NCBI RefSeq assembly: GCF_037975245.1
Contig: NC_092576.1
Coordinates: 26,799,611-26,863,610, forward strand
Direction: 5' to 3'
Origin: Apostichopus japonicus
Lineage: Eukaryota > Echinodermata > Holothuroidea > Aspidochirotida > Stichopodidae
Length of the DNA stretch: 64,000 bases
Part shown: in pieces, positions 1 through 64,000 of the stretch
Layout of the letters: every line of letters starts with the position of its first letter
Position numbering within the stretch: position 1 is the stretch's first letter
The notes under the pieces: model-generated
Seen by the model: only the letters and a program-made list of their open reading frames with translations
Databases searched by the model: none
What the model was told of the DNA's origin: nothing
Translations under genes and position numbers: made by a program

Positions 1-103
1 TACCAACTATCACTCCGATAATTGTCATTCCATGTCATTATCAGCCGAGAATGACTATCGCATTCGCAACAACTCACATCACTTTCAGTATTGAAGTAGT
101 ATA

Positions 104-137
104 ACCAGGGAGCTGCTTAGATTAGCAGCTCCCTGGT
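104..137. repeat. Perfect hairpin, 14-bp arms
   Basis: ACCAGGGAGCTGCT (104-117) and AGCAGCTCCCTGGT (124-137) are perfect inverted copies around a 6-nt loop. Related words occur at 3239 (ACCAGGGAGCTAC), 3487 (ACCAGGAAGCTGC) and as another hairpin at 49223-49251, so this looks like a dispersed short palindromic repeat. Confidence 0.85.
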
Positions 138-1192
138 ATAACATAATATTCCACTATCATGATAGCTAAAAGTAAAACCATTATTTTCTGGTACAGTGCA
201 ACTTCAAGGAGGAACCTAGACACAGGAGACAGTATTGGTTTGTTTAACCTCCATAGCATGAGTCACTCGATACCTTCTGGAGGTTTCATTATAAACATGT
301 AGCCTTTGTTTTCACATTCAACGATTTTACATCAGGTGCATCCTGCATGGCTCCACATAGTAATGTACACACACAAACACACACACAGTACAAGTATGGT
401 ATGTGTACCTTCAATGTCATCTATATATACGTATCTCACTGCTCAATCTATAACTATCAAAGTGGCAAAGTGCAAATCAATAACTTAAATGATAACTTAA
501 TTGTTTGGGGTTTTCAAGTTCAAAACCTTATTTCAACAGAGACCTTCACAGTGAGTGCTGTCACATCTGAACAGTTGTAATAAGTTTGCAACATTTGACA
601 ACCACTGAACATTAACATGGGGTATGTTGACAAAGAAGCCTGTGCAATAAAATTCTCCTTTCAAAATATTTACCCAATCTAGTATATATGGAACTTTGCA
701 GAGAGATGTATAATGCAAGACCATCCATCCCCCCCCCCCCCACCTGCCTAAAATAATGTTTCTATGAAACTCCAGATAAATACAGTGTAATTGGTATGGT
801 TTTACTGTAGATGCTGAAATTGTTAACACAAACACAATAGGAAACTATTGCAGCTTACTGTAATAATTTTTGTCTTGACCAAGTTTAAGTCCAAGTTCCT
901 TTTTGTGCCATTCTGTTTGTTCTAGAAATTTTGTCGCCCAGATAATTTTTCATCATGGTATAATATTCTTCAAATGGCCTACAAAATGTTCCACTTTTCT
1001 GCAATTTTATTTTAAATTAAATTTGTGGAGCTCTAATAACTCCGACTTACTATTCACTATGTACACGGATAACTTTAGGTGGAATTTATTATTATTATTT
1101 TTTTAGTAGGTGGAATTTAGCATCATAAAGTGTCAAAAGCTTATACAAAATCAACAGTAAGGAGCTGCTTGATAGCGTAGTTTAAACACCTG

Positions 1193-1559
1193 GTTGGGAC
1201 AAATTTTTTTGTGAACTTTCAAGTCAGCTTCAAAGTACTTCTACTGACAGTATGAGCATCCTTTGTCTATCGGATAAAGCTTCTAGGAACTATACATATT
1301 GTCAGTATAAGTGCTTTGAAGCATGACATAAGAGGACAGTATAGAGTGGTATTAGCATTAGAATCAGATGAAAGTTGGGAACTGTACATACTGTCAGTAT
1401 AAGTGCTTTGAAGCATGATAAGAGAGGACAGTATAGAGTGGTATTAGCATTAGAATCAGATGAAGGTTAGGAACTGTTCATACTGTCAGTATAAGTGCTT
1501 TAAAGCATGATATGAGAGGACAGTATAGAGTGGTATTAGCACTGAGAAGTTGTCCCAAC
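1193..1559. mobile_element. Foldback/MITE-like element with internal 92-bp tandem repeats
   Basis: Three copies of a 92-bp unit start at 1286, 1378 and 1470 (third ends near 1541). The array is bracketed by inverted ends GTTGGGACAA (1193-1202) and TTGTCCCAAC (1550-1559). In addition 1227-1254 is an inverted copy, 26 of 28 bases, of 1387-1414 inside the repeat unit. The layout (inverted ends, subterminal inverted copy, internal minisatellite) resembles non-autonomous TIR-minisatellite elements known from marine invertebrates. No clear target-site duplication was seen. Confidence 0.6.
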
Positions 1560-1947
1560 TGGCCGGCGACACCTAACCAAGTTTTACAACAGAGTACTTA
1601 TCATCTAAGCATCCTCAAAGAATCCAGTTTGGATTGAGAATTCATATTACCAAGCCCCCCCCATCCCCCCTCCAATTGATTAGAAGCCACATCCAGCCAG
1701 AAACCACTAAAGGAAAATGGCAGAATACTTCAGACCTAATTAATCTTAGTCCTTGCCCTAATTAAAACTTCATTAATCCCGATGGCTTTGTGCTTCGGTT
1801 AATGCCGTGAGTTGGTGTCTCTCCTTCCATGCTACGTAGATGAAGTTTCTCGTTATAAAAGACTGTGAAGAGCTACAGTTCCCTCATGCTGTTCTGATAT
1901 TGCCTGCTGTACCTCTTGGGACAAAAGATGGCATGCTAATTAGACGA

Positions 1948-1977
1948 TTCTTCTTCTTCTTCTTCTTCTACTTCTTC
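1948..1977. repeat. (TTC)n microsatellite
   Basis: Run of TTC triplets with one interruption (CTAC). Confidence 0.85.
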
Positions 1978-3204
1978 AATAAAGTTAATAAACCATTGTG
2001 GTTTCCATCGCCGCAGATGTTCGTAACAAACCACGAGGTACGGCAGAGTACGATGAGAGTTACTGTAGCCGGGAAAAACGTTGTCGACGGACAGACGAGG
2101 GATCAAAGCCATTTAGTGTCAAGGTACTTTGCAGCGATTGGAATGTAAAGAATATTTAGGGTACCGGTAATGAATCGTCCATTACAATATATAGCATGAA
2201 GGAGTACTCTTGCAAATATCAATTACCACACTGTACCGTGTGTTGCTACTGAACTGCACTTTGACAATGGAACAATGCACTTATATAGACACCAGGGATG
2301 GGCACATATTAAATTGATCTTGAGGGGCCACAGAATGTTGCATCCAATCCACATGCCACAACATTCAAAGCTGAGATATTTAAACGGAACAATCATCGTC
2401 GGTCTGTGTGATAGAGGAAACTGTCATGAACGACAATCTCTGTCCATTTGGAAGATATATTTTTGGATATAATGAATATTCATACAGTACTGTATACAGA
2501 GAAAAGGACTTGATCAAGTCTAAATAAATACACATATCATTCCGATTGCATTTGAGAATGCTGATCCTAAGATGCTGCATGGAAACTTTCCACATGTATT
2601 AATGATGTCACTGACGATGTGATTCCTTTCAGTGTTGACACTGTTGTTAAACAGTCAATCTTGGAAAATTAATGTTCTATGAGAAAACCGTATTAATTAA
2701 GGAGGAAGAAAATTAAGCGTTTCGGATCCTGGCAGGGCAATACCACATCACAGAATGTAATCAGCTCCCATAATTGACATTTAAAACATACTTGACAGCT
2801 TGGCCAAATCAAGTGTAGATTTTGTCTTCAAAGGGATCTCTGCCATCATAGATGATGAGCGTTGCATTTATTTTGTCTTCCTCAATGGTTTACAGTACCA
2901 AGTGAGTCCCGCGACAATAACAGCAGATAATACTGACCTAAACATTGGGAAATAAAAGCTATCAGATTGGTACCCACCCTATGGGCTTCAAGACTACCCC
3001 AGACAGATGGAGGAATTGTCTATGCCAAAATACATAGTTGTCATTCTTTCTTATTACCAAGAATCCAATCAGATATCACAGCTTGAGATTTTGTGGAAAC
3101 CTCCTCCCTTAAACACATTTGTCATCATCTTGTGGTCACACCACTTACCTTATGACGAGCTACTGTAGCTGACTACACTGTGTGACGTGACCTACATGGT
3201 TACA

Positions 3205-3722
3205 TCTATGGTAGACATACACATGATACATACATATTACCAGGGAGCTACTACTCTCTGTATCTCTATCTGAATAATGTTTTTTATTTCACTTTTTAGA
3301 TTTCTTACATTTTTTGGAGTACCTTTTACATATTTCTTTAATATTGTTAGTCTTCATATTTTTATATATATATATATCTTTACATATTTTTATAAATTTC
3401 TTACTCACATTTATCACTGAACAGGAGGAAGATTACGATTTTCAATGCGTTTTTATCCATGGTAGACAGACACATGTAACATGTATTACCAGGAAGCTGC
3501 AACTCTAATGCTCCCTGCATTGACAATGTATTTCTACCTGAAATTCCTGAATGTTTTTTTTCCACTTTTAACATTTCTTACATTTTTTTGGGAATACCTT
3601 TACATATTTCTAACATTTTTTTCGTCTTCATACTTAAAATATATCTTTACATATTTTTATAAATTTCTTACTCATATTTATCACGAAGCAGTCCTGAGGA
3701 ACGTTACAATTTTCAATGCGTA
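3205..3722. repeat. Tandem pair of AT-rich units of about 250 bp
   Basis: 3205-3453 and 3454-3722 align end to end. Both open with ATC(T/C)ATGGTAGACA, pass ACCAGG(G/A)AGCT, a T-rich stretch and CTTTACATATTTTTATAA, and end with ATTTTCAATGCG. The second copy runs into a TTGAATAAATAAATG tail, so the unit may derive from a retroposon 3' end. Confidence 0.7.
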
Positions 3723-4656
3723 ATATTTTTTATACATTGGTTGAATAAATAAATGAATTAACTATGCATTGTATGGGCATTGAACAAAGAGTCAATAGTA
3801 GTTAGCCTTACTGTAGTATGTATGTACAGTAAAATTGTCTTCCCCAATTTCAGATTGCCTACTGTACTACAGTATGTATGTATACCCATCTACGATAGCT
3901 TTTCATCTGCAAGAGTTGTTTTCAGACGACACAGAACTTTGGGGCATATTTTGGCAAAAAACACACTAATTATGCATGAGTGTACAGTATAATAAAAATA
4001 TGAGAAGTCTGTAAATTATAAATCAAACTATGATGACAGCCTTGCAAATAATTTTTCGCACCCAACAAAATTTGATGGCTGAAAGGTTGTTTCACAGTTA
4101 CCATCAGTAGAACTTTTTAGAAACTTCAAAATTCGTAAACAAGATATGACTGAATGAACGGACCCTAATATTACCAGAAATATTTTGGTATATCGGTATG
4201 ATTTACTACAAATTCTGGAAATGAATGCAAAGAGAATAGACCATCTTATACCGGGTCATGTACACATGTTGAGATACTGTAGATGAAGGAAGGGAAAAAG
4301 CCCATTCCACATCATGACAGTGTTGTAGAATGAATTATGAAGTTAGCGAAGAGGGGAGGGGGGGTGTAGGGGGAAGGGAAGGGAGAGAAGAGGTGTTAGG
4401 AATTGCCTACAGTCAGTGTAAAAAGTTACATGTCTACAGTGCATTAAATACTGTACTGTTTTCATTAAGGTTCTGTAGACAACGAACTGCCACTATAACA
4501 GTCATTTATGGTAAATTATGAGAATAGTTTCTTAGGTTTGAATGATAACGTTGTTGAGATTTACTTTCCGTCTCATAACAAGCTTCATTTGCATAGACCC
4601 TGGCTGATATTCCAACATCTACTGTCAGTGTCTAACAGATTGCTTACGGCGGTTAC

Positions 4657-4687
4657 TCCTATCCTATCCTATCCTATCCTATCCTAT
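4657..4687. repeat. (TATCC)n microsatellite
   Basis: About six copies of the pentamer in a row. Confidence 0.9.
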
Positions 4688-7232
4688 CATACAGTATGCG
4701 CTTGTTCATGTGCAAAAATGGACAAGTAGCCTTGTGTTGCTAAGGAACAACGAATAATGTCTGTTCCTGGTGTATATGTACATTTGTGTAGAGACTCTTG
4801 ATAAGCTGCGTGCGTTCCAGCTACAGTTTGACTTTGTGAGAAAATATTCAAAATGCCAAATTTTTGAATTGCAAACTGCGGTAAACCATCTTGTAAAAAA
4901 AGTACCACTTGGCTAGATTACAAATGTTTGCGTAACTTCACCAGGAATGTGTTACCTACAGTACTTAGCTTTAATGAGATCATAACATTTATTGTTCTAG
5001 AATATGTACATTCAAGGAGTACTATAAAAGTTGAGTGCTAAAAGGGGAGTATGTCACATGACCCTCCATGGTTAGAACATTTTGGTGAGTCTCCTCATTG
5101 ACATAGTCGGTCCAGGTTAATTGATACGTCGATGATGTAGTGGGTCCAAGGGGTCACAACTTACTAAAACATTACCAGAGTGTTACAGTAAGTAGATTAG
5201 ATGATATATTCATGTGCTAACATTAACTAGCTTCTGTACCCTTAGATTAACAGCCTCTCAGCATTAAGCCTACATTTGGTTATGGCAGTGGTTTTCAGCT
5301 ATCTTTTACAGCCTATTTTTTATTAGTATCCCCCCACTCAATGGAAATAGAAGGTCTGATTTTTCTAATACAACACAATGACCTTAACAAGTTTAAGCAT
5401 CTATTTGCAAATATGTACATAGGCTCAGTATACAGGAATCGGTGTATTTTATAAGAGACAAAACTCAGAACCTTCAAGACTGCTGCACAAAATGTCAACA
5501 CTAAATTATTGCGATGTTCTGTAGAACTGTACATAGAGGTTAAATTATTTAAAAGTTAAATTTAAAGTAATTAATCTAACTTTTTGGTATCACAGAGTAA
5601 GTTTGCTAAACTTGCCTGCTTAATGACAAAAAACGAAAAAAAAAATCTCTCTTAAAGGAAAAACATGGCAAATTTGCGTCAGTTTGAGTCACTGACATTA
5701 AAAGTGATTGTACCAGAGCAATAAACAACTGGATTTATACAACTTCACGATTGAATAATTGACCAATTAACCATTTCCTTCATACTTGCGGTTTATACTT
5801 GGGCTTTCTAATAGAAAATGTGATAAACACATGTACAGTTTAAACGATGTGTACTATGTGTACTTTGAATTAGAAAACACTGCACTGTGCTGAAACAAGA
5901 TACTTAATACAGTGGGGTTGATTAAATGTTATTGACACTGTGACGTTTTGTGGTCCTAGCATCTAAAGTACAGAAATTATGCTGTACATACTCAACTAGA
6001 CGTATTGCCAAGTGAAAGCCAACTTTGGTCACATAACTAATTAGCATAAGATATAATGGCACGAGGTTGACTCCGCAGATCTAAAGACCAAAAAGCTGGT
6101 CCCATTCTTTTGACTCCAGGACCAAATATATCCCAATCGGTCAAAACTGCCTGATCAACAGCCAATGTAACAATATCCACAGGAGACTTTTTATCTACAG
6201 ATACTGTATTGTGTGTCCTGGAAAATGCAAGGAATAATTTTGTCTTCAAATTTTGTGTACAGGTAGTCATTTCGAAGAACTCAGAATTTTTTCTCTTTAC
6301 AACCCCTCAAAAAAAAATTTGGTTTCTGTGTAAAAATAATAATATATATATGTTTTTGGACTTGCATAGTAATTTCAGATCACTTTTACACAGCATTTTG
6401 CATAGCATCTGGTGGTGCGATACGGGATAAATTTATTTCCTGTCACGTACTGTACAGTATACTAGGTCCTGTCTCGACTCTTTTCAGGCTAAGCATGTAA
6501 GCATGTTTTTATATATCCTGAATAGTACCTTGTTTTAGTAATATCAGTGATATTTCCCTTCCTCATGTGCAAAACCGTGACCATCTTTCATCAACCATCC
6601 TCTGTAATTACAGGATATCAAACTTGAATAACAGAGGTATGTACTATAAGTACTGTAACAATTACAACTGTTATGAGGTTGGGGTAGCATGTGTAATTAA
6701 AGGGTATAAAATATGCATAGTTTTATGAAGACTGCCAGGGAAATAGCTACTGTACCTGTAAAGTACTGTCATTTCTCTGGTGCTGCATGGTACTGACTAA
6801 CCTTTAGAGGGTGTCAAGACTCGCGCAAAAAGAAAAGTTCTAATGCCGGTAATCTGACCTAGTTTCGAATGAGGTGTAACAGAAATGTTAGACACCACCA
6901 TTGATCCCAGAAAATACACACACAGCTTGCTACCATCGGTAATTAGACACTAGTGTACAGTCAGTACATACAGCTGCGGTCAATACCCACAGCACAGTGT
7001 ACACACGATACAGCGATGGACATCTCAGGTCCAGCTAAAGATAACAAGGTATCTCGTTTCATTAATGTCTGTATTTTGTAGCGACACAAACACAAACATC
7101 ACTTGCAAGCAACAGAAAGTTAACTTTTTCAGAAGGTCGCACGCGGTGTTGGGGCGAGTCTGCAATGCCTTTACTAAGGAACGAGAAAAAGATAAAAAAA
7201 ATTAGACAAATAAGAGCAATCTGTAAACTTAC

Positions 7233-7337
7233 ACCGAAGCATTCGTTGGCGGGTGCCATGCTAGCTCTCCGGTCCTTAAATTGCCGTACATCGGCCGCTG
7301 GGTCTTTGGTTCGATGATCTCCACCCATTCTACTTGA
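7233..7337 (-). CDS. ARHGAP39: ARHGAP39 coding exon 2, first WW domain
   Basis: 105-bp exon between CTCTCTACAG and GTAAGT, phase 2 to phase 2. In the frame giving QVEWVEIIEPKTQRPMYGNL it shows both WW tryptophans (W of VEWVEI and W of ELAWHPP), the central MYGNL strand and the closing HPP. A competing frame (SSRMGGDHRTKD) is also open and is what a longest-ORF method would choose; it has no family resemblance. Confidence 0.88.
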
Positions 7338-9457
7338 CTGTAGAGAGCAGAGAAAGTAAAGTTTGTTAAAATATCCATACATATTAAAATGTCTTCAAGT
7401 ATATATTTGCAATATATATCACATAATTATTGCAGTTTTGAACTTTTCAATGATAAAATGGTAAACTTCAATTTCTGGAAATTTCAGGGAAAATGCAGAA
7501 AAGTTTACAGTAAGTAAATAGCTAGTTTTGACACCAATAAAAGGTGTAATTTTGGGGCAAAAAAACAGAAAATAAAACAAACATAATTATATATAAGTAA
7601 TGCCTAAGTACTGCTTATATTGCTATATCATAATTGGAAGAAGTGGGAAACAATGTACAATTGTACATGTCAAATATATGGTAAAGTATGAAACTACAGT
7701 TCTATATTTGGTTTTCTCTTTAATATTCACACTATATTGTTTATTGACTCCACAAATGAAATGAAATGAAATGCATCTTAATCCTTACATGCATGCTTAG
7801 GTAGGCTAGGCCTAATTTGCCTATTCCTAACTGAACAACAATTTTCTGTCAAGTTAAACACTCACCAGTACATTGTTCCAAAAAACAATGTGTAAGCAAA
7901 ATGTTAAGTTCTCCAAGATGTCTGGATCCTATATATTATTCATGAGTCAAGTTTTTAACTTAAGATAAAGTATTGCAACCAGATGAAAGAAAGTCAAAAC
8001 TATTCTATTACTTAGCTGAGTACTAAAGTACTGTGCTAGCATTAGGAAGTATAACATTTGCCATACACCGATAGTGTACACTTCAGTTGTTATGAAACTG
8101 GAAGTCAGGCTGATTGGGCCTAACTATGGTGATTAGTCAAAGGGAAATAGGCCAGAACAATTCATTTTCAAGTTCCAGCATAGATTGGCAACAGGTCTAC
8201 AACTGCAAAAGCTTAGGCTTTAGATATAACATACAGTAGGCCTTAAACTGTTATTTAATTTTTGAAGTCCATTTTCAAATTAGCTGATCAAAATTTGGTC
8301 GAGGGTCATAAAAATTATATTTTTCTAGTCTGTATCATGGACACAAGTTTGATGAGGCTTATTTAACTAATTATCCATAATTTAGTCAGAGTTTGACCAC
8401 AGCATTAAAACATTGAAATCAAGGCCATTGCTTCTAGGCCTAGCTGTGGCTTGTGTCATTCTGCCATCGGTATATTCCACCATAGAAAATGTGCTCTTTT
8501 CCGCGATAGAAAAAGTGCCATTCCGCCATGTTACTCTGATGGCGGTAAAGCACTTTATATGGTGGAAAAAGCACATTATTGTGGATACACTGTGGGCCTA
8601 TATGCACTGTATATTGTTTCGCTTCACACTACCTAGACCCGCAAAATTGGTCATTTAAATCAACAATTTGAATCAGTCTTTTCAATACACAATCAGCCTC
8701 AATTAATTCAATTTATTCAACCAACAACATTATATATTTGGAGAAGTGTATCGACTCTTACAAAATTACAATTAAAACTATTCAATCAACATGTACCTTA
8801 AACAGTTAAAGACTGTGTATCTATACCCCAATCTTGTCTTAACTACAATTCAGTCCATCCAGCGAACCGTCACATTTGAAGACGGTGTACCTATCCTTCA
8901 ACACCAATCAAACAAAGTTTCACCGATACATTCTTCTGTAAAATCCATTCCTAAAATGTACCTTTCCGCCATAGGTTTCAAGCCTTACTGCCATGGCGCA
9001 AAGGATCGAAACCTATTGCGGAATGGTAGTGTGGTATGTACATATGGCGGAATGGCACTGGAACCACTACTAGGCCTACAGCTTATTCTCTGCAAAGAGA
9101 ACCAGCTTGACTAGGCCTACCTAGGCCAGGTTACTCTCAATTGACACCTGTAACTAGCCTTAAGTTTAATACAAATTTATAAGGAAGTCCTAGGCTTCGT
9201 TCTTACTGCAGAAAACAGGTCCTAGCCTATGTTCACACAACTAGGCATAGGCCCAACAACTACCTCCCACAGTCACGAGTAACACTAGGCTACCCACTTT
9301 GTGTACAATAGAATTACAGAAAAGTTAGGCTAGGCCTATCAAAACGATTGACTACTTCCGTACTGGCAATACGAATCGGAAATAATACAAACAATGTACA
9401 ATTTCCGATAACGATTGTTGAACGAAAACACTTTGCCTCTTACCCTTCTGACATCAT
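7233..9457 (-). CDS. ARHGAP39: ARHGAP39 (Vilse/CrGAP) 5' part: coding exons 1 and 2, rest off the left edge
   Basis: Rho GTPase-activating protein of the Vilse/ARHGAP39 family, which acts on Rac/Cdc42 in the cytoplasm, downstream of Robo in axon guidance. Members carry two N-terminal WW domains, a MyTH4 domain and a C-terminal RhoGAP domain. Two coding exons are visible: 9444-9457 (MMSEG, phase 2 donor GTAAGA) and 7233-7337 (acceptor CTCTCTACAG, phase 2 donor GTAAGT). Joined they read MMSEGQ followed by VEWVEIIEPKTQRPMYGNL and a WW-type ending with TGELAWHPP. The motif WVEIIEP..R.MY.NL.TGE..W.PP is the recognisable start of this family. Phases match exactly at the junction. WW2, MyTH4 and RhoGAP are not in the window, so the gene continues left of base 1 with an intron of more than 7.2 kb. 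Family identity is recalled, not searched. Confidence 0.85.
8460..9064. repeat. Inverted CCGCCAT-motif repeats in ARHGAP39 intron 1
   Basis: The word (A/T)TCCGCCAT and its complement recur near 8519, 8538, 8966, 9016 and 9045. Pairs form foldbacks: CCACCATAGAAAATGTGCT with AAAGCACTTTATATGGTGG, and CCGCCATAGGTTTC with GAAACCTATTGCGG. Probably two damaged palindromic MITEs or one duplicated. Confidence 0.5.
9444..9457 (-). CDS. ARHGAP39: ARHGAP39 coding exon 1 (14 nt, start codon)
   Basis: Reads ATG ATG TCA GAA GG then GTAAGAG. Two adjacent ATGs could each start the protein. It ends in phase 2, exactly what the WW exon needs because that exon opens with a single completing base. The choice rests on phase match, donor quality and the fit of a very short N-terminus; no transcript supports it. 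5' UTR and promoter should lie just above 9457. Confidence 0.65.
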
Positions 9458-11294
9458 GTAAATCCAAATAATATCCTCAAATTAGTCTCTTATTAAGCTG
9501 CGGAAGCAAACTATTTATCCCTAGGAAACTCTTCCATTATTTCTGACTTTGATACACTATAGAATATGTGTGAGTTCGCTAGCTTACTAACTCAGACTGT
9601 TTGTGTATATATTATGTTGTCGACTTCCTAGGCACGATCTTTTCTGACTTCAGCCCTGCACTGTGTATAGCTAGTATGTAAATGAGGGCGAGGCAACGTT
9701 TGCTGCAACATGACATGATTTATATAGACCTACATAATCTGAACAGTGGATGGATGTTGCGTTGAACTTCCCCCACTTCAAAGTAATTGTTCTTTCTTCG
9801 GGTATGAACTTGAGGGGAATAGAAAAAATCATAGCATTTTGAAAGCCGTTCATTGTCTTCAATTCATTAGAATTAAAAGTTGGTACTTTACATCTCTATT
9901 TTCTCCGAATTGCTCAATCCTTTATCCCCCCTGTTCTCGAATTTCAATTACCTACAGAGCTATATTTAGAACGACTATCCTTGTCTACAGGTGAAATAAT
10001 AACAATTGAACTACATGAGTCATAGCAATCGATAAATTTCACACCCATGTCCTATCACAACGTTCATGGTCTACATGTTCGAATGCTCAGTAGCTCGTGT
10101 GTAAACAATTGCGCAGACCTGTCTATTTATGACTGGGCATATATATGATGGCTATACTAAAGCTTTGGTTGTTTGAGATCCCCTTACATTTCCTTGTAAC
10201 TTTACTTCCTTCTTGTGTTTCCTTCTCAGTAGGCCTACATAGGTCAAAAGGGCAAACAAATCGCTCAGCCTGTCTGAGCTTTGTTATGAGCCTGTGATTT
10301 GTATAACTACGTAAATTGAGACGAACCCTCTGATTCAAGGAGATCGATTCTAAACAGGCCAAAATCATGAATGGTATTGTTGCTCATCCTAACCATATAT
10401 ACCAGCAACAGTGACCATAATCAGCTGTGCTGATTCCCGGCTGATATCAATAACACTGTAGAAGTTTTAGAAACATATTCGGTTTGTCTTTATCATCCGG
10501 CAAAAATCTCAGAAACTTGAAGTTGTGGTAAGCTATGGAATGCGCCCAATCGGATCCATTTTGTCAGGGAGATTTCTTGATTTGCCCCGTTCCATCCCCT
10601 CGAACTTTTGAACTTTCGTCCCACCACCCCTGACGGAGGGTGGAGTTGGAGGGTTGTGCAATGACGTGCGCAAGAGGGGGGGGGCAGGGGACAACAAACA
10701 GGCCAAACCAAAGGGAGGTCATTATAAAATAAAAACTGTTACGTTATGAAATAAATCGATCTTGTCGCCGGTCACAAGGGACTGTCTTTTAGCGAAAAAT
10801 CTTCTGGTTGTTTAGATGTTACCAACTGAAAATTTAAAAGTCTGGAAATCTTGTTGTTGCCACGGTAACATGTTGATGTAACTTGGCAAACTATACTTCC
10901 TGTGAAAATCTCGTTTCTTTGTTGTATATTTCTTGTCGTGGACTCAGTACAACGCGACATCAAATTTAGGATAAGGAAGTAATAAATCTATTCTATCATG
11001 TATTGTCTAGCAATAATGCATAAGTTCAACATTTGATATTATATATGCACACTGTATCTATAATAATGTGTACCTTCCATTGAGTTCTGTGGAACCGGAA
11101 GTGAATTGTTAGCATTATATCAACCCAATTAGAAAAACAAAGCCGTTTCAGCTAGGGATCGAACGTGGTTCCGGTTCCTGATTACAAATGTAAGGATACT
11201 CGTTTATACTGTTTTGTTTAAGCATTCAATTTGTGTGGGCGTGGAGGAGGGAAGGGGCATATACTTCAAGACTCTCAGGTTTCTTAACCGTTTG
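9458..11294. other. Presumed 5' UTR/promoter of ARHGAP39 and upstream intergenic DNA
   Basis: No exon, RNA gene or clear transposon end recognised. Contains a C/G-rich patch at about 10610-10690 with a 10-base G run. Nothing here identifies the transcription start of ARHGAP39. Confidence 0.4.
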
Positions 11295-11337
11295 CAGGCG
11301 CGTATCCAGGATTTTCAAACCCGGGGGGCGCGAATTA

Positions 11338-11389
11338 CTATCTAAGCGGAGCGCCACCATCGGTTGGCGCGCAGCGTACAAGAAAATTT
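11338..11389 (+). repeat. Conserved MITE core module, copy 1
   Basis: Starts with TATCTAAGCGGAGCGCCACC, continues with an inverted GGTTGGCGC arm, then AGCGTACAAGAAAATTT, followed downstream by CCCCCCAGATC. Other copies: 12048 (+), 12768 (+), 25250-25302 (-), 25986-26035 (-), 36125 (+). Confidence 0.8.
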
Positions 11390-11983
11390 CTTGTTTTGAA
11401 ACCCCCCCAGATCACCGGAAACGGCACTTCTCGGGCTTGAAATGACCAACCAGATGTACACTTTTTGCCTGAGAACCAGGTATTTCCTAATAGTTTTTTT
11501 TTTCCATCCATAACCTTTTTGAAGTTTGTCAACCCGGCACACATCATGTTCGACCTGATGGCATCTCCTGTGGGTCTTTGCTTTTGTAGGTGATTCTACG
11601 TCGCGGCCCACAATACCCGTCAGCCCCACTTTTCAAGGTTTTAAGCCCCATATTTGTTCAGAATTTGAAAATTCACATTTCTCGTGAATAAACTCACTTG
11701 AAAACATACCCATAATGTTGTACAAAATTTCATCTATGGACAACCAATATAGAAAAACTTCCTTCAACCCCTAACAGACCGGTGAAAATTGCACGAGTAG
11801 AGGGAAGTGTGATGCAGAATGTTGGTCAGAAATTTTCGAAAATTCCGACACAGTTAATTTATTGGTGTACAAACATTAACACCTCTTATAACGGCTATTA
11901 TAAAACTTGGTTGAAGGAAATGAAAATATAGCAGATATTTCCGAAACCGAACACTACACACATAGGCGTAGGAGGCGTGGCGG

Positions 11984-12360
11984 CAGTGGCGGAGCTAGGG
12001 GTATTGGTCAGGAGTGGCGAGAATGGTCTGTAGGAGCGCTTTCGACACTATCTAAGCGGAGCGCCACCACTGGTTGGCGCGTAGCGTACAGAAAATTTTT
12101 GAATAAAGATACTCCCTAGATCGCCGGAAATGACCCTTTCCGGGCCTGGCTAATTTGCAGATAAACGAAGAATAAGGTGTCATCGCCAAATTACAGCAAC
12201 AAAATGTGACAAATGTCAATAAGTAGATGAGAGCGCAATAAAAAAGTTAATAATCTAGAATAAGTAAAAAGTGGTAAAGAGCTGAAAAAGGCGCCAGCAG
12301 TCCATTTGAGTCCGTCAGGGGGGGCATCCACCCCCCGACCGTATGGACGCTCCGCCACTG
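11984..12360. mobile_element. hAT-type MITE (377 bp) nested in the composite element
   Basis: Ends CAGTGGCGGAGC and GCTCCGCCACTG are perfect inverted repeats. Flanks CGTGGCGG (11976-11983) and CGCGGCGG (12361-12368) fit an 8-bp target duplication with one mismatch, as expected for hAT. Contains the conserved core module starting at 12048. Confidence 0.75.
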
Positions 12361-13309
12361 CGCGGCGGGGGTGCAGCCCCTAATTCGCCATTACTAATGT
12401 AAAAGAGAGTTTTGACATAATTGGACCTCCATGCTTTTTATACATCTACATGAGACATGTCGTTGTTTACATTAGCATGCCGCGAAATACTGCGCAATTT
12501 GAACGGACCGTACGGTACATGATGGCATGCGATGTAATAACCGATGCTTGCTTATATGATATTGACATGAACACGCTGAACGCGCGCTTCGCGCGCGAAA
12601 ATTTTTGGTTATTTTTTCAGGCAAGTCCGACAGTTTTGAGGCTTTTCATCCTGGAACGCCATTTTCATGCTCACTGATATGATGTCATATCTGCTGTTTG
12701 CGTTACAAATTCGAACAGGCGCGTAGCGAGGAATTTGCCAAGGGAGGGGCGAAGCCTGTAGGCAAATTATCTAAGCGTAGCGCCACCATAGGTTGGCGCG
12801 AAGCGTACAAGAAAATTTTGGCCGAAAATGCCCCCCAGATCGCTGGAAATGGCACTACCCAGGACCATTTGTTAGCGCGAAGCGTACAAGCAAATTTTGG
12901 CCGAAAATGTCTCCTAGATCGCTGGAAATGACACTTCCCAGGCCTTGTAAGTTGCCTCTATAAGCACTTTCTATTTTGAAATTACTTAGCGATATCATTT
13001 AAAAAAATGCTGAATGGGGGGGGGGGGGCGGGCGGTCGCCCCCATCCCAAAATGCGTCATGTTCCCCGACGACACGGTCGAGTTCGAGACCAGCCACAGT
13101 TGGTTTCATAGCACAATTCTACACACGCGTTATGATAGACCATATATAGTACATATATAGATCATTAGTGAGAGAGGAAAATGGAAACGTCAAAAAATGG
13201 AGTTGTCGGTGTAAGGGGTAGGGTGAGTCACACTTTTACGAAATCATTGATCCGTCACTGGCTACCCTTCAGCGCTGTAATGATGTCACTGTTCCTCTTT
13301 CTCTCCCCG

Positions 13310-13456
13310 GTGTCTTCGCGTTTTTCTTTTACTCCCTCCTTTCTCCTTTTTCTCTCTTTCTTCTTTTTCTTTTCCCTTCCTTCCTTCCTCTCCTCCTCCT
13401 CTTTTTTCCTCTCTTTTTTCCTTCTCTTTTTTTCTCTCCTCTTTTTCTTACCCGGG
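13310..13456. repeat. CT-rich low-complexity tract
   Basis: Long polypyrimidine run on the plus strand (CTTTTTCTTTTCCC, CCTTCCTTCC, CTCCTCCTC). It yields spurious open frames on both strands. Confidence 0.9.
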
Positions 13457-13721
13457 GGGCGCGCGCCCCCAACGCCCCCCCCTGGATACGCACCTGGTTT
13501 GGGTGGGTGGGGAGGGGGTGGGCAACTGATCAATCGGTAGGTTTGACGCCGCTGGAGCAACTGAATTACTTGCTTCTTAATCCCATGCCCACATTCATAC
13601 TACTTTATAAAAGCAGCTGAGATATTTGTAAGGGGAACTGAAAGGATAATTTGTCATTATATAAGTGTATACTGACAAGTTTTCTGAACAAGATATACTC
13701 ACTTGCTGAAATTTTGTTTCT

Positions 13722-14103
13722 TATTATTATTATTATTAACCTTTAAAAGGGTGACTCGGTTAGCCGAAGCTAATCTTCCCCGAGGCCCTAAAAGACAAGA
13801 ATAATATTATGAAACAATAAACAGAGAGTAAGACTATTAAACATAAATTATATACAACAGTAAATCACAAAACTGTAAAAATGGGTATAGAACATAAAAG
13901 CGTAATGAGATGATTAAGACTTGAAAAATTCATTGACTAAACGTTTAAAAATAGGTAAAGATTTGGCATGCTTGCATTCAGCTGGCAAACTATTCCATTC
14001 TTTGGCAGCTATGAAGGAAAATCTACGCTTGTGATATTCCGTTTTACCATCTTTCAGGTATAAGTTACTTTGGGTCGTGGATCTCGTTACCACGTGGTCT
14101 CAT
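13722..14103 (-). mobile_element. LINE 3' end (RT C-terminus plus 3' UTR)
   Basis: On the minus strand 14103-13914 reads as the C-terminal tail of a non-LTR reverse transcriptase: VTRSTTQSNLYLK, RRFSFIAAKEWNSLPAEC, then FKRLVNEFFKS and a stop. The motif (F)S..A..WN.LP......SL..FK..L is typical of CR1/L2/Jockey-like LINEs. The 3' UTR follows and ends in a (TTA)n tail at about 13722-13740. Strongly 5' truncated. Confidence 0.75.
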
Positions 14104-17100
14104 TTCTGACTAAACCAGTATAGTCACATTTAAAAAACTGTGACGAAGACCTCTCTATACGGACATTCTTATTCTTTGGGTTTGTCACAAAATGTTTTCT
14201 TTCTTTTTTTCATTTTTTTTTGGACGGCCAAAGGCTCCGGAGCAACTCAGGCAATTAGTCAACTGAAAGCAGTAACCAGGGCGACATCAGATCTACGCAT
14301 GCGTAATGCTGCCATGCATGCAGTGAAAACTGTTCGAAATGACCACGTAGACCATGCAAGAAAGAACAAAAGAGTGAAAAAAATGTATTAATAACAATTT
14401 CTACATGCATGGAACATTAATGGCACCTAACATGATCCATATATTGAGGCCGCACACAATATGTCCATCTACAGCTAAGAAAGTAAGGGTTTTTTTGGGG
14501 GGGGGGGGGTGAAAAAAATCTGCCAGAATGTCGGAAATTATGAGGAACACAAAAGGAAGAAGGGAAATAAAACAAAGGGCTATAAGTTTTTGTTTTAATG
14601 CTCGGTACTTGACAATATTCCGTCACAACGAAATTACCTTATTGTGTATGGTTTTGAAAATTTATCCTTCACTGACTTTTTCATATTTGCTAAATAGTAT
14701 AGTTGTATATACCAGAGGTCATTGTATTAAACTTCCAAAGTCACAAAGTAGGATAAATATTCGGCATAATTTTTTTCTATAATTGGGTTGCGAATGAGTG
14801 CAACGGTTTGCCTGATAAAGTTGTTCTTGCAAGTAGTGTGAATGGGTTAAAGAATGCTTTGGCAAGCACATTTTAAGCATTGTAATCGGGTCTGAGTGTT
14901 TGTGTCTTCAGTTTTTTCCTTCTCTCCTATATGGTTCTTGATGGGGACTTGAGTGTCCCTCCTGATCACTTTTTTCTACTAAACTAAATTTTAAACCTTT
15001 TCCTTCAACCGCAATTCGATCACTTGTGACTGTTTCGTATCATTCCTGCAGTCGAGAACGGATTCAGAATATTAAAATGAAACAATTAAGGAGTCGGGTC
15101 GTGGACGCCGACTCACATGTAGGGGGTGTGAGTCCTCTACCAGGAACAATTAAAGGCACGGAAGTAACATTTCGCATTCTGAGTCATATTTACAGTGTAT
15201 AAGTTAGTTCTAAATTCGGGCTATCTGACAAACAATATTTCGCGAGTAACTGCTTTTGACTTTATGTGTGCCAGAGGTTGAAAGGGGCGTTCGTGTCCAC
15301 TCCTAACTCGTCGCTCCTCCCTCCTCCTCTTCCCCAACCACCCCCCCCCCCCTCGGATTCGCGCTTTTTTTACGGTACATTGCAATAAAATGAGTAAACT
15401 TGACAGGAAATTTCAATGCAATGTTTTGTCCAATTCTTAGGGAATTGTGTCAGCAATCTGATCAAGCACAAAATGTTCTTAAGTTTGTATTTCCTCGTTT
15501 CCCATTAACCCATTATTATAAAAACAAAAAAATATGGACTTCCAAAATGTGTATCATTCATTATCCACTACAAAGGAGGTACAGACAATAGAACTCTTTG
15601 AATATTTAATTAACCTCCAAAATTCAATCAAACTTGACGTGATATTCAAGCTTAACATTTTTCCCGATCCACAGAGATTAAAGAAGTGAAAATGACACAA
15701 GAAGAGGTCGCTTATTCTACAAGAAATACACTCAAATTCATAAAAATATAGTTTGCTTTGTATTTAGAAGATCTGAATATCGGAAGCATGGTTAATTCGT
15801 GAGGTTTGGAATACTGCTTCTAAAACTGTCGGTCGCGACCCAAGATGGAATCGCGAGGCTATATGGTTCGGTAGTTAACGGACCTGGAATATTTTTTGTT
15901 TCACCGGTGTACTACCGGTAGATAACGATACAAATTTAGAACGGATTATGGCGTAGCATACGCCTATTAAAAGCCCCATTGACTTACACATTTAAATTTA
16001 ATCACCAAAGTAATGTGGTCTCTAAGTCTAGGTAGAAGTGTTCACTAGCTAAACGCTACCTATGCATGATCACCGGATAGCTGACAAGTTGGCATTTCAC
16101 GGCTCCATCAATTTACGTGTCATGATGTGCAGATGTTTTGCTATGAGAGCCGGCATTTTTCGTCACTCAGTAGTTCACAAATGGTAGAAAAGTGATGGTG
16201 GAAAATACCAATGACACCGCGCTCCAGTGCTTGAATGAAGTCGGGCCGAACATTGCACATTCTCGATTAACTACAACATTTACGACTTGGAAACCCTGCA
16301 TCACACGATATGAAAAGACAAGTGTTTCAGGAACCGATAAATAAGAGATTTATAAAAGCGGTTTGGGAGTAGAAGCATCGTCATATCCTATACATAGTGA
16401 CAAGAACTGGTTATGGAGGGTGGGGGAGGGGATGGGGAGGGTGGCATGTGATTGAGAGAGAGAGAAATGTGGGCGAGAGGGACGATGGAGTCTAGAGATG
16501 GCGCTCAATCAAAAAAATTACCACACTTAAACGTACGCTGAAAGAAGAGGGCGCTCAACCGAAAAGGACTCATTTCAAAAGTAACTGTTTGTACAGCGAT
16601 TTGTCGAAGGTCCAAAATTGATGACAGTTATATGGAGAAACAAAATGTTTGATTTATTAGTATCCTTTTTACATAACACTGACATTGAAGCATTATAATG
16701 TGAATTCTGAGTGGTTCTTAAAGAGAAATCAGCTTTGCCGGTTTGAGCAGCTTCTGTTACTTGCATAAACCAACAGGGTAAGTTCATGAAGATTTTTTGT
16801 TTGACATTTCAAATCCTTGTATTTCATAATGGAATCTAATCGCAGGGTTGCGGCAGTGAGGACACTTGAAAAATATTAAATTGATAATTAATCTGTAAGA
16901 TTTCCATTTTAATAATGGCATTCTAATAGATCTTGCTGCTTAATTTGTCTCAATTGCATTCACCTGGCGTGTGTGTGGAGGGGGGGGGGGGGTGGGGTAG
17001 GGGGCAGAGGAGACCATTCAACCCTGCTTTTATTTTCAACATACCTTTACGAGCAGGCATCAGCATGTAGGGCTCTAGTTTCCTGCTGAAATACACCTCC

Positions 17101-17243
17101 CTCTCTTGCATTTTTTATGAATCGATAAACTATGAGGTTTTGTTTTATAAACCAAAACAATTTTCTTGACAAGTTACATACTCCATTGAAGCACACAATG
17201 ATGAGATTGTAATTTCTGGTATAAATGGGAAATATATATACCG
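14104..17243. other. Intergenic, nothing recognised
   Basis: No splice-bounded coding exon was recognised on either strand. Contains G/C homopolymer runs (about 14496, 15342, 16406, 16980). An open frame at 14140-14391 has a basic tail but no known domain and is treated as non-coding. Confidence 0.45.
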
Positions 17244-17545
17244 GTGTTGTGGCTGAGTGGATGAAGGCGGTGGCATTTGAAGCAATAAGGCTTAGCAATC
17301 GGGAGGTTTTGGGTTCGATTCCCGGCCGGGTCAGAGTAAGGTGGGTTTTTCATCTAAGAGCAATCTACGGTTTTCCCATCTGAAATGACTTTCTAAATTG
17401 AAAAGATTCCAAATTTGAGTTAAAATGTTGCATTGGAAGCCACCAGACGTGTAAGTTGTAATCCATAAGCCCTTGCGGGCTTCTCCCACATTTGTGGTCG
17501 CATAAGTGTCATAAAAATAACTGCCGTTTATTATTATTTTTATAT
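17244..17545 (+). mobile_element. tRNA-derived SINE, copy 1
   Basis: tRNA-like head with an A box TGGCTGAGTGG (17250-17260) and a B box GGTTCGATTCC (17312-17322), followed by a tRNA-unrelated body (GGTGGGTTTTTCATC, GGTTTTCCCATCTGAAATGA, GCCCTTGCGGGCTTCTCCC) and a TTTATTATTATTTTT tail. A second copy is at 36662-36930. Confidence 0.85.
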
Positions 17546-17934
17546 ATATTTTTCTCCCAGACAAGAATCACATATCACAGACACTACCCTCTTTAAGATA
17601 AATCATCAAAGAAGTGAGTTAGGACACATGTGCAAAACCGGAAGTATGTTAAAAAAAAGAAGATAATGTTAAGAAAGTTTTACAGCTACAGAATATTTCA
17701 GCTTTGAATAGCTACATATCACATATATCAAATCTTTCAATGTATAAATACATAAATAATCTTTCAACATAATTCTTCAAAAGTCAATTGCCCTTCATCT
17801 AACTTGAGAGAAAAATTTGTATTTTGTAATGATACCTGCTACATTAAAGGATATACCTTCACAGTAGTGCTTGAGTACTTAAGTCCGAACTAGGAATCAA
17901 TATCATTTTATTTCCCTGAGGTCCCAGACCAAGT

Positions 17935-18320
17935 TCTCGGACTGAAAATTACAGGACTCAGATGTCAGGTACTTGGACTGAAGAAATGTACAGGACTAAG
18001 ACTTACAAAGCTAACAAAACTTGGATGCCAAGGACTTAGACCTTGGCTAACACTGTTAACAAAACTTGGATGCCGTCCTTGGAGTTGGACTAGCAGGATT
18101 TGGATGCCAAGGACTTAGACCTTGGCTAACACTGTTAACAAAACTTGGATGCCTTCCTTGGAGCTGGACTAACAATGTTAGCAGGACTTGGATGCCAAGG
18201 ACTTAGAGTTGGACTAACAGTGTTAACAGGACATTGATGCCGTCCTTAGAGTTGGAAAACCAATGTTAACAGGACTCGGATGCCAAGGACTTAGACCTGG
18301 ACTAACAATGTTAACAAAAT
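17935..18320. repeat. Degenerate minisatellite
   Basis: Irregular array of units built from AACTTGGATGCC, AAGGACTTAGACC and CTAACA(A/C)TGTTAACA, about 45-60 bp each, with variable deletions. Confidence 0.75.
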
Positions 18321-19082
18321 TACAGTTAGTTAATGATACAGCGTTCACACAAAGACCCTCATACAAGAAAACATGTGGCAGGCATTGCAGACTAATTGGT
18401 AAAAAGAGGTCATTTTACGACCAAGGCAGGTCAATTACGTAATCTCAAGAAAGTTTCTATTGATAGTGAGTTTAAAGTTGGGATCTATACAGCAGACCTT
18501 TAAGTGACTTAGAACACAAAATAATGATCTGGATAGGACCAAAACTTACAACCCTAAGATCAAAAGGTGTGTTGCTTTAACCTCACACATGAGAACAGTG
18601 ATCAACAACACAGTTCCAAATTGATAAGCAGATGCTATTTTACAGATCTGCTATGACGTAACCAGCCAATTTTTTATCTTCTTCAGATTTACTGTTAGCT
18701 TATAATAATAATAATACAAAGTCTCAACAAACTTTACAGCATATTCATAATCTCCCCGTCAATTGCTGACGAAAAATAAACAACATATGATGGAGTAATT
18801 AAACCGTTTTCTAGACTTTCAAATTCACAGCTCTTTAAAAATCAGCTTTGGAATCTCTCTTCTATCACCTTTGAGTTTCCTTTTGCTCTTCTCAGCTCAG
18901 ATTCCCTTCATCTGTTTGGCACGGCTTCATGTGCGCTTCACAATAATGAAGGTATTAAAGTATTCATTTTCTTGTTTCTGTTTTCCACCAAGAGTTCAGA
19001 TGTTGTTATCATCTCCTGCTAAGCTTTTGACAGCACTTTCCTCTCTCTTTCCTGAAGGGATGAAACATGACAGGGGAGCCAT

Positions 19083-19210
19083 ACGTCCATGATTATGAAT
19101 TGTCAATTGTCAACAACTCTGTAACTGGACGACATACATTAATCTGGGAGTAACTCAAAGCGGGGACCTTATGATTGGAAGGCACCGGCGTTAACCACTG
19201 AGCTAACACC
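19083..19210 (-). mobile_element. tRNA-derived SINE (second family), truncated copy
   Basis: Minus strand starts GGTGTTAGCTCAGTGG (A box) and runs into the same body as the next copy (19352-19481), with a partly lost B box. Located under 0.5 kb beyond the HIKESHI stop, so possibly in its 3' UTR. Confidence 0.7.
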
Positions 19211-19481
19211 TATGAATCGAAGAGACTGAATCTAAGAGACTAAATATGAATCTAAGAGACTGACTTCGGTCAGCTTGCGGCTTTGATGAGCCAATGATGG
19301 CTTCTTCGCAAGTTCCTGCTTGCAGGAGGATCTAAAATACATACATATTTAACGTCCATGATTATGAATTGTCAATTGTCAACAACTCTTTAACTGGACG
19401 ACATCAATTAATCTTGGAGTGACTCGAACTCATCACCTTATGATTGAAAGGCACCGGCGTTGACCACTGAGCTAACACTCC
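19211..19481 (-). mobile_element. tRNA-derived SINE (second family), fuller copy
   Basis: Minus strand head GTGTTAGCTCAGTGGT, then GAGTTCGAGTCACTCC (B box), then a body with CAATTGACAATTCATAATC and a 3' region with AGAAGCCATCATTGGCTCAT and GCAAGCTGACCGAAGTCAG. Arranged head to tail with the truncated copy at 19083-19210. Confidence 0.75.
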
Positions 19482-19559
19482 ATGGTGAGTTTAGTTGACG
19501 GATTGAGACGAGGCGAGAATCATAAAAGTGAGTGCTTTATAGAGTTGACACATTCTCTC

Positions 19560-19760
19560 TCATCTTTTCCAGAAGTTAGGATCTTGCTGTAATTTTCTCT
19601 TGAAGCTTTGATACCACTGGTCTAGTACTGTCGAGGGGATGAAAGATACATTTGGCTGGGGAGTCATCTGTGATTGGTTGATGGCAAAAGATGAGGCGAA
19701 ATTATAAAAGTTCTCCAGAAGCTTCGTCGTATACTGAGTGACATTGTCCATGTGAGAAGC
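19560..19760 (-). CDS. HIKESHI: HIKESHI coding exon 4 and stop
   Basis: 201 bp starting after acceptor CCCCTTCAAG at ASHMDNVTQYTTKLLENF and ending KLQQDPNFWKR then TGA. This is the helical C-terminal domain of the family. Confidence 0.95.
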   Translation of the reverse strand, partial: ASHMDNVTQYTTKLLENFYNFASSFAINQSQMTPQPNVSFIPSTVLDQWYQSFKRKLQQDPNFWKR

Positions 19761-22700
19761 CTTGAAGGGGAAGGAAAAAAACATATGTTTAATGAATATG
19801 ACTTTGTTGCCATGTAACAACATCTTATATATGCCTCCCATAGCAACGTAGAAAATTGTTGCCATAGCAACAATGTTCAGATGGTGGCATTTGACAAGGT
19901 GCAATTATTAGCGGAATATTGAAAGGATATTCTGTTGGCTGAAGTCCATCGTTTAACAACATTGTTGATGACATCATGCAGTCAAACAGAGAAATGATCC
20001 AATTCCCAGAGTGAGGGATGATTTATCTGGTGAAAATATACTTACATTCATAAAATATTTAGCTTAAATAGGAAGAAATAGTAAGTTTTTTGACGTACAG
20101 TGGCAAAACAATTTTCCTTTCATACAAGTATCCCATTGCCACTTGAGTATCCCTTTAACAGCCTCTGTCCCTTAACGACGACCTTTGACACTACACATAT
20201 TTTGTCTGATACTGTACATAAAATACTGCACTGTATTGATGGTGAAAGGGTGACATCTAGAGAAGGAAGTCTTTCAACTTTCAAGATGAATTCGAAATCT
20301 TAGCCAAGACCTTCTACAATTACAGTACAGGTGTACACATACCAACCTATTCCTCAATTCCTGCCTACCACCATGGTTCCAAAATCTTGGGTTAAATTCA
20401 AGTAACATTTTTTTCTTTTTTTTGGAGGGCCTGCTTGCTTTCTTCATTTTTGTCGTGCCCCTACCCACCATGGTTCCCACTTTTTGGGGGTGAAAAAAAG
20501 TTAGACAGTATATAATTACTGCATGTGTTTTTATTATCTTTGACACATTTTACAATATTTAATTGTAGATGTACTGTCTGTTTGTTATTAGTCTGGCATA
20601 TTTAATACCTGAGCTGCTGATACAGGTGTCTGTTGCACGATCTGATCCAGTGGTTCCACGGAGATCCCAATCTGTGATGAATTCCCTGCTAGTGGATTCA
20701 TCGATCCCATGAAGGATGGTCCCGCCGACGGCGAGTCTGGAATGAAACCATGCACAGAGTGGAATAGTTACGGTTGTGTATTACACAGGGAAAGATGTAC
20801 AGTATGCAGTAAGCAATTGCAAACTGCTACCCGCAAAATGGTCAACTTACTATACAACTGCAAAGCAGTTTGTGTGCACAGGAAGCATAGTATTTTATAA
20901 CGCTATGCAAAATGGTCAAATTGTTATACAACTGCAAAGCAGTTTTGTGTGCACAGGAAGCATGGTATTTTATAACGCTATGCAAAATGGTCAAATTGCT
21001 ATACAAGTCCTAAGATGTAAAGCAGTTTTGTGTACACAAGAAGCATAGTATTTTACACGGGACAAACTTCAGCACCTTCAAAACTGATATAACATTTGAA
21101 CACTAAACTATTCTCTGCTACATATATGTTAAACGAAACGAGCTTCTACAAATCCCTTTAAACGATCAGACCGTTGGAAAAGGGGAGAAAGAAACACAGG
21201 GAAAGATGTATGCAGTGAGCAATTGCAAAATGCTATGCAAAATAGTCAAATTGCTATACATGTCCTAAAATGTATGCATAGCAGATTTGTGTACACAGGA
21301 AGCATAGTATTTTATAACGGACAAACTTCATAGCCTTCGACACTGCTATATATAACATTTGAACACTCAATTATTCCCTGCCATATATGTCAAAACAGTG
21401 AGCGTCTACAAATCTTTAGGTGATCAGACCTTGGAAAAGGAAAGTAAGGAAACATGAGCAAATTAAAACCTGAAAACAGACTGTAAAATTTATCAAAATT
21501 AAACAAAACTGTTAGCAAACTGCTTATTCACTACAGTCTAGAGAGCCTGTGTAAGAGAATGTGTAAAAGTAAGTTGGCCTGACGTTTCGATCCTTGCAGG
21601 ATCTTCTCCAGAGGCTAAATGACAAGTAACAGTAACAGAAGGGACAAATACATGTATGCCTTAATACAGACAGGTTAATGAGAACGGTGAACACAAAAGA
21701 GATAGATGTAAGGGGATGAGTAGACAAGGGATGGAGAAATGAATTTAATAGTAAATCTTGAAATAGCGAAGAAACATGTAAAGCATGTGTTTATATGGTA
21801 CAGCAATATCATATTATTGTACTGTACAGTACCGTACAGTACAGTACGGTACTGTAGGACATAAATTTAAATCAGCTTAGTATCATTCTTAAAAGAGTGA
21901 AGTCATAGCAGAAAAGTTTGAAATTTTAACAAGATATTTACATGTATCCATGTTAATAGTACTACCCTGAAGAGAGTCCTGACGACCAACCACTCCGGAT
22001 TGGATCAATCAGGAAGTTACCTTTTTTTCCTTGTATGTTGATGAAAGTTGCCGTGGGTAGTAAGCTACTCACCGCATGTCATTACTGCTACAAAGTTAAT
22101 TTCATGTATCTTTTGTTGTGTAACATTAAGAAAAGAAAAAATCTCTCAATAAAAGGAACTTTTTGGAAAATTTCATGTCTACGACTCACGGCTCTTTTTA
22201 GCTGTAAATGCAACCTAATGTCTAATATATTAGGTCAGTAATAATCTTTGGTAGGAGGTTTTCTTTACACTTCTGGAATGACTTATGCATGATTTGCAGT
22301 GACTTACAGTAAATATAACTGGAGGATTTTGGCAATTTTGAGGTGGGAAAAATCCTCCTGGTAAAAACACACAGCCTGGCTAAAAAAAAACACCTCAAAA
22401 AAACAGACCATCCCTGATTTAGAACTTCGACACAAGTAAAGAGTTAATACTTACTCTGTTTGAGTCCAGATATCTTAAATATTGCACTGGGTTTCTCGTT
22501 TGATATAAACCCGACAAAATGCCAGTGAATGCCCGTCGGTGAAGCAAACCCGAAGTGAACAGCGCCCCCTGTACCATCCGGGAAAGGTGAAGAGCCTGTC
22601 ATGAAAATGACCACGTGGTTCACCGTCTCGGGGTTCGTAATCTGACAGACGAAATGCGTCGGATCGACTTGTTGAACGTCAGTCTGTACCTGGAATCATG

Positions 22701-25700
22701 TCAAACGTGAGAATATTAGTGTTCGACCAATAATCGGTTAGACAATCGGCATCAGGCCAATTATCAGACAATCGGTAAATAATCGACATCGGCAAAATCC
22801 ATTGCGCTACCTATTATTTGTAACCGATTATTACGTTCCATATAAAGGATTGTACTTTTCCGTGCGTTTGATACACCACAACCACAGAGGGAGAATAATT
22901 TTGATCATTCTATTCAATGCTATTCATAGCCGGGAAAGGTGCGCTAATCTACCGTGTAATGGTATCGTAAGTCCCTCGCGTGAGTTTGTACAAATGCTGT
23001 TGGATACACTATCCAGTTTTATCAGTTAACATCATGCAGTATACCCGCGTAACAACATACATATACGTGCTAACAGTAACTAAACTCCTTTTCTCAGAAT
23101 ATTGAAAGTAACGATGTATTGTTTCTATCCCAGGACTATAAAAGACTGGAATACGTAATCCTCAGCCGTTAAGGAGAGCCCTAGTGTCTCGATGTGTCTA
23201 AAACTAGATTGCCCACGCATTGTTACAAGCACTGCTGTACTGCATAACAACATCCTCGTTGTGATACCCGAGAGGGGCTTTTTAACGAGTACTTAACAGA
23301 AACAGAAATGACTCGAAGTAAAATAATAAGTTGGGGAAACTTATCTTTGCAGATCACAGCAGGGTAAGGAAAAATTAATATTGTTTGCTGTTATGTGTAA
23401 AAATGTGAGAGAACTGGGAAGTAAACAAAATTTTGCCATCACCTCAAAATCAGTTAATCTTTCCTAATATCTGGATACATGGAAATGAGGGAAGCTGACT
23501 GATACCAAACAAATCACAGGGAAGTGAGGGGAAACAACAATAATCCACAGTCAAAACCAAATAAAAGGGAACCAGATATCACAAGTTATCGTGTTTACAA
23601 GCTAGGGCGTCAAATACACACATACATGTATACTATACACACACAGACATTGCAACTTGACTGCATAGGTTATTTGCCTCCTTCTATGACAAGTAACCAA
23701 CAAATGCACTTGTTGTTCAGACTGATTATCAGGAGGGTCTATAGGAAATCTGCTAGGCTAGAAAGAAAAAAAAATATCTTGATAAACAAGTCCTTTCACA
23801 TCTCTCCCCAGCCCCTATCTCATTAAATGATGACTTCAACCCTTTACTCGACCTTCATGGGAACAGCACTTACATTAAGGTGACCATACTTTCCTGACTG
23901 GAATCAGGGACATTTATTGCATGACTGATATGGGGGAGGGGTCTAAGGGGGTATACCCTCCCCCTTTGGAAAATTTTCAAGTGCCTAAGGTGCTTAGATG
24001 TAAAATGGTGATACTTAGAAGTATTTCTTTTAAATCAATTTTATTTTCAAAAATGTAGCTTTTTCTTAGATGTAATTCACTTAATTTACGTGGTTCTTTG
24101 AGAGCTTGCGAGTTGCTTGTGTCATTAATTTGTGTTCCGTTCCGTTCTGCGACTGCACATTTGACTAAATTTTGTTTTTACAACTAGTTTACTAATAATG
24201 TGGGACAGTGGCGTAGCTACGGGGGGGCCTGGGGGGGCCGAGGCCCCCCATGAAATCGGCTGGCCCCCCCACTGGCCCCCCCACTGGGAATGCCTTAAAA
24301 AAATGTTGTAAAAAAATATAAAAAAATAATTGCGATTCACTAATATTTTTTGTTCAATAATTTGGGAAATAGAGTTACACAATTTTCTCGTCTGCATCTG
24401 GCAGAATAAGAATAATACAATATCTGTAGTAATCATGAGAATGGTCACACAGCATGGCATGGCAATGGTCGATGCGACGATTGCGACCATACACCACGAA
24501 CCTTGTTGTGCTGCGCGATATCAATATCTGCTGAAAATATGTTCAGTGCTTCCACCTAGCGCAACAATCTATCAAAAGATTGGCTCCGTTTGTACTGAGC
24601 CGAGGTATCAGGTATTCATATATTGCCTCGAGTCAAATAAATATATGCAGGCGCGGATCCAGGGGGGTCCAGGGGGTCCGGACCCCCCTGCTCTTGGCCA
24701 AAAAAACAAGAGAGAGAGAAAAAAAAAGAGAGAGAAAAAAATAATTAAATTAAACGCCAATTTTAAACATGTAGGACGTCAGAAAAGCGGTTATCCTCAC
24801 AAGTCAGCCAGGTGTGTCTTTTCCGTCAAATGAATAGTGTGCACGCTTGCTACTCGTGCCAAAAATGCCTAACAATCTCAATTTTCAGACCGAAAAGTTT
24901 CAAAATTGAGGTGGTGTTCGAATTTTTTGGGGCGGTGAGGTTACAGAGCGGTAGGCTGCTAGGATGCGCTAACGAATTTTTCAAGAGCAAACCCCTCACC
25001 CTTCCAGAATCCTGGATCCGGCCCTGCATCAAACAGTGGTGACGGAACGGGAGGGAATGGGGGTTAAAGGCATTATGATTTTTGTATCATCTCAACTCAT
25101 CTGATATGTAATACCATATTTCATAGATTGTTTTTTTCTCATCAATTGAGAAATTGCAGACATGAGATCCATATTTTCAGGCTAGGTACATGCAGCTTAG
25201 AATACTCGGGAAATGCCGTTTCCGGCCATCTGGGGGGTTTGTAAAGCCAAAAATTTTCTTGTACGCTCCGCGCCAACCGATGATGGCGCTCCGCTTAGAT
25301 AGCCTTACGTTCAGGCGCGGCTGGACCAGTCAGACACTGATCACTGAGCACATTCCGGTATAAGAGTTAATTTCCACTCCATTGGAGTAAATCTTAACTC
25401 CTAATAGAGTTATATTCACTCATATTAGGAGTGAGGGTTAACTAATAGAGTTAAATTTCACTCTTAATTTGAAGTGCGCCGAGTGATCACTCCAATGGAA
25501 TGAAATCCACTCATTTGTATTTAGAGTGTTGCTAGATATATGAAAAAGAAATTTACATACCAATACATGTTATCGGTCATCGATTGGCACAAAAACCCAG
25601 ATTCTGATGACAGCTGCCTCAAGAAACCCAATAAATGGCCTAACTAGCACCGAGCCACCAATGTGGACCATTACCGAAACATCGATGCTTGTTAGTCTTC

Positions 25701-27013
25701 CATCCCCTTCCTCTAATGCTATTTAAGTCCACATGTGGGCATATCCTGCAAACCTACCGGTAGCCCACAGGGGTTTGAGTTGGGAGAAAGGCCTTGACAC
25801 CTTGAAACGACAAATGATGCCAACTTCCCTCAAGTTAAAAGTCTGGCTGAGTTGGCAAGGCCAGTCAGCATGAAAGAAAAAAAAACTTTTTTTGCATTTC
25901 TGTCACCAAAGTTGCACATCTTTTTGGTTGCTATTTTGCCTCACCGGTGCCATCTCCTGCGATCTGGGGGGTGCTTAAATCTCAAATTTTCTCTGTACGC
26001 TCCGCGCCAACCAAGGTGGCGCTCCGCTTAGATAGTAACCTCGGGCCCCCCACAAGAAAGAACAGCCCCCCCATGGCCCCCCCACTCAAAAAATCCTAGC
26101 TACGCCACTGATGTGGGATATTTTCGAAATTCTTGAACATTTTGACGAATCGGGGACATTTTCGGGGACACTTGTTCATCGGGGACAGCACACTGTAATC
26201 GGGGACTGTCCCCGAAAATCGGGGACGTCTGGTCACCTTAACCTACATGCAATGGCATGGTGGTAGGAGGTTCACCTTGATCACACTTCAGTATTAGAAA
26301 ATTGATTGCAAACTAATAAACACTACTATTTATATTTAATCTCCCATCATAGGTTAAGCTGCTATTTAAAGCAGTAATTTTGTCGTTCTCAAATTATTTT
26401 GATAACAGCATTTTACATCCCTAACCTATCTTAACTTTAAGCGATTTCAAAACTTGACCCCAACCTATTATCGAAAGGTATAGGCCTAGGCTAGTCTAAA
26501 ATAAAACAACCGTCAACGAAATGGGACATGATCCCCTAATGTAATAATTTAACACATTGGATAAGCCAAACGTAGGTGTAACTTTGTATAGCAGGTCAAC
26601 ATTTGTGAGGCCTAGCCTATTTTAAGCTCTACGTTAAGGTAGGTCAAGCCCTACAGGTATCGTACCACGATTAAATACTTTCATGGACTTACACAGTTAC
26701 ATTCCAAGGGCGCTAGGCCTAGACCATATAGATAGGCTAGTACTAGTAGTTGACATGTCCTGGTACCCACCACATGATATATGATAGTTTGGGCAATCAA
26801 AGCACATTCAACTTTTGCCACCATGACCATCTAAGTTTTGAGCATGGTTAACATTTCAGGCGGACTTGCAATACTCTAATTGTGGTACAATACCTACAGA
26901 AGGATGCAGCTCACCTAGCTAACGCTAGCCTAGGAAAAGCCTAACCAAGGCCTTAATCCTTATATGTTCGTTCATACCAAACGTCCGGCTACAAGACAAG
27001 CAAACATTGCCAT
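19560..27013 (-). CDS. HIKESHI: HIKESHI (OPI10 family), complete, four coding exons
   Basis: Carrier for nuclear import of HSP70-class chaperones under heat stress; it binds HSP70 and FG-nucleoporins independently of importin beta. Exons: 26978-27013, 22455-22689, 20609-20736, 19560-19760 (minus strand; phases 0, 1, 0). The predicted protein is 199 aa against 197 in human. It shows MAMFACLVAGRL, then VQTDVQQVD, NHVVIFMTGSSPFPDGTGGA, the hallmark KPSAIFKISGL, IGISVEPLDQIVQQTPVSAA, and the C-terminal helical domain LLENFYNFASSFAINQSQM ... FIPSTVLDQWYQSFKRKLQQ, ending NFWKR. Every junction has a usable GT-AG pair and matching phase. Start: the first of two in-frame ATGs (MAMF); the second, MFACLVAGRL, fits the family start MFGCLVAGRL better and may be the true one (197 aa). 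Confidence 0.95.
20609..20736 (-). CDS. HIKESHI: HIKESHI coding exon 3
   Basis: 128 bp, acceptor TTCCAG, donor GTATTA (weak), phase 1 to 0. Encodes the linker GPSFMGSMNPLAGNSS and IGISVEPLDQIVQQTPVSAA. Confidence 0.92.
20833..21430. repeat. Tandem repeats in HIKESHI intron 2
   Basis: Three 74-75-bp units (GCAAAATGGTCAA at 20833, 20907, 20982) containing AAGCAGTTTTGTGTGCACAG and AAGCATAGTATTTTATAACG. A diverged copy of the last unit plus its flank (ACATTTGAACACT, GATCAGACC.TTGGAAAAGG) follows at about 21185-21430. Confidence 0.8.
21577..21615 (-). ncRNA. Hammerhead-ribozyme-like motif (degenerate, type I layout)
   Basis: On the minus strand: GCCT, CTGGAGA, stem GATCC-TGCAA-GGATC, GAAAC, GTC, AGGC. 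Order and elements follow a type I hammerhead with a tiny stem III: stem I (GCCT/AGGC), core CUGANGA, stem II, GAAA, then the GUC cleavage triplet. The core has one departure (CTGGAGA where CTGANGA is invariant), so self-cleavage is doubtful. Such minimal hammerheads are known from Penelope-like elements; no Penelope reverse transcriptase is seen nearby. Confidence 0.4.
22455..22689 (-). CDS. HIKESHI: HIKESHI coding exon 2 (conserved N-terminal domain)
   Basis: 235 bp, acceptor GATTCCAG, donor GTAAGT, phase 0 to 1. Encodes most of the beta-rich N-terminal domain, including NHVVIFMTG, PFPDGTGGAVHFGF, HWHFVGFISNEKPSAIFKIS. Confidence 0.95.
24648..25026. mobile_element. Small TIR element nested inside the hAT element
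   Basis: CAGGCGCGGATCCAGG at the left and CCTGGATCCGGCCCTG at the right are inverted repeats (14 of 16). No target duplication found at the ends chosen, so limits may be off by a few bases. GGGGGTCC/GGACCCCCC palindromes lie next to the left end. Confidence 0.6.
25346..25530. repeat. Imperfect palindrome rich in ACTC/GAGT
   Basis: CACTCCATTGGAGT near the left matches ACTCCAATGGAATG near the right in inverted orientation, with AGAGTTAA repeats between. Likely a small foldback insertion. Confidence 0.5.
26978..27013 (-). CDS. HIKESHI: HIKESHI coding exon 1
   Basis: 36 nt reading MAMFACLVAGRL, then donor GTATGA. Phase 0. The family N-terminus MFGCLVAGRL is recognisable, with A in place of G. 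It sits 4.3 kb upstream of exon 2 because transposons fill intron 1. Confidence 0.88.
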
Positions 27014-29023
27014 GTGTGTGGAATAGTAGTGCCTTCAACTTTCATAGGCTGCAGTTAAGTTGCACAAAGTTATCAGGGCTGTGAGCCCATATACAAATTT
27101 ATATCAAGTTGGCTCTGTTCTAACTGCCTACTTCCAGAAATTTCCACACCTGATAGGCAGCAGTTCTCCAAGTCCACTTTCAATTTGGTATTCCCCTTCG
27201 GCCGTTACTCCTTAGTAGTTACTTGTAACGGAGCCGTACATAGACATATATATACACCGGCTCTGATTTGTAAACTCTTATAGCGCCCTCTTTTTATAAT
27301 GTAATGTGGGTATCTCTCAAAGAACTATCCCTGGACCATTATATTTCCCTTTGTACAACATTTATTCCTCATCCGCAAATGCAGATTTTATTCTTTCTGC
27401 TGATTTATGAGGGAGCGGCCGCCTGTAAAATTCGGAGCCGTTTTAGCGGACTATGTGGTTTGGGTAGTGAGGCCCATACGCCATTCATCCGAACTGTACA
27501 AAAATCCTCTTTGCGAATTCATTTTCCTTAATTCTCATCCCACGCAAAGAATGACCAGAAACCCAGGAAAAGCAAAAGGGCCGCCTCCGGGCGCCTTGCG
27601 ATATACTCGTATGCGAGCCCGATCTGTAGTTTAGTTAACCATAAATCAAAGACAATAAAAGACAATACCTTTTCCATGACTCACACTTCATTCATATTCA
27701 TAGTCTATTTTTTCTTTTTGCAAGTATTTCAAAAGAAATTATGAACAGTCATTGCTGCATGTAGCTTGGCCTTTAACCGGTAGCATTACAAATTGCACTT
27801 TGGACCCTCAAGGAATGAAAAAGAGAGAACTCGTTTTAAGTGCATTCCAATTAATGGCAGAATGTCTATATACATGGCCAAATTCTATCGGAAAGTTTTT
27901 ACAATTTAAAAAAGCCTCTAAATGACTTCCGAATTCATCGATATGTTAGCATAGAACACTTTAACTTACTCAAATCACTTACGAAATTTCAGCCTAATCA
28001 AAAGGGAAAAATTGCAATGTGGCAGATATTTGAACACGATGGCATAAAGCGACAGCATCTTTCTATGGTTGTAGCAAGGCCGTAGCAAGGCTTGTAGCAG
28101 GCTTGTAGCAGGCTTGCACTGTCATGATAGCCCAATGAAGCTTATGAAGCTTACAGCCGGAGAAACAATCAAAGAAATAAACCATCCCCTATATAGGCCT
28201 ACCAAGTACCATGAATTAATGGTACATGCAGTAACATTCAAACATTGAACAATATCACTTTAACTCTCCTAACGTGGGTCAGAGACATTCGTAGAAGGAA
28301 AGATATTCCGATATTTCATTCATTTGGGAATACAAATGCAAAAAAGCAGTTAAACTGTCAACATGCTGCAGATTATTTCAGTTATCTATCAATTTTAATG
28401 GTTCGACGCAAGGGAGCAATCACGCTATGATAAATATGAACTCTCAGCCTTTTAAAGGTATACCATGGACGTTAAATGACGGTAGGCAGTCAGCTCGTAC
28501 ATCGGTATCAATTAGTTCGAGCCTAATGTTCAAGCGCTCTTTTACGAGAGAAAACTTCTAGGAAACATCCTGAATGAATCATTCAATTACAATCAGAACG
28601 CATGGTCCTTTATTCCGCTCCTTCAAATTTATCTTATGAAGTATTGAGTAATAGTGTATGGAACATCTTTGCACATAGATTGGTAAAAGTGTATCAATTC
28701 TACCAGATTAAAGTAATTTGGCATGAAATTTTTTCTTCTGCAAGTACATTTCAATCCAATCAGAGAATAAATGGGGAGGGGTGGGGGGGGGGGTGGATAT
28801 TAAGCATGTAATATTTCTCTTGACTTCTATACTTCCATAATTGACTCAGCATATAGCCTAATTGATATTTACCGAAGAATTAATACATTAAATACAATTG
28901 TAAGTGATTAGAAAGTGTATTTTTGACTTAAATTAACAAACGCGAAATTGACCTTAAATCTAGCACTTCTGCTAATGGATTGAATGTGTTTTGTGTATTG
29001 TGTAAAATTTGTATAGCTAGATA
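27014..29023. other. Upstream of HIKESHI; no gene recognised
   Basis: Should hold the HIKESHI 5' UTR and promoter close to 27014. A short tandem of GTAGCAAGGC/GTAGCAGGCTT lies at 28069-28116, and a G run near 28778. The open frames at 27304-27634 have no recognisable domain. Confidence 0.4.
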
Positions 29024-29493
29024 CAGGGACGTAGCTAATGCATGATGATTGGGGGTTTAGTGGCTGAAATTCCAACTGGATGGGTTTTGGAGCCAGAAAA
29101 TTCCGACTGCTGCCTTGTACCCCCCCCCCCCCCGCACTATACTCGTCAACGATACGGTCAGTGTCAGTCAGACACCCTATCTTTCGCGACTGCACTTTTG
29201 TTCCAAACTTTTCTCGGTACATTTGTACCACTGGCCCTCACTTTACAAACTTATCAATCACTCTGGTTAAGCGAGTAAGCAACTGAGTACAAGTTATCTG
29301 CTTGATAAGCTACATAGACTACTGACTAAAAAAGCTATGTTAATGTAACAAAGGGGAAACTTTTTTTCGAAAATTATATTCGACGACATAGTGAATTACC
29401 CAAAAATACAGTGCTTTTTTCTAGCGGGCTTAATATTATTTTCTTGGGGGTGGGGGTGGGGCTATTTATCACTCACATGAATAAAAAAAACAT

Positions 29494-29845
29494 TGTTCAC
29501 TTCATTCCAACTGAGCATTTGGAATGATGTGAACAATTAAACATTTTGCAGAAAAATGTTGAGTTGACGTTATACGATAAGTTGTCAATTAAACATTTTG
29601 CAGAAATTTTTTCAATTGCTCAATTGGAATGAAGTGAACAATTGAACATTTTGCCAAAAATGTCCAATTGACGAGATAAGATAAGTTGTCAATTAAACAT
29701 TTCTCAGAAAAGTTTTTCAATTGTTCTTATGGAATGAAGTAAACAAATGAACATTTTGCAGCAAAAAATGACTAATTGACGAGATTTGATTAGTTTTCAA
29801 TTAAACATTTTTCACAAAATTGTTCAATTACTCATTTAAAGCAAG
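29494..29845. repeat. Tandem array, 105-bp unit made of two half-units of about 52 bp
   Basis: GGAATGA(A/T)GT recurs at 29521, 29626 and 29731 (period 105). CAATTAAACATTTTGCAGAAA and variants recur about every 52 bp, six times. The first unit is preceded by an inverted GTTCACTTCATTCC (29494-29507) facing GGAATGATGTGAAC (29521-29534). Confidence 0.85.
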
Positions 29846-30213
29846 TAAGCAATGCAACATTTTTCTGTTTTTTTGATAACATTTTATCTTGTTATCTAAA
29901 CAATTTACAGAAAAATTTCACCTTATGGGGCAAAGTTTTTCTTATGTTGAAGGCATTTTTAAGCTTCCGTAGATTAGCATTGAGCGTTTTAATAGTATAT
30001 GTTGTGCAGAAGTTCTATTAGGCATTTTTTTTTAGAGTATTCAAAATCATACGAAGTTTTGTATGGTGGAGTATAAAGATCGCGACATACAATTTCTCAT
30101 TGTGACAAGGAAATCGTAGCAAATATGACTGATTCAAGGTCAATTTTGACCGAAAATTTTAGGTCACTACAAGAATATTTGAAAATTCGAGTGCGCCAGT
30201 CGGAAAAATTCGA

Positions 30214-30244
30214 GTGCGACAGTCGGAAATTCCGACTGTCGCAC
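30214..30244. repeat. Near-perfect palindrome, 15-bp arms
   Basis: GTGCGACAGTCGGAA (30214-30228), one central A, TTCCGACTGTCGCAC (30230-30244). A third, direct copy of the arm with one change (GTGCGCCAGTCGGAA) precedes it at about 30191. Confidence 0.9.
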
Positions 30245-30689
30245 AAAAATTTTCCAACTTTCGTCAGTTTTACCAAGATTGGGGGGGGGGGGGGTGAGAC
30301 ACCCCACACCCCCCTCTAGCGACGTCCCTGGCTAGATTATGGACGTTATAATTAATAATTAGGTAGAACTGAATGAAAGGAAACCAACTAAAAAATCACA
30401 CTAACTCTGGTCTATGTTTAGTTGGAATAAACCCAGTGAGACTTCTTATGGTGGATCTGCCTTCTACACTCCAAGAGAAACTTTCTATTGAAAAATCGCT
30501 AAGAGAAAGAACAAGCACATGCATGGGAACACGATAAAATCAAAATGCATAGAATGGCACTATAGGGTAACTTGGATGGTTCATTACCAACTATGGCTAA
30601 TGGAGATCGTAAATAAATCAGAAAGGGATTTCGGCATAAAATATATGTCTGGGTAGACCTATTTCACTTGAAGACTATTTTGCTAAATA

Positions 30690-30914
30690 AACTATTAAAG
30701 TCAGTTTATCTCCGCTTGACCCGAGATGACTGATTGTCTGTTTATAGCTCCATGGTCAGCTCTAGAATGTAGCAGTGGAATCTTTCAGAATCTACGAAGG
30801 GGGTTAAAGCGTTCAAAACCACTTTCAAGAAGAGAGGCAAGAACACTTCTTTGTTCTTTAAATCTGTAAATATGTGAAGGGTTGACGGGTGAAATGAATA
30901 AAAGAAATAAAATT
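30690..30914 (+). mobile_element. LINE 3' end remnant
   Basis: The plus strand reads WNLSESTKGVKAFKTTF, then KKRGKNTSLFF and a stop, followed by an AATAAAAGAAATAAAA tail. This resembles the WN.LP......FK..L...LF end of a non-LTR reverse transcriptase. Upstream frame is broken by stops. Confidence 0.45.
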
Positions 30915-31099
30915 AAGTTCTATAAACGAATAATTAAAACAAAAACGTTTTCAGTTCGTTGCCAGTCTACAGAAATCACTTCATTCTGAAAATGTAGTTG
31001 CGCTAAGGCCCCCCCCCCCCCAAAAAAAAAAGAAGAAGAGTGCGCGTGTGTTTCTCCGGAATGGGAAGGAAACTTTGTATGCTGATGATTGTAAAGCAC

Positions 31100-33840
31100 C
31101 AATAAGCATTAAACTTGCGAGCCAAAGGTGTTGCTTTTGTTTTGTATCACCACACTGGTACAGACGTAGAGTTGAAATTCAAAAAAGAAGATATTGATGA
31201 ATCTACTGGATAATGATTGTGCATTAGTCGTTTGTATTGGTCAAATACTCTTTGGACCGGGTAAGACGCATTATGGAACTCTTCAACAATGTCCTTAGAA
31301 TTCATAAGACCAATTGGTTGAGTGGTCCGAGGCGTGCTGGTCTTCACAAGGGCCTAAACATATTTGCAGGTCCATTAACATTCATTAACGAAGTAATGAT
31401 TTAGTGGTCATTTAAATTGGTCAAGCACTCTTTGGACCGGGCAAGACGCATCATGGTACCGTTCTACAATGTTCTTGGACTTCCTGTGACCTATTGGTTA
31501 GGTGGTCCAAGGCGTGCTGGTCTTGATTGGGGCCCAAAGCTTTTTCGTGGTCCCTTTACACTCATTGAAGAAGTAATGATTTAATGGTCATTTAAATTGG
31601 TCAAGCACGCTTTGGACCGGGCAAGACGCATTATGGTACTATTCTACAATGTCTTTAGAGTACATGTTACCGATTGGTTAGGTGGTCCAAGGCGTGTTGC
31701 ATGGATGAGGGCCCAAAGCTTTTTCGTGGTCCCGTTACACTCGATGATGTAGTAATGATTTAGTGGTCATTTAAATTGGTCAAGCACGCTTTGGACCGGG
31801 CAAGACGCATTATGGTACCCTTCTACAATGTCCTTAGAGTTCATGTTAACCATCGGTTTGGTGGTCCAAGGCGTGCTGCATGGATTAGGGCTCAAAGCTT
31901 TTTCGTGGTCCCGTTACACTCAATAAAGAAGTAATTATTTAGTGGTCATTTTAATTGGTCAAGCACGCTTTGGACCGGTCAAGACGCATTATGGTACCCT
32001 TCTACAATGTCCCTAGAGTTCATGTTAACCATCGGTTTGGTGGTCCAATGCGTGCTGCATGGATTGGGGCCCAAAGCTTTTTATTGGTCCCGTTACACTC
32101 AATAAAGAAGTTATTATTTAGTGGTCATTTAATTGGTCAAGCACGCTTTGGACCGGGCAAGACGCATTATGGTACTCTTCTACAATGTCCTTAGAGTTCA
32201 TGTTAACCATCGGTTTGGTGGTCCAAAGCGTGCTGCATGGATTAGGGCCCAAAGCTTTTTCGTGGTCCCGTTACACTCGATGATGAAGTTATGATTTAAT
32301 GGTCAGTTTAATTGGTCAAGCACGCTTTGGACCGGGCAAGACGCATTATGGTACTCTTCTACAATGTCCTTAGAGTTCATGTTAACCATCGGTTTGGTGG
32401 TCCAAAGCGTGCTGCATGGATTAGGGCCCAAAGCTTTTTATTGGTCCCGTTACACTCAATAAAGAAGTAATTATTTAATGGTCATTTTAATTGGTCAAGC
32501 ACGCTTTGGACCGGGCAAGACGCATTATGGTACCCTTCTACAATGTCCTTAGAGTTCATGTTAACCATCGGTTTGGTGGTCCAAGTCGTGCTGCATGGAT
32601 TAGGGCCCAAAGCTTTTTCGTGGTCCCTTTTCAGTCATTAAAAAAGTAATGATTTAATGGTCATTTAAATTGGTCAAGCACGCTTTGGACCGGGCAAGAC
32701 GCATTATGGTACCCTTCTACAATGTCCCTAGAGTTCATGTTAACCATCGGTTTGGTGGTCCAAGGCGTGCTGCATGGATTAGGGCCCAAAGCTTTTTTGT
32801 GGTCCCGTTACACTCAATAAAGAAGTAATTATTTAGTGGTCATTTTAATTGGTCAAGCACGCTTTGAACCGGGCAAGACGCATTATGGTACCCTTCTACA
32901 ATGTCCTTAGAGTTCATGTTAACCATCGGTTTGGTGGTCCAAGGCGTGCTGCATGGATTAGGGCCCAAAGCTTTTTTTGTGGTCCCGTTACAATCAATAA
33001 AGAAGTAATGATTGAATGGTCATTTAAATTGGTCAAGCACGCTTTGGACCGGGCAAGACGCATTATGGTACCCTTCTACAATGTCCCTAGAGTTCATGTT
33101 AACCATCGGTTTGGTGGTCCAATGCGTGCTGCATGGATTGGGGCCCAAAGCTTTTTATTGGTCCCGTTACACTCAATAAAGGAGTAATTATTTAGTGGTC
33201 ATTTTAATTGGTCAAGCACGCTTTGGACCGGGCAAGACGCATTATGGTACCCTTCTACAATGTCCTTAGAGTTCATGTTAACCATCGGTTTGGTGATCCA
33301 AGGCGTGCTGCATGGATTAGGGCCCAAAGCTTTTTCGTGGTCCCTTTTCACGCATTAAAAAAGTAATGATTTAATGGTCATTTAAATTGGTCAAGCACGC
33401 TTTGGACCGGGCAAGACGCATTATGGTACCCTTCTACAATGACTTAAGAGTTCATGTTAACCATTGGTTGGGTGGTCCAAGGCGTGCTGGTTTTGATTAG
33501 GGCCCAAATGTTTTTTATTTCAGTTCCTGTAACATTTATTTAAAAAATTGTTGATTTAGTGGTCATTTTAATTGGTCAAGCACGCTTTGGACCGGTCAAG
33601 ACGCATTATGGTATCCTTCTACAATGTGTTAAGAATTCCTATGACCTATTGGTTAGGTGGTCCAAGGCGTGCTAGTCTTGATAAGGGCCTATAGTGATTT
33701 TTTTTCAGGTCCCGTTACATTAATTTAGAAACTGATGAAGTAGTGGTCATTTTAGTTGGTCAAGAACTATTCGGACCGGAAAAGATGCATTATGGTATCC
33801 TTCTAAATATTCATTAGAGTATATGACCAATAGATGAACC
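31100..33840. repeat. Satellite array, about 15 units of 179 bp
   Basis: The landmark GGTCAAG(C)AC..TTTGGACCGG recurs at 31239, 31419, 31599, 31778, 31957, 32135, 32314, 32493, 32672, 32851, 33031, 33210, 33389, 33574 and 33758: spacing 178-180 in the core, 184-185 at the right edge. Central units are highly alike; edge units are more diverged, as expected for unequal exchange. Some units resemble those four positions away more than their neighbours (for example the ones at 32493 and 33210), hinting at a higher-order repeat of about 720 bp. Each unit has an internal inverted repeat (AGCACGCTTTGGACC and GGTCCAAGGCGTGCT, about 65 bp apart). Open frames at 31955 and 32849 are by-products. Confidence 0.95.
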
Positions 33841-35940
33841 TCTTACCACGACCAAATGTTGATCATCTTGTAAGAAAGCTTTTGCCTTGCCATAGGTGTT
33901 ACGTCGATACCATTGTCGAATACGTAACTGAATAGGTAACAGTTACTCATTCGCGAATATCGAACGAGGAACGGGGAATAAGTATCTAACTTCACACCGG
34001 TCGCGTCGTTAGGGTCAATGCAATCACTCACGTAATTGAAACGGTAACTATTTAGCACATATTATCATGGCTAAATACTTCTAAGAGGCGTTGAACCTTC
34101 TTTTTATGGGCAATTTGACCATCCAGCCGTTGGAGAAGAAGATTCTGACGATGAAATTCTGATACGGTAAGCCGCATAGTTGCACACTATGTATTGTGTA
34201 TGTAGCGCAATTGGTATATATAGACTTACCGTTACGCGTGGCTACCATTGTATTACAGAATACATTTGTTTGTTTGGAGGGGGGAAAATCAGTCATATTC
34301 CTCACATTCAAACATCAAATTATATTTTACTTATGAAATAACATGTCTTGAACTCATCAAACTATCAAACGTCCAGCAAATTTCATCAAAATAATTTCAA
34401 ATGGGCAAAAAAAGTACATTGTTTGTATCATAACCTCATTTGCATATTTACATATCTAATTAGCTTAATTAAAAAAAAAAATTAAAAAATTAAAACCTCA
34501 TTTCAATACCTATCTGTCAATACTAGGGTCCCTATTGATAAAAATGAAAAGATTTTAAGTAATTACAATGTGTAAATATTTTCCCCCAGGGGACAATGAT
34601 ATGGGGGGGGACATGGTACACAAGGAGGACATACACTGGTAACCAACCACCTCATGTCTTTAAGAAACAAGCCCTAGAAAGAGTTACAACGCTGTTCACT
34701 TTCATTTCCAGACTTCCTCAACGGACTATGAATGTTCAAGCTTCCACAGCCTTTGGGTCGAAATATAGCAATTATATGATAAATGTACCTAAATATAGAG
34801 GAATAAACAGCAGAACAGAGGAGACGTACACAGATTTACCATAATTTCACTATTCGAGACAATAAAACATAACTTAAAAAAGGGGAAACTCGATATGATA
34901 CTTAATTAGTTAAACTTAGAATAAACAACCTTATAGACGACAAAAAGCATGTAGTAACAACTTGAATGATTTCCTTAATAGTTATATCAAATGTAGTAGC
35001 AATATGACCATTACAATCCATTGTCAAAGCTACATAAGAGTAGGCATTCATACAGCACACAGTAGAGTCATACGTGTCTGTACTGAATTACCATCGATGG
35101 ATTTCAGAATTGTTTGAGTTCAATGTCATCCAGGGTACAAGTTAAGCTACGTGTTACAAGTTTTTCTCATCCTTCGCCGAATGGAGCGACACGCGAAATG
35201 TTTGTTAATGTTATGCTAAGATAGACGAGCGTTTTCTAAAATTTAACAAACTTGTCTACTTCAATTAGGTTTAATTGGGTTTAAGAGGGTTTAAGAGGGT
35301 CAGTCAAATCCTTAATGCAGGATGTAGACAAATAAGACACGATATTCTAAGTCAGAAAGTCAAAGCTTCCATTATTACGAAGAACGAAATAATATCATAT
35401 TTCCTGCTTCGTGAATCTTTCACCAAGCCGCAGGTTTGACATCAACGGCTATGTAGTTTATCAGTCGATTTATTAATTAATTTATTAATCAATTAGTGCT
35501 TATGTTTTAAATTTCAATACGATAATAATCTAGCTTGGTTTTATGTAAATGCCCTTCTCAATCTCATCTCACTTTTTAGCTTTAAAATTGTAGATTTTTT
35601 AGTCAATCTGTTTTATCGCTTTACGCTTCACCAGTACTTTTAATAGTTTTTTTCGATCTCATATTCCTGTCTATTTCTGTAGATGGTATATGTATTTACT
35701 GTTTTTTCTATTTAATGTTTTCTGGCATTGAATTTTCTAGATTGTTTGTAAAGCGCACAGATGCATCGCGCGTAGTGCGCTATATAAGATTTGATTTACA
35801 TAAAATTACATTACATTACACTACATCTCGTCAGATTACCACTAGAAATTAATAAGAAGCTCTACATTTGTTGTGTGTATACTTATGCATATATACAGAC
35901 GGTAACGATTGAAGTGCTATTTAAGTGTGACGCCTTCGAG
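33841..35940. other. No gene recognised
   Basis: AT-rich DNA with an A-run/TAAAA patch (about 34460-34500) and a short G run (about 34602). An open frame at 33843-34058 on the minus strand shows no death-domain or other motif. Confidence 0.4.
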
Positions 35941-36064
35941 AGGAATTTTGTTTGCGGAACATTGAGCATTTCAATCAATGAGCGACAGTCATCCACCAGT
36001 TACTTTTATAGACAGTGGCATCTCTGGGTTATATAAAATACTTTTGATCCTATTTGTTTCATAG

Positions 36065-36356
36065 CAGACGCGTAGCCAGGAAATTGCCTAGGGAGGGGCG
36101 AAATTGTATATTCGGCATTGCAAACTATCTAAGCGTAGCGCCACCATAATTGGCGTGAAGCGTATACAAGAAAATTTTGGCTGAAAATGCCACCCGGATC
36201 ACTGGAAATGGCACTTCCCAGGCCTTGTAAGTTGCATCTTAGCATTTTCTCTTTGGAAAATACTAGTGATATTATAAAAACATTATTTAAAAAAAAAATA
36301 TGCCCAAGGGGGGGGCGGCGGATGCCCCCTTCGCTCCCCCCTTGGCTGCGCGCCTG
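36065..36356. mobile_element. hAT-type MITE (292 bp) with perfect 8-bp TSD
   Basis: CAGACGCGTAGCCAGG and CTTGGCTGCGCGCCTG are the inverted ends. TTTCATAG is duplicated exactly (36057-36064, 36357-36364). Core module at 36125 and a G-run foldback (GGGGGGGGCGGCGG / CCCCCTTCGCTCCCCCC) near the right end. Confidence 0.92.
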
Positions 36357-36661
36357 TTTCATAGATGGCTTGACCATACACGAAATATATAATGAAAATA
36401 ACTGTGTCGCAGATATTACCAGCTTTATTATCTGTTTGGAGGTATGAAGTAAAAAGAAGATGAAAGTCTTTATGGTCTTCTTAAACTTAACTTTATAACC
36501 CCCAGATATTAATATTATCATATTTCATATATTTATTAAGAATTAATGAAGTACTTTCTGTTGCTTTTGATAAAACGTCTATATGATACACACATACATT
36601 CAACTAACTACACTGCCCAAAAAAATCTAAGGAGATGTCTTAGTTTGATATAACATTGTAC

Positions 36662-36930
36662 CAGTGCTGGGGCCGAGTGGATAAAGGCGGTGGCATTAGA
36701 ATCGATGATGCTTAGCAATCGGGAGGTTCCGGGTTATAGTATATACGGTGGGTTTTTCATCCCAGAGCAATCTATGGTTTTCCCATCTGAAATGACATTT
36801 CTAAATTGAAAAAGATTCCAAATTTGAGTTAAAATGTTGAATTGGAAGCCACCCGACGTATAAGATGTAATCCATAAGCCTTTTCGGGTTTCTCCCACAT
36901 TTGTGGTCGCTTAAGCGTCGTAAAATAGTA
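36662..36930 (+). mobile_element. tRNA-derived SINE, copy 2
   Basis: Same family as 17244-17545: GGCCGAGTGGATAAAGGCGG head, CTTAGCAATCGGGAGGTTCC, then the shared body (GGTGGGTTTTTCATCCC, TTTTCCCATCTGAAATGA, GGGTTTCTCCCACATTTG). The B box is destroyed (GGTTATAGTAT), so it is transcriptionally dead. Confidence 0.85.
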
Positions 36931-36979
36931 GTAATTTTTAACAACGACAGGAAGATTAGTACATTTTTCAAAAATACCT

Positions 36980-37024
36980 TGGATGTACCTTTAAGTGTTC
37001 CTTGGGTTGGGAAATTTCTATCAT
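36980..37024 (-). pseudogene. Ruined type-B exon of the death-domain gene paralogue
   Basis: After an acceptor-like GTATCGAAGCAG the minus strand reads TATGATAGAAATTTCCC, AACCCAAGGAACACTT, recognisably related to AATGAAAAACCTCTCC, TACCCAAAAGGAGCACTT of the intact exon at 50709-50783. The tyrosine-rich second half and the donor are lost. It marks this copy as decayed. Confidence 0.5.
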
Positions 37025-38427
37025 ACTGCTTCGATACAGTCAAAATATAATTGGTTGAAAGTTATCAACATTGTACTGTTGACATATTTGTTGTTAATGT
37101 CTGTTTACTCAACCACTTTTTTGAACGAGCTATCAATGTTGATCGAGTTTCCTTGAAAATCGAAGCACCTCTAGATGCAAAATGATGCAATCGATGAACA
37201 GATTAATACTAACATTATACTGTTTATGTTTCTAGTTAATAATTATTTTATTGATGTAAAGGACAGGATGACTATGATGAAGATGTAAATTATTGCAATG
37301 GCATGCAGACAAATATCAGCCCTTTTTTTCTTCTTCTCGAGAGAGTGATATGGCTGTATTGATATACATCTATATATGTGTACATCTATTGATATAAGGG
37401 TTTCAGTTTCTAGTCCTGGCCGGATCAAAACATTTTGTTCATCGCTATACACTAGATCGTTATTGCCTGTCTTCACCTATAGGTTTATTATTATGGTCGA
37501 CCTGCGAGGTGACTTGTAAATATAAGTATGTTGCAATTTACGGCTGCACTCTATGAGAAGTCCCTAAGGGGCACTTAGAGGCACTGCATAACCGATAATA
37601 ACCAGCTGTTAGCTATTCTAAGGTAGTGAGAATAGCCATTTATTTGTCTAGGTTTATACTTAAGTCTTGTATTGTCGAATTTTTTAAACGGAAATAAATT
37701 ACTTATACCCCTTTTTAATATTTTCAAAAACTCAAATATATTGTGCAAGTAAACATATTTTACTACACATATGGTTCTTTCTTCATAATGATCCCTTTTA
37801 TCTATCAACATTTGATGTAATACATACAACGCAATTTGGTGCTCCAAATGAGATTTTGTTCTCATTTGGAAATGAAAAAGGGGTATTCTGACTTGCGGAC
37901 CGGGGGGAGGGCGCGGAATGATACTTCCGCCCCCATATTTTTCACTGGGGGGGGTGGGCTGGCGCCCCTAGCCCCCGGTTCCCACGCCCTTGCAACGCAG
38001 CAACTTTGTAGTACACGTTGGCGCTATTTTCTACTTATCTTGCAATTCACTTTATTGAAATATTCGGTTCCTTACCGCCAAACAAAATGTATAACACTTA
38101 AATATTGCATACCACGGACCACTGTTGACGTGAATACGCATGAAGGGTTCCCACTTTCGCAATGACTATTATTGTAAAAAAACAATTCAGCCTTAATTGC
38201 TTTTCGTTGACATTGGATGGCAACTTTATGCCCTCTTGTATATTACTCTGGATATGATTCTACATACAAAATGACGGTGTTATAGTCTGATGATAATGAT
38301 ACCGTTTTTCGTAGAACCTGGGTCTAGTTCTTCCTTTATGAAATAAACAAACAAATCACGAAGTATCTATCTATCCCTCCTGAATATTGTGTTATTTAGA
38401 GGAGCACATAATTTTATTCCATTGAAA

Positions 38428-38632
38428 ATGATATTTGGTATGCTTTATGCGATTTCCTTTGTAGTGTACTTGAAATTATTTTTCATTGATGAAACTCGCA
38501 TGGAACGTTTTCAGGGTGACGACATAATGAGAATGCAAACCCACGAACCTCGCAACGAACCTTGTACTTGTAGCAGGAAAACAATTGAAAGTGTGGACCG
38601 TCCGACATGGTGTTGTAGGATCAACAGACTGG
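38428..38632 (+). CDS. Possible first exon of a type II membrane protein (uncertain)
   Basis: From ATG at 38428: MIFGMLYAISFVVYLKLFF is a plausible signal anchor, followed by a luminal-like stretch with CTCSRK and a CC pair, then a possible donor GTATGG after 38632. This is how many Golgi glycosyltransferases and sulfotransferases begin, but no catalytic exon was found downstream and I recognise no family. The anchor lies partly in the segmental duplication and is broken in the other copy (54880-54920). The frame stays open to 38802 through a hairpin repeat. Could be chance. Confidence 0.2.
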
Positions 38633-38774
38633 TGGTATGGGTGGAGTGTTTGATATCGGAATGTTTGTTGTTGTGGTTTTGCTATTTTTCTGGGGATCGT
38701 TTCAGCTTGCCGCAGAGCTTGAAAAGCATTCTTGAAACGATGTCTTTGTTCATTTGGATACAACCCTATGTTAA

Positions 38775-38883
38775 TAATGAGAAGTTTCAAGGTGAACAGT
38801 GATTATTATTCTATCAATTTAGTACTACTCCGCGTGATCCAAGTTGGTGAAATAATCACTGTTCACCTTAAAACTTCTCATTA
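38775..38883. repeat. Hairpin with 33-bp arms
   Basis: 38775-38807 (begins TAATGAGAAGTTTC, ends CAGTGATTATT) and 38851-38883 (begins AATAATCACTG, ends CTTCTCATTA) are inverted copies with one mismatch in 33, loop about 43 nt. A small foldback MITE or a potential long RNA hairpin. Confidence 0.9.
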
Positions 38884-39514
38884 TATTCAGATAACCCAAA
38901 GGATGGTACATCTGTGTTGTGTAAATTGATTACAAATCACTGTGCACTTATATTCTATATATCATAACATTATTTTTTTACCGCAAAACTTGTTTAAAGT
39001 AAAAAAGGCAATAATATCAATAATAAAAAATCCAGAATCAAAGTAGCTTCTGTAAAGAATACTGACTTAATTTGATAGTCGACAGTTGAAGCTTGTTTCT
39101 GTTATTACGAGTTGGTTTCTTCGATTTATTGTAGCTAGTGTGTGTGTTCGTTTGTGTGTAACAATATTCATGTTTCTTGTGTGCACACTATGTGTTGTGC
39201 GGAAAATAGGTACCCCTACAAAATTATCAAATCGGCGTTCCATATAAATTACAAGCACCTAAATGCACACTAAATGTGTACATGCGTGCCTATGTAGGAA
39301 CGTACGTTCACAGGCGCTTGCTGTATCTGTCAATTGAGCTGTTCGTCTCATGTGTTCTCGGTCTCCTTTATGTAGGTGAGTTTACATGAATAATTTAATG
39401 TTAAATACCAAAACTTCAACCAGTTGTATTAAAACACCTCTAGTTTGATTTGATAAGTCTTGGTTGATGATGTTAAGGCAATCGATGGGATTATACAAGA
39501 TTAAAATGTTGGCC

Positions 39515-39792
39515 GTGGCTATTCTTACGACTAGTTGTAACAATTATTTATAAACTATTCTTACAACAAAGGCGAATTCAAGCGCAGTAGAGTAAATAAA
39601 GCAACTGCGCATGTAGTAGGGGTAACCCTAACCCTAACTTTAACCCTAAACCCCAATCCTAACCCTAACACTAACCCTAACCGGAAATTATTGTTACTCC
39701 TGGTCTTAAAAAACAGTTCTCCTGTCATAAAAATAGCAACTGCGCATGCGTAGTCTGAAATTATTCTTACGAACAGTTGTAAGAATAGCCAC
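39515..39792. mobile_element. Inverted-repeat element containing telomere-like DNA
   Basis: GTGGCTATTCTTACGACT (39515) and AGTTGTAAGAATAGCCAC (ending 39792) are inverted ends, about 17 of 18. A further CTATTCTTACAAC lies inside at about 39556. GCAACTGCGCATG occurs twice. The centre holds an interstitial telomere-like tract. No target duplication recognised. Confidence 0.65.
39619..39682. repeat. Interstitial telomere-like repeat (CCCTAA)n
   Basis: About ten CCCTAA-type hexamers, some imperfect (CTTTAA, CCCCAATCC, CACTAA). TTAGGG is the metazoan telomere unit. Confidence 0.9.
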
Positions 39793-40309
39793 TTTGTAAA
39801 ATGTTACCACTCGTGCAACGATGTCACAGAATATTACGTATAATATTGTATGTTATAGGTCAGCGAGTAGCACTAGTTTGTCGTTAAATGCGTCAACTAA
39901 GGTTCGTATGTTACAGGACTTGTTATCTTTGGTAATATAAACAGTCAATAAGGCTTTGTAATTTAAGTAGGGTAATTAGTGTAATAAAATGTTGATCACG
40001 TAGAGGTAATGCAGTAAATTTGTACTATTAAGCTAGGCTCACTGTTTTTTTTACTGTCTAGCGTAGGCACAGACCTATCGTGTAATAAGTCACAGCGTGG
40101 GTATTGTTCTTGAGCATACTTGAAGGGTGCCACCGATTTTGTCGCATAAACAGGGGGTTCCCCTAGATCAATATTCCAGGATCAATGTTGCAGTGTTAAT
40201 TGTGTTTTAAACTGGAAATAAGTTAAATTACTGACAGTTGATCAAAAAGTTGCTTGCTATGTCTGCCAATTAAGCTGTTAGCCTCATATGTTCTTGGTCT
40301 CCTTTCTGC

Positions 40310-42150
40310 AGCCCTAAAGAGAACCACCCATGAAGCAGCCCTAACCCATGGGACCCGGGGGTAACATATGAACCAAAACTATCACTGCCAAACGGCATAA
40401 CGGATCTCAAAACATATGTCTGCATATGATACTTAAGCAAGAAATTACAGACCCGCAGTCTCAACAAAGCCCCCGCACCATCACTCCGAAACTAGTTTCC
40501 CAGAAATGGCCAAAATTCGTACCAACCAGACAACGCAAATCACCCCACTGCTACAAAACCCCCACCCCACAAAAGAGCCGCTCCCCCACAAAAAAGAACG
40601 CCATACCCATGAATCCACAGACATCCTATACCCATCTATCAACCCTGCACCCATGTATGGGCCCGATCAGTAATAGTTATGTAGTCCAAGGATATCTTCA
40701 TCAGACTGAGTTATAACTAATCGCTACTTGGGTTATGTCTCGCATAAACTCGCTTACCTTCCTTTAGACCGCTATTCCCATTAAAAGTACCTACAAAACC
40801 TTGATTGAGCGAAAGTAAACAATTTTTCCTGATCCCACACAAGAATTACCGAAATTGTTCTTGAAACACGGACAAAGATGCCTGCATTTAGTGACACCAC
40901 TGCAGCGTAGAAAACACCCCATTTCCTGTACAGTGTGTCTATGTGGGTCTCCTGTTATGACTTAAAAGCAAGTTCCTGATACTCCACCGTAGCCTAAAAA
41001 ATGTAGGGTCCAAACGCTGACAAAACAATGCATCGATGAATCATTCGAAACGCGTCGTCACAGGTGCCTCTATTTTGGTAGGAATGTCATGAAGTTCCTC
41101 TTTTTCTTTCCATTCATCGAAGTTTTCAATTGTTTGCAACTGATTATATACATAAATACCTCGCACGTCTGGCCCATTTTGGTTTTTTGTGGATTGTCTT
41201 TGCTTGTGCCGAGTTCGCATGGATAAACAGCAGCAAAGGCGAAGTAATAACTGAGTGGTAATGTCAGAGGTGAATTACACAGCCTTATACCACTACTTCA
41301 AACAAATTATAATATAAGCTAAACTGCATGGCCGCTACTATATGAAAGCTTAACTCATACAATTAATTGATATTATCTATTGCATTCGGAGTCAAAATGT
41401 TGCAGCAAGAATGTTAATCCACAGAGACTGTAATTAGCCTGTGAAACCTATCAACCAGGTTGTTAGTATGGTACTCTCAGTTGTATTTGCTCAGCATGGT
41501 TTTTATTGTGAAAGAGAGACACTGTTGGGGAGGGGGAGGGGGTAGTAATAGCTGCATATGATACGTAGTGAGAAACGGCGTGATTACCAAATTAGGCACT
41601 GGCTTCAGGAAGTTAAAGCACGTTTCTCCATTTCTTGTACACAAAAAAAAACATGATAATAGTAAACACAGTTAAAATATTGCACTCAATGCTACTTCAA
41701 AGTATGCAACTGAATTATAAAGCAACGCCATGTCGGATCTTCAAATGAATCGAGGACATTATCCTAGCCACACCAACTTCCAAGGTTGACTAACCGCTCG
41801 CATCCTTTCGTTCTCTCCGCCAATCCCTATGTCAGTGGTAAATGATTGAGCAACATCTGAAGGACGAATGAGGTAATGGTGTAGGAATAAGTTTATGTTA
41901 ATCACAGTAGTAACTAGAAACAATGTATTGCACTGTTTCCATTGTTTTATCTATTCAAACGTTCATGAGTTCTGGCTTGGAAATGGCCTATGGCTATCAG
42001 TATGTTTGCTGCGTCAAGGCACTCCACCAGTTAACCACCCTCTGAAAATGTAAACTTTCCGTTGCTTGCAAGTGAAGTTTTTTTCTTGTCGCTACAAAAT
42101 GCAGACAGTCATGAAACGTGATACCTTGTTTTCTTTTAATCTACACCTGA
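40310..42150. other. No gene recognised
   Basis: 40420-40690 is unusually rich in A and C on the plus strand and leaves an open frame of 96 codons without a recognisable domain. It ends near a minus-strand CTGATGAAGATATCC word. The remainder shows nothing. Confidence 0.4.
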
Positions 42151-42151
42151 G

Positions 42152-42481
42152 ATGCCCATCGCTGCTATGTACACTGTGTTGTGGGTATTGACCGTAGCTG
42201 TATGTATTGACTGTACAATAGTGTCTAATTACCGACGGTACCAAGCTGTGTGTGTATTTTCTGGGAACGAAGGTGGTGTTACACCTCGTTGGAAAGTAGG
42301 TCAGAAAACCGGCATGAGACGTTTCTTTGTGCATGCACGAGTCTTCACACCCTGTAAATGTTCTAATGGAATTTACGTATGTATTAGATTAACTATATTG
42401 GCACAAGAATCAGTGTTGTCTCAATTTTGTTCTACTCCTAGGATACATTACTGTCGTGTTCATTTGAAACAACTTGAATAA
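42152..42481 (+). CDS. Possible small secreted cysteine-containing protein (weak)
   Basis: 109-codon open frame beginning MPIAAMYTVLWVLTVAVC, which would pass as a signal peptide, followed by a mature part with six cysteines. AATAAA overlaps the stop codon (GAATAAAAC). No family recognised and no homologous frame in the window, so chance remains likely. Confidence 0.2.
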   Translation: MPIAAMYTVLWVLTVAVCIDCTIVSNYRRYQAVCVFSGNEGGVTPRWKVGQKTGMRRFFVHARVFTPCKCSNGIYVCIRLTILAQESVLSQFCSTPRIHYCRVHLKQLE

Positions 42482-42529
42482 AACTTACTTGAAGGAATTA
42501 AATGCGATATAGTTTTTACGGGGGAAATT

Positions 42530-42860
42530 TGCCAGTTGGCAGGCGCAGTCCTGGAGGCGGTGAATTGTGACATTCACCTTCAGGTTGAAGGCGATTTTCG
42601 CCGTTTATCTAGGACTGCCTTTGTTGGACGCTGGTGTGCTGGGGAGGGGTGTTTCGTTTCGCTGCGTGCTGGTCGTCCTTTTGTGGTTTATTGAATGTTT
42701 GGGTGGGTGGTTGGGGGTTTGTCTCTGCAGGTCGGTGGGCGTAATTACTTTTTTTGGCTCGCTTGACTTAAGGTTTGTTTGTTAGAATGGGATGGTTGGG
42801 TAGTGCCGTTTGGTCGTGACGTTTTGGATCCCGCAGGGCGGATCACGTATAAAAGCATTT
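42530..42860. repeat. Dispersed 300-bp repeat, copy 1, with TATA-like end
   Basis: Aligns with 56738-57003: CCAGTTGGCAGGC, TTGAAGGCGATTTTC, GCCGTTTATCT, GGTCGGTGGGCGT, GGTTGGGTAGT, GTGACGTTTTGGATCCCG, AGGGCGG. Copy 1 continues into GTATAAAAGCATTTG (42849), a TATA-like box, then a pyrimidine-rich CTTTTTTCCCC region. Could be the 5' promoter part of a retroelement. On the minus strand both copies read SKTSRP.GTTQP.HS.K. Confidence 0.6.
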
Positions 42861-44740
42861 GAAACATCCATTCTATTCTGCGTCAGTTTCATCTCTTTTT
42901 TCCCCGTTTTGTCTGTCCTTCAGGTTTCCCTTGTCGTGTTTGTGATGTTTACACGAAGGATTAAGTGAGATTTGGGTAGATTCGTGACGAGGTTTATTCG
43001 GTGATATATAGGTTAGATGTCCATCTCAAGATAGCTGCTTTTTGTTTACAAATTGACAGTGACAGGAGAATACAAGCTCATTCATACGGTTATCATTTGA
43101 TACAATCAAAGACATTACAGTGTTTTCTCGCTAAATTTATTTGACTGTCAAATTCTTATTTTCGGGTCCCTTCCTTCTATATAGCATACATGGCCACGGA
43201 CATCTAAACCCACTTGTACAACGCAGGCTAACTTCATTGATGATTAATTCATGAATGATTGCACATGCTTTTCAACTACAAATGAGATTTCTATCGTGTT
43301 GCTATAATCTGAGAGCTTTCACTTGTCTAAGGATGTGGGAGACGGTTTTGTGAAAATTCAATTCAACGTTGGCACATTGCGCCACCGTAAGGCTATGGAT
43401 AGTATTGCGTGTGTCAAATTGTCTAATGTTATATATTTTTTTGGACCGATCCGATAAAGACAAAGGCTAAAGAGCGGTCAAAAATGAAAAATCGACAATT
43501 CATGGAGTTAATTGTCTACGATCCATTACGACAAATGTGATAGTCACTCGAGAGTTTAAGGGGTCACAACTGGAAACCTTGTTTCCGTGATACTCCCGGA
43601 AGAATCGTGGTGAAAGTTACATGCTAATTTGTACTTCGTTTCGAGATATTAATAGGTGAAATTGTCACAGTTTGTGAGGAAACAGGTGTGATGTCATTGT
43701 CATAGTTCTACACTGACAGCAAATTATTTCATCTTTCCTTATTTTCTTTTCACTTTATTGTTTAACATTTTCCCTTAGGGAATGTTCATGTAAGAACACA
43801 TCCGATGACTGTACTGCATTCCCATATGTTGTTGATATATACATATTTTGTAGAAAATTGGATGATGATTTAGAAGAAGATAAAACAAACTTGTCAATGT
43901 GCAGCTTTAATATCACACCTGTTAGAGTTCAGCTTTGGTACTAAATATTTCAACTTCAATTCTTGTTCAATCGTAAACTATACTTAACTAAATTAACCTT
44001 AACTTAAACTTAAAAAATATAAAGAAAGTTTCCCTGATTGTCCTTCTAGAAGCTGTCTTTGCTTTTCTGATCTTATCCTGATTGCTTGAGGTCAAACCAC
44101 AAAATTTAAATTTTCGATTATGACATAATTATCTGATCAATTAAATTCGATTTACTGTTCAATGAGCAAAATTGTCAAGGCTAGCAATGCACATGATGAA
44201 TTGACACGCAATTTTGAAAAAAGTGCTTTATTTGGAAACAATTTTATTTCTGTGTTATGGACGTTATCTTATTTTTCCTTTCATTTCCCCCAAAGTTCAA
44301 AGTCCAAACTGCCACACTTGGTCTCTTTCTTTGAACATTACAATAACATCAATAAAAATGCTGAATCATTAAATCAATGCATTTAAATGTTGTCTTGTCA
44401 AAAGAATCAGATATTAAACGATAATAATAAAAGATACATACAAAGCGTTAATATATGGTAATAGCCATACCCTTTACAATCACCAAGACTGAAATGTTCA
44501 GCAGTCTTCAATATTAAAACAAAGTCCACTTTACTTTTTAACTCACATAGGTGACATGATTGAAACGTAGAGTGAAGTTATTGTGGCATAAGGTAAAATG
44601 TCATGAAGTTCACAAGCCTTCAGTCTGTCCCACCGCACAATGGATTCACTGGGGACATCTTTGTTTCTATTACTTGAAAAAGTTTCAAGACTACCCACCT
44701 TACTTGCCTTTTTATTGTTAAAGCAAGAAAAAATGTGTAA
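42861..44740. other. No gene recognised
   Basis: AT-rich, no exon or repeat boundary identified. The open frame at 44162-44386 (plus) shows no domain. Confidence 0.35.
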
Positions 44741-46588
44741 ATGTGGAGATATTTAATGATTATTTTCGGACTTTGATCACAAATGACCTTTGACTCCCTT
44801 AGATAGTATTATTGCACCCTAGAAAAGAGAATTTCATATTGGGTATCAAGTTTAAGCGAGCTTTACTTTTGCCATTATCGTATTTACAATGTTTCAGAAC
44901 TTGACACTTGTTAAGAGAAAAGGTTTGTCCTTCCTGTGAGTTGCGATATAATAAAGAAGCATAATGAGTTCAATGTACAGTTAAGTATTCTCATCCAATG
45001 TGCTAAAGTTAGGAGGTGCCAGGTTTCAGGTTTCTTAAAATTTTCGAAAACTCAATTAATACAATTTAATAATACAATTAATACAACATAATAATACAAT
45101 TAATACAATATACTGTAGATATATAAACAGACACACAGACAGACATATAGATAGATAGTTAACTACAGCATAGCTATTTCTCGCTGTTGAGTAAGTCTTC
45201 GAAACATGTATCACATTAACAAAATTTATGATAATATATACGATAACCAAGGGTATGTATCAAGTCTTCAGAAGTTGGGGTCTTTTATTGTGGTGCTTAA
45301 GGAACATATAACATGTGGAGATATTTAATGATTATTTTCGGACTTTGATCACAAATGACCTTTGACTCCCTTAGATAGTATTATTGCACCCTAGAAAAGA
45401 GAATTTCATATTGGGTATCAAGTTTAAGCGAGCTTTACTTTTGCCATTATCGTATTTACAATGTTTCAGAACTTGACACTTGTTAAGAGAAAAGGTTTGT
45501 CCTTCCTGTGAGTTGCGATATAATAAAGAAGCATAATGAGTTCAATGTACAGTTAAGTATTCTCATCCAATGTGCTAAAGTTAGGAGGTTTCTTGGTTGG
45601 AGATTTGATGAAAGTAGCGGAAATTATTGCAACGAATAAACATTGTCCAGCCGTTGAGATGAATTAAAGCTATTTGAGAATGTGACTTTCGGCATATCTT
45701 ACTTATGAAAAGGTGTTGCGATTTATACCCCTATACTCCATAAATACCATTAAAAGTTTTAGAGTGTTGAGAAAATGTAGAGTGTGAAAGCAAGATACTA
45801 TGCCCCAAGTTCATATCAAAGTGAAGCAACAATCCTATTATCAAATTGTTGTTGGAAAGTAAACATATCCGAGTGGAATTTCACAAGCTATTTTTGGCTA
45901 CTCGTTCTTCCCCTGAAAAGAACCGAATTTCAACACCAAGGCATTCCCTGCTAATATTGTACATGCAGTTTGCTTACAAAGGCTTTAAAGTCCTATTCAA
46001 TACAACGAATTAACTGAACCGTTAACTGTACTTGCCTTCAAGTTCACGGCTTTATTGTTGAACTCGATGCTGGGCATTCATTGACAATGCAACTTGTCAC
46101 TTCAATTGATTCTGTACTCGTTGGCGTATTTCAGTATTGTCACACTCCCGTGTGGGCGTGTATTACTTCTTAGGGGCATTAATAATCATGTAATATACAA
46201 GTTATCGTTCTCGAGCTGATATACCCTTTTACTCAGTATTTATACTGTTGTTCTCGCAAACAAGTCTTATCAGAAGTAAAGTGTAACATTAGCAATTCCG
46301 AGAACTTTCAGGTTTCTTAAAATTTTCGAAAACTCAATTAATACAATTTAATAATACAATTAATACAACATAATAATACAATTAATACAATATAGATATA
46401 TAAACAGACACACAGACAGACATATAGAGAGATAGTTAACTACAGCATAGCTATTTCTCGCTGTTGAGTAAGTCTTCGAAACATGTATCACATTAACAAA
46501 ATTTATGATAATATATACGATAACCAAGGGTATGTATCAAGTCTTCAGAAGTTGGGGTCTTTTATTGTGGTGCTTAAGGAACATATAA
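44741..46588. repeat. Interleaved duplication X1-Y1-X2-spacer-Y2
   Basis: X is 277 bp: 44741-45017 and 45313-45589, nearly identical. Y is about 285 bp: 45024-45310 and 46307-46588, nearly identical apart from a 4-bp CTGT insertion in the first. Y contains AATACAATTAATACAA sub-repeats. The AB-AB' order implies two events or one tandem duplication of X+Y with 0.7 kb of spacer. It lies just beyond the stop of the death-domain gene, whose 3' UTR may include Y2 (AATAAA on the minus strand at about 46560-46565). Confidence 0.85.
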
Positions 46589-46995
46589 TAATGTTTTCAG
46601 TTCCCAAACAATTTCAGAAAAGGTACCATGCATTCGAGAGAAATGTTAATCAGTATAGTCGTAAACCACCACGGTATTGAACAAGGTATCGTGTGGTTAC
46701 CATAGTAAATAAAACACTGCCGTGAACGTTTTGCTCTGTACGCTACGATGACGGCATGGGTGGACGTGCGATCTCAGATACACTGGACACTAGTTTACGT
46801 AAAAGTGCCACATAGCTCTGACCTTCAATTACACTAATTCACAGTTCCGCAAACGGGTCCCTATCTCGTAATCCGTAGGTATCTTGGTAGGGTATTTACA
46901 TTGAAACGTTTTTTAATCACCTTTACAACGTTTAAGTTCAGTTTGCTTTTATGTAACAAAACAGGAATATCACATATGGCGACTGCCCACCTCAC

Positions 46996-47100
46996 TCAAG
47001 CTTCGCTCTGTGCATCGTCAATTCTTAACATTTCAAGCATGTCTGTTAACAGCAAAGTTGATTCTTCTAGATGGAGCTTCAACAATGCATCAACGAGTAC
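46996..47100 (-). CDS. Death-domain gene, last exon and stop
   Basis: 105 bp after acceptor TTTTTTTTCGTTGAAG: VLVDALLKLHLEESTLLLTD then MLEMLRIDDAQSEA and TGA. Supplies helix 6 of the death domain, completing AT...LVDAL..L.LE. Fits in phase with the preceding exon. Confidence 0.82.
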   Translation of the reverse strand, partial: VLVDALLKLHLEESTLLLTDMLEMLRIDDAQSEA

Positions 47101-50100
47101 CTTCAACGAAAAAAAAATTAGTGAAATCATATGAAAGCAAATAAACCAATGTTACTTTTAAAAGTAACAACATTGAACATCATATTTAACGAAATAATTC
47201 TGTAAAGTGTTTTCGCATGGGAGAGAGGATTAAAAGGCTTTATGATTTCTCAGCTTAAAATAGGTTTGTGCAACCATTTCCTCCATTTGATTTCTAATAT
47301 AATATACATTGCAGTTGTTCCATGCGTAAACAAATGGAATTCTGTAATCCATTGAACATACCCCGACAGTTGCGTTTCTTCCATTTCTCTCATGCCAAAG
47401 ATCCAACAGTTTTGCCGTTTTATCGATAACGTTGTCGTCTCTCGTTTCGATCTGAAGTCGCAGGTTTTTTGGAACTTTTAGAAGTTTGCCAAACTCATCC
47501 CGTTTTTCATCCACCAAGTGCTCTGCTATGCATTGGTGTAAAGCTGGCGTTGTGACGCACTGTAAAAGTGGTTAAGAATTGATGTCCTACTTTTAGTCTC
47601 CCACTTTTAATAGAAGAGTTCCAAGTGAACCGATCTGTGATATTAGTACGTCGTTTGTAGATTACAAGGAGTCACACAGTACTTTATTTGATAGCCTAGC
47701 GATGCTACAGCGTATATAACCCAATATCTGGTAAATTTTCTTTGTGCACAAATTCTTCTTCCCGAGATTGAGTCACAGAACCTGTCTAATCCCCGCCCCC
47801 CCCCTCCAAATGCAGTTTCCTGTTTTGGGTGACAAGATTGGTTCAAACTAAGTGACGGAATTAACATAATCAAATGTCACAAATATTGCATACAAGCAAT
47901 AAGAATAATTTATATCAATTGGTCAGAAGGATCTGGTTCGTAATGTTTAAGAACTTCCACCAATTGTATTCTGTAGAGTATTACCTTATAAACGGCTTCA
48001 CATTGACAAAATACCAAGGAACATTTTTAAGGTCTGTAGCAACTTGGAGTGAGACTAAAATTATGTTCATACATACTCACGTATTCATATAGAACGACTT
48101 GGGATTGCTGAGGAAAACAATTCACAGACTTAATTAATGAAATTGCTCTTAAGAAATATATAAACTGACAGGGTTTTAGTCAATGATATGAATGTTGTAA
48201 TCTATCTGAAGGTTCAGCATGTTTTAAAAAGTAGTTGGTATTTGTACTTTTTTAAGAAGCTACTTTTCTGCTATTACTTCACGCACTGAAAATTGGCTCT
48301 CGAGAAGACGATATTGTTTAACTGTGATATCTCACAAACTATACTTTGCATTGTGTTAGATTAGATTAACTGAGATATTGAGCGATATTTAGACAAATGA
48401 TTTGGTTTACACAAACTATGGTTTCATGAAGCAAGTATGAATAGTAGGTAATTAAAATCAAAAAGGTGGTTAGGTTCGTTCCCCCGTTAATGTAATTGTG
48501 CCAGAATTGTGTGAGATATTAAGCGGTATTTAGACAAATGGACACTTGGATTAAACAAACTTGTTACTTTGTCGAGCAAAGATTTCCTTCCAGTCAAATC
48601 ATGAGAAACTCTTTAAACACCAACTACAGTGTATGGAGACAATTTTTGTTGTTGGAATTTTCCATTAATTTTGAAGTTAACATACCCATAATCATCTTCG
48701 AAAACCTACTATAACCCCCTCAAAAAACGACCACGAAAATGGACATTTTGGGTTATCATGTGACATGTACCGCTGGAATGTCTAAAAACAGAGATTGACC
48801 CAAAGGAGCCTCTGGTCACCGTGTGACGTCTTCTTTGGTGTACCGCGCAAATCAAACGCTGAAATAGGTACCGTTCATACACAGATAGCGAACAATTGTA
48901 CTGTATTTGACTTCCAATTTCGAGCGTTTGAAAAGCTGTTAGCTTAAAGGAGCATTTTGCGACCTTTTCTATGATTATTCTCAACCTCACTGACTCCACT
49001 TTGCCATAACGACATACAAAAGCAGCTTATCTTTTTTAATCTTACTTCAAATGGTGGCATAATAGACAAAAAATTTACAACTTTGTTTTTCTCCAAGATA
49101 TTTTACGTTGGGATCCCAATAAACCTAGCCCATAATACGAATATTTAAACACTACGAACGTCATTGACCAATACGTAATATAACACCATGCTTGATTTGT
49201 GTACAGTCTATATGGCAGTTGTACCAGGGAGTTCCATAACAACTCCCTGGTTGTACCAACGCAAGGTCTTGAATCCATTTTTACAATTTGATCGCAAGAT
49301 ACCGCAAATTGAACAGAAGAATAGACCTAAAAGATGCCTCATGCGTGATATGTCACGGGAGATGGTTTACGTTGCTGTCAACAAATAACCCCCAAAACAC
49401 TAAACCCGAATCGACCAGGGTATAACACATACATGACTTAGCTTCAGCTGAACATAGACTTACTCGTTTTAATAGTAATATAAAGTAATATCGTTGATGT
49501 GTTTGGCAGCTCAGGTATACAAGTATACAACTATTGTTGTGAGTGCGGTGTAGCAAAGATGACGTCACATTATCACCTGATGTCTTAGGAATGTTTTAGG
49601 AATGTCTGAAATAGGTTTCCAAAAAAGATGACTTCTCTACCCATTTTTCACGCATTTAACGTCCGAAATTGGTAAAGTTAATTACAGCAATGCAATTGGA
49701 GTGAGCTAAGGATTACATACATGCAAAATGGTGGGATTTTATGTTCATCACAAAGTCTCCATAGTTGACCTTTGTATATATTTCTTTCTTAGTTAAATTA
49801 CCCAAAAAATTGGAGAATTTCTGCAGAAGTAGGGAATGTACCCATAAAGATGGTAAAGATAATCGTTACTGTGTTAGGTCTTTCACCCCACTCCAGTCCC
49901 ACATCATGTATTAAAATCAGGAATATTTTTTTACGGCTGAACGAAAACTACTTTACATAACAATTCAGTTTAGAGAGGACATCCTCATAATATTCGTATT
50001 CCATGACTATATCTTACCAGACTTTCGACTTCTCCATCTTCGGCATTCCCACTAGGTTGATGGTCATCTTCTTCCACTATCTGAGTGTGTAAATTTTATT

Positions 50101-53100
50101 AGGATGTGTTAAATGGTGAGGAATATCATTTCAACCAATGAGCGACAGTCATCCATTAATTATAGTTTTATACACGGTGGCATCTCTGGGTTATATAAAA
50201 TACTTTCGATCCTATTCGTTTCCAAGTCGGCTTGATAAATATACGAAATACATAAGTAAATTAAATGCATTGTAACGAATTCTTCAAATACATTCAATTT
50301 GGTTTTCTGTATAGAAACGTGAAGTAAAAAGGAGATTTTACTCCATAACTCCCAGATATTAACATTATGATAATCCATTTATTTTTGAAGAGTTAATGCA
50401 GTATTTTTCGTTGCTTTTGAGAAATCGTCGATACGACACACTAAACATTTAACTAACTACTGCAAGAATTTTTTTTTTTAAACATAGAATGAATTGTTCT
50501 TTCCGCGACAAAATCTAATGAGATGTCATAGTTTGATATATATGAATATTAATTTGAGCAACACCAGGAAGATTTGTTACATGTTTCATAAAGTGACACA
50601 AAAAGCCCTTTTGTAAATTACAAACATCATGTATTCCAACATATAGCCTATCCTTATTTGTAACTGATATCAATTGAAAAAGGAAAACGATTAGCAGAAA
50701 TTCCCTACCTCTTGGTAGGGGTCGTCTGTGTAATGGATTGGTTCATACGAAGTGCTCCTTTTGGGTAGGAGAGGTTTTTCATTCTGCTTACAATAAGAAA
50801 AGATATTATTGAAAGTTATCAACATTGTACTGTTAATGTGCTTGTTTCTTAAGTATGTTCTCACAGCAACTTATTTTACATGATTAAAAAAACACATTCA
50901 TTTGACGAGCAAGGTAAAATTATTATGATGTGTGGAACATCGAGGAATAGCAATTCAATCAATGAGCGACAGTCATCCAGCAAGAAAATCGTACCCATCA
51001 AATGGGTCAAGACAGACCGGTACTGTGTTTCCAAACAGAACACACACGAGCACACCCACATTTTGATATGTTCATCGAAAAGTCTCCATATTTGACCTTT
51101 AAATATATTTCTTAGTTAAATTACCCAAAAATCTCGAGAATTTTTTCACAAGAAGGGGAACGTTCCCACAAAGTGGGTAAAGATAAACCGTTACTGTGTT
51201 GGGTCTTTCACCTCACTCCCACATCATATATTAAAATCAGGAATATTTTTTTTTACGGCTGAACGAAAACTACATTACATTAACAATTACATTTAAAGAG
51301 GACATCCTCATAATATCCGTATTCCATGACTATATCTTACCAGACTTTCGACTTCTCCATCTTCGGCTTTCCCACTAGGTTGATTGTCAACTTCTTCTAC
51401 TAACTGTGTGTGTAAATTTATAATGATGTGTGGAACAGTGAGGAATAGCATTTCAATCAATGAGCGACAGTCATCTACCAGTTAGTTTTATACACGGTGG
51501 CATCTCTTGGTTATGTAAAATACTTTCGATCCTATTCGTTTCCAAGTAGGCTTAATAAATATACGAAATACATATGTAAATTAAATGCATGGTAACGAAT
51601 TCTTCAAAGTACATTCAATTTGATTTTCTGTATAGAAATGTGAAGTAAAAAGGAGATTTAACTTCATAACCCCCATATATTAACATTATGATATTCCATT
51701 TATTTATTAAGAATTAATGCAGTATTTTCCGTTGCTTTAGAACTATTGCACGAAATATTTTTTAAACAACGAATGAATGTTCTTTCCGCGACAAAATCTG
51801 ATGAGATGTCATAGTTTGATATATATATGAATATTAATTTGAGCAACACCCTTTGTCACAAAGTTTACCGTGATGTAGGGGTCTTCTGTGTAATGGATTG
51901 GTTCATACGAAGTGCTCCTTTTGGGTAGGAGAGGTTTTTCATTCTGCTTACAATAAGAAAAGATATTATTGAAAGTTATCAACATTGTACTGTTAATGTG
52001 CTTGTTTCTTAAGTATGTTCTCACAGCAACTTATTTTACATGATTAAAAAAACACATTCATTTGACGAGCAAGGTAAAATTATTATGATGTGTGGAACAT
52101 CGAGGAATAGCAATTCAATCAATGAGCGACAGTCATCCAGCAAGAAAATCGTACCCATCAAATGGGTCAAGACAGACCGGTACTGTGTTTCCAAACAGAA
52201 CACACACGAGCACACCCACATTTTGATATGTTCATCGAAAAGTCTCCATATTTGACCTTTAAATATATTTCTTAGTTAAATTACCCAAAAATCTCGAGAA
52301 TTTTTTCACAAGAAGGGGAACGTTCCCACAAAGTGGGTAAAGATAAACCGTTACTGTGTTGGGTCTTTCACCTCACTCCCACATCATATATTAAAATCAG
52401 GAATATTTTTTTTTACGGCTGAACGAAAACTACATTACATTAACAATTACATTTAAAGAGGACATCCTCATAATATCCGTATTCCATGACTATATCTTAC
52501 CAGACTTTCGACTTCTCCATCTTCGGCTTTCCCACTAGGTTGATTGTCAACTTCTTCTACTAACTGTGTGTGTAAATTTATAATGATGTGTGGAACAGTG
52601 AGGAATAGCATTTCAATCAATGAGCGACAGTCATCTACCAGTTAGTTTTATACACGGTGGCATCTCTGGGTTATGTAAAATACTTTCGATCCTATTCGTT
52701 TCCAAGTAGGCTTAATAAATATACGAAATACATATGTAAATTAAATGCATGGTAACGAATTCTTCAAAGTACATTCAATTTGATTTTCTGTATAGAAATG
52801 TGAAGTAAAAAGGAGATTTAACTTCATAACCCCCATATATTAACATTATGATATTCCATTTATTTATTAAGAATTAATGCAGTATTTTCCGTTGCTTTAG
52901 AACTACTGCACGAAATATTTTTTAAACAACGAATGAATGTTCTTTCCGCGACAAAATCTGATGAGATGTCATAGTTTGATATATATATGAATATTAATTT
53001 GAGCAACACCCTTTGTCACAAAGTTTACCGTGATGTAGGGGTCTTCTGTGTAATGGATTGGTTCATACGAAGTGCTCCTTTTGGGTAGGAGAGGTTTTTC

Positions 53101-53788
53101 ATTCTGCTTACAATAAGAAAAGATATTATTGAAAGTTATCAACATTGTACTGTTAATGTGCTTGTTTCTTAAGTATGTTCTCACAGCAACTTATTTTACA
53201 TGATTAAAAAAACACATTCATTTGACGAGCAAGGTAAAATTATTATGATGTGTGGAACATCGAGGAATAGCAATTCAATCAATGAGCGACAGTCATCCAG
53301 CAGGCATCAAATGGGTCAAGACAGACCGGTAAAAACACACACGCGCATACCCACATTGTGATTTTAATTATTTATTGAGAACTAATTCAGTATTTTCCGT
53401 TGCTTATGCTAATTTGTCGATATGATACACACCTAATTTAACTAAGATTTGATAACAATTATCAAAAACCGACACAAAATTACTTACAACATGCATGATT
53501 ATAAATGTCCACATTTGTCATTGAGATTAATTGTAAAAGATAAGAAAAACGATTAGCGAAAATGCCCTACCTCGGTAGGAGTGTTTTCTGTGGAATCCAA
53601 ATTTTTTGAAAGTTTCTTTTTGAAAGTTATTAATATTGTACTTTTGATATAATTGTTTTTAAAGTTTGTTCTCAGCCATCTTTAAAATTTAAATCACTTT
53701 TAAATGGAAAATAATGTAGAACAGATACGATCAGAGAATAAAAATAACACTAACAGTATACTACATTAGTTTCTTGTTAATAATTAGT

Positions 53789-53833
<45 letters not shown>

Positions 53834-56800
53834 ATTAAGGGCCGGATGAATGTAATGAGGTGAACTTATTGAGAGGCAAGAAAATATGAATCGTGTTTTC
53901 TTTCTCTCGAGAGAAAACGCTGCATCGGTATACGTTTACGGTAACACAACGTTGGAGCATAATGGTAGTGAAATGGAAACACAATTGATTAACGATCTGA
54001 GCATTGCAAGTTCTATTCCTGGTCAGATCATGTTTTGTCTATTGGTAAAGCACTAGATCGTCATTGCTCCTCTTCTGCGAGGTAACCAGTGAATATAAGT
54101 TCTGTGCCTTATACAAAGTTTCAAGCTATGGGAAGTTCCCAAGATCTGCTGGTGCACTGAAGTGCCCCGGGAATTGTATGTGCGTGAGATTGCACAAGTA
54201 AACATACCAGTTGTCAACCGTTCTAAATTCGTAAGAGAAGCTATGTATTAATGTTTGTAGGTATACGTTAAGTTTTCAAAGGAAATTTACTTACACTTCT
54301 TTGTAACATTTTCTAAAACTCTACATGATTTGAAATGTTTCCAATAACTTGTGTGATTAGTAAACAGTGTTCACCACATTTAAGTTTCTTTCTTCACGAT
54401 GAGCCATTTTATAACATTTAATGCAACATACACGACGCAATACTTTGTAGTATATGCGTTGACGGTATTCAATACCTATCTTGCAATCCATTACGGACCA
54501 TTTGAAATGCTATGGAAATACACATTGTTCACTAAGACATTACTGTTGACCTGAATTGGCATGAAGGGGATGCCCCATCTTCGCACCAGCCAGTATTGCA
54601 AAATATAAGTCTTTATTGCTTGGCATGAGCACTGAAGCGGCAACGTATGCCTTTGTTGTTGTTCATTGCTCTATTTGAGTTTTTTTATTTTCACTTATTG
54701 TTCACAATCCTTTGGCAAGTGAAAACCTTACAGTGTTATAGTTTGATGATAACGATGCCGTTGTTCGTAGGACTTGGGCCTTTAACTAGTTCTTCATTTT
54801 AGAAATACAAATACAAATCACGAAGTATCTATCACACCTTAATACCATGCTATTAGAGGAACATGGAGTTTCAGTTAACTGAAAATGATATAATTGATAA
54901 AATATCCTTTGTAGTGTACTTGTAGAAAGACAGTGAACCATAGCAACAGATGACCACACATTCCAAACATATTATAGTACTTATGAGTGTCAATGAACTC
55001 TTAAAGCCGCCATTGCAAATGTCTTTCTGTCTGGTGCTCTGCTTTACGGCAGGTCTACTCATGGGTTTGTCAGTCTTAAGTTGAAACGATCTTGGGAAAG
55101 CCCTTTCATCTTATGATAGCTCCTGCCCCCTAGTTTAAATCATCCAACAATGGATTTTTGCTTCGTCCTGCGCTCTACCCATATATATGTCCCACCCAAG
55201 TCTAAACCTTAATTATATTCCTATCCTCTTCGACTTAGCATTTCTTCATTGCTCTTATGATGTCTCCGGTTTGCTTTAATCGTCTTTCTCCAGACACACA
55301 GTTTTAATTGTCTACGGCTTGGAACCATACAGCACCACACTCTAATTCTAATTCATATCCCTTCTTTCATCAGACTCAAGGCAAGTTTGCTCATTAGTAC
55401 AATTCTTTCTTACGTAACGGACTCTTTGTCCATAGCAATGCTACTTGTACTTTTCTTATTGCAATCTCAATCCTTAGTTTAACCTAGTATATACATACGG
55501 TATATTGTGCAAATTTCCCGAATGGCTTAAGCATCTATAGCAAGTTACAGGTTATGATTCCTTAATAGTGGCTAAATGTCCGTTAACGTGCATGATATTT
55601 CAGGACTTTTGTTATGTATAGATGTATCCAGAGCCTGGCTCCAGATTACCTTACTGATTATACAATTCTACTGAGAGATAGCCGTTCGTACAGAACTAGA
55701 TCTAGCTGTTCTAATAATATTTTACTTGCTCCTATTATATCTGGGAATGGTAAAAGGACTTTTAAATTTTCTGGAGGCAGGTCGTGGAGCAGTCTTCCCC
55801 TTCATTTGAAATGCTTGCCAAAGGTTAATATTTTTAAACGCAATATGACAACTTATATATTTTGTTTACATGTCTGACATTTGCTTGTCTATCCTTTTGC
55901 CGTCCTTTCTGTGCTTTTGGATGTTTACCGTTTTTCTACTTACTGCATACTATTGTTTAGGTCATTTGTATTGAGGGGCTCTTCTGGTAAGCAGTGCTCC
56001 TGCACTGAGCAGGACTACCCTCATTAAAGATGACAATAAAAAAATAAATAATAAAAAAAAACCATATGTGATAATGCAATTGCCATTTACGCGACGGCAT
56101 GTAGAGTGACACTGCGTTTGCATAGTCATTATACGAAAGAAAATATTCGGAGCATTTTTTTTTTATCCCAAATTTGTTTCAACAAAGAAAACTAGTTTTG
56201 TAACCCCAATATTTTTTGTGGAGACGTCCGTCGGAGCATATAGAGACGTCCGTCGGAGCATATAGATACGTCCGTCGGAGCATATAGATACGTCCGTCGG
56301 AACGCGGAGACGTCCGTCGGAACGCGGAGACGTCCGTCGGAACGCGGAGACGTCCGTCGGAACGCGGAGACGTCCGTCGGAACGCGGAGACGTCCGTCGG
56401 AACGCGGAGACGTCCGTCGGAACGCGGAGACGTCCGTCGGAACGCGGAGACGTCCGTCGGAACGCGGAGACGTCCGTCGGAACGCGGAGACGTCCGTCGG
56501 AACGCGGAGACGTCCGTCGGAGCATATAGAGACGTCCGTCGGAACATATAGAGACGTCCGTCGGAACATATAGACGTCCGTCGGAACATATAGAGACGTA
56601 CGTCGGAACATAGAGACGTACGTTGGAACATAGAGACGTACGTCGGAACATAGGGAAGCACGTCTGAAAATAGAGAAGTCTGAACATAGAGATGTAACCA
56701 TACCCACCGGCGTCCGGCGCTGCCTGTTTTGTTATATACCAGTTGGCAGGCAATCCTGGAGTCGGTGAAGTGTGAAATTGGCCTTCAGATTGAAGGCGAT

Positions 56801-59800
56801 TTTCACACAGGTTGAAGGCGATTTTCTGCCGTTTATCTGGGGCCGCCTTTTTGGGGCGCTGGTTTGTCTCTGCTGGTCGGTGGGCGTTTTTACATTTTTG
56901 GCTGTCTTGACTTGAGTTTTCTTTGTCAGAGTGGGCTGGTTGGGTAGTACCGTCTGGCCGTGACGTTTTGGATCCCGTAGGGCGGGTCAAGTAAAAAGTA
57001 CATTGCACGTTGAAGGTGTGTATTATATGTTCCAAGAAGCCACACAGCTTTACGGATATTCGCTGTACATAGATATACATTAGCGTCCGGGATTGACAGC
57101 TCAAGATGTCCGTCAACGGGATTGAGAAAAAGCGACTCGCCCATTGAGGCAGCTTGATATGGTATTAATAGAACTAACTAAAGTGACAAATGGAACATGT
57201 TTATATTTGGATAGAAGATATAGTGTAGTATATAGCAATGTCGATATATTATGGGGGGAAAAAAACCCTTTGCGTGTGACATATACCTTGCATCCCTGGA
57301 ATTTATCTTACCGGATTTTCCCCCTGTTCCGTTCTCTCAATAAATACCGGTTCTTCGTAACCAACTTCGGTTCCAGGGGTTTCAGACTGTGGATGCAGAA
57401 TTGCTATAAAAAGTATGTCTATGCGGCAATAGTTATACATGATCTAACGACGAAATATTCTGAAAATAAGTACACATTCTCCAAACATAGAAATCACATC
57501 TCAAGTTCACTTGCCAGTTATAATGCATTATTCATGAATCCTAACAGAAAATAACCCCCCTCCCCCCCAAAAAAAAAATCCCATTATAGACACACTTTAA
57601 GGGCAGGACGTTTCTGAACTAAAATATGCAACACGTCATGTCGATAGATACTTAAAGAACGGTTACATTTCTTACATCACAGTGGCAAATGCGCAAATGG
57701 AAGGAGGTGGGGCATTACATCTTCAGTCGAGGGTTAAAAGTTTAAAATTAGAACGCTGCTCCTGACCCATGAGGCACTTCCACTGAGCTTCACGCCGCTA
57801 GCTAAATTAACTGGTGAGATCTAGAATCCCCCCTCCACACCCACACAATCTGTTGCATGCACATAAGCAACATACCAGCCCTTCAACCGTTCCCATAGGC
57901 CTGTCATATCCGGAATCATCGTTTCCTTGGTTGTCATCCCTTTCCCATGCGATATATACATCGTCTTCGCTCCATTCGTGATCATCTTTGTCTTCTGTCT
58001 GTGGTTATAGAAGTAGTAAATTACTGGTGTAGATCGTGTAAGTAATACGTCTGTATTATCATACCAAATATATATATTATTATCATACCAAATATATATT
58101 TAACTTACATTGAATTATTGGAAGTTAGCCTGGTAAAATTGTATTGGTTCACTCGATATATATTATAAACGATTTCTTCATTTAGGCATGTTTCTAGAGA
58201 GAATTGTGAATAGATGATATAATATCATGTCGGAAGCCAGAGAAAATGTCCTCGATTTAGTCGATGGTATGGCAGATGTTGTTTCTAAATGCTTTAGTTA
58301 CTTTAGTCTTCTTGTTGATGTATCCGTGCAATATTTGCTAAGCGGACAGTGATATTCTATTTGTTTCACAATGCAACTGTATTTTAGAAATATGATTTCC
58401 TAAATGCAAAAATCCTTTAAATGTAATGAATTAAACATATTTTGTGAACAGTGCCATTATAACAACACTGACTTTTTTGTTGCCAGAATTACACAAATGT
58501 GCATAATTCATTCATAGAAAGAGAAAAATGCTGCCAGATATTTGTTTGGACGGAGGTAGAAGACAGTAAATAGCAATAATGTTCAGCAACGAACTTGAGC
58601 CATGGGAATACCCCTTTTCACAGAAAGAGAACCTGCCGATTTGCTAAACAGGAAAGGGATGCTTGCCATGTACCAAATTAGTTCGCAATATACAGTACCG
58701 TCAATGTAAATATTCATAACAATGGGAGCAAAAAATTAATCGTTCAAATTTTTGTAAAACTCATCTAAGATTACAATACTTTAAATTACTGTCGATCAAT
58801 TTAAAATATCTTGAGCAAGGTATATCCGCCGTTTTGTGTCGGCAAGGGTCTATAGTGTGATGCCTGAACCTACATAAGTGATAGAGGAAACACATGGTGT
58901 ATCATAAATCACTGAAACCGCAATTTACCATACAGTAAGTAGTTGTGAGTTCATACATCGCCAAGGTCAACTGATGGTATAACTGATTTGTGGGCAGATC
59001 ACATGGATATTAAGAAGTGAAGACCTTAACAATTCAAATTTTTCCAAAACAGTATCTTGTCTTCACTTCATATGAGGGATAGTTACAAATATGCTGCTAG
59101 ACCATATAAATAATATCGGTGTTATTTTGGTTTAGCTTAATAAAGCTTTATTAAGGTTTAGCTCAGATGAGAAGTTGGTGAACATCAACTCGTAAATACG
59201 AAATCTCAAGAACCATGAATGTGACACTGTGCAAGTCCATGACCCACTGATCTTCCCTATCGTTTTGGTATAGAACATGTAGAACATGCATACAGAAGAG
59301 TGGACAGCACTTGAAGCCGAAAAAATAAATTCCAAATTTCTCAAAAACAGTAACTTTTCTTCAACACGAAATCTCATGTTATATGATATATATATATATA
59401 TAGAAATATATAAATATATATATAAATATATTTATATATATAATATATGTATGTATATAAAATATATATGTGTATATAATATATGTGTATATAACATATA
59501 TCTGTATGATATATACATGTTTGATCTATATGAGATATATGTAACATATATATATATATATACTTATGATATATATGAGATATATATAACATATGTATGA
59601 ATAGAAACATGGTTAACTAGATTGCCTACCCTTTCCGTCAAGTTTAGACTCGCATAATATGCTTCTTCTCTCTTCTTTTCCAACGGTTGAACTTCGAGGT
59701 AAAGGTCCTCTTCGTTTCCATTCTTAAAACAAAATATATCCTAGATCAGCTTTTTGTCCTCATGGAAAGTATAAAGTTTTCTCGATGTGCCTTCCACATA

Positions 59801-61798
59801 TTCTTCTTTAACTAGCTTAGTCTGTATCACTAATAATGTGAAATTTACTCTAAATTTAATAAGAGTTTTGGGTTATAACGTGTCTGTTACTTATAGGACA
59901 TACACAAGTAACAGACGCCTGTAAGCAGACAACGGAAATATCCGAAAACCTTTAAACCACGTAACTGGCAGAGTATTTTCAACAATTCTAAACGTGATTT
60001 GATTACTTCTAACTATGAAATTTCGCCTCTGTGATATGATTATTCACCACACAAGAAAATGAACGGAAACACATGTAACGATAAGACGAATAAAACAACG
60101 CTATCAATAAGATCTAGTAAGACTTAATACATATTCATGTATTATTTTTTGATGACTAATTCCAATCTAAATCATTTCAACTTCAAACACGCCCCGTTTC
60201 TACTTTCAGAATGAATTATTCACCTACCTTTGTATGTCCTTCCGTTTCGCGATATGAGTCCAGAAGAACAGGTTGGCCATCCATTCCTTTCCATCCGAAC
60301 AACTCTCCGGTTGATTTGAACAACTGGCAGGTATGATTATTATAGACGGATTTCATCTTTATCACCATTCCGTCTCTGAGAATTAATCGAGGCTTTGTAA
60401 GATAACTCACAACGTTAGATGGGAAAACCTCTACGTTGTTTGTTTGTGTAATCCCCACAACATGATGTCCATGGATGTTTACCAAGGTGAGAATTATGTC
60501 ACCTTTATGTAATGTTACCTTTTCTTTCGGTTCAGACCAGTCTGTCTTAGCTACCGCATACCTGAGTGTCATTCCAGCACCTTCAAGACCTTTGTGGTCA
60601 CATAAATCAAACATTGCGCTAGGACATTCTTTCCGAAACCGTACATCTTTAAGTACAGCTACAGCCCCGTCTGTTTGCCTAAAAACGACAAAAACTCGTT
60701 TGCTTTTCAGTAAAATAGTTAACTTGTCTGTGCTTTTAATTTGAGATACTTCTCCCTCGTCTTTAAAATACACGGCTTTACTTAAATACTCCGACCCTAA
60801 AGAGAGAGAAAGAGGTAGAGAAAGAGGCGGAGAGAGAGACAGAAACGAGCTTCTGAAATTAAAGGTTTCATGTCGGTTTGCTTTGCAAACAGTCAAGAGA
60901 TAACAGTTTATTTATTATGAAATATGATAGGAAAAAAGACAACATAATTGAATGCGTATGCTCATGATATGATTTAATGGACATAATATTTTCTACTTGA
61001 CGATGTCAATGGATACTATTTGTTCCCTCATTTGTACTAAAATTTCCTTCTGATCTGCTAGAGATCTGAAGAGACTTAAATTAGGTATATGTCTTGTCTG
61101 ATTGTCCTCAGTTAGTGATAACATCATAGCGGTAGGAGTGATTACATGTGCCGGAATCTACAACTCAATAGGTCGTTTGTTTCAAATATATAGCGTAAAA
61201 TCAACACTTAGCTCACTTGGCGGAAGCTTTGGTGTAACCACAATATAGTTAGGAAGTAAACATCATGTCGACACAGCAGCATAAGCTAGAAGTATTATTC
61301 AGCCGAAAATACCAGCAAAGAGGAATTAACACTGAAAATATTATGGACGATGCAGGAGAAAACTAATAAAAAAAACAATTAACACACTGTATGCAACCTA
61401 AATAGACCAAATCAAGCGGTCGAGGGATTGGGGAACACGTAAAACGCTCCTCCCTGTGTTTTAGCTAAACTGAGAATTGAACCTTCACTGGTCAGGAAAT
61501 AAATACTGTAAGAAAGAGAGCCAAAGATGGGGTTTAACACAAGGTATAAAGACATACAAAAGGACGTACACAAACAGACATACATTTTGTTCTAAAGAGT
61601 GTAAAACAGGATGATGGGAGAGAAACAGAAATAAAACAAATTCCAGCTAATTAAAAACCTAAAATTCTCATAATAATATTTCCCATCTACTTGCAGGTTA
61701 TTATGATGTACAAGCTTATGATACTCCTTACTTGACCACGGGATTTGTCTTGCGTTCTTCGATTTTGTGGAACGGATATTACCCCCTCCGGCTGCCAT
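46996..61798 (-). CDS. Death-domain scaffold/adaptor with repeated tyrosine-rich exon pair (12 coding exons)
   Basis: Assembled from splice sites and phase: 61732-61798, 60228-60796, 59630-59722, 57876-57998, 53029-53103, 52501-52563, 51869-51943, 51341-51403, 50709-50783, 50018-50080, 47362-47559, 46996-47100; 1569 nt, 522 aa and a stop. All junctions after exon 1 (phase 1) are phase 0. Order: basic N-terminus (MAAGGGNIRSTKSKNARQ); beta-rich domain with an SH3-like stretch; acidic tyrosine-bearing exons; C-terminal death domain (TAKLLDLWHERNGRNATVG joined to VLVDALLKLHLEESTLLLTD). Death domains mediate homotypic assembly of signalling complexes; tyrosine motifs such as DLYLEV and YYASLNL look like SH2 docking sites. 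A cytoplasmic immune or apoptosis adaptor is the likeliest role, by inference. I do not recognise an orthologue; a CABIT/THEMIS-like reading of exon 2 was considered but not established. An upstream in-frame ATG at 61834 would add 12 residues. Repeated exons may be alternatively spliced. Confidence 0.75.
47362..47559 (-). CDS. Death-domain gene, penultimate exon (death domain helices 1-5)
   Basis: 198 bp, acceptor CTTTTACAG, donor GTATGT, phase 0-0. CVTTPALHQCIAEHLVDEKR, then DEFGKLLKVPKNLRLQIETR, then DDNVIDKTAKLLDLWHERNG, RNATVG. The pattern L......W.......AT is the core of a death domain; the W of LDLWHERNG is the conserved core tryptophan. Confidence 0.85.
50018..50080 (-). CDS. Death-domain gene, type-A exon copy 1
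   Basis: 63 bp, acceptor ACACACTCAG, donor GTAAGA, phase 0-0: IVEEDDHQPSGNAEDGEVES then L. Differs from copies 2 and 3 at four residues while keeping the frame, which argues for selection. Confidence 0.72.
50709..50783 (-). CDS. Death-domain gene, type-B exon copy 1
   Basis: 75 bp, acceptor TTGTAAGCAG, donor GAG/GTAGGG, phase 0-0: NEKPLLPKRSTSYEPIHYTD then DPYQE. The best-preserved splice signals of the type-B set. Confidence 0.72.
51341..51403 (-). CDS. Death-domain gene, type-A exon copy 2
   Basis: 63 bp: LVEEVDNQPSGKAEDGEVES then L, acceptor CACACACAG, donor GTAAGA, phase 0-0. Confidence 0.65.
51869..51943 (-). CDS. Death-domain gene, type-B exon copy 2
   Basis: 75 bp: NEKPLLPKRSTSYEPIHYTE then DPYIT, donor GTAAAC. 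Differs from the 50709-50783 copy only near the 3' end, where that copy has DDPYQE and a better donor (GTAGGG). If the weak donor fails, the frame reads on into VNFVTKGVAQ. Confidence 0.6.
52501..52563 (-). CDS. Death-domain gene, type-A exon copy 3
   Basis: 63 bp, same as 51341-51403: LVEEVDNQPSGKAEDGEVES then L. Acceptor CACACACAG, donor GTAAGA. Phase 0-0. Confidence 0.65.
53029..53103 (-). CDS. Death-domain gene, type-B exon copy 3
   Basis: 75 bp, identical to 51869-51943 as far as I can read: NEKPLLPKRSTSYEPIHYTE then DPYIT. Acceptor GTAAGCAG, weaker donor GTAAAC. Phase 0-0. Three tyrosines in 25 residues. Confidence 0.6.
53565..53600 (-). pseudogene. Remnant of a type-B exon
   Basis: Minus strand keeps CACTCCTACCGAG/GTAGGGCATTTTCGC, matching the end of exon B and its intron at 50700-50720 (CCTACCAAGAG/GTAGGGAATTTCTGC). 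The first half is gone, so it is not a usable exon. Confidence 0.5.
53792..53833. repeat. (AT)n(TG)n microsatellite
   Basis: About 14 AT followed by 7 TG dinucleotides. Confidence 0.95.
55560..56060 (+). mobile_element. LINE 3' end (RT C-terminus and 3' UTR), in an intron of the death-domain gene
   Basis: Frame 55614-55877: QSLAPDYLTDY, then RSYRTRSS, GKRTFKFSGGRSWSSLPLHL and VNIFKRNMTTYIF. This is the classic CR1/L2-like C-terminal signature (LAP.YL.D ... R..F......WN.LP..L ... FK). It is followed by a 3' UTR with AGCAGTGCTCCTGCACTGAGC and an ATTAAAGATGACAATAAAA end. Antisense to the host gene. 5' truncated. Confidence 0.85.
56217..56700. repeat. 20/22-bp minisatellite with 11 identical core copies
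   Basis: The 20-mer GAGACGTCCGTCGGAACGCG is repeated perfectly 11 times (one register: 56301-56520). Both sides have 22-bp variants with AGCATATA or AACATATA in place of AACGCG, and further right the units decay (CGTACGTCGGAACATAGAGA). All three minus frames are open across it, giving predicted proteins up to 317 aa that I regard as artefacts. Confidence 0.97.
56738..57003. repeat. Dispersed 300-bp repeat, copy 2
   Basis: Same family and orientation as 42530-42860. It starts immediately right of the minisatellite and lacks the TATAAAAG extension. TTGAAGGCGATTTTC is duplicated inside it. Confidence 0.6.
57876..57998 (-). CDS. Death-domain gene, exon 4 (type A-like, acidic)
   Basis: 123 bp, 41 residues, phase 0-0, acceptor AACCACAG, donor GTATGT. 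Very acidic: TEDKDDHEWSEDDVYIAW then ERDDNQGNDDSGYDRP, ending GTVEGL. The ending matches the type A exons (GEVESL), so those look like shortened copies of this exon. Confidence 0.75.
59385..59605. repeat. TA-rich low-complexity tract
   Basis: Runs of (TA)n with TATATATG variants. Open frames of I/Y residues on both strands are meaningless. Confidence 0.9.
59630..59722 (-). CDS. Death-domain gene, exon 3 (type B-like, tyrosine motifs)
   Basis: 93 bp, 31 residues, phase 0 on both sides. Contains EEDLYLEVQPLEKKREEA and YYASLNLTER, two acidic-flanked tyrosines with hydrophobic +3 residues, an ITAM-like layout though with wider spacing than the canonical 6-8. The donor GTAGGC is moderate. Confidence 0.7.
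60228..60796 (-). CDS. Death-domain gene, exon 2: beta-rich domain with SH3-like segment
   Basis: 569 bp; the acceptor follows a long CT tract (TCTCTCTCTTTAG) and the donor is a strong AAG/GTAGGTG. 189 residues. The stretch VTLHKGDIILTLVNIHGHHV with VEVFPSNVVSYL resembles an SH3 fold (L.KGD.I ... G ... FPSNYV). Other beta-like parts: KLTILLKSKRVFVVFRQ and RLILRDGMVIKMKSV. The CT tract upstream translates to a SLSPPLSLPLSL run if the intron is ignored. Confidence 0.85.
61732..61798 (-). CDS. Death-domain gene, coding exon 1
   Basis: 67 nt: MAAGGGNIRSTKSKNARQ then IPWS, phase 1 donor GTAAGG. The next exon opens with two bases that complete an R codon, so phases agree. ATG context AAAATATGG has A at -3. 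Basic and low in structure. Confidence 0.7.
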
Positions 61799-62713
61799 AT
61801 TTTCCAGATGACGTTTCACACGAACGAATAGCACAGTACTGCAATAACGCTGAAATGAAGGGACACTTTTATCTTACAAAAGTGTGAAACGAAAAAAATA
61901 CACAGACTTTGTGAGACCCTGTTTTATATCAGGAAATAAACGTCGAGTTAGGTTTTGCCATAATATAATCCATATGTGCACAGCAAGTGTCAATTTATTT
62001 TATTATGGGCTAATAGTTCTTTTGAATACTAAGCGTTCCAATGCTTTGTTAGCTTCAAAGTTTGTATTGTAGTGAGGCCAAGCTTGAAAGATATGTTGCA
62101 ATCGGGTTTCTCCCAAACATTTTGCGGTACTGCAAGGCGGAACTATGATTACAGAGGTGCCTCCTAACATATTAATATCGACCTCGGTGTGTTTTTGTTG
62201 GGTTGCTGCATTACATTACCCCTTATATATTTATTTATTGATAAAAATAACGACAGTTGCCCTCATTAAAACCACGAAATTTATAATCGCATTACTGATA
62301 TGTTTTTATTTGTCTAAATGAAAACAAGAAGAAGAAATATTTCAGATTTCTTTAGGCTTTATTTCCTTCCAAAACATTAAGTAGGTATATTAATTTACTT
62401 ACGAAATACATATGCCCGGAATTTTTGACACAACATATAATGTTACATGCAATACCTGTGTAAAATAATGAACTAAACAACTGATAAATCAAGGTTGCTG
62501 ATTTCAACAGTACACAGCTGAACAACCCAGACCTTTCTTTTGCAGTATATGGTGAAATAAGAATCATCTCAACTGTGAACAGCCCTCGGCCTATACAAGA
62601 AAGGCTGCCACTGCTGAATCTCCGCTTAAGGAAACCCAGGAAAGCCAAATCTAAAGGAAAAGTTACCAAACAAAATATGGGAACGTATTGGGAGGTTGGT
62701 CGCATAAGGCATT
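61799..62713. other. Upstream of the death-domain gene; no gene recognised
   Basis: Likely holds its 5' UTR and promoter just above 61798. No clear TATA box or repeat. The minus-strand frame at 62352-62705 has hydrophobic stretches but no recognisable family. Confidence 0.4.
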
Positions 62714-63067
62714 GTGCAACGCGAAAATTACGATATCAATCTACTATATAAACTCATTAACTTGAAGATATTTCATTGCGTGACGGGGAGGGGGTACGGA
62801 TCACATTTCTACAGTCACTACGTTTTATGCACATATCCATTATTCATCTCAGCACGAGCTTTCGTGTTCTACTTACCTTACAACGAGCTACTCTTTAATA
62901 GCAATTTTATTGTCCTAATAATATGTCGGTGTCCTAGTAAGACTGCTAATAAGCCTAACGCTAGATGTATAGTCACACATTTTACTGAAAGACGTTTACG
63001 TAATAGATATATGAATAACATGCAGAATCTCTCACCTTTACCAACTGCTACCTTTGTAAATCTTTAA
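62714..63067 (+). pseudogene. Possible LINE ORF1 fragment
   Basis: The C-terminal part, KTANKPNARCIVTHFTERRL then RNRYMNNMQNL, resembles the RNA-binding region of L1/Tx1-type ORF1 proteins (pattern KPR.IIV.FT.R..R). Upstream part of the frame has no similarity. It lies 0.3 kb before the RT remnant, consistent with one internally deleted element, but this is tentative. Confidence 0.35.
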
Positions 63068-63390
63068 AAAGAGAAGGTCACTTAACGTGTGTTGCAGAGA
63101 CATTCTTTATAATTTCAGTGAATAAAACTACTGTTTCACCCCATAGCAAGCACATTCGTTCAATAAACTCGCAGTATGGTTGTTTCTAGAACGCTTATCC
63201 TATCTGGGATTAAGTGTACACTACATTGAAACATTGTTTGAAGGTTGTAGTACGGCAATCACTACAACAGAGCACGGTCGTTCTGGTCAGCATATTCCCA
63301 AAAAACTTCCACTTTTAATAAAGGAATAGTGCCTTCTAGTTAATGGGAGATGGTCCATATGGAACTGTATAATGTGGTCAATAGAAGGCA

Positions 63391-64000
63391 CTTAAGATTA
63401 CTTGGATTCGTAGATTGCTTAAATATAACATTGACAGTAAGGTGTATAATTTATATAAACTGAATACTCCTTATTGTAATTTTGATTACTCTTCTGGGAT
63501 AGAGTTATTAAAGAAAGTAAAAATACCTTTTGGAAAGGTGTTTTTCAGACTGGAAAGATTTCACCGTTTCGCTGAAGCCCCAAAATATTCATGATGTTTT
63601 AAGGTTCCAGTATTTGGCACAACGAAAAAATTAAGGTGGGTAATACATGCATTTTGTATATAGATTGGCAAAAACATGGTATATTATATGTTAACGATCT
63701 GATACAGTTTAAGGTGAGTTCTTATCTGCTGATGAGAGTTATACAAAATATGATGTGAGAACAAATTTTCTTCATGTGCATGGTATTAAAAAAGCAATAG
63801 AGAAATCCTTTTCTGATCTAAAAGGCCATATAAATATTTCTCTTGCACTCCCATTTCAAGGCTTTCATATTAAAACTGTTTTTATGGATCCAAAGGTGTA
63901 AAAGGTTTTAAAATATTTTATTAACATATAATAAGGTCCAATATAAATGTATTCAAAAATGGAACATGCTCTTGTCCCCAATTTTGTCTGAAGTAGATTG
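63391..64000 (+). pseudogene. Tx1/L1-type LINE reverse transcriptase C-terminal remnant, frameshifted, runs off the edge
   Basis: Plus strand pieces in successive frames: LKITWIRRLLKYNIDSKVYN (63391 on), NTFWKGVF, WKDFTVSLKPQNIHDVLR, SIWHNEKIKVGNTCILYIDW with QKHGILYVNDLI, DESYTKYDVRTNFLHVHGIK with KAIEKSF, and at the very end KWNMLLSPILSEVDW. Order and spacing (TW.RRL ... W ... SLxxxPIWxN..I ... W...GI..I.DL ... KW) follow the region after the RT domain of Tx1/L1 elements. At least three frameshifts are needed, so it is dead. Confidence 0.75.

Follow-up and report, generated by a model that had tools for sequence, protein, structure and literature searches.

FADD, MyD88 and the ankyrins contain death domains, and so does the predicted gene described here, whose C-terminal death domain is recognized by Pfam. 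It lies on the minus strand of a 64,000-nucleotide stretch of the Apostichopus japonicus genome (contig NC_092576.1, hereafter the window). In place of the DED, TIR, ankyrin or ZU5 domains of those proteins, none of which turned up in a Pfam scan of the gene model, this gene has an N-terminal domain outside Pfam and a tyrosine linker. BCAP and BANK1, likened here by description, work in a comparable manner, in that an innate-signalling interaction domain is followed by a linker with tyrosine motifs for docking. They carry DBB, TIR-like and ankyrin parts and no death domain. The CABIT proteins GAREM and THEMIS share with this gene an N-terminal beta domain followed by tyrosine and proline motifs, but neither Pfam scan nor hhalign found CABIT in it. 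Finally, ITAM receptors such as CD3 zeta contain the consensus Yxx[LI]-x6-8-Yxx[LI] three times, as does the window gene, where, unlike in CD3 zeta, the motif is joined to a death domain and split by the intron between B and A. Death-domain sets are large in echinoderms, and few of their connections have been described. Among titles and abstract openings of the open-access literature on death-domain, ITAM, CABIT and SH3 combinations and on echinoderm adaptors, no such protein was found.

Our corrected model of the gene, built from the genomic sequence of the window, comprises 14 minus-strand exons encoding 556 amino acids, flanked by AG and GT sites at the positions given below. All 12 phase-compatible exons of the first-pass annotation are retained, with the exon-1 donor shifted and two exons added, exon B0 (57386-57312) and a 9-codon exon (48107-48081), which had probably been omitted. 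Subtraction of these two leaves 12 exons and 522 amino acids, presumably the earlier model. Exon 1 (61732..61798; MAAGGGNIRSTKSKNARQIPWS) has its donor at 61732 (AA|gtaagg, phase 1); use of a later GT would put exon 2 out of frame. From exon 3 onward all internal exons are phase 0-0, just as the annotation had stated.

Exon DD1 (47362..47559) encodes the N-terminal part of the death domain, exon DD2 (46996..47100) its end and the stop codon. Pfam PF00531 (Death) matches over both exons with E 3e-7 and 30.9 bits, above the curated cut-off of 22.6, so the two-exon death domain of the original description stands. In a search of the PDB with the death-domain profile the first two rows were HP0242-derived knotted designs (E 1e-5 and 5e-5), which we took as chance helical matches; ankyrin (E 0.0014) and FADD (E 0.022) came after them. 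The same genome holds 150 scored Pfam Death matches. Its mitochondrial genetic code is number 9, used by flatworms as well, which agrees with an echinoderm origin.

Exon 2 (60228..60796; 189 whole codons) encodes a domain that is probably all-beta, has no Pfam match and looks like one that Pfam does not yet hold. It had been described as SH3-like. There is marginal support for this in its second half: SH3 chains occupy seven of the eight rows of a PDB profile search (E up to 10) at roughly the same place, each marginal (best E 0.074), and hhalign against three SH3 domains gave P 1.5e-4, as compared with 0.14 for the best of 20 shuffles and 0.17 for the reversed sequence. Pfam gives nothing in favour of it. 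ALYDY and WW are the ligand-pocket residues of SH3; in our alignment exon 2 has HH where WW is expected, and ALYDY is absent. Structure prediction from the single sequence gave no usable model (pLDDT 36). CABIT, also named initially, was rejected: Pfam scans were silent, and hhalign against a GAREM domain gave P 0.087, bettered by two of 20 shuffles. A CABIT search of the genome was likewise silent, as it was in all 14 controls, and is hence uninformative. NCBIfam returned two rows only, both chance-like, and one scan of viral contigs yielded no close relatives of exon 2.

Three sister genes in the same genome (P2, P3 and P4; the window gene is P1) match the core exon order, with exons 1, 2, 4, B, A, the 9-codon exon, DD1 and DD2 all keeping their order, phases and splice sites. 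The ATG context and donor of exon 1 are identical in the four genes, exon 2 has its splice sites in common among them, and the 9-codon exon (QSQVVLYEY) is followed by a gtgagt donor in all four. DD1 shares its acceptor and phase-0 donor with P2, P3 and P4; the acceptor and stop of DD2 are found in those three and also in D1 and D2, two more distant members. At seven of seven DD1-type loci the exon-2 domain lies upstream on the same strand and in the same order, which supports the proposal that a beta-rich N-terminal domain and a death domain belong to one gene. A proline-rich exon reads identically in D2 and at the locus D4. D4 was excluded from two family alignments (alignment "A1", 7 of 8 loci; alignment "A2", 6 of 7).

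Between the exon-2 domain and the death domain lies the linker. Exon 3 (59630..59722), a tyrosine exon with EEDLYLEV and YYASL, is intact among the four genes in P1 only, and resembles an exon of D2. Exon 4 (57876..57998), acidic and with two tyrosines, is found in all four. B0 contains one tyrosine; its use is uncertain because its splice site or frame is damaged in P2, P3 and P4. Three alternating pairs follow in P1: B1 (53029..53103; NEKPLLPKRSTSYEPIHYTEDPYIT) and A1 (52501..52563; LVEEVDNQPSGKAEDGEVESL), B2 (51869..51943) and A2 (51341..51403) with peptides identical to B1 and A1, and B3 (50709..50783), which ends in DDPYQE and uses a different donor (gtaggg), with A3 (50018..50080; IVEEDDHQPSGNAEDGEVESL). 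B-A copies are borne on two 1160-bp tandem units (50715..53034, no strand assigned) with 3 mismatches in 1160. P1, P2, P3 and P4 contain 3, 1, 3 and 3 B exons and 3, 1, 1 and 1 A exons, respectively, so that the suspected variation in copy number of tyrosine exons is real among the sister genes. In a separate comparison, one of 36 aligned B pairs had a 57-column gap at the exon. The further suggestion that exons 3 and 4 are the ancestors of B and A fared unevenly: the link between exon 3 and B is borderline (p 0.05-0.08 against shuffles; for DNA including the flanks, 5 of 200 shuffles did as well), and that between exon 4 and A is not supported (p 0.26-0.42; for DNA, 61 of 200). A GRDP_C Pfam row on B1-A1 (E 0.0045), below its own cut-off, was set aside. 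As judged from sequence, the genes look like a small, expanded family of death-domain adaptors with a fast-changing, copy-variable tyrosine linker.

In P1 every B-A pair spells an ITAM-like YxxI-x6-Yxx[L/I], giving three copies (candidate peptide YEPIHYTEDPYITL). The motif ends with the codon that opens exon A: the first L of A1 completes YITL and the first I of A3 completes YQEI. If B were spliced to B, YITN, YQEN or YSEN would be read and no ITAM formed. Since exon A supplies the final residue, the working unit would be the B-A pair and not a single B exon, and docking may take place at an ITAM-like motif complete only after B-A joining. Residue shuffles of the P1 B-A units yield the pattern in 0.25-0.40% of cases, in a test devised after the motif had been noticed. 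Besides B1-A1 (and B2-A2, with the same peptide) and B3-A3 of P1, the pattern is present once in P3, in B3-A and not in B1-B2.

We give a probability of about one half to the following reading. The gene would encode a cytosolic signalling adaptor with a beta-rich N-terminal domain, SH3-like in its second half, a tyrosine linker and a death domain, in which each phosphorylated B-A pair recruits a tandem-SH2 protein. Through its C-terminal death domain the protein would enter a receptor or adaptor complex of the death-domain type; Src-family kinases would phosphorylate the acidic tyrosine linker; and a phosphorylated B-A pair would recruit a tandem-SH2 protein such as Syk. On this proposal, with one tandem-SH2 protein for each pair, the protein would have as many docking sites as B-A copies, and a linker serving as tunable ITAM docking is plausible. 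More doubtful is the full version, a soluble multi-ITAM death-domain adaptor that feeds Syk-type signalling into death-domain complexes, its ITAM number being that of the tandem exon-pair copies and each ITAM needing B-to-A splicing. If true, one protein family links tyrosine-kinase to death-domain signalling, and the sister genes, with their differing exon-pair numbers, form a natural series relating ITAM number to signal strength. Syk appears in a list from the sea star egg transcriptome (PMC11593052).

It is also possible, though we find it less convincing, that the middle of the protein is a fast-evolving disordered spacer, its tyrosine motifs incidental and its copy number a matter of drift of tandem repeats. 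This would agree with the state of the sister genes, where exon 3 and B0 have decayed and two of the four close genes lack the full ITAM pattern, P2 in its B-A and P4 in its B3-A; P2 B-A contains no Yxx[ILV] at all, P4 B3-A contains one, and B1 and B2 of P4 have no tyrosine. Candidate tyrosine exons recur, however, in D1 and D2, far from P1 within the family, and the B exons are free of indels in eight pairs whose flanks show 2-7 gap events. The changes in B are mostly nonsynonymous, which also speaks against a mere spacer, with the reservation that roughly 80% of all sites are nonsynonymous to begin with. Rate comparisons are divided. Against pooled introns, from which flanks with at least 25% difference were excluded (the one downstream of B in the pair P1-P3 and the one downstream of exon 4 in four more pairs; P2-P4 kept all its flanks), B gave p<0.02 in five of six pairs; against local flanks p was below 0.05 in only two of eight, and in one of the remaining six B was slower than its flanks, as a spacer would allow. 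Selection for change in exon B is suggestive only.

That the adaptor is inhibitory, the linker recruiting an SHP-type phosphatase through an ITSM-like TSYEPI and damping death-domain signalling, we regard as improbable. T-x-Y-x-x-I, an ITSM-like consensus, is indeed present in every B exon of P1 and in two of three of P3, but both genes keep a second tyrosine at ITAM spacing, which an ITSM does not need.

Outside the linker, exon 2, DD1 and DD2 contain no stop in any of the four genes. A neutral simulation, run with the tree's internal branch omitted, produced a mean of 5.2 stops, and only 0.4% of its 2000 runs were free of them; the open frames therefore exceed chance. Exon 2 changes more slowly than introns in six of six pairs, which are not independent. 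Least probable is that the B and A exons are dead or unspliced, the model a computer assembly and the window copy a pseudogene: a frame-breaking B-like remnant at 53571-53587 and dN/dS of 0.71-1.12 for exon 2 plus the death domain of P1 against its sisters point that way, but the stops expected under neutrality, the slow change of exon 2 and the frames, splice sites and phases intact across four genes all argue against it.

The gene examined lies on the minus strand between 61798 and 46996, and its exons form a chain with one continuous reading frame and AG/GT splice sites. All twelve exons proposed in the first-pass annotation stand as candidates, with the end of exon 1 shifted to 61732 (donor AA/gtaagg), since exon 2 would otherwise be out of frame. 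Two further phase-0 exons fit on the same strand; one is the linker exon B0 with 25 codons (57386-57312), the other has 9 codons (48107-48081). With both included, the model comprises 14 exons and 556 amino acids; without the 9-codon exon it has 547, and without B0 as well 522, the number initially proposed. Starting with exon 3, every internal exon up to the final splice is phase 0-0, so the symmetry ascribed to them is correct. By eye, an acceptor, 17 nt resembling the 3' end of a tyrosine-rich exon (B) and then gtaggg can be recognized on the minus strand at 53571-53587; as 17 nt would break the frame, this remnant looks dead. The intron between B0 and B1 contains a plus-strand open frame (55596-55877), presumably resembling the carboxy-terminal part of a reverse transcriptase from a non-LTR retrotransposon, and a 20-bp tandem array of about 20 copies (56221-56650).

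Relatives of exon 2, which encodes the beta-rich N-terminal domain, were found at eight loci of the searched genome (671.58 Mb, 35 contigs). These are the window gene (P1) on C16 (46.04 Mb), three sister genes on the same contig (P2, C16:26.878 M, plus strand; P3, C16:27.644 M, minus; P4, C16:27.662 M, plus) and four distant relatives, D1 (C16:24.14 M), D2 (C1:4.79 M), D3 (C13:15.44 M, piece C13:15434000-15443500) and D4 (C1:15 kb, piece C1:13000-22500). The first death-domain exon, DD1, has relatives at seven loci (P1-P4, D1, D2 and D4; the following match has E 0.33), and in 7/7 it is preceded, on the same strand, by exon 2. No other finding of the analysis argues more strongly that exon 2 and the death domain belong to one gene, as had been claimed. 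The second death-domain exon, DD2, accompanies DD1 in 6/7 loci, each time preceded by an AG acceptor and reaching a stop within 300 bases; the piece of D4 examined stops short of it. D4, which closely resembles D2 but carries two TGA stops in exon 2, is probably a pseudogene. At D3, no DD1 of the P1 type was found nearby or on C13 with E up to 10; this is no proof of absence, and the exon-2 domain may pair there with another partner.

The window gene and its sisters are arranged as two head-to-head pairs, P1/P2 and P3/P4, separated by about 784 kb. Pooled intron distances are 0.108 (P1-P3), 0.063 (P2-P4), 0.085 (P2-P3), 0.087 (P3-P4), 0.128 (P1-P2) and 0.132 (P1-P4). By these values P3 is closer to either P2 or P4 than it is to P1, but summing the distances by pairs (0.171 versus 0.215 and 0.217) supports grouping P1 with P3 and P2 with P4, a split that fits duplication of a gene pair.

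The predicted death domain was recovered in the last two exons of P1 (PF00531, E 3e-7). Against PDB, a six-member profile matched ankyrin (E 0.0014) and FADD (E 0.022); the top ranks were held by two HP0242-derived knotted designs (E 1e-5 and 5e-5), which we take for chance helical matches. The N-terminal exon had been described as SH3-like, and this is borne out marginally, for its second half. Exon 2 had no match in Pfam, where seven members gave only two rows (E 0.19), and it lacks the residues that line the ligand pocket in genuine SH3 domains. In its favour, a seven-member profile searched against PDB with E up to 10 gave eight marginal chains, seven of them SH3 (best E 0.074), with the SH3 chains aligned to the GDIIL...FPSNVV stretch (roughly profile positions 81-143). 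Comparison with three SH3 sequences (hhalign) gave P 1.5e-4 and probability 51, versus P 0.14 for the best of 20 column shuffles and 0.17 for the reversed control. Structure prediction from one sequence gave no usable model (pLDDT 36), and the suggested CABIT domain is unsupported.

A Pfam Death search of the genome scored 150 matches of 204 candidates; the split domain of P1 is absent from its rows, and it also gave below-cut-off matches in 2/14 control genomes. Contig C12 has the most rows of any contig, at many places, and may hold a death-domain gene cluster. With so many death domains in the genome, a novel death-domain architecture as such is unsurprising; an exon-pair ITAM layout, in contrast, would be surprising.

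At the junctions of B with the A exons that follow it in pairs, P1 spells YEPI-HYTEDP-YIT/L or YEPI-HYTDDP-YQE/I, that is Yxx[LI]-x6-Yxx[LI], in agreement with the ITAM consensus, the final residue being supplied by exon A. In 20,000 residue shuffles of the 46-aa unit the pattern arose in 0.40% and 0.25%, a post hoc test made after the motif had been noticed and other motifs had also been inspected. The pattern recurs in P3 B3-A (0.04% of shuffles) and is missing from P2 B-A, P4 B3-A and P3 B1-B2. The B exons of P1 further contain PLLPKR, which fits the PxxPxR motif. Layout, family, motif and copy variation are evident from the sequence; in the proposed mechanism, the B-A units would be acted on by kinases of the Src family and by one with tandem SH2 domains, and the death domain would draw the protein into a death-domain complex. 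Syk is named among the kinases of a sea star egg transcriptome (PMC11593052). In the open-access literature searched, judged by titles and the openings of abstracts, no protein joining the exon-2 domain, tyrosine exons and a death domain was found.

The main rival explanation is that the linker is a rapidly evolving spacer whose tyrosines are incidental. Nonsynonymous differences per site in exon 2 amount to 0.33-0.65 of pooled intron differences (6/6 pairs, each p<0.04), with dN/dS of 0.43-1.06; for the death domain the ratio to introns is 0.51-1.11, and for B it is 1.6-2.3 (p<0.02 in 5/6 pairs). The two independent pairs for B gave p 0.0023 (P1-P3) and 0.27 (P2-P4). Against local flanks, p<0.05 was reached in only 2/8 pairs, the exon being slower in one, and B exons had no indels in these eight. 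B changes at about intron pace or quicker, and an above-neutral rate is suggested.

Copy number of the tyrosine exons varies. P1-P4 carry 3, 1, 3 and 3 copies of B (B0 excluded) and 3, 1, 1 and 1 of A; the pair has therefore multiplied in P1, with extra B only in P3 and P4. P3_B1 and P4_B1 cluster with support 0.997, so some B copies predate the P3/P4 split. Exon 3 contains stops in P2 and P4 and has its 3' end replaced in P3, while in P2 both the frame and the donor of B0 are lost, in P3 its AG acceptor and in P4 its donor. A splice-site scan of the distant relatives yielded short phase-0 candidate exons in D2 (PRQGARNGDTEDTYADIYEPNL, letters read by eye, and QATPLIETSSSVDYSGYEVV) and in D1 (GSDSNENVDANEYEVPDEGYINIRSL), those of D1 having no second copy as a check. 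A proline-rich candidate exon with identical peptide is common to D2 and D4 and thus retained in the probable pseudogene, an agreement mostly uninformative at 85-95% DNA identity. The P1 copy of exon 3 is similar to the first of the D2 exons (shuffle p 0.0005); with the P3 copy the same comparison gave only p 0.12. A symmetric tyrosine-exon linker may be an old family trait, its exons changing quickly.

The two 1160-bp tandem units of P1 that bear B-A copies show 3 differences in 1160 bases and are accordingly recent or homogenised. An assembly error behind these near-identical units is possible, and would be less likely in a HiFi assembly; that of Apostichopus japonicus has 671.60 Mb, 34 scaffolds and chromosomes of 18.21-46.02 Mb (PMC10344927). 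The whole mitochondrial cox1 profile matched on C35:40-1380, and pieces of it on C29:14745-31219; the C29 pieces may stem from a copy in the nuclear genome or from another mitochondrial contig that is broken. The cox1 of this genome reads with code 9 (echinoderms, flatworms), AAA being Asn at places which we take to be invariant.
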